Part shown: one piece after another, positions 1-64,000 of the stretch
Position numbering within the stretch: the stretch's first letter is position 1
Layout of the letters: the number at the start of each line of letters is the position of its first letter
DNA from: Anoxynatronum buryatiense
GTDB lineage: Bacteria > Bacillota > Clostridia > Peptostreptococcales > Tindalliaceae
Direction of reading: 5' to 3'
Length of the DNA stretch: 64,000 bases
NCBI RefSeq assembly: GCF_900182905.1
Contig: NZ_FXUF01000002.1
Coordinates: 248,001-312,000, forward strand
The notes under the pieces: generated by a model
Databases searched by the model: none
Told to the model about the DNA's origin: nothing
What the model saw: the letters and a program-made list of their open reading frames with translations, nothing else
Program-made: the position numbers and the translations under genes

Positions 1-125
1 AAATCACTCTCTCAGAGTACATCCTTCAAAATGATTTGATTCCACGGGTACAGGAGGCCGGGCTGGAAGGCATCCTGGATGAAATTCGCCAGGCATTGCA
101 GCTGGAAGAAATGCCTGATGAGTAA
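1..125 (+). CDS. C-terminal end of an unidentified protein (partial)
   Basis: An open frame runs in from the left edge and stops at TAA 123-125. About 40 residues are visible; they are acidic and look helical, ending in EEMPDE. No family can be recognised from this piece. It is the last gene before the thiamine-responsive promoter and riboswitch, so it probably belongs to a separate upstream transcription unit. Confidence 0.5.
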   Translation, partial: ITLSEYILQNDLIPRVQEAGLEGILDEIRQALQLEEMPDE

Positions 126-167
126 ATGGAAAAAGACGCTAATGCCGGGTTAAACAAAGGGCGTCCC

Positions 168-196
168 TTGACTTAACCTGCGAAGAGCAGTATAAT
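168..196 (+). promoter_or_regulatory. Sigma-A-type promoter of the thiamine operon
   Basis: TTGACT (168-173) and TATAAT (191-196) are separated by exactly 17 bases, close to the vegetative consensus. Transcription would start near 203, just ahead of the TPP aptamer, which supports both calls. Confidence 0.8.
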
Positions 197-212
197 TAAA
201 AGGCACAAATGA

Positions 213-298
213 AAACGGGGAGCTGAGACAGACTCGGCTGAGAGGGAACTATTCTGTTCCGACCCGCAACCTGATCTGGATAATGCCAGCGGAGGGAT
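213..298 (+). promoter_or_regulatory. TPP (thiamine pyrophosphate) riboswitch aptamer
   Basis: The leader carries the THI-box signatures in order: GGCTGAGAGGG near 236-246, GACCCGCAACCTGATC near 261-276 and CTGGATAATGCCAGCGGAGG near 276-295. These are the pyrimidine- and pyrophosphate-sensing elements of the TPP riboswitch family. The aptamer lies between a good promoter and an intrinsic terminator, so ligand binding most likely causes premature termination. The genes behind it fit thiamine or HMP salvage. Confidence 0.96.
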
Positions 299-312
299 CA
301 ATAAAATCATTG

Positions 313-346
313 AAACCCTGTAACCGCTGTGGCTACGGGTTTTTTT
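313..346 (+). terminator. Riboswitch expression-platform terminator
   Basis: AAACCCTGTAACC (313-325) can pair with GGCTACGGGTTT (331-342), allowing one bulge and one mismatch, and a run of T follows to 346. An ATG at 329 in frame with the next gene lies inside this hairpin and is therefore not the start used. Confidence 0.85.
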
Positions 347-397
347 ATGTTGTGGACCGGATCAGGCCTCAAAAAACATCAACAGGAGGACGGTCAA

Positions 398-1474
398 ATG
401 AAGCATCAGTACAACCGTATACAGAGCAAAGAAAGAAACGGTATCAGTTTCCCCGGATGGATCACGGCATTGCTCATCGCAGGCCTTATGGTGACAGGAG
501 CCATTACCGGGTGTCAGTCGCCGCCGGCCTCCGACAGCGGGGTGCCCGGTGAGCCGCTGCAGGCTGTTACGCTGGTGCTGGACTGGGTGCCCAACACCAA
601 TCACACTGGTTTTTACAGCGCCGCAGCCATGGGGTATTTTGCAGAAGAGGGTCTGGAGGTGGAGATCATTCAGCCCACTCATGGGGGCAGTGCTGATTTA
701 ATCGCAGCCGGCCAGGGTGAGTTTGGCATCAGCTATCAGGAACAGGTGACTTATGCCCGCACCGCTGCTGATCCATTGCCCATCAAGGCCATTGCCGCCA
801 TTATCCAGCATAACACCTCCGGATTTGCTTCGCCGGCATCTAAAGGCATCGAACATCCTGGAGATTTTGAAGGAAAGACTTACGGAGGTTGGGGTTCGCC
901 GGTGGAAGAAGCGATGCTGCAAGCGCTGATGACAAGTGATGGCGGTGATTTTTCTCAGGTGGAGATGATGAGCATCGGAACGGCTGATTTTTTTGATGCC
1001 GTTGAAAACCACGTTGATTTCACCTGGATTTACTATGGGTGGGATGGGATTGCCGCTGAACTGCGGGATTACGATATCAATTTCATTCTTCTGCAGGATT
1101 ATGTGCCGGCGCTGAATTTCTATACACCAGCATTAATTACCAGCGAAAAGCTCATCGATGAAGAGCCTGAGCTGGTACAAGCTTTTGTCAGGGCGTCTGC
1201 CAGAGGATATCAATTTGCAATGCAACAACCGGAAGAAGCCGCCGCACATTTGCTGGCAGCAGTCCCTGAGCTGGATGAAGCGATGGTGGTGGCCAGCCAG
1301 CAGTACCTTGCGCAGCAGTATCAGGCAGATGCCCCCCGCTGGGGAGAAATGAAGCTATCGGTCTGGGAAGATTATGCCCACTGGATGTTTCAGCAGGGAT
1401 TACTGGAAAATCAGCTGGATGCATCTGCAGCCTTCACCAACGCCTATCTTCCTGAAGCGGGTGATATCAAATGA
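398..1474 (+). CDS. thiY: ThiY-like NMT1/THI5 family substrate-binding lipoprotein
   Basis: Predicted extracytoplasmic binding protein for a thiamine precursor (an HMP or formylaminopyrimidine type compound) that would feed an ABC importer. The chosen start (398) follows AGGAGGACG; an in-frame ATG at 329 lies inside the terminator. The N-terminus has a membrane segment and a lipobox ending in TGC, so it is probably a lipoprotein. The mature part opens with the family pattern LDWVPNTNHTGFY, followed by GYFAEEGLEVE. The stop overlaps the next start (ATGA), implying translational coupling. The permease and ATPase genes expected for a ThiXYZ importer are not in this operon. The family is clear; the exact ligand is inferred from the TPP riboswitch. 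Confidence 0.88.
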   Translation: MKHQYNRIQSKERNGISFPGWITALLIAGLMVTGAITGCQSPPASDSGVPGEPLQAVTLVLDWVPNTNHTGFYSAAAMGYFAEEGLEVEIIQPTHGGSADLIAAGQGEFGISYQEQVTYARTAADPLPIKAIAAIIQHNTSGFASPASKGIEHPGDFEGKTYGGWGSPVEEAMLQALMTSDGGDFSQVEMMSIGTADFFDAVENHVDFTWIYYGWDGIAAELRDYDINFILLQDYVPALNFYTPALITSEKLIDEEPELVQAFVRASARGYQFAMQQPEEAAAHLLAAVPELDEAMVVASQQYLAQQYQADAPRWGEMKLSVWEDYAHWMFQQGLLENQLDASAAFTNAYLPEAGDIK

Positions 1475-2145
1475 CCTTTTTTAACAGTGTTGCCAACGAA
1501 TATGACCAGTGGTACACAACACCCATGGGCAGTCTGGTGGACCGGGTTGAAACTGATCTGGCCATGAAGCTGTTTCCCCTTCAGCCAGGGATGCAGGTGC
1601 TGGATGCCGGGTGTGGCACCGGAAACTTCAGCCTGAAACTGGCTCAACAGGGAGTGGCGGTTACGGGAATAGATGTGTCCACCGAAATGCTTGCTTTTGC
1701 CCGGGAAAAAGCCAAGGTCGCCGATTTTGAGATTCCATTTGTTGAAATGGACATGTACCAACTTGATTATTCGGATCAGACCTTCGATGGCGTCTTCTCC
1801 ATGGCGGCTTTTGAATTCATTCGCGAACCTGAAAGAGCACTGAAAGAATTATTTCGGGTATTGAAGCCCGGCGGTTTTTTGCTGGTGGGCACCATTAACC
1901 GGGAGAGTGCCTGGGGAGAATTATATACTTCTCCTGACTTTCAAAAAAACACCGTTTTTAAGCATGCTTCGTTTAAGTCATTGGATGACATGAAGGCATG
2001 GGAGCCAAACCAACTGGTGAAGACCGGGAGCTGTCTGTTTCTTCCGCCGGATACACCAGACGATCAGTGGACTCTGGAACAGGAAGACCAATTCAGGCAA
2101 CACAACCGAGGAGGATTTATATGTGCGCTCTGGCAAAAACGGTGA
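1471..2145 (+). CDS. Class I SAM-dependent methyltransferase (UbiE/Methyltransf_11 type)
   Basis: A 224-residue cytosolic methyltransferase. The SAM-binding motif I is VLDAGCGTGNFS (about residues 43-54), followed by the acidic end of strand 2 at GIDVS and the motif FDGVFSMAAFEF. The post-I helix reads LKELFRVLKPGG, usual for Methyltransf_11. It overlaps the lipoprotein gene by 4 bases and the next gene by 25, so it is firmly part of the TPP-controlled operon. The methylated substrate cannot be told from sequence. The operon position suggests a role in thiamine-related metabolism, but that is only inference. Confidence 0.88.
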   Translation: MTFFNSVANEYDQWYTTPMGSLVDRVETDLAMKLFPLQPGMQVLDAGCGTGNFSLKLAQQGVAVTGIDVSTEMLAFAREKAKVADFEIPFVEMDMYQLDYSDQTFDGVFSMAAFEFIREPERALKELFRVLKPGGFLLVGTINRESAWGELYTSPDFQKNTVFKHASFKSLDDMKAWEPNQLVKTGSCLFLPPDTPDDQWTLEQEDQFRQHNRGGFICALWQKR

Positions 2146-2393
2146 CAGGCACCTGCCAGTTGGCCTTTTTGCCACTGGAGACAACCAGTTCTGACGCCGC
2201 TGTTGAGCAGGTGCTTCAAATTATTGAATCCAGCGGTCTTGAAGCAGAAGTGGGGCCGGTATCCACCCTGATCAGGGGTGATGCGGAATCGTTGTGTGCA
2301 TTAATCCAACACATTTATAAAACTATGGACGATTCCCAGGTGCGGTTCTCCATGAATCTGATGATTTCCAATAAATGCGGCTGTCGCCGCTAA
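2121..2393 (+). CDS. Thiamine-binding protein, YkoF/MTH1187 family
   Basis: A 90-residue protein of the small ferredoxin-like thiamine-binding family (DUF77/MTH1187, one domain of B. subtilis YkoF). Seen: the first strand TGTCQLAFLPLET, a helix AAVEQVLQIIESSGLEAEVGP, then STLIRGD and a final strand VRFSMNLMISNK. The start at 2121 has GAGGAG seven bases upstream; a longer reading from 1998 has no ribosome-binding site and lies inside the methyltransferase. Proteins of this family bind thiamine in the cytoplasm and accompany HMP/thiamine transport genes, which agrees with the riboswitch. It is probably the last gene of the operon. Confidence 0.85.
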   Translation: MCALAKTVTGTCQLAFLPLETTSSDAAVEQVLQIIESSGLEAEVGPVSTLIRGDAESLCALIQHIYKTMDDSQVRFSMNLMISNKCGCRR

Positions 2394-2502
2394 AGACAGA
2401 CCGGGACTTTGCCATTACATGGACAGGGTTCCGGTTTTGTGGTATAAGAAAGAAGAGAATCGACTGCACAGGCAGTGAATATACATTTGGGGTGGAAACA
2501 CA

Positions 2503-3336
2503 ATGGAATCGGCTCATCAGCATTTTTTATGGCGGGAAACCAGCGGTGTCACCTATGGATATTTTCCGGCATTTGAAGCAACAGGAATAGTGAATCACGG
2601 ATTTAGCACACGTCTGGGCGGCGTCAGCACCGGCTCTTATGAAACCATGAATCTTGCGTATAACAGTGGTGATCATCCCGGCCATGTCACAGAAAACTAC
2701 AGGCGATTTACCGGTGCATTGGGTGTTGACTGGCAGTTGGCTGTTTTGACCCACCAAACACATGAGACGTGCATTCGTCAGGTCACCAGACAAGATGCAG
2801 GTAAAGGGCTGGCCCAAAAAAGAGATTACAGTCATGTGGATGCACTGATCACCAATGAACCGGGAATTCCGTTAATGACTTTTCATGCCGACTGTGTCCC
2901 CCTGTACATTTTGGATCCGGTGAATAAAGCCATTGGGCTGGGGCACGCAGGATGGCGGGGAACTGTCAGCCAACTGGCGGTGAAGCTGGTTCAGGAAATG
3001 ACAGCAGCTTATGGATCAAAGCCCAGGAACCTGCTGGCTGCCATTGGGCCCGCCATCGATGCATGCTGCTATCTCATTCGCGAAGACGTTTACAGCAGTT
3101 TCAGAGAAAAACTTCCATTAGCAGACACTTCTATCAGCCCTGTCAATGACCAACAGTGGCGTCTGTCACTCCCTGAAATCAATCGGCAGCTATTCATGCA
3201 GGCCGGAATAATGAACAACAGAATCATTCAATCGCAAGTTTGCACCTGCTGTCATGCATCTATTCTCTTTTCCCACAGGGCCCATGGGCAGCAGCGGGGA
3301 ACAATGGCGGCACTCATGCAGCTTAATGGCAAATAG
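2503..3336 (+). CDS. pgeF: PgeF/YfiH (laccase-domain) family protein
   Basis: A 277-residue protein of the Cu-oxidase_4 / YfiH / YlmD family. Members have been described as purine nucleoside-processing enzymes and as peptidoglycan editing factors. The family metal-site motifs are clear: GGVSTGSYETMN near the N-terminus, TFHADCVPL in the middle with GLGHAGWRG behind it, and CTCCH toward the C-terminus. The start follows GGGGTGG. In many Firmicutes it sits in the ylm cell-division region; here it follows the thiamine operon and precedes a YbaK-type deacylase, so context adds little. Confidence 0.92.
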   Translation: MESAHQHFLWRETSGVTYGYFPAFEATGIVNHGFSTRLGGVSTGSYETMNLAYNSGDHPGHVTENYRRFTGALGVDWQLAVLTHQTHETCIRQVTRQDAGKGLAQKRDYSHVDALITNEPGIPLMTFHADCVPLYILDPVNKAIGLGHAGWRGTVSQLAVKLVQEMTAAYGSKPRNLLAAIGPAIDACCYLIREDVYSSFREKLPLADTSISPVNDQQWRLSLPEINRQLFMQAGIMNNRIIQSQVCTCCHASILFSHRAHGQQRGTMAALMQLNGK

Positions 3337-3352
3337 AGATGGGAGGTGTATC

Positions 3353-3853
3353 ATGCTCAATGAAGCAGAGCAGTCTCAAAAAGTCTTTCAGGTACTTGAT
3401 CAGCTTGGAATTTCATACACCCTCCACCGACACCCGGCAGTCTATACCGTTGAAGAAGCCATGAAGCATGATGCGGGAATCGAAGGGTTGCATTGCAAGA
3501 ACCTGTTTCTGAGGGATCACAAAGGGAGAAACCATGTACTGGTGGTAACGGAAAACCTAAAAGCCATTCAGGTGAAAGAGGTGGGACGAAAGTTGGGATT
3601 GGGGAATCTCAGCTTTGCCTCGCCAGAGCGCTTAATGAAGTATTTGGGGTTGGAACCAGGTTCAGTGAGTCCCTTTGGACTCATTAATGATGAAAATAAT
3701 CAGGTCTTACTGATTCTGGATGAGACGCTTCGACAGACAGAACTGATTAATTTTCACCCCAATGTGAATACCATGACAGTCACCCTGCGCTATGATGACT
3801 TTGAAGTTTTTGTGCAATCCACAGGTAATCCCTCTCAAGTGATGGCACTTTAA
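3353..3853 (+). CDS. YbaK/ProX-type aminoacyl-tRNA deacylase
   Basis: A 166-residue protein of the YbaK/ProRS-INS superfamily, which hydrolyses mischarged aminoacyl-tRNAs such as Ala- or Cys-tRNA(Pro). It most resembles the free-standing ProX (PrdX-like) type: LHRHPAVYTVEEAMKH, then HCKNLFLRD with the conserved lysine, VVTENLKAI and GSVSPFGLIND. The start at 3353 is set by GGGAGG eight bases upstream; earlier in-frame starts lie within pgeF. It follows pgeF by 16 bases and is probably co-transcribed with it. The exact substrate tRNA cannot be read from the sequence. Confidence 0.9.
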   Translation: MLNEAEQSQKVFQVLDQLGISYTLHRHPAVYTVEEAMKHDAGIEGLHCKNLFLRDHKGRNHVLVVTENLKAIQVKEVGRKLGLGNLSFASPERLMKYLGLEPGSVSPFGLINDENNQVLLILDETLRQTELINFHPNVNTMTVTLRYDDFEVFVQSTGNPSQVMAL

Positions 3854-3940
3854 AGAAAAAAAGGCTGCAGAAAAAGTAGTGCGCCTTTGCAACTGACATC
3901 AATTAATATTGATGATATTGAAAGTGAGTCGTTGTAGCTA

Positions 3941-3968
3941 TTGAGGATTTTGAGATTAAAGGTATAAT
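3941..3968 (+). promoter_or_regulatory. Promoter of the HDOD gene
   Basis: TTGAGG (3941-3946) and TATAAT (3963-3968) with a 16-base spacer, about 40 bases ahead of the ATG at 4010. The -10 box is perfect and the -35 box is moderate. Confidence 0.6.
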
Positions 3969-4009
3969 AGAAGACAGAAGCACTAATCTGTCAATAATGG
4001 GGCGAGCAT

Positions 4010-4858
4010 ATGACGAAGATATCTATGGAAGAAATCGTTGAACGGGTTCGAGACATACCTGCTTTTCCGCATACCATTACTCGAATTATTCAGTTGGCAG
4101 AATCGCCGGAATCGACGGTTCACGATATTGAAAATGAAGTTATTCGGGATCAGAGCCTGACAGCGACGGTACTGCGCTTTGCAAACTCAACCCATTATGG
4201 CTACTCACGAACCATATCAACCATCTCTCAGGCGACGGTTGTCTTGGGTTTTCAAGCCATCAAGAGTATTGCCATGGCGGCCTCTGTAAGCCAGTTAATG
4301 GCCCGTGAGCTGCCAGGCTATGCCCTTGAAAAAGAAGCGCTTTGGCGGCAGTCACAGACCTGTGCCATTGCCGCCAGGCTCATTGCCAAAAAAGTGAAAT
4401 ATGCCAGACCAGATGAAGCATACGTGGCAGGATTGTTGCGGGATATTGGAAAGGTGATTCTGGACACTTATCTAAAAGATCAGGTTGAATTGATTCAGCA
4501 AAAGGTTGAAAATGACCAGATCACGTTTATGGAAGCAGAAGAAGCGGTGCTGGGATTTCATCATGGCCAGGTGGGGGCCAGTATCGCAGAAAAATGGCAT
4601 TTACCCGGAGACCTGGCAGAGTCCATTGCCCTTCACCATGAACCTGGGAAAGCGGTTATTAATCCCCGTCTGGTGGCCATCATCCATCTGGCTGATGCAC
4701 TGGTGATGATGCTGGGCGTACAGATGGGTGCTGATGGACTGGCCTATCATTTTTCGCAGGAAGCCATGACCTTGCTGAGCGTGGATGAAAACGACCTTCA
4801 ACAGCTGATGTCTGAACTGATTGATCTGCTGGAAGATGAGGATGCTTTTAAAAAATGA
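4010..4858 (+). CDS. HDOD domain protein
   Basis: A 282-residue cytosolic protein made almost entirely of an HDOD domain, the degenerate HD-hydrolase fold used in bacterial signalling. Visible landmarks are IPAFPHTITRIIQLAESPEST (residues 14-34, in part), DQSLTATVLRFANS, ISQATVVLGFQAIKSIA, a central YVAGLLRDIGKVIL, GFHHGQVGASIAEKW and ALHHEP. It has LLRDIGK where true HD enzymes have LLHDIGK, which fits a non-catalytic regulator. No receiver or GGDEF domain is fused. It has its own promoter and a strong terminator, so it is monocistronic. Confidence 0.88.
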   Translation: MTKISMEEIVERVRDIPAFPHTITRIIQLAESPESTVHDIENEVIRDQSLTATVLRFANSTHYGYSRTISTISQATVVLGFQAIKSIAMAASVSQLMARELPGYALEKEALWRQSQTCAIAARLIAKKVKYARPDEAYVAGLLRDIGKVILDTYLKDQVELIQQKVENDQITFMEAEEAVLGFHHGQVGASIAEKWHLPGDLAESIALHHEPGKAVINPRLVAIIHLADALVMMLGVQMGADGLAYHFSQEAMTLLSVDENDLQQLMSELIDLLEDEDAFKK

Positions 4859-4873
4859 ATATTAATGCTGCCA

Positions 4874-4919
4874 AACGATCCGGGGACTCCCATGAGAATG
4901 ATTCCCGGATTGTTTTTTT
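4874..4919 (+). terminator. Intrinsic terminator after the HDOD gene
   Basis: AACGATCCGGGGA (4874-4886) pairs with TTCCCGGATTGTT (4902-4914), with G-U pairs, and is followed by a run of T. It lies 15 bases behind the HDOD stop codon. Confidence 0.88.
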
Positions 4920-4974
4920 GTCATTGGGGTATTTATTATGTCATAGATGATTTCGATGTTCAGGAGGGGCGACA

Positions 4975-5667
4975 ATGAACAGTTCAAATGCCGTGAATAA
5001 AAAATACTTCCGCTACATGAATGTGTTCATCGCGGTTATGATGCTTATGATCTTGGGGATACACCAGCCCGATGCGGCAGATACATGGCGGGAAATCATG
5101 AAGAAACCTGATGGGTTGCAGGGGTACTATTATGCGACACCGTATGCTTTCAGCAATGGTCACTACGGGATTATGCGTGTCTGGAATCAGGGATATGCAC
5201 AACGGGTTGAGCTTGACAACTTCGGTACAGGGGATATGACCATTCTACTCACAAGACAACAGGATGGTGCTTATTACCAGATTGATCCCCAGCGAAATGA
5301 AGCCATTGGTTTCCGCTATCGGGAAGAAGAAATTCCTCCGGGAGTGTTGGACGAAAGCCGTTATGCTGTCTCGGGCGACCGATATGATCCGGTTTTTCTC
5401 AGTCGCATTCAAAATGTGGAACAACTGGATTACCTTAAGCAGGAAGCTTTGTATTTCGAAGTGCGCTCACCTCATCGTAATGGCGAAGAGATCTACCGCG
5501 CCTGGATTTCAGTGGAATATGGCCTGCCTCTAAAGGAAGAAATGGTGATGGCTGACGGCCGGGTTCACCAGCGGGTGTATACAGATATTAAAGAGGGACC
5601 CTTTCCGCCGGAACTTTTTATACTGCCGGAAGATGTGGAAATCCTGTCATGGACCTGGTTTAATTGA
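4975..5667 (+). CDS. Exported protein of unknown function
   Basis: A 230-residue protein with a cleavable-looking signal: a basic N-terminus, hydrophobic core VFIAVMMLMILG, then ADAADTW. The mature part is beta-rich with many aromatic residues (LQGYYYATPYAF, YRAWISVEYGLPLKEE) and ends FILPEDVEILSWTWFN. The general outline recalls LolA/MucB-type beta sheets of exported proteins, but I do not recognise a family. The start has GGAGGGG upstream. The sortase gene follows after 25 bases, so the two are probably co-transcribed; no LPXTG-type motif is present, so it is not an obvious sortase substrate. Confidence 0.75.
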   Translation: MNSSNAVNKKYFRYMNVFIAVMMLMILGIHQPDAADTWREIMKKPDGLQGYYYATPYAFSNGHYGIMRVWNQGYAQRVELDNFGTGDMTILLTRQQDGAYYQIDPQRNEAIGFRYREEEIPPGVLDESRYAVSGDRYDPVFLSRIQNVEQLDYLKQEALYFEVRSPHRNGEEIYRAWISVEYGLPLKEEMVMADGRVHQRVYTDIKEGPFPPELFILPEDVEILSWTWFN

Positions 5668-5692
5668 TGTCATGTAAAGCGAGGGCTGCAAG

Positions 5693-6346
5693 ATGAAAAA
5701 AACGGCACGCATGCGACTGACGCTATGGATACTTGTTATTGTTTTTGCAATGGGTGTGGCTGTTTGGGAGTTGTGGCTGAAGCCAGATACAACCCCTGAA
5801 ACTCCGGAGCCGCCCCCGGTGGAAGAACCGACGGTGCCAGATTTACCGGAGCCTCCTGAACCGGAAACAGAACCGGAAGAACCGATGGAACCTGCCGCCA
5901 TACTGATGCCTGAGTTTGCTGCGAACCAGGTATCTTCTGGAAGTGCACTGGGGCGGCTGGAAATCCCGGCGATTAATTTCAATATGGCAGTGATTGCTGA
6001 TGCAACACCAGCGAATTTGAACCGGGCACCGGCATTGATGAAAAGTACCCATATGCCAGGTGCGCCCGGCAATGCAGTGATTTCAGGCCATCGCATGTAT
6101 GAATTTGGCAGCCACCTCAACCGTTTGGATGAACTGGATATTGATGACTGGATCTATTTTTCCAATGAAACTACTGCCTATCACTTCCAGGTGGAGCAAA
6201 TAACAGTGGTTGACCCGGCAGAAATCTGGATCACGCTGGGTGATCAGCGGGAAACCAGGCTGACACTGTTTGCCTGCACACCCATCAGAATTGCAACTCA
6301 CAGATTGGTGGTTTTTGCCGTGCTAAAGGATGAAATACCCCTTTAA
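5693..6346 (+). CDS. Class D/E-like sortase
   Basis: A 217-residue membrane-anchored transpeptidase. One N-terminal transmembrane segment is followed by a Pro/Glu-rich spacer (about residues 30-67). The catalytic domain begins GRLEIPAINF. The active-site His is in AVISGHRMYEFG, the Cys in LTLFACTPI, and the Arg lies a few residues later in the THR stretch. The spacing and single TM fit class D or E sortases. No LPXTG-like protein or pilin gene is found nearby, and the only neighbour is the exported protein upstream. Family assignment is firm; substrate unknown. Confidence 0.9.
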   Translation: MKKTARMRLTLWILVIVFAMGVAVWELWLKPDTTPETPEPPPVEEPTVPDLPEPPEPETEPEEPMEPAAILMPEFAANQVSSGSALGRLEIPAINFNMAVIADATPANLNRAPALMKSTHMPGAPGNAVISGHRMYEFGSHLNRLDELDIDDWIYFSNETTAYHFQVEQITVVDPAEIWITLGDQRETRLTLFACTPIRIATHRLVVFAVLKDEIPL

Positions 6347-6354
6347 TCAGTGCG

Positions 6355-6384
6355 TTGTCCATCTGGGTGGGGCTGTGATAGAAT
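6355..6384 (+). promoter_or_regulatory. Probable promoter of recD2
   Basis: TTGTCC (6355-6360) and TAGAAT (6379-6384) with an 18-base spacer, about 55 bases ahead of the recD2 start and just behind the sortase stop. Confidence 0.5.
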
Positions 6385-6438
6385 GAACATGAATGGATGA
6401 CGGATCAGTCAAACAGGACATAAAGGAAGGACTCTCAG

Positions 6439-8607
6439 ATGGAAACAGTGAAAGCACTGGTGGAACGCGTTACTTACCAGAATCCGGAAAATGGCTATTG
6501 TGTATTAAAAGTGAAGATGCCCGGTCATCGTGACCTGATCACCTTTGTGGGGACCATGGGCAGTGTCAGCGTGGGGGCTGTACTGGAAGCCCGTGGCGAC
6601 TGGAAGACAGATACCCGTTTTGGCCGGCAATTTGAAGTGACAGAGTACCGGGAAAAAATTCCCGCAACCCTGCATGGCCTTGAGAAATATCTGGGAAGCG
6701 GTCTGATAAAAGGCGTGGGTCCGGTTAATGCAAAGCGTATCGTACAGTTCTTTCGGGAAGAAACCATGGATGTGCTGGAGAAAACACCCGAAAGACTTAT
6801 TGAAATACCCGGAATAGGAAAAAAACGTGCCACCATCATTCGCGAAGCCTGGGATGAACAGAAAGAAGTGAAGAACGTGATGCTCTTTCTTCAGTCTCAT
6901 GGTGTATCAACAGCCTATGCAGTTAAAATCTTTAAAATATACCGGGAAAAAAGCGTGGCGCTGGTTCAGGAAAATCCTTACCGGCTGGCAGAGGATATTT
7001 GGGGAATTGGATTCAAAACAGCCGATAAGATTGCTTCAAACCTGGGATTCACCCATGATCACCCTGCTCGCATTATGGCGGGAATTTTGTATGTCATCAA
7101 TGAACTGTCAGGGGATGGCCATTGCTATGCCACACCGGATGAGTTGACACAGGCAGGCATAAAAATACTTGAAGTGTCATCCACTCAGATGGCAGATGGC
7201 ATTCACCAACTCATAACCGAAAAAAAGCTGGTGGAAACGGATGGTGGAGAACTATATCTTCCGGTGTTTTATCACAGCGAAGAAGGTGTGGCAAGGCGCA
7301 TCTCCAGGATGATTCAGAAGCCATCTCCCTTTCATCTGTCAGAGGAAGAAATCCTTCAGCGGTTACCCCGAAAAATGAACTATGATGTGATCCAGCAGCG
7401 GGCCGTGACCACTGCAATTCAATCCAAATGCATGGTGCTGACCGGTGGACCTGGCACAGGAAAAACCACCACCACCATGGCAATTTTGTCTGTTTTTGAA
7501 TCCTTGGGTGCCCGCATTCAACTATGTGCACCCACCGGTAGAGCAGCAAAACGCCTGGCAGAAACCACCCGACGGGAAGCGAAAACCATTCATCGAATGC
7601 TTGAGTTTAAGCCGGGAGAAGGGTTCAAAAAGAATGAAGAGCATCCCTTGAACTGTGATGTGCTCATCATTGACGAGGCCTCCATGTTGGATATCATTCT
7701 GACGTATCATCTGGTCAAAGCCCTGAGGGAAGAGGCTGTGGTCATTTTTGTGGGAGATGTGGATCAACTGCCATCTGTGGGCCCGGGGAATGTGCTGAAA
7801 GATCTGATTTCCTCCCAATGCGTTTCCGTTGTCCAACTGGAACGGATCTTTCGACAGGCAAAAGGCAGTCTCATTGTGACCAATGCTCATCGTATTAACC
7901 AAGGTGAGTTTCCATATTTATCGGGGAAGGGTCGCCGTGACTTTTTCTTTCTGGAATCAGATGATCCCGAAAAAATTCCAGGACAAATTCTGGAGCTGTG
8001 CCAAAAACGACTGCCGGCTTACTACCAAATAGATCCTGTACAGGATATTCAGGTGCTTTGCCCCATGCAGCGCGGCAGCACAGGCACCCATCAGTTGAAC
8101 CGCCTGATGCAGGAGACCCTGAATCCACAAACCAACACCATTCAGTTTGGTCAGACGGTCTACAGAATCCATGATAAGGTGATGCAAATCAGGAATAATT
8201 ATGATAAAAATGTCTACAATGGCGATATTGGAAGAATCTCAGGCATTGACCAGACGAACCGGGTGGTGTACATTCACTTTGATGGCCAGACGGTGGAGTA
8301 CCAACTGTCAGAAATGGATGAAGTGGTGCTGGCCTACGCCATGACAGTGCATAAAAGTCAGGGAAGTGAATACCCCATTGTCATTGCCCCGTTGACCACA
8401 CAGCATTTTATGATGTTACAGCGAAACCTCCTCTATACCTGCGTGACCCGGGCGAAAAAGGTTTTTGTACTGATTGGAACCAAAAGAGCCATCGCCATGG
8501 CCATTAAAAATAACCGGGTGACGCAACGCAACACCCGGTTGGCTCAGCGGTTGCAATACTACTGTCAGCAAGCTGAATCAAGTTTTGAAACATCATCGAT
8601 CGAATAA
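6439..8607 (+). CDS. recD2: RecD2-type ATP-dependent DNA helicase
   Basis: A 722-residue superfamily 1B helicase of the RecD2/TraA family, acting 5'-3' in DNA repair independently of RecBC. The N-terminal OB-like part starts VKALVERVTYQNPENGYCVLK, followed by helix-hairpin-helix motifs (GVGPVNAKRIV, IPGIGKKRATII). The motor has Walker A GGPGTGKTTT (about residue 336), Walker B LIIDEASMLD, motif III VFVGDVDQLPSVGPG and the C-terminal MTVHKSQGSEYP and YTCVTRAKK. Length is typical for the short-N-terminus form. It has its own promoter and terminator. Confidence 0.96.
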   Translation: METVKALVERVTYQNPENGYCVLKVKMPGHRDLITFVGTMGSVSVGAVLEARGDWKTDTRFGRQFEVTEYREKIPATLHGLEKYLGSGLIKGVGPVNAKRIVQFFREETMDVLEKTPERLIEIPGIGKKRATIIREAWDEQKEVKNVMLFLQSHGVSTAYAVKIFKIYREKSVALVQENPYRLAEDIWGIGFKTADKIASNLGFTHDHPARIMAGILYVINELSGDGHCYATPDELTQAGIKILEVSSTQMADGIHQLITEKKLVETDGGELYLPVFYHSEEGVARRISRMIQKPSPFHLSEEEILQRLPRKMNYDVIQQRAVTTAIQSKCMVLTGGPGTGKTTTTMAILSVFESLGARIQLCAPTGRAAKRLAETTRREAKTIHRMLEFKPGEGFKKNEEHPLNCDVLIIDEASMLDIILTYHLVKALREEAVVIFVGDVDQLPSVGPGNVLKDLISSQCVSVVQLERIFRQAKGSLIVTNAHRINQGEFPYLSGKGRRDFFFLESDDPEKIPGQILELCQKRLPAYYQIDPVQDIQVLCPMQRGSTGTHQLNRLMQETLNPQTNTIQFGQTVYRIHDKVMQIRNNYDKNVYNGDIGRISGIDQTNRVVYIHFDGQTVEYQLSEMDEVVLAYAMTVHKSQGSEYPIVIAPLTTQHFMMLQRNLLYTCVTRAKKVFVLIGTKRAIAMAIKNNRVTQRNTRLAQRLQYYCQQAESSFETSSIE

Positions 8608-8642
8608 TGACATGAGGTCAGTTCGGACAATGACAGACAGTG

Positions 8643-8677
8643 AAGAGACTTCTGAATAAGATATCAGGAGTCTTTTT
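8643..8677 (+). terminator. Intrinsic terminator after recD2
   Basis: GACTTCTGA (8647-8655) pairs with TCAGGAGTC (8664-8672), followed by five T. It sits about 40 bases behind the recD2 stop. Confidence 0.8.
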
Positions 8678-8742
8678 GATGATTGTTGAAACATTTTCAC
8701 AGACAAGATCGTCTATAAATAGTGGTGGTCTGAAAGAGATAG

Positions 8743-8769
8743 TGAGGTGCATGAGGTGCATGAGGTGCA
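8743..8769 (+). repeat. Three tandem copies of a 9-base unit
   Basis: TGAGGTGCA is repeated three times without gaps at 8743-8751, 8752-8760 and 8761-8769, between the recD2 terminator and the ABC operon start (8802). It may be slippage-prone or part of the 5' leader; no function is evident. Confidence 0.9.
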
Positions 8770-8801
8770 TATTGATTGAAGTTAATAATGGAGGCTTTTG
8801 A

Positions 8802-9491
8802 ATGAAGAAGACAGTGGAACTGGAGAACGCCAGAAAAGTCTATCGTCTGGGAGATGAAAAAGTGGTTGCGGTGGATAATATTTCCCTGAGTATTGCAGAA
8901 GGAGAAATCTGCTGCCTCTTGGGAACCTCAGGTTCAGGGAAATCCACCCTGCTTAATCTAATGGCTGGCCTTGAAAAACCCAGCAAAGGAAAAATTATCA
9001 TTAAGGGTAAACGAGTTGATAAAATGTCGGAGACACAACTGGCCCTCTTTAGGCAACGCAACATTGGTTTTGTATTTCAATCCTACAATTTGATGCCCAT
9101 GCTGACGGCATTGGAAAATGTGAGTTTGCCGTTGACCTTTCGTGGCGTGCCGTTGAAAAAACGCAACCAATTGGCTGCGGAGATGTTGGAAAACGTGGGC
9201 TTGGGCAAGTATTTGAAGCACCGGCCCATGCAAATGAGCGGTGGCCAGCAGCAACGGGTGGGGATCGCCCGTGCTTTTGTGAGTAAACCGCCGGTGGTTT
9301 TTGCAGATGAGCCAACAGGAAACCTGGACTCTAAAACCAGTTTGGAGGTAATGGGCCTGATGCTGGAAATGGCCCGAGCCCACCAGCAAACGCTGGTCAT
9401 TGTGACACATGATCCGGGTATTTCCAAATACGCAGATCGGGTATACACCATTTTGGATGGAAATATCGAAACAATCTTGGAAAATCATTGA
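8802..9491 (+). CDS. MacB/LolD-family ABC transporter ATP-binding protein
   Basis: A 229-residue ATPase of the MacB/LolD/FtsE subgroup. Walker A is GTSGSGKSTL (about residues 42-51), the Q-loop region reads GFVFQSYNLMPMLTALENV, the ABC signature is MSGGQQQRVGIARA, Walker B is VVFADEPTG and the H-loop is VIVTHDP. It is followed after 24 bases by an exported protein and then by a MacB-like permease, so it should power that permease. ATPases of this group usually drive mechanotransmission or extrusion rather than import. The start follows GGAGG. Confidence 0.94.
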   Translation: MKKTVELENARKVYRLGDEKVVAVDNISLSIAEGEICCLLGTSGSGKSTLLNLMAGLEKPSKGKIIIKGKRVDKMSETQLALFRQRNIGFVFQSYNLMPMLTALENVSLPLTFRGVPLKKRNQLAAEMLENVGLGKYLKHRPMQMSGGQQQRVGIARAFVSKPPVVFADEPTGNLDSKTSLEVMGLMLEMARAHQQTLVIVTHDPGISKYADRVYTILDGNIETILENH

Positions 9492-9515
9492 TTAGACCTG
9501 GGAGGGAATTGACAA

Positions 9516-11552
9516 ATGCAGTATGGAAAGAAATGGTTTGCACTTATAATGGCAGTACTTCTGCTTCTAACACCGCTCACTGCATGGGCGACAGAAGATG
9601 GGGATGATAATGGAACTCCTAATCAACCAGAGAGAATTGTCTATTACCCCAATATCACCATGGGAACCCAGTCACGCACACCTACCTTTAAAGCCGGGCA
9701 GGACAGTCGTCTGCTCATTCCCCTGCACAATACCGGTCAGGGCGAGGCCCGGGATGTGGTGGTGACTTTGCAAATTGATGACCCTGCGAAATTTCCCTTT
9801 GTCATGGAAGGGTTGAATTTTCGCAAAGGTGTTTCCTCCATTCGGGGTAGAGGCAGAACAGAGGCCCTCTTTCCCCTCACAGCCAGAACCAATGCACCAT
9901 CAGGCCTCTATACCATTCCTTTTCGGGTGGAATATGCCAATGATGATCTAAACAACCGCTATTCCTTTTCAGATGTGATGTATGTGCGCATTGAAAATGA
10001 CCTCCAGTCTCCAACACTCATCATTCAGGAAATTCAGATGACAGGTGGACGGCTGGCTGCCGGTGGCAGTAACGTTGTCAATATTCATATTCGCAACATG
10101 GGAGACCTGCCGTTGGAAGAAATAGATCTGACACTCTCGGGCTTTGGAACAGGCGGAATCTACATGGATACCACCTATCCCACACGAAAGATTGATAAGT
10201 TGGCACCGGATGAAGTCAGGTCGGTTCCCTTTCCCTTGAGAGTGGAATCGGGTATTGAAGAGGGAACATATCCTTTGCAGCTCAATATGAAGTTCAAGGA
10301 TGATTATGGAACAGCCTATGAATCAAAAGAAGAACTTTATCTGCCGGTTTCCGGCAGTGGATTTTCAGGCGGATTGATTGCCATTGAGAATCTACAGGTT
10401 CCTGCCAACAGTGTACAACCTTACACCGATTTTCCCGTATCCCTTCATGTTCGCAACACATCGGGTACGCGCATAGAAGAAATTCTGGTAAAAGCAGAAG
10501 GCGGCGAAGCGCTCCTTCCCAAAACTCCGGCAATGCAGCAAATTGCGTCCTTAGAAGCCGGCGAAGCAAAAGAAGTGACATTCACTTTTTTTGCAAAAGA
10601 TGGCATTGAATCCAAAAACTACCCTCTGGAAATCCGGGTCGAGCCCGTCAGGAGCAGTGGAAATCAAAATGCGGTGATTCAGTATGCCGGCGTGATGGTG
10701 GGAGATACCGGCGGCAGTGGAGTTCCCAAAATTATTGTTGACCGATATGATTATCACACCGATTATGTACAGGCTGGCGATAGTTTTCCGCTGGATATCT
10801 CTTTCCTGAATACCCATGCAGCCCAGTCGGTGCGTAATATTCGAATCAGTTTCACCTCAGAAGGCGATGTTTTTTCGCCGGTGGGTAGTAGTAACACGAT
10901 GTATATCAACCGTATTGCACCGGGAAGCCGCAGTCAGCAGCAAATCACACTCCGGCCCAAACCTGACGCATCTTACAAAGTCCATAATCTTTATGCTGAT
11001 ATTGAATATGAGGATGAAAATGGAACATCACATCAATCCAAAGAACTCATCGGTATTCCGGTGATTCAGGAGGCCAAGCTGGTTTTCGGAGAAGTGGAAA
11101 CAGGGATGGAGGCTTTTGTAGGCAATCCCATTCCCGTCAGCCTTGAGTTCTATAACGGCGGCAGAGGGCTGGTCAGAAATCTGCTGGTCAGCATTGAAGG
11201 CGACTTTGATACTTCTGATGGATCACTATATATTGGTAATATGGAGGCAGGCAAAAGTAACTACTACGATGCCCAGCTGATTCCCCTGCAACCCGGAAAA
11301 ATGGAAGGAAAAGTCATCTTTCGGTATGACGACGAAATTAACCAGTCACATGAAGTTGAAAAACCATTTTCGATTGAAGTGATGGAAATGATGGCGCCGC
11401 CTGATGATTTCTGGTTTGAAGAACCACAGCCTGATGGCGGAAACACCCTGGGAAAATGGCTGGCGGCAGCAATTGCTGTAATGGGAGTAGTAGGTGTGGT
11501 GATATATCGAAAACGGAAACGCAAAAAAGAGGAAGTGGAAGACGATGAATAA
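9516..11552 (+). CDS. Membrane-anchored extracytoplasmic protein with repeated CARDB/NEW3-like beta domains
   Basis: A 678-residue protein with a signal peptide (LIMAVLLLLTPLTAWA), about 600 residues of extracytoplasmic sequence and a C-terminal transmembrane helix (about 645-665) followed by KRKRKKEE. The outside part consists of roughly five beta-sandwich-like repeats of 100-120 residues. They share patterns such as LLIPLHNTGQGEARDVVVTL, VNIHIRNMGDLPLEEIDLTL, VSLHVRNTSGTRIEEILVKA and VSLEFYNGGRGLVRNLLVSI, which are typical of CARDB/NEW3 domains (COG1361-like). It lies between an ABC ATPase and its permease and overlaps the latter by 8 bases, so it probably works with them as the external partner. 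Function unknown. Confidence 0.82.
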   Translation: MQYGKKWFALIMAVLLLLTPLTAWATEDGDDNGTPNQPERIVYYPNITMGTQSRTPTFKAGQDSRLLIPLHNTGQGEARDVVVTLQIDDPAKFPFVMEGLNFRKGVSSIRGRGRTEALFPLTARTNAPSGLYTIPFRVEYANDDLNNRYSFSDVMYVRIENDLQSPTLIIQEIQMTGGRLAAGGSNVVNIHIRNMGDLPLEEIDLTLSGFGTGGIYMDTTYPTRKIDKLAPDEVRSVPFPLRVESGIEEGTYPLQLNMKFKDDYGTAYESKEELYLPVSGSGFSGGLIAIENLQVPANSVQPYTDFPVSLHVRNTSGTRIEEILVKAEGGEALLPKTPAMQQIASLEAGEAKEVTFTFFAKDGIESKNYPLEIRVEPVRSSGNQNAVIQYAGVMVGDTGGSGVPKIIVDRYDYHTDYVQAGDSFPLDISFLNTHAAQSVRNIRISFTSEGDVFSPVGSSNTMYINRIAPGSRSQQQITLRPKPDASYKVHNLYADIEYEDENGTSHQSKELIGIPVIQEAKLVFGEVETGMEAFVGNPIPVSLEFYNGGRGLVRNLLVSIEGDFDTSDGSLYIGNMEAGKSNYYDAQLIPLQPGKMEGKVIFRYDDEINQSHEVEKPFSIEVMEMMAPPDDFWFEEPQPDGGNTLGKWLAAAIAVMGVVGVVIYRKRKRKKEEVEDDE

Positions 11553-12876
11553 TCGGGATCTGTTGCTCATGGGTCTGGGTAATTTATTCCGTCGGAAAAC
11601 CAGAACTGTTTTGACGGTACTGGGAGTCGTGATTGGAACCTGCTCCATTGTGGTGATGCTTTCACTGGGGATTGCCATGGACCGGGGGTTTCAGGAGCAG
11701 CTTTCCTATATGGGCGATCTGACAATTATCGATGTCAACAACTATGGCTACTATGACGGCGGCATGGGGTCGGGCGGACAGCAAATCAAACTTGATGATC
11801 AATCGGTGATTCAGTTCCAAAAAATTCCGAGGGTTACGGCAGTTATGCCGGTGCGGAGCATTTATATGAAAATGGCTGCCGGCAGGTATGTGGGCTATGT
11901 GAATGTCATTGGTATTGATCCCGAAGTAATGGAACCATTTGGGTTTTCGGTGGAGGATGGACGCCTGCTTCAGGCTTCAGACCGTGATACGATTGTGTTT
12001 GGAAAAAGCGTTGCCTACGATTTCTATAATCCAAGAATGCAACGCAATTACTACTATGGGATGAACCGGGATAATCCACCGCCGGTTGACGTATTGTCTG
12101 CAAAAATGGTGATGACCACTGACATGCAGTATGGTGAAACCAGAAATCGGTGGCAGGATGATACCGACAGCACGCCACCGAAAGTGTATGATGTGCGAGG
12201 TGTGGGGATTCTGGAGGAGAGCAACAGTGAGAAAGACTATTCAGCCTATATGAATCGCAGTTCACTGGAAAAAATCATGGAAGAAGAGCGGCGGAACAAT
12301 CGCAACGATCGCAGCCGTAACGATCAAAGCCAGTTTGAACGGGTGCGTGTTAAGGTGGATAACATCGAAGATGTGGAATCAGTTCAGTCTGCCATCCAGG
12401 CACTGGGGTATCAGACATTTAGTCTGACAGACATACTGAATTCCATGAAAGAAACCTCCCGCATGATCCAGGGGATTCTGGGAGGCATTGGAGCAGTCAG
12501 TCTGTTGGTTGCTGCGATTGGAATCACCAACACCATGGTCATGAGTATCTATGAACGCACCCGGGAAATCGGCGTGATGAAAGTTATTGGTGCACAACTG
12601 ACAGATATTAAAAAATTGTTTTTGATCGAAGCGGGGTTGATTGGATTTAGTGGCGGCGTGGTGGGCGTTTGCTTCAGTTATCTGATCTCAGTAGGTCTCA
12701 ATCACATTGGTGCTGGTTTTATGGGCCCGGGTAGTACCAGTGGCATGTCGGTGATTCCCTTGCAACTGGCCCTGATGGCGATAGCATTTTCAACATTAAT
12801 AGGGATTGTTTCCGGATATTCTCCTGCCCGACGAGCGATGAAGCTTAGTGCTTTGGAGGCGATCCGAAATGATTGA
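11545..12876 (+). CDS. MacB/FtsX-family ABC transporter permease
   Basis: A 443-residue type VII ABC permease. The N-terminal helix follows GLGNLFRRKTRTVLTVLGVVIG, then comes a large extracytoplasmic MacB-PCD domain (about residues 45-290) rich in Tyr, Asn and charged residues. Three C-terminal helices carry the FtsX motifs GGIGAVSLLVAAIGITNTM, YERTREIGVMKVIGA and SGYSPARRAMKLSALEAIR. It pairs with the ATPase at 8802. The 3' end overlaps the 3' end of the convergent TetR gene by 81 bases. The transported substrate is unknown. Confidence 0.92.
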   Translation: MNNRDLLLMGLGNLFRRKTRTVLTVLGVVIGTCSIVVMLSLGIAMDRGFQEQLSYMGDLTIIDVNNYGYYDGGMGSGGQQIKLDDQSVIQFQKIPRVTAVMPVRSIYMKMAAGRYVGYVNVIGIDPEVMEPFGFSVEDGRLLQASDRDTIVFGKSVAYDFYNPRMQRNYYYGMNRDNPPPVDVLSAKMVMTTDMQYGETRNRWQDDTDSTPPKVYDVRGVGILEESNSEKDYSAYMNRSSLEKIMEEERRNNRNDRSRNDQSQFERVRVKVDNIEDVESVQSAIQALGYQTFSLTDILNSMKETSRMIQGILGGIGAVSLLVAAIGITNTMVMSIYERTREIGVMKVIGAQLTDIKKLFLIEAGLIGFSGGVVGVCFSYLISVGLNHIGAGFMGPGSTSGMSVIPLQLALMAIAFSTLIGIVSGYSPARRAMKLSALEAIRND

Positions 12877-13467
12877 TGAAGCATCAAAATCAACCTGATG
12901 CTGGCGAAGCCCTTTCCAAAAAACTTCGAAAGTATGATCATAGCTGGAAAGATCGTGTTCAAAGGTGAACAGGCTATAGAGCATTCCCAGCAGCAGTACC
13001 AGATAACTGTTAATAAAAATGGGCAGACTCCCGGAAGGTTTTTGATAAGTGTGGGTATCCTGAAGATATCGATCAGCAAGGCACTTCATATTTCGATCAT
13101 GTACTTTCCGGTGAGCCAGCTCAACCCGCTCCTTCAGAGGTCCTTCAGACAATAACAAACAACGTTTCCAAAAAAGAAGACGTGTGGGTTCGTGGAAGTA
13201 ATGCAAATTAAAATGGTAAAACTGTTTGAGAGTCACTTCGAGTGACTCTTTTTCCAGTTTTTCAAGCTGTTTTTTTGTGGCACAACTGTAATGTTGAATA
13301 TGCGTATTAATCACTTGAAAAAGCAAGTCTTCTTTGCTGTCAAAATGGGCGTAAATGGAGGCCTTTTTGATGGAAGCAGCTTCTGCGATGGTACTTAGCG
13401 ATACACTATCCCCGTGTTTAGAGAACAACTCATATGTATGATGCAGCAAATCATCTCTTTTGCTCAA
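12796..13467 (-). CDS. TetR-family transcriptional regulator
   Basis: A 223-residue repressor-type protein. The N-terminal helix-turn-helix is typical: LLHHTYELFSKHG, VSLSTIAEAASIKKASIYAHF, then DSKEDLLFQVI. The C-terminal ligand domain is not assignable. Translation appears to begin at TTG (13467), nine bases behind AAGGAG. The last 27 codons lie antisense to the end of the ABC permease gene, and this polar tail extends past the usual TetR end. It is convergent with the ABC operon and divergent from the YdcF-like gene; either could be its target. No clear operator palindrome was found. Confidence 0.88.
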   Translation of the reverse strand: MSKRDDLLHHTYELFSKHGDSVSLSTIAEAASIKKASIYAHFDSKEDLLFQVINTHIQHYSCATKKQLEKLEKESLEVTLKQFYHFNLHYFHEPTRLLFWKRCLLLSEGPLKERVELAHRKVHDRNMKCLADRYLQDTHTYQKPSGSLPIFINSYLVLLLGMLYSLFTFEHDLSSYDHTFEVFWKGLRQHQVDFDASSIISDRLQSTKLHRSSGRRISGNNPY

Positions 13468-13575
13468 ATCAAAGCACTCCTTTCGACGTCATACTCGAAT
13501 GATACCCCAAAAATAACTAAAATGTCGCAACTCTGACGAAAGTTGTATTTTAACGTGTGAAGCAATGGATGGTGC

Positions 13576-13605
13576 TTGTTTTTCATCGAGAAGAATGGTT
13601 ATAAT
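13576..13605 (+). promoter_or_regulatory. Promoter of the YdcF-like gene
   Basis: TTGTTT (13576-13581) and TATAAT (13600-13605) with an 18-base spacer, 66 bases ahead of the start at 13671. Confidence 0.6.
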
Positions 13606-13670
13606 TGGAAAGGAAATGAATCGAAAGGAAATGCACAAATAAGCCCATTTTTCTGGAAAGGTGTTTTGAA

Positions 13671-14456
13671 ATGATCATTGCCGGTTTAAGCTGTTTGATA
13701 CTGACACTTGTCACATGGGTGCGGGCCAATGGCCTAACGTTCTTCGGCTATGGATGGATCCTGGCGGGTCTGGGTTGCTTCAGTGTGGCGTTTGTCAGGT
13801 ATTTGGGAGATGAATCGAAGAAGAAGTGCCAAAACACATATCCATGGCCATATAAAATTCGCAATTGGCTGGCGGGGATGTGTGTGTTGTTGATCAGTAT
13901 ATTTCTGGCAACACAGGGGCTTCTATTGGTGGTTTCAACATCAAAAGATGTGCCGGCCGACGTGATTGCACTGGTGCCTGGAGCCGGAATTGTAAGAAAG
14001 GAGCCTTCCTTTACATTGGCGGGGCGACTGGATACCGCGGCCTTGTTCCTGAAAGATCGTCCGAACAGTACGGTTGTTCTGACAGGCGGACACAGTGATG
14101 GTCAATTGGCATCGGAAGCGCAGGTAATGGCATGGTATTTGGAACGTCATGGAATTGAACCGGAACGGATGATTCTGGAAGAAAAAGCTTCCAACACGCT
14201 GGAAAATATTACTTATGCTGCTGAACTGATGAACATGCAGGAAAATCATTCTCTGAATGCAGTGCTCATTATTACCAGCGATTATCATTTATTACGAAGC
14301 TTGATGCTGGCAAGACGTTTTGGATTTCAAGCATACGGAATGGAAGCGCATTCACCAATTGGCCTTTATCGGAAATATGCCATCAGAGAATTTTTTGCCA
14401 TTTTCAAATCCATGCTTTTTGACTGGCCAGTGAGTCAACAGAAAACGACAGGGTAA
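13671..14456 (+). CDS. YdcF/SanA family membrane protein (DUF218)
   Basis: A 261-residue protein with three hydrophobic segments in the first 95 residues, followed by a DUF218 domain. The domain shows VIALVPGAGI, AGRLDTAALFLKD, VVLTGGHSDGQLASEAQVM, ILEEKASNTLENITYAAELM and IITSDYHLLRSLMLARRF, the standard order for YdcF/ElyC/SanA proteins. These are linked to cell-envelope processes but have no agreed reaction. The stop codon lies inside a hairpin (14446-14472) that also terminates the opposing small gene. Confidence 0.9.
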   Translation: MIIAGLSCLILTLVTWVRANGLTFFGYGWILAGLGCFSVAFVRYLGDESKKKCQNTYPWPYKIRNWLAGMCVLLISIFLATQGLLLVVSTSKDVPADVIALVPGAGIVRKEPSFTLAGRLDTAALFLKDRPNSTVVLTGGHSDGQLASEAQVMAWYLERHGIEPERMILEEKASNTLENITYAAELMNMQENHSLNAVLIITSDYHLLRSLMLARRFGFQAYGMEAHSPIGLYRKYAIREFFAIFKSMLFDWPVSQQKTTG

Positions 14457-14472
14457 TGGATGGTCCCTGTCG
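14440..14472 (-). terminator. Terminator of the T-box small-gene unit
   Basis: CGACAGGG (14446-14453) and CCCTGTCG (14465-14472) form a perfect 8-bp stem. Read on the minus strand it is followed by TTTTCTGTT, so it ends transcription coming from the 57-codon gene. It overlaps the end of the convergent YdcF-like gene. Confidence 0.75.
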
Positions 14473-14507
14473 CTTCAGTGGTTGGTATCATGATCTGGCA
14501 TATGGAA

Positions 14508-14681
14508 CTACCAGTCATTTTTGGCTGATCCGGCACCGAAGAAGTTCATGGTACAAACACCCCGGTTAATGGCATATTGTTGAACAGCTGTTGATTGATT
14601 CATCTGCTTTCGTTGAAGATTGGGAGTGGTACATCCTTGAGAAGTACTATTTTGAGGGGTGCTGGGGTTCATTCTGGTCAT
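14508..14681 (-). CDS. Small 57-residue protein controlled by a T-box
   Basis: A short frame that starts at ATG 14681 with a very strong ribosome-binding site AAAGGAGG six bases upstream and ends at TAG 14508-14510. The product is polar, rich in Asn, Gln, Ser and Thr, with two cysteines (residues 17 and 43), MNQSTAVQQYAINRG in the middle and a GAG/SAKNDW end. It has no signal peptide or membrane segment. A promoter, T-box leader and terminator on the same strand belong to it alone. I recognise no family; a regulatory peptide, peptide precursor or small structural protein are all possible. Confidence 0.72.
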   Translation of the reverse strand: MTRMNPSTPQNSTSQGCTTPNLQRKQMNQSTAVQQYAINRGVCTMNFFGAGSAKNDW

Positions 14682-14817
14682 TGGAATCCTCCTTTTAATA
14701 AAACAATTGAAAAAATGACGAATAGTTCAAATAAACAGACAATTAAGCGTGTATCACCTCCGCTTTTAGCATGACTTCTGCAAGATAAAAATGCAATTGT
14801 TGGAATAGGGATATATA

Positions 14818-14852
14818 AACAACAAAATCCGTCCTTAAAATAAAGGACGGAT
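14818..14852 (-). terminator. T-box terminator hairpin
   Basis: A 10-bp stem, ATCCGTCCTT and AAGGACGGAT, around a short loop, then TTTGTTGTTT on the minus strand. It is mutually exclusive with the antiterminator of the same T-box. Confidence 0.88.
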
Positions 14853-15066
14853 AACTATCCGCGGTACCACCTTTTTTGCCTGCAGAAGCAAGCCACTTAC
14901 GGGAACAAACCCGGCGATATCGGCGCCACCGGTTCCAGCTAATTAATGTTCACTGGAACTGCTCAGGAGCGAGATCTGTCAGCCCGGGTATCGGTTCGCA
15001 GCACCACCGATTCTCTGTAACCCGTTTTGCATCAAGAAGTCTCCGTCATTGCGTTTCATAATATTA
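14818..15066 (-). promoter_or_regulatory. T-box leader RNA (tRNA-sensing)
   Basis: Read on the minus strand, the T-box AAGGTGGTACCGCGG lies at 14859-14873 and is followed by a terminator, ATCCGTCCTT (14843-14852) paired with AAGGACGGAT (14827-14836) plus a T-rich tail. The same bases can form the antiterminator (AAGG/CCTT and CGGAT/ATCCG). Stem I is visible at 14965-15050: a K-turn-like base, an AGAGA box, and a terminal helix ATCGGT/ACCGAT enclosing GGTG. The bulge UGGU predicts a tRNA with discriminator A. The specifier region GGCUGACAG leaves CUG (Leu) and GCU (Ala) as candidates. The only gene behind it is the 57-residue protein. Confidence 0.93.
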
Positions 15067-15072
15067 AAACAA

Positions 15073-15101
15073 ATTATAGCAGGGTAAAATGATGGCGTCA
15101 A
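15073..15101 (-). promoter_or_regulatory. Promoter of the T-box unit
   Basis: On the minus strand, TTGACG (15096-15101) and TATAAT (15073-15078) are separated by exactly 17 bases, a near-consensus vegetative promoter that starts transcription a few bases ahead of Stem I. Confidence 0.88.
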
Positions 15102-15190
15102 GAGGAATCGCCAAAAAAGATAAAATATTTTAAACATTAAAAATTAGTAATAAGTGCAACGCGAATCAATGCTGAAAGCGTGGGTTTCAT

Positions 15191-15219
15191 TTGATCATCG
15201 GGCAGATCAGGAGTATAAT
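15191..15219 (+). promoter_or_regulatory. Promoter of rarD
   Basis: TTGATC (15191-15196) and TATAAT (15214-15219) with a 17-base spacer, 80 bases ahead of the start at 15299. Confidence 0.75.
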
Positions 15220-15298
15220 GATAAAAATTGATTAAACCTAAGAATGAAAAATGAGTTAAAATGAGATGCATAATAGCTGGTCGAAAGGAAGCGACACT

Positions 15299-16207
15299 AT
15301 GTCAACTGAATCATCAACATCTTCAACCACAAGTGCTGTCAGAGGTATCTATTATGCATTGGCTGCGTTTATGCTGTGGGGATTCCTGCCTCTCTACTGG
15401 AAAACACTGCAGTCTTTTTCAGCAGGTGTCATACTGGCAAATCGAATTATCTGGTCGGCTATTTTTGTGTTTTTTTTACTAAAAAAGAGGAATCAGATGG
15501 AAACCGTTAAATCAGTGATTCGGGATAAAAAGCAACTCTTTCGGGTTTTTCTTTCAGCAGTGGTCATTTCTGGCAATTGGTTTGTCTATATTTGGGCAGT
15601 TAATGCCAACCATGTGATTGAGGCAAGTATGGGATACTACATTAATCCGTTGATTGTCATTTTAATGGGTATGTTGATTCTTAAGGAGAAACTGAATCCG
15701 ATGGAAGGCGCAGCAATTATACTGGCATTTGCAGGGGTTCTGTTTATCACATGGCAGTACGGGCAGGTTCCCTGGATTTCTCTCTTTTTGGCCACCAGTT
15801 TTTCACTATATGGACTCTGCAAGAAAATGGTACAGGTGGATTCACTGGTGGCCCTCGGGCTCGAAACACTTATTCTCGCTCCTGTTGCACTGATTTACCT
15901 GGCGGTCAATCTCAATACCTTTATGGCCACTCTTCAGACGGTTTCATGGGTGACAGTGGTATTGCTCATTTTGTCGGGTGTGTTGACAGCACTGCCCTTG
16001 CTCTGGTTTGCCCAGGCAGCCAAATTGATTACCATGTCAGTTCTTGGTTTTTCTCAGTATCTGTCGCCATCCATCTCATTGCTTTTAGGGATTTTTTTAT
16101 TCCGGGAGCCGTTTTCAACCACTCATGCCATTAGTTTTGCACTGATTTGGTCTGGTTTGTTGATTTTCTCTTTGGCACAAACCAGAAAAAGGCGCCAACC
16201 CAAATAG
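15299..16207 (+). CDS. rarD: RarD-type EamA family transporter
   Basis: A 302-residue integral membrane protein with about ten hydrophobic segments in two EamA-like halves. RarD-specific features are the start GIYYALAAFMLWGFLPLYWK, the motif NWFVYIWAVN, ASMGYYINPL and the end-half GVLTALPLLWFAQAAK followed by GFSQYLSPS. RarD proteins are drug/metabolite-superfamily exporters whose substrate is not settled. The start at 15299 is placed by GAAAGGAAG; an earlier ATG at 15266 has no ribosome-binding site. The gene has its own promoter and diverges from the T-box unit. Confidence 0.93.
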   Translation: MSTESSTSSTTSAVRGIYYALAAFMLWGFLPLYWKTLQSFSAGVILANRIIWSAIFVFFLLKKRNQMETVKSVIRDKKQLFRVFLSAVVISGNWFVYIWAVNANHVIEASMGYYINPLIVILMGMLILKEKLNPMEGAAIILAFAGVLFITWQYGQVPWISLFLATSFSLYGLCKKMVQVDSLVALGLETLILAPVALIYLAVNLNTFMATLQTVSWVTVVLLILSGVLTALPLLWFAQAAKLITMSVLGFSQYLSPSISLLLGIFLFREPFSTTHAISFALIWSGLLIFSLAQTRKRRQPK

Positions 16208-16315
16208 CAACCGCCGGCACAATCTGTCTGATCAGGATACAAACATACAAGATCAATAAGGTTTTAAGCTGTACTGCAATCAACTTATCCGATTAAATCA
16301 ACAAGGAGTGTTAAC

Positions 16316-16930
16316 ATGACAACCATATTTCTCATGCGCCACGGACAGACAGAATGGAATGTGGCAGAGCGTTTTCAGGGCAGTGGTGATTCTCCGCTGA
16401 CAGACCTTGGAAAACATGAAGCATTGAAAGCCGGCGAGCGTCTTAAGGTGATGAAACTGGGGGCGATTTACGCCAGCCCCCGGCAAAGGGCCATGGAAAC
16501 CGCAGGTTTAGTCGCTTCCTGGCATCAGCTGCCGGTGATCCCGCTGCCAGATGTGAGTGAAATAAGTCTGGGAAGCTGGGAAGGGAAACACTATGAAGAA
16601 ATCAGAACGATTGATCCAAAAGGATATGAATCGTTTTTTCGACAACCGGAAGCCTTTCAGGGGACCGATGGGGGTGAAGACTTTGCTGCTGTAAAGGAGA
16701 GGGCAGTAAATGCGCTGGAATCATTGGCAAAAAAGCATACAAATACGAAAATACTGGTGGTCAGTCATGCCATTACCATTCGTGTTTTGCTCACCCATTA
16801 TTTGAACTGCTCCATTAATCATTTGTGGGAAGTGGCAAAGATCAGGCAAACCAGCCTTTCCGAAATTCATTTTGACGCAGAAGGTGCACGGGTCGGATTA
16901 TTGGGATGCACAGCGCATCTCGATGAATGA
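16316..16930 (+). CDS. Histidine phosphatase family protein (phosphoglycerate mutase-like)
   Basis: A 204-residue cytosolic phosphatase. The catalytic RHG motif is in IFLMRHGQTEWN (residues 4-15), with GSGDSPLTDLG behind it. The second Arg lies in IYASPRQRAMETA, the acid in LGSWEGKHYEEI and the second His in ILVVSHAITIRVLL. This is the order found in cofactor-independent-looking members such as PhoE, GpmB and CobC. There are no cobalamin genes nearby, so a broad phosphatase is more likely than CobC. AAGGAG precedes the start. Confidence 0.93.
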   Translation: MTTIFLMRHGQTEWNVAERFQGSGDSPLTDLGKHEALKAGERLKVMKLGAIYASPRQRAMETAGLVASWHQLPVIPLPDVSEISLGSWEGKHYEEIRTIDPKGYESFFRQPEAFQGTDGGEDFAAVKERAVNALESLAKKHTNTKILVVSHAITIRVLLTHYLNCSINHLWEVAKIRQTSLSEIHFDAEGARVGLLGCTAHLDE

Positions 16931-17018
16931 TTATTTGCGACTGACTTGTTAGAATTGCTATTTTCCGGGTAATGGTACTGTAGTGGGAATCTACTTAATA
17001 CGGAAAGGGTGATGTTGA

Positions 17019-17513
17019 ATGGCAGTTGAGTTTAATGCAGGCAAACTACTTCAGGTACTGGTTCGGAATGAAGCAAAAGTGGCTGAGCTGTATACCAATC
17101 TGGCTGCTCAGATGGAAGTGGGAAAAGGAGCTAATCTGTTCCAGTTACTGGCAGAAGACGAAAAGCGGCACGAAAAAATCTACACAGAGTTATTAAACCG
17201 CCTGCCCGCTGCAGGAGTGGCTGAAGTGTCAGAAGAAGATCTGGCATATTTGGAATCCCTGATGGAAAATGATATGTTCGCAGATGTTGATGTGGCGATG
17301 GAAAAAATCAAGGGGAAATACACAAAGGATGAAGCTCTTGAAATAGCAGAAAAAGTGGAACGTGACGGTATTATGTATATTTACGAGTTGCAGACACTTT
17401 TCCCTGACCTGGCACCTGCTGAAATGAAAAAAATACTTAATGAAGAAAGACGCCATTTGCAGGCTGTTTTGAGCCGCGGAATGGTGGATTTGGTGAAATA
17501 CCTGAGATATTAA
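17019..17513 (+). CDS. Ferritin-like diiron domain protein (rubrerythrin-type, no rubredoxin domain)
   Basis: A 164-residue all-helical protein. Metal-ligand signatures of the ferritin-like fold are seen as NEAKVAELYTNLA (residues 16-28), EDEKRHEKIY (about 47-56), KVERDGIMYIYEL and NEERRHLQAVL near the end. There is no CxxC rubredoxin domain. Such proteins usually handle peroxide or store iron in anaerobes; the exact reaction cannot be stated. It is monocistronic with a terminator just behind it. Confidence 0.85.
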   Translation: MAVEFNAGKLLQVLVRNEAKVAELYTNLAAQMEVGKGANLFQLLAEDEKRHEKIYTELLNRLPAAGVAEVSEEDLAYLESLMENDMFADVDVAMEKIKGKYTKDEALEIAEKVERDGIMYIYELQTLFPDLAPAEMKKILNEERRHLQAVLSRGMVDLVKYLRY

Positions 17514-17532
17514 CCAACGATTTGAAGCACCT

Positions 17533-17560
17533 AAGCCTCCGCGCAGGAGGCTTTATTTAT
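17533..17560 (+). terminator. Intrinsic terminator after the ferritin-like gene
   Basis: AAGCCTCC (17533-17540) pairs with GGAGGCTT (17546-17553), followed by TATTTATT. Confidence 0.82.
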
Positions 17561-17614
17561 TGAGAAAGAAAGTGCCAGGTTAAAGACGCTGGAGATAAAT
17601 CGTTTTATCAATGC

Positions 17615-17650
17615 AATAACACCGGGCTTCTAAGAAGACCCGGTGTTATT
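17615..17650 (-). terminator. Strong hairpin at the end of the ABC importer operon
   Basis: AATAACACCGGG (17615-17626) and CCCGGTGTTATT (17639-17650) form a perfect 12-bp stem 27 bases behind the last gene of the minus-strand operon. The T-tract after it is weak on both strands, so it may act as a 3' stabiliser as well as a terminator. Confidence 0.65.
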
Positions 17651-17676
17651 CAATAAAGAATGATAATGGAATCTGA

Positions 17677-18660
17677 TTACTGACTTAAGCGACGGCGTCC
17701 TTCAATTTGTTTCTTCCAGGCGTGCATCACCAGTGAAACACCTATAACACCATAGGCGACAAAGACACGGAAGTATTCGCCCAGTTGTGCATCACCAAAT
17801 ATGTTTCGGCCTGCCAGAGGCGATACGATAAACAGGGTGTGAAAAAGGAAAGTGCCCAACAACGCATGACTGATTTTAGCGTTGGTAACAGAAGCACCCC
17901 CAATAAGAAGAGCAGCAACAGAGTAGAATCCAATTTGCTCATGACTGCCATAGGTACTGAATGTCCCCAAATTTTGAAGGAAAATCAGATGTCCCCAGGA
18001 AGCGAAAGTAGTGGACAAAATCATGGCAATAAGCCGGGTTTTATCCGAATGGATTCCCGAAACAGATGCGATGTGTTGATCTTGCCCTACAGTACGAAAA
18101 TCTTGCCCCAACTTAGTGCGGGCAAACCAGGTGGTAAATACGCACATGAGACCAATCAAAATGGCCGTCAGCATGGGAACGGTGATCATGTTGATAATGG
18201 ATGTGGTTCCGCGCACGTAAAAACTCCAGACAATCAGAGCAACTCCCGTTGCAGCTGAAAGCAGATACCGTGTTTTTCGGGGAGCCTGATCCATGGCGGG
18301 AATGCCCTTCATGTAACGATAGACGCCATGGGCAATGACGCCGGCCCCGAAGAGAATGGCGGCGATGGTGAAGGGGAGCTTCCAGACATCGTCAATGGCA
18401 TAGCGCAGGCCACCAGCCAGGTCAACGGTGGTTCGCAGGCCGACTCCAGAACTGAGCACAAGAGTTTCATTGGAAAAGGGAATGACAGATCCCAGTAATA
18501 TTAGGAAGATCAGCTGGTAGATCCCGTTGGAGAAAAAGCCCAGAATCAGTCCTGTAATCATTTCCTGTCCTTTGGTTCGATTAAATAGTTTGCCCGTCAG
18601 GTATCCCAGTAAAATTGCCAGAGGGGTTGTTAACAGGACAGAAACGACGATTCCCGGCAT
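17677..18660 (-). CDS. ABC transporter permease, C-terminal part, separated from its N-terminus by an in-frame TAG
   Basis: A 327-residue piece of a RbsC/BPD_transp_2-type inner-membrane permease with about seven helices (VVSVLLTTPLAILLGYLTGK, FTIAAILFGAGVIAHGVY, and others). The loop FNRTKGQEMITGLI matches LNRVKGSEMTIATY in the other permease of the operon. Directly upstream, in the same frame, codons GGG ATC CCT GGA and a TAG join it to the 97-codon piece at 18673-18966; the two halves together align with the intact permease without a large gap. The ATG at 18660 has AGGGGA upstream and could allow re-initiation. Either the gene is broken, the base is an error, or two chains assemble. Confidence 0.82.
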   Translation of the reverse strand: MPGIVVSVLLTTPLAILLGYLTGKLFNRTKGQEMITGLILGFFSNGIYQLIFLILLGSVIPFSNETLVLSSGVGLRTTVDLAGGLRYAIDDVWKLPFTIAAILFGAGVIAHGVYRYMKGIPAMDQAPRKTRYLLSAATGVALIVWSFYVRGTTSIINMITVPMLTAILIGLMCVFTTWFARTKLGQDFRTVGQDQHIASVSGIHSDKTRLIAMILSTTFASWGHLIFLQNLGTFSTYGSHEQIGFYSVAALLIGGASVTNAKISHALLGTFLFHTLFIVSPLAGRNIFGDAQLGEYFRVFVAYGVIGVSLVMHAWKKQIEGRRRLSQ

Positions 18661-18672
18661 TCCAGGGATCCC

Positions 18673-18966
18673 CTAGTGTGTCACATAAATCACCGCCGCC
18701 TGGGCGCACATGGCACCTAAGACAATGGCAAAGTTCAAACCCATACCTGCCATAACAGGCAGCAACAGTGCCAGTACCAGAAAGCTGTTACGAACCATGC
18801 GTGTGATAATGTCATTGAGCAGGAAGCCAACAGTCAAACCTGAGTAATAGAAACCGATGGCACACAACACAATAAAGAAGACTGTCACCATGTTGCTGAC
18901 CAGCATTTGTTTGGCTTGTTGAAACCAGCTTTCTTTTGGAGGGGTGATTTTCAAATTGTCTTCCAT
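18673..18966 (-). CDS. ABC transporter permease, N-terminal part ending at an in-frame TAG
   Basis: A 97-residue piece with a cytosolic N-terminus and two to three hydrophobic segments (VTVFFIVLCAIGFYYSG, FLVLALLLPVMAGMGLNF). The stretch LLPVMAGMGLNFAIVLG corresponds to MVPGILAGIGLNFGIPIG in the intact neighbouring permease, so this is the start of a homologous permease, not an independent small gene. It ends at TAG (18673-18675) in the middle of the expected chain, and the frame continues without interruption into the next feature. The start overlaps the stop of the upstream permease (TAATG). Confidence 0.82.
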   Translation of the reverse strand: MEDNLKITPPKESWFQQAKQMLVSNMVTVFFIVLCAIGFYYSGLTVGFLLNDIITRMVRNSFLVLALLLPVMAGMGLNFAIVLGAMCAQAAVIYVTH

Positions 18967-20012
18967 TATTCGCCACCTCCAATCTGAGTTAATGCATACA
19001 GGATGATGCCGTTACTGATAACGATGCGTGCAATTTCGGCCAGACTGCTCACATCTTCCAGGATTTTATTCGCCACAGGCAATGAGACAACCAATAATGA
19101 CTGGAACAGGAAAGCGCCAATGATAACATTGGTGATCGTGGCTTTTTTGACAGTGGCACCGCCGATGAGAACGGCAGCAACAGCAGCAAAACTCATGAAC
19201 ATGGGAGCCTGGTAAAGCTGAATAAATCCGAAACTTTGGCTGTAAACCACGATGCCGACGGCACTGAGAGCTGTTGACAACATGGTTCCTATGACGCGCA
19301 TCCGGTTTACACTTATGCCTGAAGCTGTGGCAAAGCGGGGATTATCACCGGCGGCAATCATAGCAATGCCGGTACGACTTCTCAGGAACAGCCACACCAG
19401 AAAACAAAAGACACCGAAAAATATCAGCAGGCCGCTGGGAACAGTGACACCCATCAGGTTAAAGGACCCCCAATGATTTAAGATCCGTTCGTAGCGTCCC
19501 TGCAGTGTAATGGTGGTTCGCAGGCCGCTTCCAATTGGCCAACGCATTTCTTCACTGGTGAAAGGCAGTACCAGCCAGCCAATGCTCATTAGGGAAACGA
19601 TGGAGAAGCCCACATAAGTGGCAATGGTCATTTCAGAACCCTTGACCCGGTTTAACAGCAAGCCATAAAGATAACCGGCTGCCAGAGACAGTGGGATGCT
19701 GATCAACACTGCAACAAAAAAGGCGGTAAAACCATAAAGATTGAACTGGATGGCCAGAAGACCGCCAATGAGTCCGCAGACGATGCCAATGGGAATCCCA
19801 AAATTCAGACCGATACCTGCAAGTATGCCTGGAACCATTGATAAAACTAGAATACCATTCATTCCTGTTCTTACAAGGGCATCAGAAATCAAATCAGTAA
19901 TGGGAATATTCAGCATGATGGCCAGGACGCATAGAAATAACAGAAAAGCAACAATGATAATACGGGGAAGGCCAAACTGCTTGACTTTAGCTTTAATTTG
20001 GTCCATCTGCAA
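18966..20012 (-). CDS. ABC transporter permease (RbsC/BPD_transp_2 family)
   Basis: A 348-residue inner-membrane permease with about eight to ten helices. The conserved cytoplasmic coupling region is LLNRVKGSEMTIATYVGFSIV, and the family segment IAAGDNPRFATASGISVNRMR is present. It belongs to the ribose/nucleoside-type importer permeases. Its start lies inside the 3' end of the ATPase gene (20-base overlap) and its stop overlaps the start of the second permease, so translation is coupled. It should form a heterodimeric channel with the second, interrupted permease. Confidence 0.9.
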   Translation of the reverse strand: MQMDQIKAKVKQFGLPRIIIVAFLLFLCVLAIMLNIPITDLISDALVRTGMNGILVLSMVPGILAGIGLNFGIPIGIVCGLIGGLLAIQFNLYGFTAFFVAVLISIPLSLAAGYLYGLLLNRVKGSEMTIATYVGFSIVSLMSIGWLVLPFTSEEMRWPIGSGLRTTITLQGRYERILNHWGSFNLMGVTVPSGLLIFFGVFCFLVWLFLRSRTGIAMIAAGDNPRFATASGISVNRMRVIGTMLSTALSAVGIVVYSQSFGFIQLYQAPMFMSFAAVAAVLIGGATVKKATITNVIIGAFLFQSLLVVSLPVANKILEDVSSLAEIARIVISNGIILYALTQIGGGE

Positions 20013-21621
20013 TCACCTCCCGGCCTTTGGTTTTGTGATATTCGCCTGCCATCATCAGACCAAAATCCACATCACTGTCATCAGGTGCCAGAATTCCTTC
20101 CAATCTGCCTTCGTTAACAATAGCGATGCGATGGGAAATCATACGTAACTCGGCCAGTTCACTGGAGGTCATGATGATGGTCATGCCATATTCTTTGTTC
20201 AGTTGAACCAGCGTATCCAGTACCAGCTTCTTAGCACCCACATCGATGCCCCGGGTAGGCTCGGAAACAAACAGTACTTTTGGGTTTAGTGTCAAGGCGC
20301 GGGCAATACACACTTTTTGCTGATTACCACCACTGAGGCGACGGGTAATTTGTTCGGGACCAGTGCAACGAATGTCCAGTTCCTGGATCATTTTGAGGGC
20401 ATGTTCCCGGATGCGATCTGTTTCTTTTTGTGAGAGGGGACCGTACTGTTTCACAAACTGCCGCTGGATCTGCATGGCAGTAATGGCAATATTCATTTCG
20501 ATGGAAGTATCCAGCAGAAGACCAATCCCGCGGCGATCCTCAGAGACAAAGGCGAGACCACGACGCAACGAAGCAAAGGGATCATTCAGCTTCACCGGTG
20601 TACCGTCCAGTTGCACATTGCCTTCAGCTTTATGTAGTCCCATGATACCGTTTGCAAGACCGATTTTTCCCTGTCCTGCAAGTCCGCCGATGCCAAGAAT
20701 CTCACCGTCATATATATCCAGATCGATTCCTTTAACTACTTCTCCAGGCATATCCACATAAAGATCTTTAATGGACATCAGCACCTTGCGGTCATCATTT
20801 GTTTCAAAATCTCTGGAAGACAGATCAATTTCACGACCCACCATCAGATTAGCCATCTCAAAAACATCAGTATCTTCGATATTTTTGGTGATGACATGCT
20901 GACCATCACGCAAAATAGTGATGCGGTCAGCAACTTGCTTGACTTCATCCAGTCGATGGGTGATGAAAAGGATGGCAATTCCTTCTGATGCGATTTTTCT
21001 CATGGAAGCCAGCAGTTTCTGGGCTTCATTTTCAGTTAAAACAGCGGTTGGTTCATCAAAAACCAATACTTTCAGATTTTCTTTATCCAGTTCCCGGGCG
21101 ATTTCAACAAACTGCATAAAACCTACGGGAAGTCCTGCAACCCGAACCCACTCTTCGACATTCATGCCCAGCTTATCAAGGGCAGCGCGTGCATCTTTAT
21201 TCATGGTTTCCATGTCAAGAGTTTCCAGTTTTTTTCCGGCAATACGGCTGAGAAAGCTGGGATTGGTGATTTCTCTGTTTAACTTGATATTCTCGGTGAT
21301 GGTGTAACCGGGAATAAGCATGAATTCCTGATGTACCATACCAATGCCATGGTGCATGGCTTCCACCGGCGATTTGATCTCAACAGGCTTGCCATTAATG
21401 AGCACCTGTCCTTCGAATCCTCCGGTGTTGTGGATCACTGACATTCCAAACAGGATATTCATCAGCGTTGATTTACCGGCACCATTTTCACCGAGAACGG
21501 CATGAATCTCACCCGGCTTCAGCTGCAGATTTACGCCACCCAGCACGCGGGTGCCATAGTAGACTTTGCCAATGTCTTGCATCTGCAGAACGAATTGTTC
21601 GGTGTGCTTGTCTGCGTTCAA
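19993..21621 (-). CDS. Sugar/nucleoside-type ABC transporter ATP-binding protein with two ATPase domains
   Basis: A tandem ATPase of about 542 residues (RbsA/MglA/YufO type). Domain 1 has Walker A GENGAGKSTLMN, a divergent signature, Walker B VLVFDEPTAVL and FITHRLDE. Domain 2 has GIGGLAGQGK as a degenerate Walker A, signature RLSGGNQQKVCIARAL and LFVSEPTRGIDVGAK, the usual asymmetry of the family. TTG at 21621 is proposed as start because AAGGAGGG lies ten bases upstream; an in-frame ATG at 21642 overlaps that ribosome-binding site and is less likely. It powers the two downstream permeases. Confidence 0.92.
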   Translation of the reverse strand: MNADKHTEQFVLQMQDIGKVYYGTRVLGGVNLQLKPGEIHAVLGENGAGKSTLMNILFGMSVIHNTGGFEGQVLINGKPVEIKSPVEAMHHGIGMVHQEFMLIPGYTITENIKLNREITNPSFLSRIAGKKLETLDMETMNKDARAALDKLGMNVEEWVRVAGLPVGFMQFVEIARELDKENLKVLVFDEPTAVLTENEAQKLLASMRKIASEGIAILFITHRLDEVKQVADRITILRDGQHVITKNIEDTDVFEMANLMVGREIDLSSRDFETNDDRKVLMSIKDLYVDMPGEVVKGIDLDIYDGEILGIGGLAGQGKIGLANGIMGLHKAEGNVQLDGTPVKLNDPFASLRRGLAFVSEDRRGIGLLLDTSIEMNIAITAMQIQRQFVKQYGPLSQKETDRIREHALKMIQELDIRCTGPEQITRRLSGGNQQKVCIARALTLNPKVLFVSEPTRGIDVGAKKLVLDTLVQLNKEYGMTIIMTSSELAELRMISHRIAIVNEGRLEGILAPDDSDVDFGLMMAGEYHKTKGREVIADGPN

Positions 21622-21663
21622 GAGTGCTGTTCCCTCCTTCATTAAGAGTGTTATTTGACACAA

Positions 21664-21694
21664 CAGTGTGCAAGGCTGGGCGCCTTGCACACTG
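21664..21694 (-). other. Strong hairpin between the binding-protein gene and the ATPase gene
   Basis: CAGTGTGCAAGGC (21664-21676) and GCCTTGCACACTG (21682-21694) make a perfect 13-bp stem with no T-tract on the minus strand. In binding-protein ABC operons such intergenic hairpins often stabilise the upstream message or limit read-through, giving more binding protein than membrane subunits. The role here is inferred from position. Confidence 0.75.
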
Positions 21695-21741
21695 GATAAA
21701 GTGACTATTAACCTGCATGGTTATGCTGTTTAAAAGGTTTC

Positions 21742-22908
21742 TTAGAAAATGATGGGAGCTCCCAGATAGAGGTAGTAATGGTCATAATCACCATAAGTTT
21801 CAAGGACGATTTCGCCATCAGCCACATCACTCATAATGGATGTCAGAACAGCTGCATCTGCCTTGCCGTCGGTTCTGCCTTCAAGATACTCGATGGCATA
21901 TTTCACGCCGGCTTCAACATACATCATATTAACAGGAACAGACCAGGTGGCAACACGGCCGCTCATTTCTGCATCTTCACATTTTTCGTCAATCTGACCA
22001 AGGATGTAGTCAAGGTCGCCTGCTTTGTCTTCAGGAACAGAAATACCCAGTGCTGCCGGTAAGGCATGGTATGGTGATGGGCAGCATTGTACAGGGAAGA
22101 TAGCTCCTGTTTCAACGGTTTGACGAATCATGGGTTCCATCATGGAGCAGTTGGTACCAAAGAAAGCGGTACTGGTGCCATACTCAGCCACTTTACGCGG
22201 CAGGTCTTCCATGATAAACTGCTGGGTTCCGGGAACGCCGGCATCGCCTGTTGGGTCTGGAGCGTCTTCTTCAACAAAACGCAGGCCAAGCTTTTCAGCT
22301 TCAGCTTTCATCAAGTCGCGACGGGTTGCCAGCATTTCATAAGACATGTGGCGGGGGAAGGAGTAGTGAACCAGTGTTTCAGCTCCCATGGCCTGTGCCT
22401 GTTGAGCGATCTGAGCACCACGGGCAAGGTCATTGGTCTGGATGATCACGTCACCGTAATCAGCGATAACATCTGGGTCTTCTCCAGGAACGCCCAATAC
22501 GATGAGAATGTCCTCACGCAATTCGCGTACACGGCCAACAGCTGCTGCTGCGCCGGGAACCGCCTGTACCATGACAATGGCTTTTACGTCAGGATCGGCA
22601 GCCATGGCCATCATATTGGTGATGGTGGTTTCCTGTTCCTGCATAAAACGGTCAGGGTAGGTGGACAGAACGATCATGTCACCATACATGGCTTTCATGT
22701 TTTCAGCGGCGCGGAATTCTTCTTCGCCTTGAGATACAGTACCGGTCATAATCCCGATCTTGTAAGATGCCTCAGCAGGGGCTTCAGCAGGGGCTTCAGC
22801 GGAACCGCTGTCCGCAGGTGCCGGTGCAGGGGCTGGTGCAGGGCTGCCACAGGCAGCGAGGCTGATGACCATCAGCAGGGCTAAAAGAATCAATAGGCTT
22901 TTTTTCAA
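21742..22908 (-). CDS. DUF3798 family substrate-binding lipoprotein
   Basis: A 388-residue lipoprotein: signal LLALLMVISLAACGS with lipobox LAAC, then a low-complexity linker of Pro-Ala and Ala-Glu repeats. The mature domain starts YKIGIMTGTVSQGEEEF and contains TYPDRFMQEQETTI, VPGEDPDVIADYGDV, HYSFPRHMSYEMLATRR and TAFFGTNCSMMEPM, the pattern of DUF3798 proteins. These are distant periplasmic-binding-like proteins found next to sugar-type ABC genes; no ligand is established as far as I know. As first gene of the operon with GGGAGG upstream it should deliver the substrate to the permeases at 17677-20012. Confidence 0.88.
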   Translation of the reverse strand: MKKSLLILLALLMVISLAACGSPAPAPAPAPADSGSAEAPAEAPAEASYKIGIMTGTVSQGEEEFRAAENMKAMYGDMIVLSTYPDRFMQEQETTITNMMAMAADPDVKAIVMVQAVPGAAAAVGRVRELREDILIVLGVPGEDPDVIADYGDVIIQTNDLARGAQIAQQAQAMGAETLVHYSFPRHMSYEMLATRRDLMKAEAEKLGLRFVEEDAPDPTGDAGVPGTQQFIMEDLPRKVAEYGTSTAFFGTNCSMMEPMIRQTVETGAIFPVQCCPSPYHALPAALGISVPEDKAGDLDYILGQIDEKCEDAEMSGRVATWSVPVNMMYVEAGVKYAIEYLEGRTDGKADAAVLTSIMSDVADGEIVLETYGDYDHYYLYLGAPIIF

Positions 22909-23113
22909 ATGAATATCCTCCCTTTGTCTTTAATCTCTTGACGATCTTCGTTGGCGAAACAACACAATCAAATACTTTCCCGCATCCCCTCCTTTCAATT
23001 CTATCTCAACCGGCATCCGCCGGCTGTGGAAAAAAAGGAAATTTGTTAATGACACTTTCGAGAAATGCGTTGACTGATTTCAACTGTACAAACGTTTCAC
23101 TACTTTCAGATGA
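22909..23113 (-). other. About 200-base leader of the ABC importer operon
   Basis: If the promoter at 23114-23142 is used, the message carries about 200 untranslated bases. I see a short GC hairpin near 23007-23020 (GCCGGnnnnnCCGGC-like) but no known riboswitch consensus. No convincing gene lies here on either strand. Confidence 0.4.
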
Positions 23114-23142
23114 ATTATACTTCACCCGAAGTTAAAAAGCAA
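23114..23142 (-). promoter_or_regulatory. Promoter of the DUF3798 ABC operon
   Basis: On the minus strand, TTGCTT (23137-23142) and TATAAT (23114-23119) are spaced by 17 bases. The spacer contains CTTCGGGTGAAG, an imperfect dyad directly ahead of the -10 box that might bind a regulator. Confidence 0.72.
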
Positions 23143-23293
23143 GAAAATTCGATGCATTTAGCCTTGCGATAAAGCGATTGCAAATTGTTGATATGCATTG
23201 TCAAAGATGACAAAAGTCTCTATCCCAAAGACGGGTTAAATTGACAGTTATCGATACCAGGCATCTCATTTGAGACGGACAAAATTAGGATCA

Positions 23294-23322
23294 TTGTCTT
23301 TCCTGTACGTGCAGGGTATAAT
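23294..23322 (+). promoter_or_regulatory. Promoter of psd
   Basis: TTGTCT (23294-23299) and TATAAT (23317-23322) with a 17-base spacer. The predicted start of transcription near 23329 lies behind the GTG at 23326, so translation should begin at ATG 23356. Confidence 0.7.
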
Positions 23323-23355
23323 GGAGTGACAGTATTTAGAAAGGATTTGACTGAC

Positions 23356-24255
23356 ATGCAGCTCGATTATCGTGAACGCCATACCGATGAAATCAGAACT
23401 GAAAAAATAGCAGGTGAGACTTTTGTCAAATGGAGCTATGAGAACAAAGCTGGAAATCGCCTCATGACGATGCTCTTAAACCGCAAATGGTTTTCGTCGC
23501 TGGCAGGGGTCGTGCAGGACAGGCGTTTTAGTCGCAAAAGAGTGGCTGCGTTTATCCGGGAAATGAATATAGACCTGTCAGAAGCCGATCGGGAGACACC
23601 GGAGGCCTATTGTTCGTTCAATGACTTTTTCACGAGACAGCTTAAACCGGAAGCGCGCCCTGTCCATTCCTCGCAACACCGGCTGGTTTCTCCGGCAGAC
23701 GGACGCCTGCTGGCATACCAGTCGATTCGCAACCTTCAGATGTTGCAAATCAAAGGCCAGTCGTTTACCATTTCTGACTTGCTTCAAAATGAACAGCAGG
23801 CGGAAATGTTTAAAAATGGATCAGCCATCGTGATTCGACTGAGCCCTGTGGATTATCATCGCTTCCACTTTCCCTGTGATGGTATTCCAGGGCCAGCCAG
23901 AACCATCAAAGGGCGTTATGATTCTGTTAACCCGGTGGCTTTAAAGGCACAGCCCGGAATCTATTGTCGCAATAGAAGAGATGTGACGATGATGAAGACT
24001 CTTGAGGCAGGTAACATGGCTTTCATCGAAGTGGGGGCAACGCTGGTGGGCAGCATTTGTCAAACTTATTCCGCCGGGATGCCTGTTTCGAAAGGAATGG
24101 AAAAGGGATATTTTCAGTTCGGAGGTTCGACGGTGATCCTGCTATTTGAAAATGGAAAGATCAAAATAGATGATGATCTCCTGAATAATACGGAAGCCGG
24201 ATATGAGACGCTTGTCAAAATGGGGGAAGCCATTGCCGATATCACCAATCAATGA
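23356..24255 (+). CDS. psd: Phosphatidylserine decarboxylase
   Basis: A 299-residue proenzyme that converts phosphatidylserine to phosphatidylethanolamine at the membrane. The self-cleavage motif, usually LGST, appears as GGST in YFQFGGSTVILLF, giving the pyruvoyl alpha chain. Other landmarks are FNDFFTRQLKPEARP, LVSPADGRL with the catalytic Asp, RLSPVDYHRFHFP with the His, and NRRDV. This is the long form typical of clostridia. The ATG at 23356 is chosen over GTG 23326 because the promoter predicts a message beginning between them. No pssA gene is adjacent. Confidence 0.95.
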   Translation: MQLDYRERHTDEIRTEKIAGETFVKWSYENKAGNRLMTMLLNRKWFSSLAGVVQDRRFSRKRVAAFIREMNIDLSEADRETPEAYCSFNDFFTRQLKPEARPVHSSQHRLVSPADGRLLAYQSIRNLQMLQIKGQSFTISDLLQNEQQAEMFKNGSAIVIRLSPVDYHRFHFPCDGIPGPARTIKGRYDSVNPVALKAQPGIYCRNRRDVTMMKTLEAGNMAFIEVGATLVGSICQTYSAGMPVSKGMEKGYFQFGGSTVILLFENGKIKIDDDLLNNTEAGYETLVKMGEAIADITNQ

Positions 24256-24295
24256 AACAGGCAGTGCAGTGATAATGAGAGATAAGGAAAGAAAA

Positions 24296-24334
24296 AAACG
24301 ACACCCTTTTTGCTGAAGTGGGTGTCGTTTAAAC
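24296..24334. terminator. Bidirectional terminator between psd and rubrerythrin genes
   Basis: AAACGACACCC (24296-24306) and GGGTGTCGTTT (24320-24330) form a perfect 11-bp stem between two convergent genes. The A and T tracts on its flanks suit termination from both sides. Confidence 0.8.
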
Positions 24335-24400
24335 AAGGGCCTGGGAATCACAGGAAATCAAATGATGTCTCCTGATCATGGTCATCAGGCATATGGTGCA

Positions 24401-24964
24401 CTACTGAACGTTGGTGTCAAAACAGCGGAACATTTCAGGTTTGGCTTTGCAGATAGGACAGTCATCTTCAACGGTTTCACCGGTAATGGTGTAACCACAG
24501 ATGTTACAGACATGAACACGGCTTTCATCAAAGTCTTTTCCCTGCTCAACCCGGCCTTTGGCTTCGGTGAATAAGGCGGCATGTGTTTTTTCAGCTTCAA
24601 GGGCAAACTGAAAAGAGCGAATGCTGCTTTTTTCTTCCTGCATGTTGGCGACCTGAATAAAGGCAGGGTACATCTGGTCAACCTCATAGTTTTCACCATC
24701 GATGGCTCCTTGAAGATTTTCGGCAGTATTAGTCATGCCAAATCCGGCGCCGGCAGTGACAGAAGCCTCTCCAACTTCTTTTTTAAGCTCTCTGAAATGG
24801 TTGGCAGCGTGCACCTGTTCAGCGTATGAAACAGCATTGAAAAGGTTCCAGACATTTGGAAAACCTTCTTTTTTTGCGGCTTCACCCCAGGAAATGTAGC
24901 GCATGTGAGCCATGCTTTCGCCACCAAAAGCAGATTTTAGGTTTGATGCAGTCATTGGATTCAT
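24401..24964 (-). CDS. Rubrerythrin
   Basis: A 187-residue peroxide-scavenging diiron protein of anaerobes. The N-terminal ferritin-like domain shows FGGESMAHMRYISW, SYAEQVHAANHF, and FQFALEAEKTHAALF. The C-terminal rubredoxin-type domain binds one iron through VCNICGYTI and DDCPICKA. The start at 24964 follows GAGGAGA; a reading from 25024 lacks a ribosome-binding site. It is monocistronic, with a TATAAT about 70 bases upstream on the minus strand. Confidence 0.95.
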   Translation of the reverse strand: MNPMTASNLKSAFGGESMAHMRYISWGEAAKKEGFPNVWNLFNAVSYAEQVHAANHFRELKKEVGEASVTAGAGFGMTNTAENLQGAIDGENYEVDQMYPAFIQVANMQEEKSSIRSFQFALEAEKTHAALFTEAKGRVEQGKDFDESRVHVCNICGYTITGETVEDDCPICKAKPEMFRCFDTNVQ

Positions 24965-25303
24965 TATTTTTCTCCTCTCAATATGTGATGGCAGCCTGTG
25001 TGCTTCATAAAGATATTGCCGCACAGACCACTTACATTATACCCTTCGGGTGAAGAAAATAACAGGCAAATAAAACTTTTTCAATTATGAAATGCAATCA
25101 CATTGGAATGATGACAATATATTAAATGGACATGTATGTGTATGATCACGTTTTCGTGAAGTGAAAAAAGGCTGATTTCTGATAATCGGAGTTTAGTTGC
25201 AGCATGAAGACAAAATGAAATGCAAATAAATGAAAACAGGGCCGGAGAAGCCATTTAAATCGGATTATGGTACAATGTTGGGAAGAGAAAGGTGGGAGGA
25301 ACC
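24965..25303. other. Divergent intergenic region (rubrerythrin / YhaM-like gene)
   Basis: On the minus strand a perfect TATAAT lies at 25036-25041 but no good -35 box is placed 16-18 bases upstream, so the rubrerythrin promoter may need an activator. The dyad CTTCACCCGAAG lies directly ahead of it. On the plus strand TACAAT near 25272 could serve the YhaM-like gene. The rest is AT-rich and holds no gene that I can support. Confidence 0.4.
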
Positions 25304-26266
25304 ATGACCCTTAAACTCAACCAGATTACCCGGGAACATTTAAACCAGGAGCTGAAGCTCACCTTGCTCCTGACATCCATTGAAATCAAATCGGCACGCA
25401 ATGGAAAGTCATATGCAGATTTTCAAGTACAGGATCAAACACAAAAAACAACCCTGCGTTTTTGGGATTATCAGCCACATAATAGCGAACCGGAACTGCC
25501 TATGATCGTTGATTGTGCCATATTGGTGGGTGAGTATCGGGAACAGTTACAACTGACACTAAAAAAGTGGGAATCAACCACTCAGACAGAAATCACGGTG
25601 GATCAACTGGTGCGAAGCAGCCGCTGGAACCCGGAAAAAATGCAGGGCTGGTTGCGGGATTATTATGAATATATTGAAGCGGAACACATTCGCGAACTGA
25701 TTCAGAGGATGGTGTTTGAAGAGCCGTTTTATGAAAAATACTGCACCTATCCAGCTGCCAAAACGGTTCATCATAACTTCATGTACGGCATTTTACAGCA
25801 TACACTTGAAGTGTTGAAATACGTGAAAATGGTGGCGGGCACAAAAAAGCTGACCCAGCGTCAAGTGGATCGGCTTTTGGCAATGACATTTTTGCATGAC
25901 TGGGCTAAGATTATTGAATATGAACCGGTACCATCAGAAAGCATGACCGTTGAAGGACGCATGCTGGGACATATTTTTATCGGAGCCCATCACACCAGGA
26001 ATATGATGGATACCATCCCAAATTTTGATGATACAGACGCATTGATCATTCTTAATGGTATTCTTGGACACCATGGCGCTTATGAATGGGGCTCGCCGGT
26101 ACTGCCTAAAACAGTGGAGGCTCAGATCCTTCATCAGGCAGATAAATTGTCAGGAGACATTGAAAGCATTTTGTCTTTCACTGAAGATCAGGCTGCCAGA
26201 GACGACCAATTTACCGACAAACTCTGGAACATGGGGACGGACTACTTTAAAGGAGGGATCACATGA
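25304..26266 (+). CDS. YhaM-like 3'-5' exoribonuclease (OB-fold plus HD domain)
   Basis: A 320-residue protein. The N-terminal OB-fold nucleic-acid binding part reads LTLLLTSIEIKSARNGKSYADFQVQD. The HD domain follows from about residue 155: HHNFMYGILQHTLEVL, then TFLHDWAKIIEY with the HD pair, LGHIFIGAHHT, LGHHGAYEWGSPVLPKTVEAQILHQADKL (in part). This matches YhaM/CBF1-type 3'-5' exoribonucleases. ATG 25304 is preferred since the earlier GTG lies inside the ribosome-binding site. The stop overlaps the start of the DUF47 gene by 4 bases. Confidence 0.88.
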   Translation: MTLKLNQITREHLNQELKLTLLLTSIEIKSARNGKSYADFQVQDQTQKTTLRFWDYQPHNSEPELPMIVDCAILVGEYREQLQLTLKKWESTTQTEITVDQLVRSSRWNPEKMQGWLRDYYEYIEAEHIRELIQRMVFEEPFYEKYCTYPAAKTVHHNFMYGILQHTLEVLKYVKMVAGTKKLTQRQVDRLLAMTFLHDWAKIIEYEPVPSESMTVEGRMLGHIFIGAHHTRNMMDTIPNFDDTDALIILNGILGHHGAYEWGSPVLPKTVEAQILHQADKLSGDIESILSFTEDQAARDDQFTDKLWNMGTDYFKGGIT

Positions 26267-26916
26267 AGAAAATGTTTCCCAACCGCAATCGCGAACTGGA
26301 AGATGAGATGAACGCTTATCTCACAGCAGTGGTCAAAAGTGGACTTGTCTATCGCCAGGGGGTACGGGAATATCTTGACGGTAATGAAAAAGCATTTGAA
26401 GAACGGTTGCGGGAACTGAATGCCCTTGAACAGGAAGCAGATGACAGGCTGCGCCAGGTGAAGTATAAGCTCTACGCCTACAATCTCATTCCCGATGCCA
26501 GTGGCGATATTCTTGAGCTGGCTGACTCGCTGGATAATCTGGTGGACACGGCGAAACATACTCTGGAGCATTTGTCGATTGAAAGGCCGGTGTTTCCCGA
26601 TTTTGCGATTCGGCCTTTTCTTGAATTGACTGAGCTTTCCAGTCAGGCAGCAGACGAACTGCTGATGGGTGTTCGAAACTTTTTTGGGAACACAGGAACG
26701 GTGGAAGATTTCGTGACGAAAGTCAATTTTTACGAGAACGAAGCCGACAAAAGGGAAGAAGCCATTGCCCGCATGGTGTTTCAGTCGGAGGAGATTGTGC
26801 GACTCAGTCACAAAATGCATCTGCGTTATTTTATTCAGCAGGTGGCAGCCATTTCAGATATTGCCGAAGATGTTGCCCTGAAGCTCTCTGTTTTTCAACT
26901 AAAAAGGAAACTCTAA
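26263..26916 (+). CDS. DUF47 family (PhoU-like) protein
   Basis: A 217-residue all-helical protein of the DUF47/TIGR00153 group, distant relatives of PhoU. Characteristic segments are LEQEADDRLRQVKYKLYAYNLIPDASGDILELADSLDNLVDTAKHTLEHL (in part) and the closing INSIDE-type acidic helix FYENEADKREEAIARMVF, then ISDIAEDVALKLSVF. Relatives usually sit beside Pit-type phosphate transporters and are thought to regulate them. No phosphate transporter is adjacent here; instead it is translationally coupled to a YhaM-like nuclease. Confidence 0.88.
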   Translation: MKKMFPNRNRELEDEMNAYLTAVVKSGLVYRQGVREYLDGNEKAFEERLRELNALEQEADDRLRQVKYKLYAYNLIPDASGDILELADSLDNLVDTAKHTLEHLSIERPVFPDFAIRPFLELTELSSQAADELLMGVRNFFGNTGTVEDFVTKVNFYENEADKREEAIARMVFQSEEIVRLSHKMHLRYFIQQVAAISDIAEDVALKLSVFQLKRKL

Positions 26917-26942
26917 AAGAAATGCTGATCAGGGTTGCAATT

Positions 26943-27716
26943 TCACCCGTCAATTTTCAGCAGCTTATGAAGCGGTGCGAGGGATATCTGTGATTCCTGC
27001 ATCGCTTTTTTCAATACTCCAGCAAAGACAATGGCCTGAGGATGGTCACCATGCAGGCAGATGGTATCGCCTTTTAGGTGCAAAGCATGTCCGTCAATGG
27101 ATTCAATGGGTTGCCCGTTGATCATGGTCAGCATGCGTTGGATGCACAGGTCCACATCGTGGATGAGCGCTCCCTCTTTTCGGCGGTCTACCAGGCGACC
27201 GTTACTCTCATAAGCTCTGTCGGCAAATACTTCCCGGGCATAGGGAATGGAACAGTGCTCAGCAGCCTTAGATAATGCGGAGTCTGGGGGACCGACAAGA
27301 ATCACATCAGTTCCCAGCAGGCTGGTGGCTTTGGCAACAGCCATTGCCAAAGGTTCATCCACTGCTGCTTCGTTATAAAGTGCGCCATGGGGTTTAAGGT
27401 GCTGCAATTTTCCGCCGCAGGCTTGGAGAAAAGCTTTCAAGGCACCTGCCTGATAAAGAAGCATAGCCATGATCTCCTCGGATGATAAACGCATCTGCCG
27501 TCTGCCAAAGCCCTGCAGGTCCGGATATCCAGGATGGGCACCAACGGCAACATCATGCTTTAGTGCCAGCTCAACCGTTCGTTGCATCACCATGGGGTCG
27601 CCGGCATGAAATCCACAGGCAATATTGGCAGACGTGATGTGGGACATCATGCAGGCATCATTTCCCATTGTGTAGGTGCCAAAACTCTCGCCTAAATCGG
27701 CATTCAAATCAATCAT
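26943..27716 (-). CDS. pxpA: 5-oxoprolinase subunit A (LamB/YcsF family)
   Basis: A 257-residue protein of the LamB/YcsF family, subunit A of the ATP-dependent 5-oxoprolinase PxpABC, which opens pyroglutamate to glutamate. The family start MIDLNADLGESFG is followed by ITSANIACGFHAGDP, VGAHPGYPDLQGFGRR, HLKPHGALYN and DTICLHGD. The start at 27716 has GAAAGGAG upstream. It overlaps the D-glutamate cyclase gene by 8 bases, which fits a D-glutamate to 5-oxoproline to glutamate route. The PxpB and PxpC partners are not in this window. Confidence 0.94.
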   Translation of the reverse strand: MIDLNADLGESFGTYTMGNDACMMSHITSANIACGFHAGDPMVMQRTVELALKHDVAVGAHPGYPDLQGFGRRQMRLSSEEIMAMLLYQAGALKAFLQACGGKLQHLKPHGALYNEAAVDEPLAMAVAKATSLLGTDVILVGPPDSALSKAAEHCSIPYAREVFADRAYESNGRLVDRRKEGALIHDVDLCIQRMLTMINGQPIESIDGHALHLKGDTICLHGDHPQAIVFAGVLKKAMQESQISLAPLHKLLKIDG

Positions 27717-28662
27717 GGAAGAGCTCCTTTCCGTGCAATTCAACTAGACAATGTGTTGCAAAATCGATCATCTGGCGAATGGGAGTTAAATAACTTTCGA
27801 GAGAAAGACCGTCAACGGTGACAGTCCGCTTCTTGGTGCATCCGTCAACAGCGCCGACGGCTACCATGGCCTTCAGCATGGCAATCTCCGTTTCAGCTGG
27901 AGGGCATAACATGTTGCCGGTGATGAGTGAAAGGGCTGCAGCCAGGCCATAACCAGCCCAGTTGGATACCCCGGTTGGAATAAGATAGTCTGCTGGGGTG
28001 ATACATGCGATTTTATCTCCCAGGAGAACATGTTGATGTATATAGGTTTTAAGGCGTCCCATTCCCAGTTCATTACCGCCGTCTCCGATGGCAAGGGTGG
28101 GACATGCCCGTCGACGACAGGTTTCAAAAAGGGAATCAAATTGTGGAATGACATGATTCAACAATTCGCCTCTCATGGAATAACTGTGACCATCAGACGC
28201 TTTGCCGGGTCGTTCAATAGCGATTACGTGATCGGGACAAAAAGATTCGAAAAGCCTTCTAAGAGCCTCATCTGCTGAAGACTGTTCGGTGGGAATGACA
28301 TGAAACACTATTTTGGCAGCAATCTGAGGAAATCCGGCCTGAAGACCAGCCTTCAGCAAGGTTGCCGAGTACTTATCTGTCACAATATCAACAGACTTAT
28401 TCAGCAACGAAAGGGTAGAGGCCAATACTAAAGCACCGGTTAAGCCATCGGTTTCACCGGCCATGGCGTCAAGAATGCAAAATCCGGTTAACACCAAAAT
28501 CTTTCTGGCAGAAAGCAGACTGATTATCGCCTGGGAAAAATCATCAACAGGGGCGGCGGGTGCAAATCGTCTGTCTCCGGGATCCTGTCGCATTAATTGA
28601 GACAAATGGTTAAAGGATGATTTCAGATGAACAGGTACATGAGTGTTTAATTGCTGTGGCAC
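27709..28662 (-). CDS. D-glutamate cyclase-like protein (DUF4392)
   Basis: A protein of about 317 residues similar to the DUF4392 domain of D-glutamate cyclase, which converts D-glutamate to 5-oxo-D-proline. Visible: ILVLTGFCILDAMAGETDG, ALVLASTLSLLNKSVDIVTD, VIAIERPGKASDGHSYSMRG, TLAIGDGGNELGMG and ASTG-like TGVSNWAGYGLAAALSL. GTG at 28662 is proposed as start: GAGAGGAG lies seven bases upstream, while the more distant ATG at 28779 has none. It is coupled to pxpA, and the two reactions are consecutive. Confidence 0.88.
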   Translation of the reverse strand: MPQQLNTHVPVHLKSSFNHLSQLMRQDPGDRRFAPAAPVDDFSQAIISLLSARKILVLTGFCILDAMAGETDGLTGALVLASTLSLLNKSVDIVTDKYSATLLKAGLQAGFPQIAAKIVFHVIPTEQSSADEALRRLFESFCPDHVIAIERPGKASDGHSYSMRGELLNHVIPQFDSLFETCRRRACPTLAIGDGGNELGMGRLKTYIHQHVLLGDKIACITPADYLIPTGVSNWAGYGLAAALSLITGNMLCPPAETEIAMLKAMVAVGAVDGCTKKRTVTVDGLSLESYLTPIRQMIDFATHCLVELHGKELFHD

Positions 28663-28740
28663 AAGGTGGCTCCTCTCGAAAAAATGATCATCTGTCAGAT
28701 GGCATATGATGGAATATTCACAATCATTTCTTTCTCGGAT

Positions 28741-28768
28741 TTGATTTTGTGTCCGGGTATGATATAAT
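28741..28768 (+). promoter_or_regulatory. Promoter of the TAXI-TRAP operon
   Basis: TTGATT (28741-28746) and TATAAT (28763-28768) with a 16-base spacer. Transcription would start near 28775 and leave a leader of about 280 bases before the binding-protein gene, in which I see no known riboswitch. Confidence 0.62.
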
Positions 28769-29054
28769 ATGAATGTCATTTACTGGATGACCCTATTATA
28801 ACAAAATTCATTGATTTCAAAAAGAAAATCCTCCGGAGGACCCGCGCCACCTAAATACAGGAAATGGAAGCATGAGGGTGGATTTAAAGGTCGATACACA
28901 TGACTATCATGAAAGGTTTGAAAAAAGTGACGGTGGGGAGGTGGTTTGGGAAAGGGCCAAAATGCATTGTAATAAACAATCAGAAAAGAAATCAATGCCA
29001 TTTGGAAAAACAAAGGGAGGTGTAAACCCTGATAATCCGTTGTCAGGGGAAAAC

Positions 29055-30113
29055 ATGAAAAAGAAATTAGCGTTGATGTTAGCTGTAATGATGATGCTGG
29101 CCTTACTGGCCGGTTGCGGTTCACCGGCGCCGGCGCCGGCACCTGCAGAGGAACCTGCAGAAGCTCCGGCTGAAACACCCGCAGAAGAACCAGCAGAGAC
29201 AGATGAACTAACGCAGGATTATAGTGATATGTTCGTTTCCATCGCCACAGGCGGTACAGGAGGCGTTTACTTCCCGCTGGGAGGGGCGTTGGCCAGTATC
29301 TTTAACAGTTATGTTCCTGGAGTTACCGCTAATGCCGAATCCACCGGTGCATCAGTAGCGAATGTCGATTTGGTTGGCCAGGGCGAATCGGAAATTGCCT
29401 TCATCCAGAACGACATCACTTACTATGCCTATACAGGTACAGAAATGTTTGCTGATCGTCCGGCTCCCATTGACAATCTTCGGGGCATGGCGGTCATATA
29501 TCCTGAACTGATTCAGATTGTTGCCCTGGCAGATGCGGGCATTGAGTCGGTTGAAGATTTGGCTGGCAAGGATGTGGCAATTGGAGCACCCGGGTCTGGA
29601 ACTGAAGCTAATGCCAAGCACATTCTGGCTATTCATGGATTAAGTTATGATGATCTCGGCAAAGCAGATTTTCTTTCTTTTGCTGAGGCAGCAGATCAGC
29701 TGAAAAACAAACAGATCCACGCAGCATTTGTCACAGCAGGTATTCCCACTGCGGCCATTACCGAAGTGGCAACCACTGCCGATATTGTCATTGTTCCCAT
29801 CGATCCCGGCAAAATTGCCGAATTATCCTCTGAGTACCCCTTCTACGTGGAAGTTTCCATTCCTGGGGGCACTTATCCCGGAAATGATGGTGACATTGTG
29901 ACCACAGCTGTGCAGGCGATGCTGGTTGTACCGGCAGATCTGCCGGAAGGGTTGGTTTACAACATGACCCGTGCCATGTTTGAGAATCGTCAGGAGATTA
30001 TTGATACCCATGCCCGGGGCAATGATATCACGTTGGATACCGCTCTGTATGGCATGCCCATTGAGGTGCATCCAGGTGCGGCCCGATACTATGACGAGGT
30101 GGGAGCCAACTAA
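29055..30113 (+). CDS. TAXI-family TRAP transporter solute-binding lipoprotein
   Basis: A 352-residue extracytoplasmic receptor. Signal and lipobox: LMLAVMMMLALLAGCGS, followed by a Pro-Ala-Glu linker. The mature part has the TAXI signature FVSIATGGTGGVYFPLGGALA, then TGASVANVDLVGQGESEIAF, IESVEDLAGKDVAIGAPGSGTEANAK (in part) and YPGNDGDIVTTAVQAMLVV. TAXI receptors bind small carboxylates such as glutamate-like compounds. ATG 29055 is chosen because the membrane signal starts there and AGGGGA precedes it. DUF1850 and fused membrane-subunit genes follow. The ligand is unknown, though the divergent D-glutamate genes hint at one. Confidence 0.93.
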   Translation: MKKKLALMLAVMMMLALLAGCGSPAPAPAPAEEPAEAPAETPAEEPAETDELTQDYSDMFVSIATGGTGGVYFPLGGALASIFNSYVPGVTANAESTGASVANVDLVGQGESEIAFIQNDITYYAYTGTEMFADRPAPIDNLRGMAVIYPELIQIVALADAGIESVEDLAGKDVAIGAPGSGTEANAKHILAIHGLSYDDLGKADFLSFAEAADQLKNKQIHAAFVTAGIPTAAITEVATTADIVIVPIDPGKIAELSSEYPFYVEVSIPGGTYPGNDGDIVTTAVQAMLVVPADLPEGLVYNMTRAMFENRQEIIDTHARGNDITLDTALYGMPIEVHPGAARYYDEVGAN

Positions 30114-30134
30114 GCAGTTAGATATGTCAGGAGT

Positions 30135-30163
30135 GAAGGTATTGGAAAAACTCCAATGCCTTC
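30135..30163 (+). other. Hairpin between the TRAP binding-protein gene and the membrane genes
   Basis: GAAGGTATTGGA (30135-30146) pairs with TCCAATGCCTTC (30152-30163) through 12 pairs including one G-U, followed by a pyrimidine-rich CTCTTCTTTA. It probably attenuates transcription or stabilises the binding-protein message; either would lower expression of the membrane subunits. Confidence 0.7.
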
Positions 30164-30203
30164 CTCTTCTTTATACGCCTTATCAGCAGAAGAAAGGTGA
30201 CCG

Positions 30204-30740
30204 ATGATCAGACAGAAGAAAGCATTCATTATTTTTATCCTGCTGGTTGCAGTCGGGTTCGCCAATACACCTGTTTACTATCTGCAAATGGCCCATAATG
30301 AAACGAATCAATCGTTGAAGCGAATTTCCATGTCACCGAATGCATCCTTTACGGTGGAGTACACTCACTCGGTGATGAAAACTCCTGTTTATGAGCAATA
30401 CCGGGTATTGCCCGACCTGCGGTTGCTGTTAACAGAGACTCGTTTTACGGCCTATGGAGCAGGGCATCCGGAGCAGGGAGATCATGATTTTGAATTGACG
30501 GACAAAGGGTTTCGGATCTACAACATTAATGAACCCTTTGCTTTTGTTGTTTATCGCACAGCACCAGAGGAAACCGGTGCAGCAGTTACACTAACATATG
30601 AAGAGCAGGTAATTCCCTTTTTATCCATTTCTTTGGAACGAACGCCTGTCAGACTGTCGATGAAAAGGGATCCATGGTGGTTATATCGGATCAGGGAGGG
30701 AAGCGAATGGCTGATGAACGGAAGCAACAGGATGAACTAG
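30204..30740 (+). CDS. DUF1850 family protein (TAXI-TRAP accessory)
   Basis: A 178-residue protein with one N-terminal hydrophobic segment (AFIIFILLVAVGFANTPVYY) and an extracytoplasmic domain. The DUF1850 pattern is SFTVEYTHSVMKTPVYEQYRV, followed by ETRFTAYGAGHP and FVVYRT. DUF1850 genes regularly sit between TAXI receptors and fused TRAP membrane subunits, as here; their role is not known. The 3' end overlaps the next gene by 34 bases. Confidence 0.85.
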   Translation: MIRQKKAFIIFILLVAVGFANTPVYYLQMAHNETNQSLKRISMSPNASFTVEYTHSVMKTPVYEQYRVLPDLRLLLTETRFTAYGAGHPEQGDHDFELTDKGFRIYNINEPFAFVVYRTAPEETGAAVTLTYEEQVIPFLSISLERTPVRLSMKRDPWWLYRIREGSEWLMNGSNRMN

Positions 30741-32806
30741 ATCAGGTTGAACAGACCGGGAATCTGCAAGATCAATTTCCGGAAAAAGAGGCATCGGGAA
30801 TCGCTGATTTTATTGAAGATGAAACCGTAGATGTTAATGAAGCCATGGAAAAGTTTGACAAAGAAGCCGGTGCCATGAGAAAACTGACAGGGATGGTGGG
30901 GAAAGCCGTTGCAGCACTTGCTGTGGCCATGTCACTATTCCATATGTATACCGCATTTTTTGGCACCCTTTTGTCCATGCGCCAGCGTTCGCTACATATC
31001 ATTTTTGCCTTTGTCATCGGTTTCATGCTTTACCCCATGAGCAAAAAAAGCAAGGCAAAACACGGTAACCGCATTCCTTACTATGATTATCTGTTGGCTT
31101 TGGTGGCGGTGATTGTGTTTGGCTATCTTTTTGTTAATTTCCAGGCGATTGCCATTCGGGGTGGGATCATGGAAACCCAGGATTACGTGCTTGGATTCAT
31201 GGCGATTCTGGTGGTGCTTGAAATTACGCGGAGGGTTGTGGGACCGGAGCTTCCCATCGTTGCCATTATTTTTATTTTATATGCCAAATTTGGCCCCATG
31301 ATGCCAGGTTTGCTGGCTCACAGAGGTTATAGCTGGCGGCGAATCATCAGTCAGATGTACATGACCACAGAAGGGATTCTTGGAATTCCCATTGGTGTTT
31401 CCGCTACATTCGTTTTTATGTTCATTCTTTTTGGTGCTTTCTTGGATAAAACAGGTGTTGGGAAATTTTTCATCGACATGGCTTTTGGTCTGACGGGTCA
31501 CCTGAAAAGCGGGCCGGCCATGTCAGCTGTTGTAGCCAGCGGTTTTATGGGCTCAATCTCCGGGAGTTCGGTGGCCAATACAGTGACGACAGGGGCCTTT
31601 ACCATTCCCCTGATGAAAAAAGTTGGCTATAAACCACATTTTGCCGGTGCCGTGGAAGCGGCTTCATCCACAGGTGGTCAGATTATGCCACCCGTTATGG
31701 GGGCTGCTGCCTTTATCATGGCTGAATTTACCGGTATCGCCTATGTGAATATTGTCATCGCAGCGATCATTCCTGCGTTGCTCTATTATTTCGCAGTCGG
31801 CGCCATTGTTCATTTGGAGGCATCAAAACTTGGTTTGGAAGGGATCCCCAAAGACCGGCTTCCCAATATGAAAAAGTTGTTGCTTACCCGGGGGTATTTA
31901 TTCATTCCCTTGTTTGTCATTGTTTACCTGCTGATCAGTGGACGCACACCTCTTTTTGCAGCCATTTATTCTATTATGACAGCAGTTGCACTGGCCACAC
32001 TGGTGAGTTTAATTACCATCTTCATTTTAAAGAAAAAAGCAGATTTCACCTGGCGTGATTTTGTGGACGCCCTGGAGCAGGGAGCCAAAGGTGCTGTGAG
32101 TGTTGCCTGTGCTTGCGCCTGTGCCGGAATCATAGTGGGCGTGGTGACACTTACCGGTCTGGGGCTTCGGGTGGCGGAACTGATTGTGACCCTGGCTCAG
32201 GGAATGTTGCTTCCCACCCTGTTTTTCACCATGATCGCGTCCATCATACTGGGAATGGGACTGCCTACAACAGCTAAATATATTGTATTGGCGACCATGG
32301 CAGTACCTGCACTGATTCGTTTGGATGTGAATCTGCTGTCAGCCCATCTCTTTGTGCTGTACTTTGGAGTTATTGCTGACATAACACCGCCAGTTGCCCT
32401 CGCGGCTTATGCCGGTGCGGGAATTGCAGGTGCCAATGCCATGAAAACCGGTTTTCAGGCGGTGAAGCTGGCACTGGCGGCTTTCATTGTTCCTTACCTT
32501 TTTGCTTTAGACTCTCATCTTATTTTGGTGAAAGAAGTGCAGGGTTCCACGGTTATTTTTTATGGATTTTTCGAATCGCTGCCGGTGATAATCCCGGCCA
32601 TTATGGGCACTTTTTGTCTGGCCTGTGCCGTGGCGAATTACTTTGTGACGAAAAACAAAATCTATGAAACTGCCATTATGTTCATTGCTGCCATTACACT
32701 GATGAATCCCGGTATCTATACTGATCTTATCGGGCTTGTGGTCATCGCGGGAGTTTACTTGCTTCAGAAAGCACGCGTTAAAAAAATGAAGGCAGAGGCA
32801 GTTTAA
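30707..32806 (+). CDS. TRAP transporter fused small/large membrane subunit (4TM-12TM, DctQM type)
   Basis: A 699-residue integral membrane protein. After an acidic cytosolic N-terminus of about 65 residues come four helices of the DctQ-like part and twelve of the DctM-like part. DctM landmarks: SGSSVANTVTTGAFTIPLMKK, AVEAASSTGGQIMPPVMGAAAF, LGMGLPTTAKYIVLATMAVPAL and DITPPVALAAYAGAGIAGANAM (in part). Fused subunits are standard for TAXI systems, which use sodium or proton gradients. ATG 30707 with GGGAGGG upstream is chosen over 30674. A terminator follows. Confidence 0.95.
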   Translation: MADERKQQDELDQVEQTGNLQDQFPEKEASGIADFIEDETVDVNEAMEKFDKEAGAMRKLTGMVGKAVAALAVAMSLFHMYTAFFGTLLSMRQRSLHIIFAFVIGFMLYPMSKKSKAKHGNRIPYYDYLLALVAVIVFGYLFVNFQAIAIRGGIMETQDYVLGFMAILVVLEITRRVVGPELPIVAIIFILYAKFGPMMPGLLAHRGYSWRRIISQMYMTTEGILGIPIGVSATFVFMFILFGAFLDKTGVGKFFIDMAFGLTGHLKSGPAMSAVVASGFMGSISGSSVANTVTTGAFTIPLMKKVGYKPHFAGAVEAASSTGGQIMPPVMGAAAFIMAEFTGIAYVNIVIAAIIPALLYYFAVGAIVHLEASKLGLEGIPKDRLPNMKKLLLTRGYLFIPLFVIVYLLISGRTPLFAAIYSIMTAVALATLVSLITIFILKKKADFTWRDFVDALEQGAKGAVSVACACACAGIIVGVVTLTGLGLRVAELIVTLAQGMLLPTLFFTMIASIILGMGLPTTAKYIVLATMAVPALIRLDVNLLSAHLFVLYFGVIADITPPVALAAYAGAGIAGANAMKTGFQAVKLALAAFIVPYLFALDSHLILVKEVQGSTVIFYGFFESLPVIIPAIMGTFCLACAVANYFVTKNKIYETAIMFIAAITLMNPGIYTDLIGLVVIAGVYLLQKARVKKMKAEAV

Positions 32807-32839
32807 GAAGCAGTTTTAAATATTAAGAGGCGTCTTTGG

Positions 32840-32880
32840 CCGTTCACTGGAGAGAAACCACTCCAGTGAACGGCTTGTTT
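32840..32880 (+). terminator. Intrinsic terminator after the TRAP operon
   Basis: CCGTTCACTGGAG (32840-32852) and CTCCAGTGAACGG (32861-32873) form a perfect 13-bp stem followed by CTTGTTT. Confidence 0.88.
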
Positions 32881-33111
32881 CGTTGGAAGAGAGTCGGTGG
32901 AAAAAATTGAAGGGATGCTGTGTGAACCTATTGTGATTTTCTTTTGAAACAAAAATTATGCAGCTCTGGCCAGTATCTGCCGCTGTGAAGAGAAGCGATT
33001 TTGGGCAGGTGGCACTGACTGCTGTTTTCGAAGACATCACTCTGGTATACTATTAAATAGAGTGAAGCAACATTTCCGTTTGTCATGAAGCAAATCAGGA
33101 GGAAGATGCCC

Positions 33112-36100
33112 ATGCTGCACCTATTAGTGGGACAACAGGTGGAAGAAAAAGCACAGTGGATGTATCAACAGATTCGGCAGATGGTTGATGATGATGACGA
33201 TGAGATGCATCGCATCATTGTCCCCGAACAATTTACGGTACAGGCAGAGCGGGCCTACATGGGAATCACCGGGAGTCAGGGTCTGATGAATCCTGAAGTG
33301 ATCAGTTTTAACCGCCTGGCCTACCGGGTATTTCAGGAAACCGGAGGGCGTACCCGGGTGGTGATTGATGATCTGGGCAAACATATGCTGCTGCGAAAAT
33401 GTCTGATGGATCTGGAACCCCGGCTGACCCTTTATCGGGGCTTGGTTCGGGAACGGGGTCTGGTGGATAAAATGGTGGAAAGTCTGACCGAATGCAAGCA
33501 ATATGAAATCACCCCTGAAATGTTATCAGACATCGCAAAAAAAGTGGAGAATCAACCCTTACTGGCAGACAAACTTCATGACTTGGCCATGGTCTACCAT
33601 TATTTTGAAGAAGCTCTAATAGGGAAGTATATTGACAGAGAAGACCAGTTTGCAGCTCTGATACATCAAATGGAAGCATCAGAAATTGTCAGCAATTCTC
33701 ATTTTTGGATTGATGGTTTTTTCAGTTTCACTCCCCGAATGCTCACGGTGATACAGCAACTGTCCAGAAGAGCCAAAAATGTCTATCTAACGGTGTACGG
33801 CAATGCAGAATGGATTGGACAAAGTGGAGAACCGCTGATGTATCAGATCAATGAATTTCTTCAACGGGTAAAACAGGAAATGCCGGTACGGGTGATGGAT
33901 GCGGATGAATTGCTGGAAAAAACAGAAAAATCCACTGCCCTTACCCATGTCCGAAATGCGTTTCAACAGCTGCCGGTTAAGCCTTGGATGAATGAAACCC
34001 GGCAGGTGCATCTTTTTGCCGCCACCAGTGATGATTCTGAAGTGGATGAAGTGGCGGCCCGTATACGTCAACTGGTGCAGGAGGAAAACTACCGGTATCG
34101 TGAAATAGCAGTTCTCTGCGCCGATCTTGACAATCGCCAGGGAAGTATCAAGCGAGGTTTTGAGCTTCAGGAAATCCCCTTTTTTCTGGATGTAAGGCGC
34201 AAGCAACTGGAGCATCCGCTCATTCGGCTGATTCCAGCAGCACTGGATGTGATTTCCAAAGGATACACTCTGCAAGGCATGTTTACATACATGAAAACCG
34301 GTTATACAGACATGTCTCAGAACGATCTCGAAGCACTGGAAAATGCAGCGCTGGCCCAGGGACTTCGAGGCAGCAGGTGGAAACATCCGGTGGAACGATG
34401 GGAGGAAGAACCAGGGGGAGATCGCCTGAACCAACTGCGTCAGCAGGTGATAGAACCGTTGATCAGACTGGAAGGTGTGTTAAAGAACGGCAATGACGTC
34501 AAAACAATGACCAGAGGGGTATTTCAGTGGCTGAAGGTCCTTGAGGTACCCCGGCAAATCGAAGCAGAAGCTGATGAATTGCAGGAAAGACAAGATCCTG
34601 AAACAGCAGCTCTCATCACCCAGCTTTGGAATCGGTTGATTCAATTGATGGATCAGCTGGTGGAACTCATGGGTGATACAACGATTTCCTTGCGTGAGTA
34701 CAGGCAATTATGGCAGTCAGGTCTTGAAAATATTGAAATCGGGCTTATTCCTCCCAAAAATGATCAGGTGATGGTGGGAACACCAGAACGTTCCCGGCAG
34801 ACGGGTATACGCGCACTGTTTCTGATGGGCGTCAATGATGGCGTTTTACCGGCGGTACCCGGAAACACCGGCGTACTTCTGGAAACAGAGAAAGCGGTGT
34901 TGCAGCAGCAAGGATGCCCCCTGGGAGTTGAAAGTGAAGTGCGGCAGGCGCACGAGATGCTGACCATCCATTTGGCTCTGGCCCGGCCAAGGGACTTGCT
35001 ATGGGTCAGCTATAGCCTGGCAGGAATTGAAGGCGAAGCAAAAAGACCCTCTATCCTTGTGGATCGGTTGCGAAAAATGTTTCCAAAGGTTCCGTTAAAC
35101 AGCAATCTGACGACGACGGCAGCGTCTGATTTGGGTCGTTTATGGAGCAGTCGGTACAGCTATCTGGCACTGGCAGGAAGAATGCGGGAGCTGGCAGATG
35201 AAAAAGTGGTGCCATCTTTCTGGAAAGATTTGTTCTACTGGTTTCGCCAACACCCTGACTGGCAAGAAGCAGCAGATAAACTGGCAGAAGCGCTCTTTTA
35301 CCGAAACCAGCCACCGGCCCTTAAGCAAAAACAGGCCCAGGCACTTTTTGGAAATGAATACCGAGGCACAGTCAGTCGCCTGGAACTGTTTAATCGATGT
35401 CCCTTTGCTCACTTTGTCAGATATGGATTAAAGCCATCCCCCAGAAAACAGCGGGAAATTCTGGCACCAGATATGGGAACACTGCTCCACGAAATGATGG
35501 ACACCTTCGGTAGACATTTGCAAAAAGCCGGTCTTGATCCCCGTTCACTGGAAGAAAATACCATCAGACAATTGACAGAAACCATGGCAGATCAGCTGGT
35601 GGATGATTTTCAGTACGGTGTTTTCAACAGCAGTGCCCGGTTACAATACCAGGGACACCGTTTGAAACGGGTGAGTCGACGGGCGGTTGACACCATGCTC
35701 CACCATCTGCGCCAAACAGGTTTTCAACCCTTTGCCTATGAAATTCGTTTTGGAGGCAGCGAAGGAGACGATGTCCTGACATCCTTTCAAATTTCAACGG
35801 GAGATGGCACCCGAATCTCTCTGGAGGGACGTATTGACAGGCTTGATCACCTTGTGACAGAGGAAGCCACCTATTATCGGGTCATCGACTACAAATCAGG
35901 GAAACAGACATTTTCACTGACGGAACTGATGTATGGACTGCAACTGCAGTTGCTGGTATATCTGATGGCAGCGTTGAAACAGCACGAAGGAACAGAAAAT
36001 GAACCGTCAAAACCGGCGGGAATGTTCTACTTTTACCTGGATGATCCGCTGGTCAATATGAATACTGATGACGAGGCGGCTGCCCGGGAAGAAATACGCA

Positions 36101-36522
36101 AGCAATTGAAAATGAACGGGCTGGTTCTTGAGAATCTGGAAATAATTCGGGAAATGGATCACAGCATGGAACAGGATTCCATGTTAATTCCAGCGGGTAT
36201 CACAAAAGCGGGTGAGTTGAAAAAAAGCAGCAGCACCATTTCCGAAGACGACTTAGGGATGCTTCAACGGTATGTATGCCGACAGATTGGCGAAACGGCC
36301 ACGGCCATTCTTCAAGGAGAGATTCAGGCATCTCCCGCCCGTTTAAAGAACTGGAAAGCCTGCCATTACTGTGAATATCAGAGCATTTGTCAATATGATG
36401 AGCAATTTGAGGATAACCAGCCCCGCAAACTTACGGCAATGAAAGACAGTGAGGCCCTGCAGAAAATGAGGGAGTGCCTGATGCCGGAAAAGGAGGAATC
36501 CCATGAACCGTTGGACCATTGA
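33112..36522 (+). CDS. addB: AddB, helicase-nuclease subunit B
   Basis: A 1136-residue subunit of the AddAB enzyme that processes double-strand breaks for recombination. The start LHLLVGQQVEEKAQWM leads into a degenerate Walker-like region. The C-terminal RecB-like nuclease has VIDYKSGKQTFSL as its catalytic core. The four iron-sulfur cysteines are one in LFNRCPFAHFVRYGL and three in ACHYCEYQSICQYD. Of the possible starts, ATG 33112 lies nine bases from AGGAGG and ATG 33106 only three, so 33112 is preferred. It overlaps addA by 20 bases. Confidence 0.95.
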   Translation: MLHLLVGQQVEEKAQWMYQQIRQMVDDDDDEMHRIIVPEQFTVQAERAYMGITGSQGLMNPEVISFNRLAYRVFQETGGRTRVVIDDLGKHMLLRKCLMDLEPRLTLYRGLVRERGLVDKMVESLTECKQYEITPEMLSDIAKKVENQPLLADKLHDLAMVYHYFEEALIGKYIDREDQFAALIHQMEASEIVSNSHFWIDGFFSFTPRMLTVIQQLSRRAKNVYLTVYGNAEWIGQSGEPLMYQINEFLQRVKQEMPVRVMDADELLEKTEKSTALTHVRNAFQQLPVKPWMNETRQVHLFAATSDDSEVDEVAARIRQLVQEENYRYREIAVLCADLDNRQGSIKRGFELQEIPFFLDVRRKQLEHPLIRLIPAALDVISKGYTLQGMFTYMKTGYTDMSQNDLEALENAALAQGLRGSRWKHPVERWEEEPGGDRLNQLRQQVIEPLIRLEGVLKNGNDVKTMTRGVFQWLKVLEVPRQIEAEADELQERQDPETAALITQLWNRLIQLMDQLVELMGDTTISLREYRQLWQSGLENIEIGLIPPKNDQVMVGTPERSRQTGIRALFLMGVNDGVLPAVPGNTGVLLETEKAVLQQQGCPLGVESEVRQAHEMLTIHLALARPRDLLWVSYSLAGIEGEAKRPSILVDRLRKMFPKVPLNSNLTTTAASDLGRLWSSRYSYLALAGRMRELADEKVVPSFWKDLFYWFRQHPDWQEAADKLAEALFYRNQPPALKQKQAQALFGNEYRGTVSRLELFNRCPFAHFVRYGLKPSPRKQREILAPDMGTLLHEMMDTFGRHLQKAGLDPRSLEENTIRQLTETMADQLVDDFQYGVFNSSARLQYQGHRLKRVSRRAVDTMLHHLRQTGFQPFAYEIRFGGSEGDDVLTSFQISTGDGTRISLEGRIDRLDHLVTEEATYYRVIDYKSGKQTFSLTELMYGLQLQLLVYLMAALKQHEGTENEPSKPAGMFYFYLDDPLVNMNTDDEAAAREEIRKQLKMNGLVLENLEIIREMDHSMEQDSMLIPAGITKAGELKKSSSTISEDDLGMLQRYVCRQIGETATAILQGEIQASPARLKNWKACHYCEYQSICQYDEQFEDNQPRKLTAMKDSEALQKMRECLMPEKEESHEPLDH

Positions 36523-39500
36523 ACAGAAGGCGGCCATTGAAACCCGCGGTTCCAACCTGTTGGTTTCAGCGGCGGCCGGATCAGGAAAGACTGCTGTTTT
36601 AATTCAGCGGATCATCCAACTGGTTTTGGATGATGGTGTGGATATCGACCGGTTACTGGTGGTCACTTTCACCCGGGCGGCAGCGGCAGAAATGCGGGAA
36701 CGGGCGGCAATGGCTCTCATGAAAAGTCTGGATACCCACCCACAGAAAGAAGCTTTTATCCGCAGGCAGCTGGCTCTTGTAAATCAGGCTTTCATCATGA
36801 CTTTTCATGCCTTTTGCATTCGGGTAATCCAGCAACATTATTACCTGATTGATCTTGAACCGGCATTTAGAACGGCTGATCAGTCTGAAACAAATCTATT
36901 GCAACAGGAAGCATTGGATGAACTGCTGGAAACAACCTATGAGGAAGCAGATCCCCATTTTTTAAAACTGGTGGAAATGTACTGTCATAACCGGAACGAC
37001 CAGGCACTGGAAACCATGATCCTGAGTTTACATGCCTTTTCCCGGAGCCAGCCCAAACCGGACGAATGGCTGCAGGATCAGGCGGCGGCCTTTCGGCTTT
37101 CTCCTCAGGAACTGGCAGATTCTGCCTGGGTAACCCAGCTGACAACTCAAACAATGGTGAAACTCAATGAGGCTGCATCGCTTCTGGAAGAGGCGATTGC
37201 CATTGCCAACCGTCCAGATGGGCCCGAGCCCTATTTAAAGCGATTGCTGCCGGAACTGGCAGATATCAGACGTCTGATTGAGGATGGAAATCATCAGCAG
37301 AAAACTCTCTTTCAGGAGATCCACAGCTTGGAATTTCAGCGGCTTCCACCCTGCCGGGATGGAGATGATGCCCTGAAAGAGGCGGCCAAATCCCTGCGGG
37401 ATCAAGTCAAAAAAGAAGTGAAGGATCTTCAGGAAAAGTGGTATTTTCGCTCCCTGGAAGACTTTTCTCAGGATCATCAGCAGGTGGCGGAAGCCATGGC
37501 ATTTTTGACACGTCTTGTCAGTCGCTTTGATGAAGGCTATCGACATAAAAAAGAAGAACGCCAGGTGCTTGACTTCAACGATCTGGAGCATCGCGCCCTG
37601 GATATTTTGGAGATAGACGCTGCCAGTTCATTCTACCGCAACCACTTCAAAGCCATATTCATCGATGAGTATCAAGACAGCAACCGGGTTCAGGAAGCCC
37701 TCATAGCGCAGATTAAAGAGCCGGACAACTTGTTTATGGTGGGGGATGTGAAACAAAGCATTTACCGTTTCCGTTTGGCTGAGCCGGAATTATTTATGGA
37801 TAAATATCGTCAGTTTACACCGGAATCTGGCAGTCTCAACCAACGCATTGATCTGAAACGCAACTTCCGCAGCCGTCCGGCCATTCTTCAGGCTGTGAAC
37901 ACTGTGTTTCGCCACATCATGTCGGAAACACTTGGAGAAATTACTTATGATGATGCCGCCTCTCTGGAACCTGGCAATCAGGACCTCATCAACATGAAAC
38001 AACTTCCGGTGCAGGTACATCTGCTGGAAAGAAAAAACGCAATGGACACACATATTGATGAAGCCGGTGCAGCCACCCATGAAGATGAGGTGCAGGAGCT
38101 GCTGGAGGAATGGACAGATCAGGAGGCGGAAGCGCATCTGCTGGTGCGGCAAATCCGACAGCTGATGAAGGAGACGATTGAAGATCCCAAAGAGGATCAT
38201 CCACGTCATGTGAGATACCGGGACATCACCATCTTACTCAGAGCTCCCGGGAACCAGGCACCCCATTTTATGGAAGTGTTTTCCCGGGAAGGCATTCCCG
38301 TCTATGCCGATCTGGGCACCGGCTTTTTCGACTCTCTTGAAATTCAGCTTTTTTTGAACCTGCTGCGAATCATTGATAATCGCCGGCAGGATATGCCGCT
38401 ACTCAGCGTGCTGCGTTCACCTTTCGGACACTTTTCAACGGAAGAATTGACCACCATTCGTCTGAGCAGCCGGCATACTGGTTTTTATGAATGCTTCGAG
38501 GCCGCAGGAGAAGCTGAAACGCCACTGGGTGAAAAAGTGCGCGGATTTTTGAACCAGTTGCAGTCATGGCGAAACCGACTGCGGCAACTGACACTGACAG
38601 ATTTTCTCTGGTGGTTGTTTTCTCAGGCGGGATTTGACGCTCTTTGTGCGGCAATGCCTGGCGGCCAGCAACGGCAGGCCAATGTGCGTATTCTTCTCAA
38701 ACGTGCAGAAGAATATGCAGCAGCGAATGAAAGCAGCCTGTACGGGTTTTTAACCTATGTGGAAAAACTTGTTTTTCGCCAGCGTAATGATATTGGACCC
38801 GCCAGAACATTGACAGAAAATGACGATGTTGTGCGAATGATGTCCATTCACAAAAGTAAAGGATTGGAGTTTCCAGTGGTCATTTTGGCAGGCCTGGGGA
38901 AACGGTTTAACCGCAGAGATTTACAATCACCGCTGCTGATGCACCGCTCCCTGGGCATCGGGCCTCTCTATGTGAATCCAGATCTTCGTATTAAGCGAAA
39001 TACCCTTGCCCGGATTGCCATTCTGGAAAAAAGCCGGATGGAGAGTTTGTCGGAGGAAATGCGGGTTCTGTACGTTGCCATGACCCGGGCGCAACATCAA
39101 CTGATCATGACAGGTACCATATCTGATCTACCAGCGGCCATTACCCGTTGGGCAGGACCTTTTAGCCAGGGGAAACTGATGAAGGCACAGCAGCTTCTGG
39201 ACTGGCTGGGGCCGGTATGGGTCAGGCTGCCGGAGGCGGTTGTCCTGCATGAACTGGCAGAAATACCTGCAAATAAGGCAATGATTCCAAGTGATGCAAA
39301 TTGGTCATTTTATTGCTGGAATCGTTCAGACTTGCTTCAGGTTCACCTGGAAAGGGATGCACAGCAACAGCAGTTTAAAAAAGAACTGCTGGCAGAGTCG
39401 CCAGTCATGAATGATACTCACCGGCACATTTTTGAAACCCGGTTTACCTGGCAGTATCCTTTTGAGACCGATAGCCAGACACCGGGAAAAATCAGCGTTA

Positions 39501-40105
39501 CTGAAAGTATCAAACGACCAGACCTCGTGGAAATGGAAAGGCCTCAGGCAGTGCCGCTAATGCCCCTTCCCAGATTTATGGAGAGTCATCAGCAGTTGTC
39601 AGCGGCAGATCGGGGAACGGCAGTTCACTACGTCTTGCAGCATATGAACTTTAAGGCAGCCCAGCGGCTGGAAGATATTCAGCATCAGATTGATACCATG
39701 GTGAAAACCGAGATGATTTCACAGGAAGAAGCAGCTGTGGTAGACCCGCAGGTGATAAAAGGGTTGTTGGAAAGTGAACTCGGCAGACGGATGTTGAAGG
39801 CGACGAAGATTTTCCGCGAACTTCCCTTCGTGCTTCGTTCACCAGACAAGGAAGGTGTGCTGATTCAGGGGATCATTGACTGCTGCTTCGAAGAAGAAGG
39901 CCAATGGGTGCTGGTTGACTATAAGACTGATCACGTCGTTCTAGAGAAGCTAGCCCGCTGGGCGGCAGGATATCAACCCCAACTGGCCCTGTATCGGCAG
40001 GCATTGACCACTCTCTCGGGAAAAAAAGTGAAAGAAACGCTGCTCTATCATTTGTACTTGGAGCAAGTCATACAAATCCCCCATCAAAACGAATCGGTTT
40101 TATGA
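36503..40105 (+). CDS. addA: AddA, helicase-nuclease subunit A
   Basis: A 1200-residue UvrD/PcrA-like helicase with a C-terminal nuclease, partner of AddB. Walker A is SAAAGSGKTAVLIQRI (about residues 22-37), TFTRAAAAEMRER follows, the DExx box is IFIDEYQDSN, motif III-like MVGDVKQSIYRFRLAEP, motif V-like MSIHKSKGLEFPVVI and motif VI VLYVAMTRAQHQL. The nuclease signature is VLVDYKTDHV near the end, followed by YQPQLALYRQAL. Full length, no sign of damage. The start GAGGAATCCC ATG lies within addB, so the two are translationally coupled. Confidence 0.97.
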   Translation: MNRWTIEQKAAIETRGSNLLVSAAAGSGKTAVLIQRIIQLVLDDGVDIDRLLVVTFTRAAAAEMRERAAMALMKSLDTHPQKEAFIRRQLALVNQAFIMTFHAFCIRVIQQHYYLIDLEPAFRTADQSETNLLQQEALDELLETTYEEADPHFLKLVEMYCHNRNDQALETMILSLHAFSRSQPKPDEWLQDQAAAFRLSPQELADSAWVTQLTTQTMVKLNEAASLLEEAIAIANRPDGPEPYLKRLLPELADIRRLIEDGNHQQKTLFQEIHSLEFQRLPPCRDGDDALKEAAKSLRDQVKKEVKDLQEKWYFRSLEDFSQDHQQVAEAMAFLTRLVSRFDEGYRHKKEERQVLDFNDLEHRALDILEIDAASSFYRNHFKAIFIDEYQDSNRVQEALIAQIKEPDNLFMVGDVKQSIYRFRLAEPELFMDKYRQFTPESGSLNQRIDLKRNFRSRPAILQAVNTVFRHIMSETLGEITYDDAASLEPGNQDLINMKQLPVQVHLLERKNAMDTHIDEAGAATHEDEVQELLEEWTDQEAEAHLLVRQIRQLMKETIEDPKEDHPRHVRYRDITILLRAPGNQAPHFMEVFSREGIPVYADLGTGFFDSLEIQLFLNLLRIIDNRRQDMPLLSVLRSPFGHFSTEELTTIRLSSRHTGFYECFEAAGEAETPLGEKVRGFLNQLQSWRNRLRQLTLTDFLWWLFSQAGFDALCAAMPGGQQRQANVRILLKRAEEYAAANESSLYGFLTYVEKLVFRQRNDIGPARTLTENDDVVRMMSIHKSKGLEFPVVILAGLGKRFNRRDLQSPLLMHRSLGIGPLYVNPDLRIKRNTLARIAILEKSRMESLSEEMRVLYVAMTRAQHQLIMTGTISDLPAAITRWAGPFSQGKLMKAQQLLDWLGPVWVRLPEAVVLHELAEIPANKAMIPSDANWSFYCWNRSDLLQVHLERDAQQQQFKKELLAESPVMNDTHRHIFETRFTWQYPFETDSQTPGKISVTESIKRPDLVEMERPQAVPLMPLPRFMESHQQLSAADRGTAVHYVLQHMNFKAAQRLEDIQHQIDTMVKTEMISQEEAAVVDPQVIKGLLESELGRRMLKATKIFRELPFVLRSPDKEGVLIQGIIDCCFEEEGQWVLVDYKTDHVVLEKLARWAAGYQPQLALYRQALTTLSGKKVKETLLYHLYLEQVIQIPHQNESVL

Positions 40106-40145
40106 ATGAAGATGAAGAAAAAATTTGACGGAAAGAAGTGATGAT

Positions 40146-41210
40146 ATGAAATCAGATGCATTCAGCTTTGCCAGCGACAATTGTGCGGGTGTACATCCGA
40201 CAGTCATGGCGGCCATGGCGGCGGCCAATGAGGGGTATGTACACTCCTATGGCGATGACGTTTATACCGGAGAAGCAGTGGCAAAAATTAACCGCCTATT
40301 CGGAGGAGAAGCTTCTGTTTTTCTGGTATACAACGGGACTGGTGCCAATGTCACCGGCATTTCTCACCTGATTCGCTCGTATCAAACTGTTTATTGTGCT
40401 GCTGCTGCCCACATTCATGTGGACGAATGCGGTTCCTTGGAGCATTATGCCGGATGCAAAGTGGTGGCACTGCCCTCTGATGACGGTAAAATAACACCAG
40501 AAGCGATTGAGCCTTGCCTGGTAGGAATTGGAGACGAGCACCGCTCACAGCCCGGGCTGATCTCCATTACACAGCCCACTGAATATGGAGTACTCTATAC
40601 TCCTGATGAAATTCGGCAGTTAGCTGATTTTGCCCATAGCAGCGGAATGAAACTTCACATGGATGGTGCCAGAATCGCCAACGCATCAGCTGCACTCAAC
40701 TTGCCGCTGGAACACTTCACCACTGCGTGTGGCGTTGACCTCGTCTCCTTCGGAGCGGCAAAAAATGGAATGATGTTTGGTGAAGCGGTGGTATTTCTGG
40801 ATCAAGAGGCGGCCAGGGCATTTCCCTATGTGCGCAAACAGGGCATGCAGCTGCACTCGAAAATGCGTTTTATGGCTGCTCAGTTTATCGCCATGCTGAC
40901 GGATAATTTGTGGCTTGAAAATGCCCGCCATGCCAATGCAATGACGCGCCGCTTGTATGAAGGGCTGTGCCATATCAATGAAATCAAGGTGACGCGGCCG
41001 GTGCACTGCAATGCTATTTTTGCCTGTTTTCCAAAGGAATTGATTGCTCCCATGCAGGAGCGGTTTCATTTCTATGTCTGGGATGAATCCATTAATGAAG
41101 TGCGTCTGATGACCTCCTTTCAGACGACAGCAAAAGAAGTGGATGCTTTTTTGACTGCATTGGTTGAAGAAGCGGGTAAATCAACAATAGAAGGGGTAAA
41201 AGTAAATTAA
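40146..41210 (+). CDS. ltaE: Low-specificity L-threonine aldolase
   Basis: A 354-residue PLP enzyme of the beta-eliminating lyase family that splits threonine or allo-threonine into glycine and acetaldehyde. It opens FASDNCAGVHPTVMAAM, with YGDDVYTGEA and FLVYNGTGANVTGI; LHMDGARIANA carries the PLP-contact Asp and VSFGAAKNGMMFGEA the Schiff-base lysine. ATG 40146 is preferred over TTG 40125, as GAAAGAAGTG lies just ahead of it. It is 40 bases behind addA and may be co-transcribed. Confidence 0.93.
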   Translation: MKSDAFSFASDNCAGVHPTVMAAMAAANEGYVHSYGDDVYTGEAVAKINRLFGGEASVFLVYNGTGANVTGISHLIRSYQTVYCAAAAHIHVDECGSLEHYAGCKVVALPSDDGKITPEAIEPCLVGIGDEHRSQPGLISITQPTEYGVLYTPDEIRQLADFAHSSGMKLHMDGARIANASAALNLPLEHFTTACGVDLVSFGAAKNGMMFGEAVVFLDQEAARAFPYVRKQGMQLHSKMRFMAAQFIAMLTDNLWLENARHANAMTRRLYEGLCHINEIKVTRPVHCNAIFACFPKELIAPMQERFHFYVWDESINEVRLMTSFQTTAKEVDAFLTALVEEAGKSTIEGVKVN

Positions 41211-41258
41211 CCCGAAAAGTTCAGGTGTTACCCAGTACAGTCGAAAGGAGGCATTCCT

Positions 41259-41513
41259 ATGAATTTCGAAGGATTTGAACAATATCTGCGTCAGCAGGGA
41301 ATCTGTACTGAACATGAAATCAGAGAAGTCATCGCCCGAATCAGTTGGGTGGAAACCACACTGAACATTAGCCTTGACCATTTAACCAAAAACGAAGCAG
41401 AACTGCTGGCTTTTCGGGATACATTGCTGGAAATCATTGGTTCCGAAGAGAAAACAGAGGATTTTTTCCGGGCATTACGCTCCTACTATGACTTTCATCA
41501 AGGTCTTTCATAA
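41259..41513 (+). CDS. Small helical protein of unknown function (84 residues)
   Basis: An 84-residue soluble protein with a very good ribosome-binding site (AAAGGAGG). It is acidic and predicted all-helical: FEGFEQYLRQQGICTEHEI, ITRI-like IARISWVETTL, KNEAELLAFRDTLLEII and FFRALRSYYDFHQGL. The last pattern resembles the N-terminal SAM-like (core-binding) domain of tyrosine recombinases, but no catalytic domain follows. It may be a free-standing relative or the resemblance may be chance. It sits between threonine aldolase and a DUF6544-like gene. Confidence 0.72.
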   Translation: MNFEGFEQYLRQQGICTEHEIREVIARISWVETTLNISLDHLTKNEAELLAFRDTLLEIIGSEEKTEDFFRALRSYYDFHQGLS

Positions 41514-41590
41514 GAATGATCCACCTGTGACAATCTGATTGACAAACCAACCATAACAGGTTAATAAACGTAAAGGATTGATCAGACAGC

Positions 41591-42520
41591 ATGAACAGCC
41601 TCACCATCGTTGGATATACATTTGTAGGGTTCATCATATTTTTGCTGGTGATTTTCTGGTCAGGGTTAAAGCGACCAGTCAAATCCCTTGCCCCCGACTT
41701 GCCTGATGTAATCAATGCCGAACAAAGCGCAAATATCAGAGAAGAGTCCATTGGCATGAAGCGTGCCCACTTGCCTGTACCGGTTCGGGACCACTTGGTA
41801 TCGGTTTTTCCTGAAGGGCAACCCTCAACAACAACAGCAGTGGTATGGGGTATAGCCCGCTACCGGATTTCCGGGTTATGGATGCCGCTTCGATATGAAA
41901 CCTGGTGTCAATCGGGAAATGCCTTTCTCAGACACTTGACTTTTTTCTGGCACGGAAAAACCATCATCAAAGGCATTGATTTTTTTCTTGACAGCATTGG
42001 TGCATTACAGGCTAACGGAGTGATCCCAATGAATGAAAGTGGAAAGAAAGTGACTGAAAGTCAGTGGATCAGCTTTTGGGCAGAGAGCTTGGTGCTGGGC
42101 CTGGTGGACCTGGATGATGATCGCCTGAAGTGGAAAGAGGCTGAGACAGGGTCGGTACTTCTGGAACTGCCGCCTTTCTCGGAAAAAGAGTCATGTGATG
42201 CCTGTTTCCTTCATCTGAGGTTTCATGCCAAAACAGGAAGAATTGAAACCATTAAAGCCCAACGATATCAGGGACAACTGGCAACGGAAAGAATCTCCTG
42301 GTTTCTTCATGTGAAAAAATGGCACCAGCATGAAACCAACTGGATTCCCGAGTATACCGTTCGGTGGGGAAATCAGCGGAAGCCTTGGTGTCATTACCGG
42401 GTGGATGGCATCAGACGGGATGTTCCTGTGGATGAAATGTTTCAGCAGGTTAAGCCTCACCAATATGAAAAAGACAGACTTCAGAGTAAAAAACGGGGAA
42501 AACAGCGGATAAAACGTTAA
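41591..42520 (+). CDS. DUF6544-like membrane-anchored protein
   Basis: A 309-residue protein with one N-terminal transmembrane helix (YTFVGFIIFLLVIFW) and a long soluble part. The sequence order YRISGLWMPLRYETWCQSG, HGKTIIKGIDFFLDSIGAL, then an acidic FWAESLVLGLVDLD, an RIETIKAQRYQG strand and a closing FHRV-like region with WIPEYTVRWGN agrees with the DUF6544 outline as I remember it. This is a resemblance, not a computed match. The C-terminus is very basic (KSKKRGKQRIKR-like). No function can be given. A strong terminator follows 28 bases behind. Confidence 0.7.
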   Translation: MNSLTIVGYTFVGFIIFLLVIFWSGLKRPVKSLAPDLPDVINAEQSANIREESIGMKRAHLPVPVRDHLVSVFPEGQPSTTTAVVWGIARYRISGLWMPLRYETWCQSGNAFLRHLTFFWHGKTIIKGIDFFLDSIGALQANGVIPMNESGKKVTESQWISFWAESLVLGLVDLDDDRLKWKEAETGSVLLELPPFSEKESCDACFLHLRFHAKTGRIETIKAQRYQGQLATERISWFLHVKKWHQHETNWIPEYTVRWGNQRKPWCHYRVDGIRRDVPVDEMFQQVKPHQYEKDRLQSKKRGKQRIKR

Positions 42521-42548
42521 AACCACAATGTTTAGAGTCGTACCAGTC

Positions 42549-42597
42549 AAAAGCCCTTTAGGTGAACCGCGTCAGGTTCACCTAAAGGGCTTTTAAT
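42549..42597 (+). terminator. Very strong intrinsic terminator
   Basis: A perfect 20-bp stem: AAAAGCCCTTTAGGTGAACC (42549-42568) with its complement at 42575-42594, six-base loop, T-rich tail. It separates the DUF6544-like gene from the formate dehydrogenase operon and would stop traffic from both sides. Confidence 0.92.
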
Positions 42598-42696
42598 TTG
42601 GAAGATGGCTGGTGTCAAAATCAGCCATTTCATGTACATATCAGATCACTGATAAGAACTGAGGACAAATACCCCGAAGGTGAAAGACAAATAGCC

Positions 42697-42725
42697 TTGA
42701 CGAACCGGGACAATATTTGTAAAAT
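42697..42725 (+). promoter_or_regulatory. Promoter of the formate dehydrogenase-rnfCD operon
   Basis: TTGACG (42697-42702) and TAAAAT (42720-42725) with a 17-base spacer, about 135 bases ahead of fdhE. No sigma-54 motif (GG-N10-GC) was found. No other gene lies in 42598-42859. Confidence 0.65.
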
Positions 42726-42859
42726 AAAGTAAAGTCAGACATTATCGAAAATCGTGAAGTTGACTCGAACTTATGCGAAATGGTTAGATATTTAACAAAC
42801 AATTTGGCGGCTTTCAGTATGATGACGAAAGCAGCACCTATAAGATAAGGAGGGGGCGA

Positions 42860-43699
42860 ATGCATCCATTATGGACAACAGCTTTTCAGGAAACTTGGGA
42901 TGATTGTCGGCGAAGATACGTTGATTTTAAACCTGTCGGTGAACGATTAAAAGAACTTCACTGTCAGGCCCGTCAATGGGACCAAAGTGAATCACTGCTG
43001 CAAGAAGATCATTTAAAAACACCGGTCATTGCCAGACAGTTTCCTGATTACTTCAAGAGGGTCATTTTGCCCGTATTTTCTCAGAATGAGGCGACAGCAT
43101 TGGCACTTGACGAGTTTGCCGAAGCAATGGATCAATGGCATCTGGAAGATCCCGGAGTAGAAACCCGGATTCCGCAATGGTTGCAACAACTGCAACAACA
43201 GGCCATGCATCTTTGCAAACCGATACAGCCTGATTTTGTCACACTCATCGTCTCCCTTTCCCTGGCACATCTTTATCGATCGATCCCTGCTGCTAAACCT
43301 GAAACGCCTGCCGGTGCGACGCAGTCAGGCGTTTGCCCGGTTTGTGGGTTGCCGCCCCACTTCGCAGCCCTGGTGGAAACAGAAGGGTACCGGCAGATGG
43401 AATGCTGGTTGTGCGGTGAACACTGGCCTTTTACCAGACTTGAGTGCCCTTATTGTGGAGAACATCACCCGGAGAAACTGGGGTATTTCACGGTGGAGAA
43501 AATGGAGGTATGTCGAATACATTTCTGTCACAGTTGCCAGGCATATTTAAAGGTTTTTGACACCAGATCACTGGCACTTAAAGATCCGTGTTTATGGGTG
43601 ATGCATCTGGCCACACTTATATGTGACGATCTGGCAGCTGCCGAAGGCTATCACCCAGGGTCTGAAATGGAATGGCATCAATGGATGGTAATGGAGTGA
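42860..43699 (+). CDS. fdhE: FdhE, formate dehydrogenase accessory protein
   Basis: A 279-residue cytosolic protein needed for maturation of exported formate dehydrogenases, a rubredoxin-like iron binder that interacts with the catalytic subunit before Tat export. Four cysteine pairs are present in its second half: SGVCPVCGLPP, ECWLCGEHW, LECPYCGEHH and FCHSCQAYLK. AAGGAGGGGG precedes the start. It is first in the operon with the Tat-exported FDH directly behind it, which is exactly its known role in FDH-N/FDH-O systems. Confidence 0.93.
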   Translation: MHPLWTTAFQETWDDCRRRYVDFKPVGERLKELHCQARQWDQSESLLQEDHLKTPVIARQFPDYFKRVILPVFSQNEATALALDEFAEAMDQWHLEDPGVETRIPQWLQQLQQQAMHLCKPIQPDFVTLIVSLSLAHLYRSIPAAKPETPAGATQSGVCPVCGLPPHFAALVETEGYRQMECWLCGEHWPFTRLECPYCGEHHPEKLGYFTVEKMEVCRIHFCHSCQAYLKVFDTRSLALKDPCLWVMHLATLICDDLAAAEGYHPGSEMEWHQWMVME

Positions 43700-43740
43700 A
43701 ACAACACAGGCGAAGAACAAACAGGAGGTGAAGGCAACGT

Positions 43741-46740
43741 ATGGAGGTAACCAGAAGACAGTTTCTAAAAGTCAGCGGGACAGCAGCTGCGGCAACGACG
43801 CTTTATGGAATTGGATTTCGTGAGGTGGCTCATGGGACTTATCGGCGGTTTCGGCTGCATTATGCCCATGAAGTCACCACCATATGCCCGTTCTGTTCGG
43901 TGGGGTGTGGCATTATTTGCCATGTGAGGGAGGGCCAGGTGGTCAATACAGAAGGTGATCCAGATCATCCCATTAACGAGGGCGCTCTCTGCAGTAAAGG
44001 GAGTTCTCTGTTGAACATGGCCTATGTGTACGATGAAAAAGGAAAACCGGTGCCGAATCCCAGTCGGGTTACCCAGGTACTCTATCGACGGCCGGGTGGT
44101 GCCGATTGGGAAACTGTGGATTGGGACTGGGCACTGAGAACCATTGCCGCCCGCATCAAAAAAACCAGGGATGATACTTTCATTACCCAAAACAGCCAGG
44201 GTGTTCCTGTCAATCGAACGCCGGCCATTGCCTGGCTGGGGAGTGCCATGTGCAACAACGAAGAAAACTATCTTTTTCATAAAATGACCCGTAGCTTGGG
44301 TCTGGTGAACATCGATCACTGTGCCCGTCTCTGACACTCCTCCACCGTCGCCGGTCTCGGCGCCACATTTGGCAGGGGAGCCATGACGAATCATTGGATC
44401 GATTACCAGCATTCAGATGTGATGATGAACATTGGTCTTAACACGGCAGAAAATCACCCGGTATCCATGAAATGGATTCAGAAGGCCAAAGACCGGGGCG
44501 GAAAGCTGATTTGTGTAGATCCCCGGTTCACTCGAACCGCTGCCATGTCAGACCTCTATGTTCCCATTCGTCCGGGAACCAATCTGGCTTTTCTCAACGG
44601 GATGATCCAGTATGCACTTGAAAATGACCTGGTGCATCATGAATATCTCATCAACTATACCAATGCCGCATATTTGGTAAATGAAGCCTATCATTTTGAA
44701 GACGGAATGTTCTCAGGGGCCCGGTTAATGGATGACGGTATTGGTGGAGAAAAAGTGGTGTACGACAGGACCACCTGGTCATACCAGTCAGATGAAGCTG
44801 GACAGGTGCTGTCAGATGAAACCCTGGAAGATCCCCGCTGTGTCTATCAGCTGATGAAACAGCATTTTCGCCGTTATGACCTGCAAACAGTCAGTGAGAT
44901 CATCGGCTGTCCGCTGGAAACACTACAGGCATGTGCCGCATTGTTCTGCAGCACCGGGAAACCTGAAAAAGCCGGCAATATTATGTATGCCATGGGTATT
45001 ACCCAGTTTACCCACGGGGCAGAGAATGTAAGAGCCATCGCTATTCTTCAGGCAATTTTGGGAAATATGGGACGACCGGGCGGTGGTGTCAATGCCCAGC
45101 GGGGACAATCAAATGTGCAGGGTTCCACCGATATGGCCATGCTGTACCATATCATCCCCGGGTATATGCCGGTACCCAGCGAAAGCCTCCATCCCACGCT
45201 GGAAGCTTATCATGCCACATCTCCCGGCGGATATTGGGCAAACCGGCCCAAATTTATGAACAGTCTGCTGAAAGCTTTCTGGGGAGAACACGCCACCCCT
45301 GGTAATGATTATGCTTATGATTATCTTCCCAAGATTGATAAAGAGCGGTCTCACATTGCCACTTCCAAATACATGGGAGACGGTGAGATCAAAGGAATGG
45401 TCTGCTGGGCAGACAATCCGGCGGTGGGCGGCCCCACAGCTGCACGCAAACGGAAAAATTCAGCCAAGCTGGACTGGCTGGTATCGGTGGATATTTTTGA
45501 GAATGAAACAGCCACATTCTGGAAAGAGCCCGGCGTTAACCCTGAAGAAATTGACACTGAAGTCTTTCTGCTGCCGGCGGCACTTCACATGGAACGGGAC
45601 GGGAGCATCAGCAACAGCGGCCGATGGATTCAATGGCGGTATGCAGCCGGTACCCCGCCGGGTGACTGTCATTCCGACCTTTGGATTGTTGACCGCCTGT
45701 TCCGGGCCGTTCGGGATGCCTATCAGGTGGATGGTGGCGTCTTTCCTGATCCAATTCTCAAGATGAACTGGGATTATGGCGAAGATGCTTCTTCGGCACG
45801 GGTGGCCATGGAAATCAACGGGTATGACACACGCACGGGGGAACTGCTCACCAGCTTTGCCCAACTGCAGGATGACGGCTCAACAGCCGCCGGATGCTGG
45901 ATTTATGCCGGCTATTATGCCAACGAAGAAGAACCTGCCTGCCAAAGGCGTATCAGGGAGACGGAAGGTGTGGGAAACCATCCGGAATGGGCCTATGCAT
46001 GGCCCATCAACCGGCGTATTCTCTATAATCGCTGTTCCGCAGACCCTGCCGGCAATTCCTGGAATCCTGATCTGCCGCTATTTCAATGGAACGGCAGTGG
46101 ATGGAACCGGTATGATGTGCCGGACTTCAATGCGGCTCTGTTGCCGGAAGAGTCTGCCCGCAACGCCTTCATCATGACAGGCGAAGGCAGGGCACGGCTT
46201 TTCAGTAATGGCATGGTGGAAGGGCCTTTCCCCGAGCACTATGAACCCTGGGAAAGTCCGTTGGCCAACCGGGTATCATCTGTTCAGTTTAATCCCTGTT
46301 CTACGGTCTGGTACCCTGACGACCGGGCAGACTATGCATCGGGTGCCTTCCCCCTGGTGGCCACCACCTATCGGCTGAGTGAGCATTATCAGACAGGTAT
46401 GATGACCCGGAATATGCCCTGGCTGGTGGAAACCATGCCGGAGCTCTTTGTCGAAATCAGTCCAACTCTGGCGGCGGACCACGGCCTCGTCAGCGGTGAC
46501 CAGGTGGTGGTTTCCAGCCAGCGTGGTGAGTTTCAGGCCCCTGTATGTGTGACGCCGCGGGTGAAATCATTTCAGGCGGGTGGTAAAACCATTGAAATGG
46601 TGGGGATTTTATGGCACTGGGGATATGCAGGACTTTCAAAAGGACCTGTCACCAATGATGTGGCACCTTCCATCGGCGATGCAAACACCACCATCCCTGA
46701 ATATAAGGCATTCCTGTGCCAAATCAGAAAGGTGGTGTAA
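43741..46740 (+). CDS. fdnG: Formate dehydrogenase-N/O-type catalytic subunit, selenocysteine-containing, Tat-exported
   Basis: One 999-residue protein read through TGA 44332-44334 as selenocysteine (residue 198). It oxidises formate to CO2 at a bis-MGD molybdenum or tungsten site. The Tat signal is TRRQFLKVSG near the N-terminus. The [4Fe-4S] motif is CPFCSVGCGIICHV with LCSKG behind it. The active-site context HCARL-Sec-HSSTVAGLG is followed by FGRGAMTNHW, exactly as in FdnG/FdoG. GQSNVQG and the C-terminal molybdopterin-binding part (VETMPELFVEISPTLA) are intact. A plain stop at TGA would leave two pieces, 43741-44334 and 44383-46740, both in the same frame. The protein should act outside the cytoplasmic membrane. 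Confidence 0.96.
44332..44371 (+). promoter_or_regulatory. Selenocysteine codon and bacterial SECIS hairpin
   Basis: TGA (44332-44334) is followed by a stem with CGCC and GGCG arms around the apical loop GGTCT (44353-44357). The loop begins 18 bases behind the TGA, the same distance and the same loop as I recall for the E. coli fdhF SECIS element. It should recruit SelB for selenocysteine insertion. selA, selB and selC are not in this window. Confidence 0.9.
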
Positions 46741-46743
46741 GGG

Positions 46744-47556
46744 ATGAAAAAATCCATTCTTATTGACACTTCCAAATGCATGGCCTGCCGTGCCTGTCAG
46801 GTGGCCTGCAAGCAATGGAATCAGCTGCCTGCGGATGAAACAACCTTCACAGGCACCTATGAAAATCCACCACGGGTATCGCCGGTCACCTGGATGCGCA
46901 TCACTTTTCAGGAAGAAGAAACAGATCAGGGGGTAAAATGGTTTTTTGGCAATCAGCGGTGCATGCATTGTACCGAAGCTGCCTGTGAAATCGTCTGTCC
47001 CGTGGGAGCCATCCATCATACCGATGCTGGAACCGTCGACATTGATTTTAACAAATGCATCGGATGCAACTATTGCGCTGCCAACTGTCCCTTTAAAGTA
47101 ATCAGCTTTGACCGAAAGACAGATTTGCCCACAAAATGCACATTCTGCTATGATCGTCTGGCCAATGGATACCAGCCGGCCTGTGCCAATGCCTGTCCCA
47201 CAGGGGCCATTACCTTTGGCGATCGTGGCGATCTCATTAATCGGGGCAGCCGGAAAGTGATGAGCCTCCAGGAGCAGGGAAATTCCAGGGCCACCCTTTA
47301 CGGACTGGATGAACTATCAGGAACAGGCATGCTTTTCATACTGGAAGATGTCCCCACTCATTATTATTTGCCGGAAAATCCTGTGGTATCACTGCAGGCA
47401 CGACTCTGGAGTCTGCTGTTCAGACCGCTGCGTATTTTTGTGGTTCTGGCCATGGGCCTGGGATTGTGGTCAAATTATCAAAAAAGCACTCAATTAAAGC
47501 GACGAATCATTCAACAGGAACACAGGAAGCCGGGTGCAGATGAGTCTGCAGGCTAA
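46744..47556 (+). CDS. fdnH: Formate dehydrogenase iron-sulfur subunit with C-terminal membrane anchor
   Basis: A 270-residue electron-transfer subunit with four [4Fe-4S] motifs: KCMACRACQVACKQW, RCMHCTEAACEIVCPVGAI, KCIGCNYCAANCPF and KCTFCYDRLANGYQPACANACPTGAI (in part). One C-terminal transmembrane helix (about residues 220-240, PLRIFVVLAMGLGLWSNY) matches FdnH/FdoH, which are anchored this way and carried out with the catalytic subunit. In FDH-N it passes electrons to cytochrome b556 (FdnI); no such gene is present here and rnfC follows after 21 bases. Confidence 0.94.
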   Translation: MKKSILIDTSKCMACRACQVACKQWNQLPADETTFTGTYENPPRVSPVTWMRITFQEEETDQGVKWFFGNQRCMHCTEAACEIVCPVGAIHHTDAGTVDIDFNKCIGCNYCAANCPFKVISFDRKTDLPTKCTFCYDRLANGYQPACANACPTGAITFGDRGDLINRGSRKVMSLQEQGNSRATLYGLDELSGTGMLFILEDVPTHYYLPENPVVSLQARLWSLLFRPLRIFVVLAMGLGLWSNYQKSTQLKRRIIQQEHRKPGADESAG

Positions 47557-47577
47557 TGAATCAAAGGAGGTGACATT

Positions 47578-48900
47578 GTGAAAGCCAGAACCTTTCAGGG
47601 GGGTGCGCACATCCCCCATTACAAGGAATATACTGCACATCTGCCCATACAGCCGATGGCCATTCCCGATCATGTGGTGATACCACTGCTCCAGCATTTG
47701 GGAGAAGCCAATGAATCGCTGGTAAAGCCGGGAGATCGGGTCAGGGTGGGAGATAAAATTGGCGACAGTGATGGTTTTTTCTGTGCACCCGTACACGCCA
47801 GCATCAGCGGCGTGGTGGAAGCTGTCGATATGTTCCCCTGTTATGCAGGCGGCGAACGGTTGGCCATTAAAATTCGAAGAGAAGGGGAAGAGCAGTCATT
47901 TGCGATTACCGATCAAATCAATCCCAGTGAACAGACACCGGAGGAATTACGCCGGATGATTCGCGAAGCAGGCCTGGTGGGAATGGGGGGCGCTGCCTTT
48001 CCCACTCATATCAATATCAGTCCCCGGTCTCCCGTGGACACCTTATTAATCAACGGAGCGGAATGTGAACCCTTTCTCACCTGTGATCACCGGCTGATGC
48101 TGGAGCGTTCAGATGATTTGATTGCCGGAGCAGTTATTATGATGCGTTGCATTGGGGCCAGCCGTTGCTGCATTGGGATCGAAACCAATAAACCGGATGC
48201 CATTGAGTTGTTGAAGGAAAAAACAGCCGGAAGGAACGATTTTGAAATTGTACCGCTGGAAGTCAAATATCCCCAGGGCTACAAGTCACATCTCATTAAA
48301 GCAGTGACAGGCAGAGATGTTCCCCGGGGTGCCCGTTCTGCAGATTTGGGGTGCGTGGTACGCAATGTGGGCACCACAATTGCCGGGTATGAAGCCGTGG
48401 CATTGGGCAAACCGGTCATTGAACGGGTGGTGACTGTCAGTGGTCCAGATATTCCACAGCCTGGCAATTTCACGATGCGCATTGGGACACCTGTCGATTT
48501 TATTTTGCAGCAATGTGGTGTTTCCAAGACAGATGGTTACAAAATAATTTTGGGGGGACCCATGACCGGAGTGGCCCAGGAAACTTTGACATCCTCCATT
48601 GTCAAAAGCACAACAGGTGTGTTGGTACTACCCGCAGAAATGACATATGAAGAGGAAGCTTTCACCGACTGTATCCGCTGTGGAAAATGTGTTGAACATT
48701 GTCCCATGATGCTGTATCCCAACCAGCTGAGCGTTTATGCCGAAGCGGAAATGATGGATGAATTGCTGGAATGGAATGCGATGGACTGCATGGACTGCGG
48801 CATTTGCGCTTACTTATGCCCTGGCCGGCGACCCATTGCCGATATGATTCGCCGGGTGCAGCCGGCGCTGAAAAAGAAACAGCAGAAAAAAACCGGATAG
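47578..48900 (+). CDS. rnfC: RnfC, NADH-binding subunit of an Rnf-type complex
   Basis: A 440-residue peripheral subunit on the cytosolic side. The N-terminal barrel part has RTFQGGAHIPHYKEYT. The NADH/FMN region is GLVGMGGAAFPTHINIS, INGAECEPFLTCDHRLM follows, then an SLBB-like segment. Two [4Fe-4S] motifs close the protein: DCIRCGKCVEHCPMML and DCMDCGICAYLCPGRRPI. It starts at GTG 47578 with AAGGAGGTGA upstream. In whole Rnf operons rnfC is followed by D, G, E, A and B; here only rnfD follows. Confidence 0.94.
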   Translation: MKARTFQGGAHIPHYKEYTAHLPIQPMAIPDHVVIPLLQHLGEANESLVKPGDRVRVGDKIGDSDGFFCAPVHASISGVVEAVDMFPCYAGGERLAIKIRREGEEQSFAITDQINPSEQTPEELRRMIREAGLVGMGGAAFPTHINISPRSPVDTLLINGAECEPFLTCDHRLMLERSDDLIAGAVIMMRCIGASRCCIGIETNKPDAIELLKEKTAGRNDFEIVPLEVKYPQGYKSHLIKAVTGRDVPRGARSADLGCVVRNVGTTIAGYEAVALGKPVIERVVTVSGPDIPQPGNFTMRIGTPVDFILQQCGVSKTDGYKIILGGPMTGVAQETLTSSIVKSTTGVLVLPAEMTYEEEAFTDCIRCGKCVEHCPMMLYPNQLSVYAEAEMMDELLEWNAMDCMDCGICAYLCPGRRPIADMIRRVQPALKKKQQKKTG

Positions 48901-48914
48901 AAAGGAGGATGTAC

Positions 48915-49901
48915 ATGGAACAGCAACGACTGGTCATAACACCGGCGCCGCATTTGAAATCTGGAGAAAGTGTGGGCAAAGCCATGAGAGACACGATGAT
49001 TGCCCTGGTGCCTGTCACACTGGTGGCCGTCTATTTCTTTAAAGCTTATGCCATCTTTCTCATAGTTGTATGTATGGGAACGGCGGCATTGACCGAAATC
49101 GCATTCCGGCGCTTCAAACATCAGCCTCACCGTCTGAGAGATGGCAGCGCTCTGCTGACGGGTTTGTTTGTTGCCCTGTGTTATTCGGCCACCACTGCCT
49201 GGTGGAAGGGGGCACTGGCCACCTTCATCGCTGTTGGAGTCGCCAAGGAACTGATGGGTGGTTTGGGATGGAACCGCTTCAACCCAGCTCTTTTTGGGCG
49301 CGTAGCCATGATTCTGCTGGGCCCCTGGTTTGTGGACATCGGCACTGAGTTCATGCGTTGGAACGTCAATTTTGGTCCGGTGGATGTGATGACCCATGCC
49401 ACACCGCTGGCCATGCTTCACCAGGGATTGGAAATGCCGGCGGTGGGAAGTCTGTTTTTGGGATTCCCCGGCGGTGCCATGGGAGAAGTTTCACCCCTGG
49501 CGCTGCTTATTGGCGGCGGTTATCTCCTGTATCGAGGTCATATTAACTGGCGCATTCCTGGCTCCATTTTGTGTACGGTTTTTGTTTTGGCAGCCATCAC
49601 CGGCCAGAACCCGTTCTTACACTTGGTGACGGGCGGGTTGATGCTGGGTGCGTTTTTCATGGCGACTGACTGGGTGACCAGTCCCATTACCGAAAAAGGC
49701 AAGGTGGTCTTTGGAGTTGCCATCGGTGTATTGATTGTTGTCTTCCGAATTGGATTAGCGCCAACAGAAGGGGTGGCTTTTTCCATCCTGATCATGAACG
49801 CATTTGTCCCCACCATTGAAAAAATGACCCGCCGTCTTCCTTTCAGCGAACCCCGAAAAACAGCGGCGAGACACATCACCCTGCCAGAATCAAATATCTG
49901 A
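48915..49901 (+). CDS. rnfD: RnfD, membrane subunit of an Rnf-type complex
   Basis: A 328-residue membrane protein of the NqrB/RnfD family with about nine to ten helices. It begins VITPAPHLKSGESVGKAMRDTM and contains ALLTGLFVALC, GVAKELMGGLGWNRFNPALFGRV (in part) and GGAMGEVSPLALLIGGGYLL. The covalent FMN site of RnfD is the Thr of VMTHATPLAML. AAAGGAGG precedes ATG 48915; a longer frame from 48771 lies inside rnfC. It is the last gene of the operon, with terminators just behind, so RnfG, E, A and B are absent here. Confidence 0.94.
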   Translation: MEQQRLVITPAPHLKSGESVGKAMRDTMIALVPVTLVAVYFFKAYAIFLIVVCMGTAALTEIAFRRFKHQPHRLRDGSALLTGLFVALCYSATTAWWKGALATFIAVGVAKELMGGLGWNRFNPALFGRVAMILLGPWFVDIGTEFMRWNVNFGPVDVMTHATPLAMLHQGLEMPAVGSLFLGFPGGAMGEVSPLALLIGGGYLLYRGHINWRIPGSILCTVFVLAAITGQNPFLHLVTGGLMLGAFFMATDWVTSPITEKGKVVFGVAIGVLIVVFRIGLAPTEGVAFSILIMNAFVPTIEKMTRRLPFSEPRKTAARHITLPESNI

Positions 49902-49931
49902 AGCTGATTTGAAGACAATGGGATTTGGTCT

Positions 49932-49971
49932 GGGCAGCTGACACCAACGAGTTCTACAAGGCTGCCCTTTT
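49932..49971 (+). terminator. Probable terminator after rnfD
   Basis: GGGCAGC (49932-49938) pairs with GCTGCCC (49961-49967), followed by TTTTCT. The loop is long (22 bases), so this is weaker than the next hairpin. Confidence 0.5.
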
Positions 49972-49997
49972 CTACATCATTTGTGGTCAATAGTACG

Positions 49998-50030
49998 AAC
50001 AACCCTGTATCGCAACAGGGTTGTTTTTAT
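49998..50030 (+). terminator. Intrinsic terminator closing the fdh-rnf operon
   Basis: AACAACCCTGT (49998-50008) pairs with AACAGGGTTGTT (50014-50025), followed by more T. It separates rnfD from dcd. Confidence 0.85.
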
Positions 50031-50050
50031 AACCGGGAATAAGCTCCGGG

Positions 50051-50079
50051 TTGTGAGACAAGGGGTTCTTTGATACAAT
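50051..50079 (+). promoter_or_regulatory. Promoter of dcd
   Basis: TTGTGA (50051-50056) and TACAAT (50074-50079) with a 17-base spacer, 46 bases ahead of the dcd start. Confidence 0.65.
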
Positions 50080-50124
50080 GAAATCGCTGAAGAATTCAGA
50101 AATCATCATGAAAGAGGTGGCCCC

Positions 50125-50646
50125 ATGATCTTGTCGGGAAAAGAAATTCATGCACGAATGGGAACAGATATTTTCATTGAACCCTTTAGTGAAAAACAGT
50201 TGAATCCCAACAGTTACAACCTGAAGCTCCACGATGAGCTGTTAACCTATGACAGCCCTGTATTAGACATGAAGACACCTAATCCCACCACCTCGCTGAT
50301 CATCCCCAAAGAGGGCCTCCTGCTGGAACCTGGGCGGCTTTATCTGGGCAGAATTCAGGAACATACCAAAACCTTTAACCTGGTACCCATGCTGGAAGGC
50401 CGCTCATCCATTGGCCGGCTGGGATTGTTTATACATGTCACCGCCGGATTTGGAGATGTGGGTTTTTGCGGGTACTGGACCCTGGAAATTTTTTGCATCC
50501 ATCCCATTCGTATTTATCCTGATGTGGAAATCTGCCAGATTTATTATCATACCATTGAGGGAGACCATGAGCCCTATCACAATGGCAAGTACCAGAATAA
50601 CACCGGTATTCAGCCCAGCATGCTCTACAAGGATTTCGAAAGATAA
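50125..50646 (+). CDS. dcd: dCTP deaminase
   Basis: A 173-residue enzyme of the trimeric dUTPase-like fold that deaminates dCTP to dUTP for dTTP synthesis. It begins ILSGKEIHARMG, with LNPNSYNLKL for the nucleotide and the family block LEGRSSIGRLGLFIHVTAGFGD (in part), then GYWTLEIF with the catalytic Glu. The C-terminal KYQNNTGIQPSMLYKDF is the lid that closes on the triphosphate. It is monocistronic with a promoter at 50051-50079. Confidence 0.93.
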   Translation: MILSGKEIHARMGTDIFIEPFSEKQLNPNSYNLKLHDELLTYDSPVLDMKTPNPTTSLIIPKEGLLLEPGRLYLGRIQEHTKTFNLVPMLEGRSSIGRLGLFIHVTAGFGDVGFCGYWTLEIFCIHPIRIYPDVEICQIYYHTIEGDHEPYHNGKYQNNTGIQPSMLYKDFER

Positions 50647-50745
50647 TGGATAGTTGCCGGATACTCCTATGAGTGCGGTAATCTCCCGGTGAAAAGGGTA
50701 TGATCCTAACGAAGGAAGCACATCGAAATTGAAGGAGGGCTTAAG

Positions 50746-51228
50746 ATGACAGAAGATCTGCGGGCAAGAGACATCATGACGACCGATGTGGTGACCGTTA
50801 CAGCACATGATACCGTTAATGATGTCATTGAACTGTTGATGGAGAAAAATATCAGCGGGCTGCCGGTTGTGGATGAAAATAGTCGAGTGATTGGCATTGT
50901 GACTGAGGGTGATTTGATTTACAGAAGTAAGAAACTGGAAATTCCCCGCTATTTCACCATACTGGACAGCTATATATTTTTGGACAACACCAAAAAAATG
51001 GAAGAACAGATTCGAAAAATGGTAGGGTACCGGGTGGAAGATATCATGACCCGTGACGTGGTTATTGTGGATGTGGACGAAACGGTGGAAGAGATCGCCA
51101 CCATTATGACGCGTAAGCAGGTGAATCGGGTGCCGGTCACAGAAAACGAAAAACTGGTGGGAATTGTCACCAGAAGAGACATTATTCGTGCCTATGCCAG
51201 TGATCTGGAACATGAAAAGAAAATGTAG
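50746..51228 (+). CDS. CBS-domain pair protein
   Basis: A 160-residue cytosolic protein made only of two CBS motifs. CBS1: ARDIMTTDVVTVTAHDTVND, GLPVVDENSRVIGIVTEGDL. CBS2: EDIMTRDVVIVDVDETVEE, NRVPVTENEKLVGIVTRRDII. Between them is a 35-residue linker with several aromatic residues (IPRYFTILDSYIFLD). Stand-alone CBS pairs bind adenosine nucleotides and regulate other proteins; the partner is unknown. AGGAGGG precedes the start. Confidence 0.92.
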   Translation: MTEDLRARDIMTTDVVTVTAHDTVNDVIELLMEKNISGLPVVDENSRVIGIVTEGDLIYRSKKLEIPRYFTILDSYIFLDNTKKMEEQIRKMVGYRVEDIMTRDVVIVDVDETVEEIATIMTRKQVNRVPVTENEKLVGIVTRRDIIRAYASDLEHEKKM

Positions 51229-51281
51229 CTGAAATGGTTTGGCAGCATCCTTTACTTTCATATCATATGATTCTCTGGATA

Positions 51282-51436
51282 AAATGGCCTTCGAAAGCCC
51301 ATTTCAAACTGTAGACAAAATAAGATGAAGACAAGGGATCTGGTAAAGGACAGCCTTGGAAGTTTGGAATCAGCTGGCCTGAACAAAGCCTTTCGTCTTC
51401 AATCTCAAATGGCCTTTGATCAGGCCATTTTTTATG
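51282..51436 (+). ncRNA. Candidate structured leader RNA with terminator (possible riboswitch)
   Basis: Between the CBS gene and three small membrane-protein genes lies a region with nested pairing. AGATGAAGAC (51323-51332) pairs with GTCTTC-A-ATCT (51395-51405), and AAGG (51333-51336) pairs with CCTT (51389-51392). The enclosed 50 bases are purine-rich, with GGATCTGG, TTGGAA, TTTGGAA and CAGCTGG. A terminator follows: AAATGGCCT (51407-51415) with AGGCCATTT (51422-51430), then T. An identical AAATGGCCT at 51282-51290 could pair with the same terminator arm, giving an antiterminator option. I cannot match it with certainty to a known class; a Na+-sensing class is worth testing from context. 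Confidence 0.5.
51406..51434 (+). terminator. Intrinsic terminator ahead of the small membrane-protein operon
   Basis: A 9-bp perfect stem, AAATGGCCT and AGGCCATTT, with a six-base loop followed by TTT. It either ends the CBS transcript or is the switchable end of the candidate leader RNA. Confidence 0.8.
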
Positions 51437-51527
51437 GAGAAAACACATACTTTGTGAAGTGAATGATTGATATTGTATTAACAATTCACATCGATGAAAG
51501 ATGTCGAAATAAATTATCATGTTAATC

Positions 51528-51556
51528 TAGACAAGTATTTAACAAAGCAGTACAAT
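51528..51556 (+). promoter_or_regulatory. Probable promoter of the small membrane-protein operon
   Basis: TAGACA (51528-51533) and TACAAT (51551-51556) with a 17-base spacer, 36 bases ahead of the first start. If this is the main promoter, the structured RNA upstream would only act on read-through or on a second, more distant promoter. Confidence 0.55.
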
Positions 51557-51591
51557 AGGGGAAGGAATAGTTCGAAATAAGGAGGATCACC

Positions 51592-51759
51592 ATGACGAGA
51601 AAAATGGGCGGGTTTGTTTTATTTGCGGCCACCAGCTTTGCTTTTCTGGGAACGGCCGTGGTACGTCAGGAGAACATACTTCATGCGGTTATCGCGGTGG
51701 CACTGGCAGTATTGGCCGGCGTAGCCCTGAAAGATCATTTCGGCGAGTTGAAAGGTTAG
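51592..51759 (+). CDS. Small membrane protein (55 residues), first of three
   Basis: A short gene with an excellent ribosome-binding site (AAGGAGGATC) and ATG at 51592, ending at TAG 51757-51759. The product has two hydrophobic segments, GGFVLFAATSFAFLGTAVV and LHAVIAVALAVLAGVAL, joined by RQEN and ending in a charged tail. No family is recognised. It lies 14 bases ahead of the next gene and belongs to a three-gene unit of small membrane proteins. Confidence 0.75.
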   Translation: MTRKMGGFVLFAATSFAFLGTAVVRQENILHAVIAVALAVLAGVALKDHFGELKG

Positions 51760-51773
51760 GGGGAGAGTAACAC

Positions 51774-52127
51774 ATGGACAAAGCAAAAATGCAAACGTTG
51801 GCCTGTGCCGTTGCAGGTGTCATGATCACCTGGTTTATTAACCATCAAATGGGCTACGGCGCCATCATTGCCAATGGCATGGTGGGCGTGGTGGCTGCGG
51901 CCTTATTACCTGCTCCTTTGGCAGGTGCCACTTATACGGCTTCTTTTGTCGGTATGTCAGGCCTGGGAGTCATTCCATCCTTTTTCGCATCTCTGGTGGG
52001 TGGCGTTGTGGTTGGATTGGTACTTGCGTACACTCCTGAAATTTACGCCGGGATCGGCGGCAAAGGTGGAACCACAGCAGCATTGTCGGCGCATATCACC
52101 CGGGCAATTATGAACCTTTTCAGTTAG
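51774..52127 (+). CDS. Small Gly/Ala-rich membrane protein (117 residues), paralogue of the next gene
   Basis: A 117-residue membrane protein with three to four hydrophobic segments. Landmarks: AGVMITWFINHQMGYG, GVVAAALLPAPLAGATY, TASFVGMSGLGVIP and YAGIGGKGGTTAALSAHI. The order AG..(Y/W).I...MG.G, .AS(F/Y).GM and (Y)xGxGG(K/R) is shared with the protein at 52138-52545, so the two look like diverged duplicates that could form a heteromer. Unknown function. GGGGGAG precedes the start. Confidence 0.75.
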   Translation: MDKAKMQTLACAVAGVMITWFINHQMGYGAIIANGMVGVVAAALLPAPLAGATYTASFVGMSGLGVIPSFFASLVGGVVVGLVLAYTPEIYAGIGGKGGTTAALSAHITRAIMNLFS

Positions 52128-52137
52128 GAGGAGTACC

Positions 52138-52545
52138 ATGGAAGCTGTGATCATTTTACTTATATCAATTTTTGCGGGAATGGCAGCCTATTATATTTCT
52201 GTCGTGATGGGTAAAGGTGGCGTGTTTGGATCCGCAGTGGTGACGTTGGTGGCGGGAGTACTCTTTCGTTATCTTGAGGTGGAAGGGATCATTGGGATCA
52301 CTGGGCTGGCAGTGGTGGCTACCTGTGCCAGTTACGCAGGCATGGTGGCCCAGAAAAATGTGGCCAACCTGAAAGAAATGGCAGTGGTGGGACTTTTTAC
52401 AGGCGCGTTGTATATTGCCGGAGGCACTACTTATGTGGGTGTGGGTGGAAGATTAGGGGTGATAGCAGCCATTGCCTGTTATGCATGGATTGGTTTGAAA
52501 AAACTGACCGGCAAGGGATTGGAGGCACCAAAAGCCAATTACTAA
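52138..52545 (+). CDS. Small Gly/Ala-rich membrane protein (135 residues), paralogue of the previous gene
   Basis: A 135-residue membrane protein with about four hydrophobic segments. Landmarks: IFAGMAAYYISVVMGKGG, VTLVAGVLFRYLEVEG, TCASYAGMVAQKNVANL and TTYVGVGGRLGVIAAIACYAW. Conserved positions match the 117-residue protein upstream (MGxG, ASxxGM, GxGG). It begins 10 bases behind it with AGGAGGAG. Function is unknown; position next to an Mrp cluster suggests an ion-related or envelope role, but two terminators and a new promoter separate the two units. Confidence 0.75.
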   Translation: MEAVIILLISIFAGMAAYYISVVMGKGGVFGSAVVTLVAGVLFRYLEVEGIIGITGLAVVATCASYAGMVAQKNVANLKEMAVVGLFTGALYIAGGTTYVGVGGRLGVIAAIACYAWIGLKKLTGKGLEAPKANY

Positions 52546-52590
52546 ACCGGTATCATCAACTGCCTGAACAGATGGGTGCCTGGTTTTTTT
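52544..52590 (+). terminator. Probable terminator after the small membrane-protein operon
   Basis: AAACCGG (52544-52550) pairs with CCtGGTTT (52579-52586) with one bulge, with an inner CATC/GATG pair, followed by T to 52590. It overlaps the stop codon of the 135-residue protein. Confidence 0.6.
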
Positions 52591-52642
52591 GACGCCCATC
52601 ATACTGAATTCGACAAAAACACTTAATAAAATGATGACACGC

Positions 52643-52684
52643 AAAGGTTTTTCCATTTATACTGGAGAAACCTTTATTTCTGTT
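52643..52684 (+). terminator. Second hairpin ahead of the Mrp operon
   Basis: AAAGGTTTTTCC (52643-52654) pairs with GGAGAAACCTTT (52664-52675) through 12 pairs including one G-U, followed by ATTTCTGTTTT. It strengthens the separation from the Mrp operon. Confidence 0.7.
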
Positions 52685-52713
52685 TTGTCACCCGTGTGTT
52701 CATATGTTATACT
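52685..52713 (+). promoter_or_regulatory. Promoter of the Mrp operon
   Basis: TTGTCA (52685-52690) and TATACT (52708-52713) with a 17-base spacer, about 50 bases ahead of mrpE. Confidence 0.75.
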
Positions 52714-52765
52714 AGGTTGTGGTAGGTGTGAATGAAAAAATCAACAGATAATCGGGGTGTTTTCA

Positions 52766-53272
52766 GTGTCTGACCCATCAGAAAGTAAAGTGAAGTATTA
52801 TGGAATTCCTTTCGTGCTCTTATTTGGCTTCTGGCTGATTCTCTCTCCTGGCATTTCCGCTCAAACCGTTTTTTTGGGTGGTGCTGTGAGCCTGTTGGTG
52901 GTGATCTATTCCAAAGACCTGCTCTTTCATGAAGATGAAATGCCATTATATCGTTTAAAACATTTTTTAAACATGATGCACTTCATTGGAATCCTTTTGG
53001 TTGAAATTGTCAAGGCTAATATTGATGTGGCGAAAATAGTGCTTAATCCAGCGCTGCCCATTAAACCTCAGTTTATTAGGGTGCCTATGATGCTGAAAAA
53101 TGATATGAACAAAGTTATTTTTGGCAATTCGGTAACGCTGACGCCGGGCACACTGACAGTGGATATAGATGAAGATGGTTTTATCATCCATGCACTGACA
53201 GACGAAGCGGCAGAAGCCATGAAAGACAGCTTTATTGAAACCTGGGTGGTCAGACAGGAGGAAAGCGAATGA
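52766..53272 (+). CDS. mrpE: MrpE-like Na+/H+ antiporter subunit E
   Basis: A 168-residue subunit with two N-terminal hydrophobic segments (GIPFVLLFGFWLILSPG, FLGGAVSLLVVIYSK) and a cytosolic C-terminal domain. MrpE features: IGILLVEIVKANIDVAKIVL, NKVIFGNSVTLTPGTLTVDI and a closing FIETWVVRQEE. GTG 52766 is chosen since GGGGTG lies seven bases upstream; GTG 52757 overlaps that site. Its stop overlaps the next start (ATGA). Confidence 0.92.
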   Translation: MSDPSESKVKYYGIPFVLLFGFWLILSPGISAQTVFLGGAVSLLVVIYSKDLLFHEDEMPLYRLKHFLNMMHFIGILLVEIVKANIDVAKIVLNPALPIKPQFIRVPMMLKNDMNKVIFGNSVTLTPGTLTVDIDEDGFIIHALTDEAAEAMKDSFIETWVVRQEESE

Positions 53273-53532
53273 ATACTGCCTTTATCGCCACATCCATTGG
53301 GTTGGCACTTTTGACTTTTTTCTGTCTTTACAGAGCTTATGCAGGTCCCACGGCGGTTGACCGGGTGGTGGCCATCAATGTGATTACCACCAAGGTGGCG
53401 ATGCTGATTGCACTGCTGTCCATCATCACTGGTCAGGAAATTTTTGTGGATGTGGCACTGATCTATGCCATGATGGGATTCATCGCCACTATTTGTGTGT
53501 CCAAATATATTGAAAAAGGGAAGCTTTATTAG
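53269..53532 (+). CDS. mrpF: MrpF-like Na+/H+ antiporter subunit F
   Basis: An 87-residue membrane protein with three helices. The MrpF signature YRAYAGPTAVDRVVAINVIT (residues 22-41) is clear, followed by IYAMMGFIATICVSKYIEKG. The start overlaps the mrpE stop. A terminator-like hairpin lies between this gene and mrpG. Confidence 0.93.
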   Translation: MNTAFIATSIGLALLTFFCLYRAYAGPTAVDRVVAINVITTKVAMLIALLSIITGQEIFVDVALIYAMMGFIATICVSKYIEKGKLY

Positions 53533-53543
53533 GATAATTGATG

Positions 53544-53574
53544 AGTTGAGGGTCTGACTGACGCTCAACTTTTT
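53544..53574 (+). terminator. Terminator-like hairpin inside the Mrp operon
   Basis: AGTTGAG (53544-53550) pairs with CTCAACT (53564-53570), followed by TTTT and GC. It sits in the 75-base gap between mrpF and mrpG and may attenuate or process the message; all other gene junctions in the operon are tight or overlapping. Confidence 0.55.
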
Positions 53575-53607
53575 GCAGCATAAATAGGCCACCCGGGAGG
53601 ATTAAAA

Positions 53608-53922
53608 ATGATTCAGAATGGACTAATTGTGATACTACTTGTTGGCGGTATCTTCTTTTTTCTGGTGGGTACGATGGGCTTACTGCGTTTGCCCGATGCA
53701 TTTACGCGAATGCATGCCACCACAAAATGCGATACATTGGGAGCAGGGCTGGTACTGGTGGCACTCATTGTACACCAGGGTTTTCACATGATCAGCCTGA
53801 AGTTGCTGGTCATTCTTGTTTTCATCTGGATCACCAATCCCACGGCGGCGCATATCATTGCCAAAGCAGCCTATCACTCTCAGGAAAAACCGTCGGAAGT
53901 AAAAGTCATGGGAAAGGAGTGA
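53608..53922 (+). CDS. mrpG: MrpG-like Na+/H+ antiporter subunit G
   Basis: A 104-residue membrane protein with three helices. The MrpG pattern is GTMGLLRLPDAFTRMHATTKCDTLGAGLVL (in part), then LLVILVFIWITNPTAAHIIAKAAYH. GGGAGGA precedes the start. It is followed after 7 bases by the DUF4040 gene. Confidence 0.94.
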   Translation: MIQNGLIVILLVGGIFFFLVGTMGLLRLPDAFTRMHATTKCDTLGAGLVLVALIVHQGFHMISLKLLVILVFIWITNPTAAHIIAKAAYHSQEKPSEVKVMGKE

Positions 53923-53929
53923 TGCCGGA

Positions 53930-54169
53930 ATGGAACTGCTGAATGTAATCCTTGTGATTTTTTTGATTCTCTGTGCCATTGCTGTTGAACGTACGAAAGA
54001 TTTACTTAGCGCGGTGATTATCTTTGCTGCATACAGTCTGGTGATGGCAGTTCTGTGGCTACTATTGCGTTCGCCGGATGTTGCCATGACAGAAGCAGCC
54101 ATTGGGGCAGGTGTGACGACCATTATGTTCATTGCCGTCATCAGTCGAACCAGGAGGATGGAAAAATGA
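53930..54169 (+). CDS. MbhD-like subunit (DUF4040)
   Basis: A 79-residue, three-helix protein corresponding to the MbhD/DUF4040 segment found within the C-terminal half of long MrpA proteins. Signature: AVERTKDLLSAVIIFAAYSL, then SPDVAMTEAAIGAGVTTIMF. In Mrp systems with a short or absent MrpA these pieces are encoded separately, as in archaeal Mbh/Mrp modules. Stop and next start overlap (ATGA). Confidence 0.88.
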   Translation: MELLNVILVIFLILCAIAVERTKDLLSAVIIFAAYSLVMAVLWLLLRSPDVAMTEAAIGAGVTTIMFIAVISRTRRMEK

Positions 54170-54471
54170 AGCAAATACTGATCTTTTTAGCACTGGGTGG
54201 CATGCTGGCCATCATGATTTCCAGTTTCATGCAAATGCCTCCCATGGGAAACCCTGACAATCCGTCCTACAATGAGGTGGCTCATCATTACCTCGACCGG
54301 TCCCTGGAAGAAACTCAGGCACCCAATGTCATCGCGGATATTATTACAGATTACCGTGCCATTGATACCCTGGGCGAAGCCACCGTGCTTTTTACATCCA
54401 TTGCAGCTGTGTTGACGGTGCTTTCAGGAAAAGATAAAAAGCCTGATGGAGGTGGAGTGCATCATGGATGA
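54166..54471 (+). CDS. MbhE-like subunit
   Basis: A 101-residue protein with two helices. It starts QILIFLALGGMLAIMISSF and has an extracytoplasmic middle with HHYLDRSLEETQAPNVIADII and the conserved TDYRAIDTLGEATVLFTSIA. This is the MbhE segment that in long MrpA proteins forms the extreme C-terminus. It overlaps both neighbours, so the pieces are made in equal amounts. Confidence 0.88.
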   Translation: MKQILIFLALGGMLAIMISSFMQMPPMGNPDNPSYNEVAHHYLDRSLEETQAPNVIADIITDYRAIDTLGEATVLFTSIAAVLTVLSGKDKKPDGGGVHHG

Positions 54472-54895
54472 TTTAATTGTCAAATCTATCAGCCGGATGA
54501 TCATCCCCTTTATCCAATTGTATGGTATTTTTGTCATTTTTCATGGGCATCTTTCCCCGGGAGGCGGTTTTCCAGGGGGGGCCATTCTTGGAGCCAGCAT
54601 CATTCTCTACACACTGGCCTTCGGTGCTCACAAAGGGCATTTGAAGATGCCTCACCATCTGTCAAAACGACTGGAAAGCGGAGCGATACTCTGGTATATT
54701 TTTCTGGGACTGGTGGGAATCTGGACAGGGCATCTTTTCCTGACCAATCGTGCAGCGGGATTTTTCATGGGAGAACCTGGTGAAATCCTCAGTGGCGGGT
54801 TTATTCCATTGATTACTGTAGCCATCGGGCTTAAAGTGGGCAGCACCATCATTACACTCTTTCATACTATGATTGAGGAGGAGCATGACGCGTGA
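54464..54895 (+). CDS. mrpB: MrpB-like Na+/H+ antiporter subunit B
   Basis: A 143-residue, four-helix protein of the MnhB/MrpB family. Signature: YGIFVIFHGHLSPGGGFPGG (residues 19-38), GASIILYTLAFG, then LSGGFIPLITVAIGLKVGSTI. ATG 54464 follows GGAGGTGGAG; an earlier in-frame ATG at 54446 is less well placed. The stop overlaps the next start (GTGA). Confidence 0.92.
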   Translation: MDDLIVKSISRMIIPFIQLYGIFVIFHGHLSPGGGFPGGAILGASIILYTLAFGAHKGHLKMPHHLSKRLESGAILWYIFLGLVGIWTGHLFLTNRAAGFFMGEPGEILSGGFIPLITVAIGLKVGSTIITLFHTMIEEEHDA

Positions 54896-55269
54896 CTTTC
54901 CAATTTATCGTTCAAAACATCAACTATATCGGTTCCTCATTTCTTTTTGTCATAGGACTTTATACGGTGCTGACGCATCCCAACCTGATTAAAAAGATTA
55001 TTGGAATAAATATTATGGAGACGTCCGTCTTTCTTCTTTTCGTATCCATTGGATTTATTCAGGGAGGGCAGGCACCCATTCTGAACTTGGATGGTACGCC
55101 GGCGGTCTATGTGAATCCACTGCCCTCTGCCCTGATTCTGACAGGTATTGTAGTGGCAGTCAGTATCACGGTATACGGACTGAGTATGATCATTAAAATA
55201 TATGATGCTTATGGCACCATTGAGCTTGACGAAATCATGCAGATAAGGAGTGAAGAGGCACATGATTAG
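54892..55269 (+). CDS. mrpC: MrpC-like (NuoK-type) subunit C
   Basis: A 125-residue, three-helix protein homologous to NuoK. Landmarks: FVIGLYTVLTHPNLIKKIIGINIMETSV (in part), with the key membrane Glu in NIMETSVFLLFVSIG, then PLPSALILTGIVVAVSITVYGL. Starts at GTG 54892 and overlaps mrpD by 8 bases. Confidence 0.93.
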   Translation: MTFQFIVQNINYIGSSFLFVIGLYTVLTHPNLIKKIIGINIMETSVFLLFVSIGFIQGGQAPILNLDGTPAVYVNPLPSALILTGIVVAVSITVYGLSMIIKIYDAYGTIELDEIMQIRSEEAHD

Positions 55270-56746
55270 CATGCACCTGCCGGTTTACCTCCTGATGCTG
55301 CTGTTGGGAACAGCTCTGATTATTCCGTTGGCAGAAAAGCTGACGAACCTTGAAATTAAAATCTATCTGTCTTATTCCCTGGCGATCGCCTCGTTGTTTT
55401 CAGTTTCCAGCTTGGTCCGTGTGCTGCAACACGGTGCCTACGCCTATCACTTTGGACAATGGCATCCATCCATCGGAGTCGAGTTTTTAGTGGATGAGTT
55501 TTCTGCTGCCATGACAGTATTGGTGATGATTCTGTCCACTTTGGTCATTGTCTATTCTTTCCGTGATGTGGAACATGAAATTCAGCCGGATTTGGTATCT
55601 GGCTATTATGTGTTGATTTTTTTAATGTTGTTCTCCATGGTCGGAATGATATTAACCAACGATCTGTTTAATTTATATGTTTTTATGGAAATCCTGTCCC
55701 TGACTTCCTGCGGCATTGTTTCCATCAAGCGAAAAAAGGAAAACCTGATGGCCAGTCTCAAATATCTGATGCTGGGCACCATTGGGTCAGTGTCTATTTT
55801 GCTTGGAATTGCTTTTTTATATATGGTTACCGGAACACTCAACATGACGCTTAATTACGATTTAATTCAGGCGGCCTGGCAGATTTACCCCCGCAATATT
55901 CTGGTAGCCCTTGGTTTTATCCTCACAGGTTTTGGTATCAAAGCGGCAGTTTTCCCCCTGCATACCTGGCTGCCTGACGCTCATTCTACCGCACCAACAC
56001 CTTCCAGTGCGCTGTTGTCAGGTCTGGTGGTAAAAATCTATCTATTCGGGGCCATTAAAATGCTCTTCCGGGTCATTGGCATGGATATTATCACTCAGGT
56101 GGATATTCCTCTTTTCATGACTTACTTTGCCATGGTGGGCATGATCATGGGATCGGTTTTTGCCATCGGACAAAAGGATATTAAGCGCATATTGGCATAT
56201 TCCAGTGTGGCACAGATTGGTTATATTGTACTGGGGATTGGACTGGCCACTGAGAGCGGTCTGTCGGTGGCTCTTTTTCATGTGGTGACCCATGCCCTTA
56301 TGAAATCAGCACTGTTTCTCAGCGCTGGTGCCGTGATTTACCAAACGGGCAGAAGAGATGTGCGGGAGTTGGAAGGAATCGGATACCAGATGCCCATTAC
56401 CATGTCGGTCTTTACAATTGGCGCACTTGGAATGATCGGCATTCCTGGAATCAATGGATTCATGAGTAAATGGTACTTGAGTTTTGCAGTGCTGGAGGCT
56501 GGACGCCCCCTGGTGCTGCTGGTGATCCTTCTCAGCAGTTTCCTAAATGCCGTTTATTATCTTCCCATTATTATCAGTGCATTTCTTCGGGAACGGGAAG
56601 ACCATAAAAATGTGCTCATAAAAGATGATTTACCATTGACAATGACGGGACCGATGGTGATTATTGCCGGCTTGTGCATTTTGTTTGGGTTTTTCCCTCA
56701 GCTGGTGATGAATATTATTCAGCAGGCGATGCAAACTTTCATGTAA
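55262..56746 (+). CDS. mrpD: MrpD-like (NuoN/NuoM-type) antiporter subunit D
   Basis: A 494-residue subunit with about fourteen helices. It carries the proton-channel landmarks of this family: the Glu in LYVFMEILSLTSCGI, the Lys in FGIKAAVFPLHTWLPDAH, PTPSSALLSGLVVKIYLFG, RILAYSSVAQIGYIVLGIG and FHVVTHALMKSALFL. ATG 55262 is preferred over GTG 55250. It is the closest match to canonical MrpD; two larger related subunits follow. Confidence 0.93.
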   Translation: MISMHLPVYLLMLLLGTALIIPLAEKLTNLEIKIYLSYSLAIASLFSVSSLVRVLQHGAYAYHFGQWHPSIGVEFLVDEFSAAMTVLVMILSTLVIVYSFRDVEHEIQPDLVSGYYVLIFLMLFSMVGMILTNDLFNLYVFMEILSLTSCGIVSIKRKKENLMASLKYLMLGTIGSVSILLGIAFLYMVTGTLNMTLNYDLIQAAWQIYPRNILVALGFILTGFGIKAAVFPLHTWLPDAHSTAPTPSSALLSGLVVKIYLFGAIKMLFRVIGMDIITQVDIPLFMTYFAMVGMIMGSVFAIGQKDIKRILAYSSVAQIGYIVLGIGLATESGLSVALFHVVTHALMKSALFLSAGAVIYQTGRRDVRELEGIGYQMPITMSVFTIGALGMIGIPGINGFMSKWYLSFAVLEAGRPLVLLVILLSSFLNAVYYLPIIISAFLREREDHKNVLIKDDLPLTMTGPMVIIAGLCILFGFFPQLVMNIIQQAMQTFM

Positions 56747-56801
56747 GTGCAGTCACGAAGTGATGTGATGAGAGAATGATTTGTGAGACGGAGGAAAGAA
56801 A

Positions 56802-58868
56802 ATGGTGTCAGAGGAAACCGGCCGACAGTCACATGTCGGAAAACCGCTGAATAAGTGGTATCATCGGATTATGAACTACTTTTGCATCAGTTGCATTATT
56901 ATGTTTGCCATTACGCTCCTGCTGGTGGCCGCTTTTATTGTAATGGTACTGGGACGAACAGCAGAGGGAATAAATCCAAATCTGCCTGGTTTTCTCACTG
57001 GCATGGTGAAATTGTTGGAACCACTTGCTGCATATCCATACCTGCCCCTTTTGACAATTTTTGTGCCCTTGCTTGGAGGGCCTGTGGAAGCGTTCATTGG
57101 CAAACGGTCAGAGAATTTTCGTGATTTCACGGTGGTTTTCAGCACATTTGGCACTTTTGTCCTCATACTGGCCATGTACCCTCAGGTGGCAGAGGGTGGT
57201 ATCATCAACACCATTCCCGGCGTTTTCGGTTACGGGCTCCATTTCAGAGTGGATATGCTCAGTTATATCATGGTGAGTACGGCAGGGATCCTGTGGCTCA
57301 TGGTGAGTATTTACGCCCACGAATACATGGGCATGGAGCAACACCGTGACAGATTTTATCTTTTCATGTCCATCACCTTCGGCGGTGTTCTCGGAACAGT
57401 GATGGCAGCAGACATTCTTACCATGTTCCTGTTTTTCGAACTAATGACCTTTAGCTCATACTTATTGGTGGCCCATAATCAGTCTCCAGATTCAATTCTG
57501 GCGGGAAACAACTATATTTATATGGGGGTTGGTGGTGGGCTGTCGGTGTTGATTGGCATGATTCTGCTGCTTTTCAATACCAATCACCTGGATTTCGTAT
57601 TCCTGGCAACAGAGTTGAACGAACTGGGATGGCTTCAGTATGCCATTTCCGGGCTTTTCATCATCGGGTTCGGCATCAAGGCCGGTATGCTCCCCCTGCA
57701 TATTTGGCTTCCAAAGGCGCATCCCGTGGCACCGACTCCGGCAAGCGCCTTGCTGTCTGGCTTGCTCATCAAAATTGGCGCATATGGTCTGCTAAGAATG
57801 AGCACCAGTTTCTTTATGCCTGCGGCAGAACTGATTTCAGATAAAACAGATCCGCTTTGGTCTTTGTCAAAAAATATGGGTGTTGTGATCATATGGATTG
57901 GGATCATCACCATGGCGGTGGGTGTCTTTATGGCACTGCAACAGGGAAATATGAAAAAAATGCTGGCATATCACAGCATTAGTCAAATGGGATACATTGT
58001 CATGGGGATTGGAGTGGCTTCCTATCTGGGTTACATAGGAGCCATGGGATTTGCCGGCAGTATTTATCACACCATCAACCACGCATTTTTCAAAGCACTG
58101 CTGTTTATGGTGGTGGGTGTCATTTATCTGCGTACCCATGAACTGGATATGTACAAGCTGGGAGGACTCTGGCGGCAAATGCCCTTTACAGCGTTGGTGT
58201 GTCTCATTGCAGCATTGGGAATCACAGGTATGCCCGGCTTTAATGGATTTGCCAGCAAATCCATTCTCCATCATGCCATCGTGGAAGCCTATGAGTACGG
58301 ACATTCTTCTTTTAGATACGCTGAAATCATCTTTACCATTGTCAGTGGCGGTACCGTCTGTTCCTTTATCAAGCTGTTTTCCTATGCTTTTCTGGGAAAA
58401 TGCCCGGAAAAATATCAGCAATTGCCCAAAGAGGGTAATGGCATGATGCAAATGGCCATGGGAGGGCTGGCGCTGCTGATCATTGGAATTGGAATGGCAC
58501 CAGGATTCATCATGGATCAGCTGATTATACCGGCGGCATCCGGATTTACTTATGACGCTTATTTCATCAACAAATACCTGGTGGGAATGAATTTTTTCAA
58601 CGCAAAAGATATGATGGGCATGGTACCCGTCTACTTGCTGGGAATCGGTATTTTTGTTGCAGGCCGTCAATTTGATCTATTTCACCTGCATATGCCAAAA
58701 TGGATGGATTTTGAATTGATTTTGTACAGACCGATCTATCAAAATGTCCTGCGATTATCCAGAGGGATCACTGCGCATTATGAAATGAGAACCAATAATG
58801 CTGATGTGTACATCTACGCCCTGATACTTGTCACCAGTCTCTTTTTTCTGGCTGGTTATTTTAGATAG
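56802..58868 (+). CDS. Large antiporter-like (NuoL/MrpA-N-type) subunit, first copy
   Basis: A 688-residue membrane protein with about sixteen helices and a 25-residue polar N-terminus. Family landmarks: FFELMTFSSYLLVAH with the key Glu, FGIKAGMLPLHIWLPKAHPVAPTPASALLSGLL (in part), KKMLAYHSISQMGYIVMGIG, YHTINHAFFKALLFMVVG and GMPGFNGFASKSILHHAI. It is highly similar to the following protein. The pair may stand in for the N-terminal channel of MrpA, which is missing. It could equally be called a proton-conducting transporter subunit. Confidence 0.9.
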   Translation: MVSEETGRQSHVGKPLNKWYHRIMNYFCISCIIMFAITLLLVAAFIVMVLGRTAEGINPNLPGFLTGMVKLLEPLAAYPYLPLLTIFVPLLGGPVEAFIGKRSENFRDFTVVFSTFGTFVLILAMYPQVAEGGIINTIPGVFGYGLHFRVDMLSYIMVSTAGILWLMVSIYAHEYMGMEQHRDRFYLFMSITFGGVLGTVMAADILTMFLFFELMTFSSYLLVAHNQSPDSILAGNNYIYMGVGGGLSVLIGMILLLFNTNHLDFVFLATELNELGWLQYAISGLFIIGFGIKAGMLPLHIWLPKAHPVAPTPASALLSGLLIKIGAYGLLRMSTSFFMPAAELISDKTDPLWSLSKNMGVVIIWIGIITMAVGVFMALQQGNMKKMLAYHSISQMGYIVMGIGVASYLGYIGAMGFAGSIYHTINHAFFKALLFMVVGVIYLRTHELDMYKLGGLWRQMPFTALVCLIAALGITGMPGFNGFASKSILHHAIVEAYEYGHSSFRYAEIIFTIVSGGTVCSFIKLFSYAFLGKCPEKYQQLPKEGNGMMQMAMGGLALLIIGIGMAPGFIMDQLIIPAASGFTYDAYFINKYLVGMNFFNAKDMMGMVPVYLLGIGIFVAGRQFDLFHLHMPKWMDFELILYRPIYQNVLRLSRGITAHYEMRTNNADVYIYALILVTSLFFLAGYFR

Positions 58869-58891
58869 CTTCGGCAGCCGTTGGACCGGCG

Positions 58892-58903
58892 CCTTTCGAA
58901 AGG
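58892..58903 (+). promoter_or_regulatory. Palindrome covering the ribosome-binding site of the last Mrp gene
   Basis: CCTTTCGAAAGG is a perfect 12-base palindrome whose right arm is the Shine-Dalgarno stretch AAAGGAG of the gene at 58913. Folding with so tight a loop would need some opening, but pairing could lower translation of that gene. Confidence 0.45.
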
Positions 58904-58912
58904 AGCATGACC

Positions 58913-60751
58913 ATGAACCTGGCTCGCCTGATTATCCAAATCGGACTGCCATTCCTGTTTGTTGCATTTATAGCCTTAGAATTGTTGATCCTGCCCCTGA
59001 TTGAAAAAGGCCATCGTACAGTTCGACGAAATGCTGCCAAAGGATTCATTCTATTAACCACTGCGATGTTTCTCTTCACGCTGCCGGAAATTTTACTGGA
59101 ACCAATTGTCTATCGAATCGGCGGCGTTTTTGACTATGGCGTTTTTTTTCGGGTTGATTTGCTGAATTTTCCCCTGTTGATGCTGTCGGGGCTTCTTTTT
59201 CTTGTCATTGGATTCTACAGTCGCGAAGACATTCATTATCTGTTCTACACCGTCACTTACATCGCCACCATCGGAACGCTTCTGGCCGGTGACTTGCTGA
59301 CATTCTTCCTGTTTTTTGAAATCATGACCTTCAGTTCATATGCCCTCATGGTGTACCATCGGGGTGACGAGCAGCTGGAAGCTGGTTTTGTATACATCTA
59401 TATGGGGATTATCGGTGGTCTGATGATCCTCAGCGGCATTTTACTTTTATCAGCCTATACAGGAACTTTTCAGTGGACCAATTTAGCCGTTCGGTTCAGT
59501 GAGCTGGGAATGATCAAATACCTGATTGGTTTCTTTTTTGTCGCTGGTTTTGGTATCAAGGCAGGAATGGTACCTTTCCATTTTTGGATTCCCCGAATTT
59601 ATGACGGAGCCCCCATTGCGGTGGCCGCTCTTTCATCCGGTGTGCTGATAAAAGTGGGTGCATATGGTATTCTAAAGGTGGTTTCAGTGATTTTTTCGGT
59701 GGATATCAGCAGAGGTCTCCAGTTCTACCCCATGCTTTGGCGTGTTTCTGAGCATATCGGCTTTGTGATCATTTGGATGGGCATTCTTACCATGATTGTT
59801 GGTGTTTTTATGGCACTTCAACAGGGAAGTACTAAAAAAATGCTGGCCTATCACAGTGTCAGTCAGATGGGATATGTGATTATGGGGATTGGTGTAGCAG
59901 GCTACCTGGGCTACATTGGCCCTATGGGCTTTGTGGGAAGTCTTTATCACATGCTGAACCATTCTCTTTTTAAAGTCCTGTTGTTCATGGTGGCAGGGGC
60001 AGTATTTTACCAGACAGGTGAAACCAATATGTACAATATGGGTGGTTTGTGGCGAAAAATGCCCGTCACCGCATTACTCTGCTTCATAGCTGTACTGGGA
60101 ATTACCGGCATGCCCGGGTTCAATGGCTATGCCAGTAAAACCATGCTTCACCACGCCATTGATGAGGCCTTCAAATACGGGCACCCTTCTTTTGAATATG
60201 CTGAGTGGGCATTCAAGGTGGTGAGTGCCGGCACCGTTTGCTCCTTTATCAAATTTTTCTATTTTATCTTTTTACGTCGCCAGCCTGAAGGATTTGGTGA
60301 AGAAGCCCGTGACTCCAAGCGCATGGCAGTATCCATGGCGGTATTGGCTGTGTTCATAGTTTTCATTGGGCTGTTTCCCAATTGGCTTCCAGAGCAAATA
60401 CTGATTCCGGCAGCAATGGCTTTTTCCTATGACGCTGGATTTATAGGTAATTACCTGACGAACATGAATTTCTGGACGGTGAAGGATCTCACCGGCATGG
60501 TGGTGATTTACGCACTGGGTTTTGCCATGTTTCTGGTGGGGCACCGGTTCCATTTGTTCCACCTGAAGTTGCCTGCCTGGATGAATGCAGAGAAGTTTAT
60601 TTATACACCGGTCACCACTGTTTGTGAAAAATTTCCGGAGTTTTGCGTAACCCGGTATGAAAAGCCCATTATCTTTGGAGATACACTGATTTATGCCTTG
60701 ATTCTTTGCGTCATCATGGGTGCATTGGTGATTTCCAGGCTGGTCTTTTAG
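58913..60751 (+). CDS. Large antiporter-like (NuoL/MrpA-N-type) subunit, second copy
   Basis: A 612-residue membrane protein, paralogue of the previous one. Shared blocks include FFEIMTFSSYALMVYH, FGIKAGMVPFHFWIPRIYDGAP, MALQQGSTKKMLAYHSVSQMGYVIMGIG (in part), YHMLNHSLFKVLLFMVAG and GMPGFNGYASKTMLHHAI. It differs at the channel entrance (FWIPRIYDGAPIAVAALSSG instead of the WLPKAHP..PASALLSG type), so it may have a different coupling role. ATG 58913 is preferred to 58907, which is only one base from GGAG. Confidence 0.9.
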   Translation: MNLARLIIQIGLPFLFVAFIALELLILPLIEKGHRTVRRNAAKGFILLTTAMFLFTLPEILLEPIVYRIGGVFDYGVFFRVDLLNFPLLMLSGLLFLVIGFYSREDIHYLFYTVTYIATIGTLLAGDLLTFFLFFEIMTFSSYALMVYHRGDEQLEAGFVYIYMGIIGGLMILSGILLLSAYTGTFQWTNLAVRFSELGMIKYLIGFFFVAGFGIKAGMVPFHFWIPRIYDGAPIAVAALSSGVLIKVGAYGILKVVSVIFSVDISRGLQFYPMLWRVSEHIGFVIIWMGILTMIVGVFMALQQGSTKKMLAYHSVSQMGYVIMGIGVAGYLGYIGPMGFVGSLYHMLNHSLFKVLLFMVAGAVFYQTGETNMYNMGGLWRKMPVTALLCFIAVLGITGMPGFNGYASKTMLHHAIDEAFKYGHPSFEYAEWAFKVVSAGTVCSFIKFFYFIFLRRQPEGFGEEARDSKRMAVSMAVLAVFIVFIGLFPNWLPEQILIPAAMAFSYDAGFIGNYLTNMNFWTVKDLTGMVVIYALGFAMFLVGHRFHLFHLKLPAWMNAEKFIYTPVTTVCEKFPEFCVTRYEKPIIFGDTLIYALILCVIMGALVISRLVF

Positions 60752-60880
60752 TCGTTTTATCTCATTGGTCATCGAGTCATTGGGTCAATAGACCTGCAGG
60801 AATACATGGAAAAACGTCGAAAAATTGTCAGCATGAGACTGGTGAGCGGTAACTCCGGCCAATCTTAATCTTTTGCAGAA

Positions 60881-61543
60881 ATGAGTGAGGCGATGTTTTT
60901 CAAAAAGTGTCCCAAAATCCATTTTGATCCAGAAGTGGTCAAGGCGGCTCAACTGCCACTGCTTTCAAGAGATGCCCAATGGAAAAAAATGACCGATGGT
61001 ATACGCAATCGAAAAATGACACAATTGATGCAGGAGACAGAAGCTGTTCTTCAGGAACAGAAACAGCTGCAGCAAAAAATCAGACAGCTGAAAACGATGA
61101 AAAAGCAGCTGACACAGGAAATTTTGGAGCATTCTTACACCCTCAACCAAAATGGGAATGACTCCTCCAATATCCAGCAGATGGACATAAAGCGAGATAC
61201 ACTGCGTAAAACATCAGAGGAACTTGAAAGTGCCTATGAACGCTTGGAATCACTGCCAGACCGGCTTGAGGCTGTTAATTTACAGTTGCTGGAAGAAACA
61301 GCGAGTGCCGTCTGCCGGCAGATGCTTGAGAGTGATGAACAGAATCAGAAACTGGATCAACAAATCCGGGAACTGCGGGATAAATTGAATCAGCTGCGGG
61401 AAGAAAAAGAACAGGTGACAGAGCGGCTGGAAACTTGGTATTCGTTTTTGCATCATCTGGTGGGGCCCAAAGAAATGGAAAAGTTGGACAGTCAGATAGC
61501 TTTTCAACCGCAACCGGACCGGCAGAAACAGGTGAAAAAATGA
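60881..61543 (+). CDS. Coiled-coil protein of unknown function
   Basis: A 220-residue (or 216, from ATG 60893) soluble protein, mostly coiled coil from about residue 45 to 195 with heptads rich in Leu, Gln, Glu and Lys (EQKQLQQKIRQLKTMKKQL; QKLDQQIRELRDKLNQLREE). The N-terminal 40 residues (FFKKCPKIHFDPEVVKAAQLP) are not coiled. No family recognised. GAGTGAGG lies just ahead of 60893, leaving the start open. Its stop overlaps the acpS start (ATGA), so the two are translationally coupled. Confidence 0.72.
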   Translation: MSEAMFFKKCPKIHFDPEVVKAAQLPLLSRDAQWKKMTDGIRNRKMTQLMQETEAVLQEQKQLQQKIRQLKTMKKQLTQEILEHSYTLNQNGNDSSNIQQMDIKRDTLRKTSEELESAYERLESLPDRLEAVNLQLLEETASAVCRQMLESDEQNQKLDQQIRELRDKLNQLREEKEQVTERLETWYSFLHHLVGPKEMEKLDSQIAFQPQPDRQKQVKK

Positions 61544-61926
61544 TTATAGCTATAGGCGTTGACATTGTTGAAATCAGCCGCATTCAAAGGGCCATGGAAA
61601 AAAGTCCCCGATTTTTGGAGCGCATACTCAGGTCCTCTGAAATCAAGCGGCTCATGGATAAGGGACTGCCCGTATCATCTGCAGCAGGTTATTTTGCAGC
61701 AAAAGAAGCTGTGAGTAAAGTGCTGGGTACTGGAATTGGAAAAATCGCCTGGCATGAGATCGAAATCTGTCATGATGATGCGGGTGCTCCAGGGGTGACC
61801 CTTTTTGGCAGTGCACGACAAATTGCAGATAGAAAAGGAATTGATCAGATCCTTGTCAGCATTTCTCATGACCGGTGTTCGGCCATTGCCACAGCACTGG
61901 GACAAAAGATGGATACGAGAGGATGA
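61540..61926 (+). CDS. acpS: Holo-[acyl-carrier-protein] synthase
   Basis: A 128-residue 4'-phosphopantetheinyl transferase that activates ACP with CoA. Both AcpS motifs are present: IAIGVDIVEISRI at the start and YFAAKEAVSKVLGTGIG (about residues 47-63), followed by HEIEICHDDAGAP and VSISHDRCSAIATAL. The reading from 61435 is longer but lies in the coiled-coil gene. It is followed by alr, a gene order common in Firmicutes. Confidence 0.95.
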   Translation: MIIAIGVDIVEISRIQRAMEKSPRFLERILRSSEIKRLMDKGLPVSSAAGYFAAKEAVSKVLGTGIGKIAWHEIEICHDDAGAPGVTLFGSARQIADRKGIDQILVSISHDRCSAIATALGQKMDTRG

Positions 61927-61931
61927 GTGTG

Positions 61932-63116
61932 ATGCAACCGGAACAGCTGCACAGGCCTGTGTGGGCAGAAATCTATCTGGATCATCTGGCACATAATCTG
62001 AATCAAATCAGGCAGCACCTTTCACTGGAAACGCCCGTTTGTGGCGTCATCAAAGCCAATGGCTATGGCCATGGGGCGGTTATGATGGCTCGGGAACTTG
62101 AACGGTTAGGGGCAGCGCATTTGGCTGTGGCAACACTGACTGAAGCCCTGGAATTGCGAAACAGCGGTTGTGAAATGCCCATTCTGATACTTGGATATAC
62201 ACCGGAAGATAAGGCTGCACTGGTGATCCGGCATCGACTGAAGCAAACTATTTATACCCTGGATCAGGCGAAAGCTTTCTCCCAGGCTGCGGTGGCAGCA
62301 TCACAAAAAGTTTGCCTGCATCTGAAGGTTGATACAGGAATGTCACGCTTGGGATTTCAGGTTAATGACCAGGCGGCTGATGATATTGCCGAATTGTGTC
62401 AGTACCCAGGCATTGAGGTTGAAGGAATTTTCACCCATTATGCAGCAGCAGATGATGCCGATAAAAGCGAGACCCACAGCCAGCTGGATAAATATCAATG
62501 GATGCTGAAAGCGCTTGAAAAACGTCGTTGCAGCATCAAAATGAAACATACTGCCAACAGCGCGGCTATCATTGACATGCCTGAAACTCACATGGACATG
62601 GTACGTGCCGGCATTATGCTTTACGGCCTTTATCCCTCAGCCGATGTGGATCATTCCCGGATTAAACTGAAGCGATTAATGGCACTTAAAACCCGTGTGG
62701 CTCATGTGAAAGCCATTGAACCGGGCACTGGGGTCAGTTACGGGTTGACATACCGCCCTTCAGATCAGGCTGTCATTGCCACGCTTCCCGTGGGCTATGC
62801 CGATGGTTTCGCCAGGTCACTCGGCGGAAAAGCGGAAGTGATGATACAAGGGAAAAAAGTGCCGGTGGTGGGTCGCATTTGCATGGATCAATGCATGATT
62901 GATGTGACGGGTCTTGATGTCAAACGGGGTGATGAAGTGACGCTGTATGCATCCACGTCAGACAAAGGCGATACGGTGGATGATGTTGCCAGAAAGTTGG
63001 GAACTATCAACTATGAAATCACCTGCATGGTCAGTCGGCGAGTTCCCCGGGTGTACATCCGCCAGGGTGTGACAGTGGCTGTATGGGACCCATCCCTTGA
63101 AATGACAGTTGGTTGA
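61932..63116 (+). CDS. alr: Alanine racemase
   Basis: A 394-residue PLP enzyme making D-alanine for peptidoglycan. The PLP lysine is in VCGVIKANGYGHGA (about residue 40), KVDTGMSRLGFQ follows, HTANSAAIIDMPETHMDMVRAGIMLYGL (in part) binds the phosphate, the catalytic Tyr is in GTGVSYGLTY and the closing part has GRICMDQCMIDVT. ATG 61932 (or GTG 61929) is chosen because AGAGG abuts ATG 61923. The stop overlaps the -35 box of the ndoAI promoter. Confidence 0.96.
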   Translation: MQPEQLHRPVWAEIYLDHLAHNLNQIRQHLSLETPVCGVIKANGYGHGAVMMARELERLGAAHLAVATLTEALELRNSGCEMPILILGYTPEDKAALVIRHRLKQTIYTLDQAKAFSQAAVAASQKVCLHLKVDTGMSRLGFQVNDQAADDIAELCQYPGIEVEGIFTHYAAADDADKSETHSQLDKYQWMLKALEKRRCSIKMKHTANSAAIIDMPETHMDMVRAGIMLYGLYPSADVDHSRIKLKRLMALKTRVAHVKAIEPGTGVSYGLTYRPSDQAVIATLPVGYADGFARSLGGKAEVMIQGKKVPVVGRICMDQCMIDVTGLDVKRGDEVTLYASTSDKGDTVDDVARKLGTINYEITCMVSRRVPRVYIRQGVTVAVWDPSLEMTVG

Positions 63117-63142
63117 CAGGTTAAAACCCCTTCGGGTATAAT
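63113..63142 (+). promoter_or_regulatory. Promoter of the ndoAI-ndoA pair
   Basis: Perfect TTGACA (63113-63118) and TATAAT (63137-63142) with an 18-base spacer. The -35 box overlaps the stop codon of alr. Confidence 0.85.
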
Positions 63143-63175
63143 AGCGTCAACGAATGTCTGTTGCGGAGGTGCCTG

Positions 63176-63466
63176 ATGAAAAATCATGAAAAAGAGCTGA
63201 CCATACGTTTGCCGGAGAATATGCTGCAGGAACTGGATGTATACAGCCATCTTGAAAACAAGAACCTCAATGAGTTTATTCGGGAAGCGGTCCAGCAGAT
63301 TCTTTGCGAAAAAAACCGATGTCAATTACATGAGAACATGCGCATTGGTTACGAAGAAATGGGCGCCATCAATCTGGCACTGGCAGAAATCGGTGTCTGC
63401 ATTGAACGTACATTGCTGGAAGAGTATGAATTGCGATGCCCCGAATGGAAAGAGGGATCATGTTAA
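63176..63466 (+). CDS. ndoAI: NdoAI/EndoAI antitoxin (ribbon-helix-helix, MazE-like)
   Basis: A 96-residue antitoxin. The N-terminal ribbon-helix-helix is [20 protein letters not shown], with [14 protein letters not shown] as second helix; the rest is the toxin-binding arm, ending [12 protein letters not shown]. It has four cysteines, which is unusual for this family. ATG 63176 has GCGGAGGTG upstream. It overlaps the toxin gene by 7 bases, standard for this module behind alr. Confidence 0.88.
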
Positions 63467-63807
63467 AGCGTGGGGAGATCTATTATGCTGATCTGAGTCC
63501 TGCCGTTGGTTCTGAACAGGGTGGTGTCAGACCGGTCCTCATCGTGCAGAATGATATTGGGAATAAATACAGCCCGACGGTGATTGTGGCCGCCATCACC
63601 ACACAGATCAACAAGGCAAAGCTACCCACCCATATTGAAGTCAAAGCGCCTGATTATGGTCTGTCAAAAGACTCAGTTATTCTGCTGGAGCAGATTCGAA
63701 CCCTTGACAAACGGCGCCTTCAACAACGGCTTGGACAAATTGATGATGACATGATGGATCAGATAAACCAGGCGTTACTGATCAGTCTGGGGTTAATTGA
63801 TTTTTAA
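63460..63807 (+). CDS. ndoA: NdoA/EndoA toxin (MazF/PemK family endoribonuclease)
   Basis: A 115-residue RNase toxin. Signature: [29 protein letters not shown] (in part), with the Arg of GGVRPVL and the Thr of AAITTQI in the active site, then [18 protein letters not shown]. It cuts single-stranded RNA at short sequences and is held inactive by NdoAI. Order alr-ndoAI-ndoA is the same as in B. subtilis. Confidence 0.95.
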
Positions 63808-63840
63808 GGCTTAAGATCCGCTGTTCTTAGGCCTTTTTTG
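63806..63840 (+). terminator. Intrinsic terminator after ndoA
   Basis: AAGGCTTAAGA (63806-63816) pairs with TCTTAGGCCTT (63825-63835), with one G-U, followed by TTTT. It overlaps the ndoA stop codon. Confidence 0.85.
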
Positions 63841-63883
63841 CAGGGCAAAATCAGCAGCAAATCATTTGAAAAGGCGGTTGCAT

Positions 63884-64000
63884 ATGCAAAACAAATTCGA
63901 AAAATTTCTGATAGTATGCATCATTGTCAGTATCCTTGCCAGCGGCTTGTCGTTGGTGAGTCGCATGAAAGCTGAAGCTCAGCTGAATCAGGTGGATATA
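63884..64000 (+). CDS. N-terminus of a membrane-anchored protein (partial)
   Basis: A frame opening at ATG 63884 with AAGGCGG upstream and running off the window. The first 39 residues have a short basic start, one hydrophobic segment (LIVCIIVSILASGLSLV) and then SRMKAEAQLNQVDI, suggesting a signal anchor and an extracytoplasmic domain. The outline recalls DUF5693 proteins, but too little is visible to decide. Confidence 0.6.
   Translation, partial: MQNKFEKFLIVCIIVSILASGLSLVSRMKAEAQLNQVDI

Follow-up and report, generated by a model that had tools for sequence, protein, structure and literature searches.

Membrane-bound formate dehydrogenases of the FDH-N/FDH-O type (FdnGHI of E. coli, 1KQF) combine a Tat-exported, selenocysteine-containing catalytic subunit (FdnG) with a four-cluster iron–sulfur subunit anchored through its C terminus (FdnH) and a cytochrome b (FdnI) that works with quinone. 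Their active site lies outside, and the inward passage of electrons makes the reaction electrogenic. In the Rnf complex (A. woodii, 9ERI; C. tetanomorphum, 7ZC6), electrons travel from the FMN of RnfG to the FMN of RnfD, then to riboflavin, RnfC and NAD+ (PMC12174285, PMC11889175). Two further systems are pertinent here: the CISM enzymes with an NrfD or cytochrome b anchor (Phs/Psr, Dms, Nar), which join a molybdenum subunit and a four-cluster subunit to an exchangeable membrane module, and MetVF–RnfC2 of A. woodii, in which an RnfC-type protein has been recruited as the NADH module of another enzyme (PMC8578096).

The Anoxynatronum buryatiense operon described here resembles each of these systems in part. 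Like FDH-N/FDH-O, it encodes an exported selenocysteine FdnG and an anchored four-cluster FdnH, and we propose that it shares their outside active site and electrogenic inward electron transfer, with RnfD–RnfC and NAD(H) replacing cytochrome b FdnI and quinone. Like Rnf, it has RnfD and RnfC with their cofactor residues kept, but it lacks RnfG/E/A/B, the ferredoxin site and the RnfA/E ion gate, and its outer partner is a formate dehydrogenase. In contrast to Phs/Psr, Dms and Nar, the membrane module is an RnfD/NqrB-family flavin protein and ends in an NAD(H) subunit, whereas MetVF–RnfC2 is soluble, lacks RnfD and does not span the membrane. FdnGH–RnfCD is neither an Rnf complex (no A, E, G or B) nor an FDH-N (no FdnI), and in its working it would be a hybrid of both. 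Going by sequence, we think it quite probable that the operon specifies a reversible, electrogenic formate(out):NAD+(in) oxidoreductase in which FdnGH would be seated on RnfD–RnfC instead of a cytochrome b. No earlier description of such wiring was found in the open-access literature, and an earlier report elsewhere is possible.

The window, a 64,000-nucleotide stretch of the A. buryatiense genome, carries at positions 42860–49901 five same-strand genes (fdhE, fdnG, fdnH, rnfC and rnfD; Table 1) whose neighbors are separated by 6–44 bases, with AAAGGAGG preceding the rnfD start at 48915. The original prediction of a one-strand unit with short gaps, closed by terminators, is borne out by coordinates, profile matches and hairpins, and the absence of fdnI and of rnfG/E/A/B that it described holds at the locus. 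Promoter-like sites in the promoter region are not commoner than in shuffles, and the candidate listed in Table 1 is hence suggestive only. In most relatives, as here, fdhE precedes fdnG. Farther downstream (51774–52545) lie genes for two small, apparently hydrophobic proteins of 117 and 135 aa with no Pfam match, just upstream of three short open reading frames (52757–53922) that resemble the tail end of an operon for an Mnh/Mrp-type antiporter.

Table 1. Features of the fdhE–rnfD operon and its flanks, in window coordinates
Feature	Position	Strand	Evidence
Hairpin terminator of the upstream unit	42549..42597	+	20-bp stem; 71-nt stretch at -38.8 kcal/mol; z -7.8 vs shuffles
Weak sigma-70 promoter candidate for the operon	42697..42725	+	10/12 consensus matches
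fdhE, FDH accessory protein	42860..43699	+	TIGR01562, E 1.3e-14, under cut-off
fdnG, Tat-exported catalytic FDH subunit	43741..46740	+	TIGR01553, 1109 bits vs cut-off 814
In-frame TGA, most likely selenocysteine, residue 198 of FdnG	44332..44334	+	open frame requires TGA=U
fdnH, Fe-S subunit with four clusters, membrane-anchored by its C terminus	46744..47556	+	16 Cys, hydrophobic tail
rnfC, FMN/NAD(H) and 2x[4Fe-4S] subunit	47578..48900	+	TIGR01945, 487 bits, over cut-off
rnfD, membrane flavin subunit	48915..49901	+	TIGR01946, 252 bits, over cut-off
Terminator 3' of rnfD	49998..50028	+	10-bp inverted repeat AACAACCCTG/CAGGGTTGTT, then five T, read directly

With respect to the dehydrogenase itself, FdnG carries an N-terminal Tat signal (TRRQFLK), and full-length alignments pair it with E. 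coli FdnG (1KQF_A) as well as with D. vulgaris FdhA (6SDR_A). Its in-frame TGA is most likely read as selenocysteine, because relatives show either TGA or Cys at the position of residue 198 and because two other molybdopterin genes of the same genome are likewise read through one TGA. The fold of a putative SECIS following the fdnG TGA was no better than that of shuffles (not significant), and the assignment therefore relies on the Cys/TGA pattern in relatives. FdnH aligns to E. coli 1KQF_B with the anchor included (E 5e-53); its AlphaFold model is of low confidence (pLDDT 54), and no geometry was drawn from it. The exported Sec/Cys catalytic subunit and the anchored subunit with four [4Fe-4S] clusters are those of FDH-N/O. 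A cytosolic NAD-dependent or bifurcating enzyme would instead have a cytoplasmic FdhA and NuoE/F-type partners, as opposed to the Tat signal and the FdnH/RnfCD partners seen here. A candidate formate dehydrogenase with a NuoG-type N-terminus is encoded elsewhere in the genome. As for CISM enzymes, the catalytic and four-cluster subunits are both present, and a membrane anchor is present only if RnfD is counted as such.

The usual electron outlets of FdnH were sought throughout the A. buryatiense genome (4.16 Mb, rated 99.8% complete). Neither FdnI-type cytochrome b (PF01292) nor NrfD (PF03916) nor a UbiA prenyltransferase (PF01040; controls positive 14/14) was detected anywhere in it, so that a cytochrome b or NrfD with quinone is unavailable to this FdnH. 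A pairing FdnI encoded elsewhere would have undone the original prediction, and neither FdnI nor NrfD turned up. The genome also lacks a FocA-family formate channel. Tindallia californiensis, the nearest cultured relative in the literature, is listed as having no cytochromes or quinones (PMC8578096). The supposition of a quinone-poor host thus fits A. buryatiense, which has no UbiA, but does not extend to many of its relatives: a UbiA-type match was found in 16 of the 22 carrier genomes tested, being absent from A. buryatiense, both Tindallia MAGs and G306. The notion that all carriers are quinone-free was accordingly rejected, and the UbiA-type genes of so many relatives, which may have quinones, count against a formate:NAD wire.

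RnfC and RnfD of the window retain the cofactor residues of their Rnf counterparts. RnfC has all 8 cluster cysteines and an intact flavin motif, GxGGAxFP, as in an Rnf RnfC with two [4Fe-4S] clusters, FMN and an NAD site, and both features are conserved across modules, the motif with Leu for Phe in two rows. A. woodii RnfD binds covalent FMN and riboflavin via T156, N123 and D249 (PMC11889175), which correspond to T163, N123 and D252 in the window protein; all three ligands are kept in 31 of the 32 RnfDs from comparable modules (see below), the remaining one having Ser for Thr. The RnfD model (pLDDT 81) finds its best match in A. woodii RnfD (9ERI_D; Z 37.7, 288 residues, rmsd 3.0). The RnfA/RnfE [2Fe-2S] gate, RnfG and RnfB are missing beside C and D, both here and in the 31 other modules. 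Nor does the locus fit Na+-NQR (NqrA–F with a quinone site), as RnfC has kept its clusters and no NqrC–F homologues are present. A longer RnfD loop before the FMN-bearing Thr was considered as an FDH-specific mark and rejected, as its lengths overlap those of some Rnf RnfDs.

Five RnfD/NqrB-family genes are present in the A. buryatiense genome. One belongs to a complete, separate rnfCDGEAB operon (L006) with a C and a D of its own; the question of a full rnf operon elsewhere, raised at the outset, is thereby answered, and this Rnf is complete without the window genes, which speaks against RnfC and RnfD merely completing it. Another closes a tatC–TorD–PhsA–FeS–RnfC–RnfD cluster. In this cluster (L007:4393-10488, G000:C2:334393-340488), a TorD-like chaperone, a Tat-exported PhsA/PsrA-like reductase and an FdnH-like Fe-S protein precede rnfC and rnfD, tatC lies upstream, and there is no NrfD or cytochrome b. 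A divergent rnfC–rnfD pair (L008:7535-9840, G000:C5) stands without FDH or further rnf genes, and a few kb from it are genes for an FMN_bind/FAD_binding_2 flavoprotein and for a second, small protein with FMN_bind. An nqrB-C-D-E-F-like cluster without nqrA (L009:7976-11893, G000:C1:372976-376893) also occurs in this UbiA-less genome. Similar clusters are found in relatives of the class (L106–L109, L135); the second RnfD matches at L106–L109, considered as further modules, proved to be such NqrBCDEF-like clusters and were rejected. In G202, an Nqr-like B-C-D-E-F cluster follows a distant RnfC/NqrA-like gene with 27% identity to the window RnfC (L125:1731-7251).

The distribution of the arrangement was followed with FdnH and with RnfD. 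An FdnH scan of 84,980 species genomes yielded 80 loci, at 21 of which fdnH occurs together with rnfC and rnfD. These belong to Tindallia, Syntrophomonadaceae, other Bacillota and four Actinomycetota, and several carriers come, going by isolate names, from soda-lake sediments. An independent RnfD survey within the phylum (398 genomes) showed a sharp divide: all matches with at least 49% identity to the window RnfD adjoin an FDH or PhsA-type module, while the fetched matches below 49% all sit in rnf operons (11/11). In total, 32 modules were collected, comprising 28 FDH–RnfCD loci and 4 in which the FDH is replaced by PhsA-type subunits, either the pair or its Fe-S member, one of the 4 being in A. 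buryatiense; rnfG, E, A and B are nearby in none of the 32. The 28 FDH–RnfCD loci, from Bacillota and Actinomycetota, show the orders GHCD (17), CDGH (5), CDH with fdnG apart (5) and GHDC (1), a variety that argues that the four genes stay together by function. A lack of conservation outside this genome had been named as a refuting outcome, and the neighborhood is in fact kept in two phyla; its recurrence at 28 loci of different genomes places the arrangement beyond chance. The soda-lake organism 'Ca. Syntrophonatronum acetioxidans' is reported to have RnfC, RnfD, two RnfG genes and no A, E or B, together with an exported FDH (PMC6295475); going by this published gene content, its RnfC/RnfD set could be a further FDH–RnfCD module.

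In three genomes (G223, G370 and G597), the sole full-length FdnG over cut-off lies on another contig with no FdnH nearby, while fdnH remains with rnfCD. This displacement indicates that FdnH–RnfCD is the conserved unit. It also bears on the idea that FdnGH passes electrons to an unknown extracellular carrier, with RnfCD separately taking NADH electrons out to extracellular acceptors, for which the divergent rnfC–rnfD pair among FMN-binding flavoproteins (L008) offers some precedent. Given that FdnH stays with RnfCD also in genomes whose fdnG lies elsewhere, and that no other membrane partner for it was found (no PF01292, no NrfD), we allow this idea only the slimmest of chances. Genes for an Fe-S protein, RnfC and RnfD in G264 (L142:7633-10883) follow a leucyl-tRNA synthetase gene and have no adjoining catalytic molybdoenzyme gene, an observation that counts against the formate:NAD wire.

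A complete Rnf is also present in nearly all carrier genomes, A. buryatiense included, and in principle RnfC and RnfD of the FDH operon could be spare or alternative subunits of it, their adjacency to FDH being regulatory or accidental. We regard this as highly improbable, as the rnf operon already supplies a C and a D, and the linkage of the module proteins to FDH or PhsA-type genes holds in all 32 cases and in several orders. They also form a lineage apart. In a tree that included 32 Rnf RnfDs and 7 Nqr-like proteins for comparison, all 32 module RnfDs make up one clade (100/100 support, branch 0.4), and in the RnfC tree the Rnf RnfCs all fall on one side (99/94), with a hydrogenase fusion, itself at odds with a spare Rnf subunit, on a very long branch. 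PhsA-linked copies are nested within FDH-linked ones, from which it follows that the outer enzyme was swapped at least once. In the FdnH tree, those from RnfCD loci fall to one side of a modestly supported branch (76), with good support (97) for the Bacillota set.

The clade has residues of its own. RnfD E112 is found in 32/32 module proteins and in 0/32 Rnf RnfDs, which have Q, H, A or G; with the hydrogenase fusion omitted from the counts, RnfC C169 occurs in 30/30 module RnfCs versus 5/32 from Rnf, and T330 in 30/30 versus 2/32. These differences are also pertinent to a super-complex in which FdnGH and the module RnfCD would join RnfG/A/E/B of the rnf operon as an ion-pumping formate:NAD or formate:ferredoxin enzyme. 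RnfA/E are at hand in nearly all of the genomes, and under standard conditions formate has greater reducing power than NADH; still, this appears very unlikely in view of E112, C169 and T330, of the lack of rnfG/A/E/B at all 32 loci, and of FdnH, which would itself fill the outside role of RnfG. On the same point, the coexistence of Rnf in nearly all carriers may weigh against a dedicated formate:NAD wire, subunit exchange appearing possible from the sequences.

An exchange of parts at the inner end is seen in G306, where a 1007-residue protein is [FeFe]-hydrogenase in its N-terminal half and RnfC in its C-terminal half. From the RnfC half, GxGGAxFP, ECEP and GGPMTG, and with them the FMN/NAD motif, are gone, but all eight cluster cysteines have been kept; the fusion adjoins RnfD, an Fe-S subunit, PhsA and a TorD-like chaperone, and the module (L144:9543-17216) is a candidate H2-driven outside reductase. 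Loss of the FMN/NAD motif with retention of both Fe-S clusters points to an electron path from an exchangeable inner donor through the RnfC clusters and RnfD to the outer Fe-S protein and outer enzyme. Because RnfD–RnfC is thus paired also with a PhsA-type reductase and, at the inner end, with an [FeFe]-hydrogenase, it may be viewed as a general adaptor for electrons between outside and inside. On balance, we think it likely that RnfC–RnfD of this clade are a third general membrane module for extracytoplasmic molybdoenzymes besides cytochrome b and NrfD. It would be a flavin wire joining outside chemistry (formate/CO2, sulfur compounds) to NADH inside, or to H2 via the hydrogenase–RnfC fusion, and would be powered by, or build, the membrane potential with no quinones, hemes or ion pump.

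For the formate dehydrogenase of A. buryatiense, the proposed path would begin outside, where formate would exchange electrons with the Mo/W–Sec site and Fe-S of FdnG, and these with the four [4Fe-4S] clusters of FdnH, held to the membrane by its own helix. FdnH, in the role of RnfG as the outside partner of RnfD, would communicate with the covalent FMN and then the riboflavin of RnfD across the membrane, and RnfD in turn with the two [4Fe-4S] clusters and FMN of RnfC and with cytoplasmic NAD(H). An outside-formate:NAD+ wire through FdnH, RnfD and RnfC, as first predicted, is supported by the lack of FdnI and NrfD, the complete separate Rnf and the conservation described above. Two electrons per formate would traverse the membrane, which would render the reaction electrogenic with no ion pump involved. 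Oxidizing formate on the outside would build a membrane potential, whereas a high potential would drive NADH-dependent CO2 reduction to formate outside, with no need of a formate channel; the potential would set the direction of the reaction.

In terms of energetics, a simple calculation places the formate and NADH couples 112 mV apart under standard conditions, formate being the stronger reductant. With assumed concentrations, 10 micromolar formate near pH 7.5 gives a gap of ~15 mV, whereas 0.1 mM formate with pH 9.7 outside and 8.3 inside gives one of ~130 mV. A potential above gaps of this kind would reverse the flow, which makes NADH-driven CO2 reduction outside no less plausible than formate oxidation. 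Formate cycling by an outside FDH is described in Syntrophus with menaquinone (PMC8805022); in FdnGH–RnfCD, NAD(H) is proposed in the place of the quinone. With respect to ion movement, RnfA/E are the Na+-coupling site of A. woodii Rnf, where RnfD is reported to carry electrons and not Na+ (PMC11889175), while other groups favor RnfD/NqrB as the ion path (PMC12174285). As RnfA/E are absent from the module, a Na+ pump is unlikely; the suggestion that the enzyme might pump ions in the manner of Rnf is not upheld, and charge separation by the electrons would alone suffice for energy coupling.

The separability of RnfCD from Rnf means that partial rnf sets in draft genomes may represent an FDH–RnfCD module instead of pointing to an Rnf Na+ pump, and RnfCD without RnfA/E offers a natural test case for RnfD versus RnfA/E as the ion mover. 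If the proposed reading is correct, quinone-free, heme-poor anaerobes would swap electrons between NADH and extracellular formate, with the membrane potential pushing the exchange or being harvested from it. This would bear on how, with no formate channel involved, syntrophs and soda-lake fermenters produce or consume the formate that carries electrons between species.
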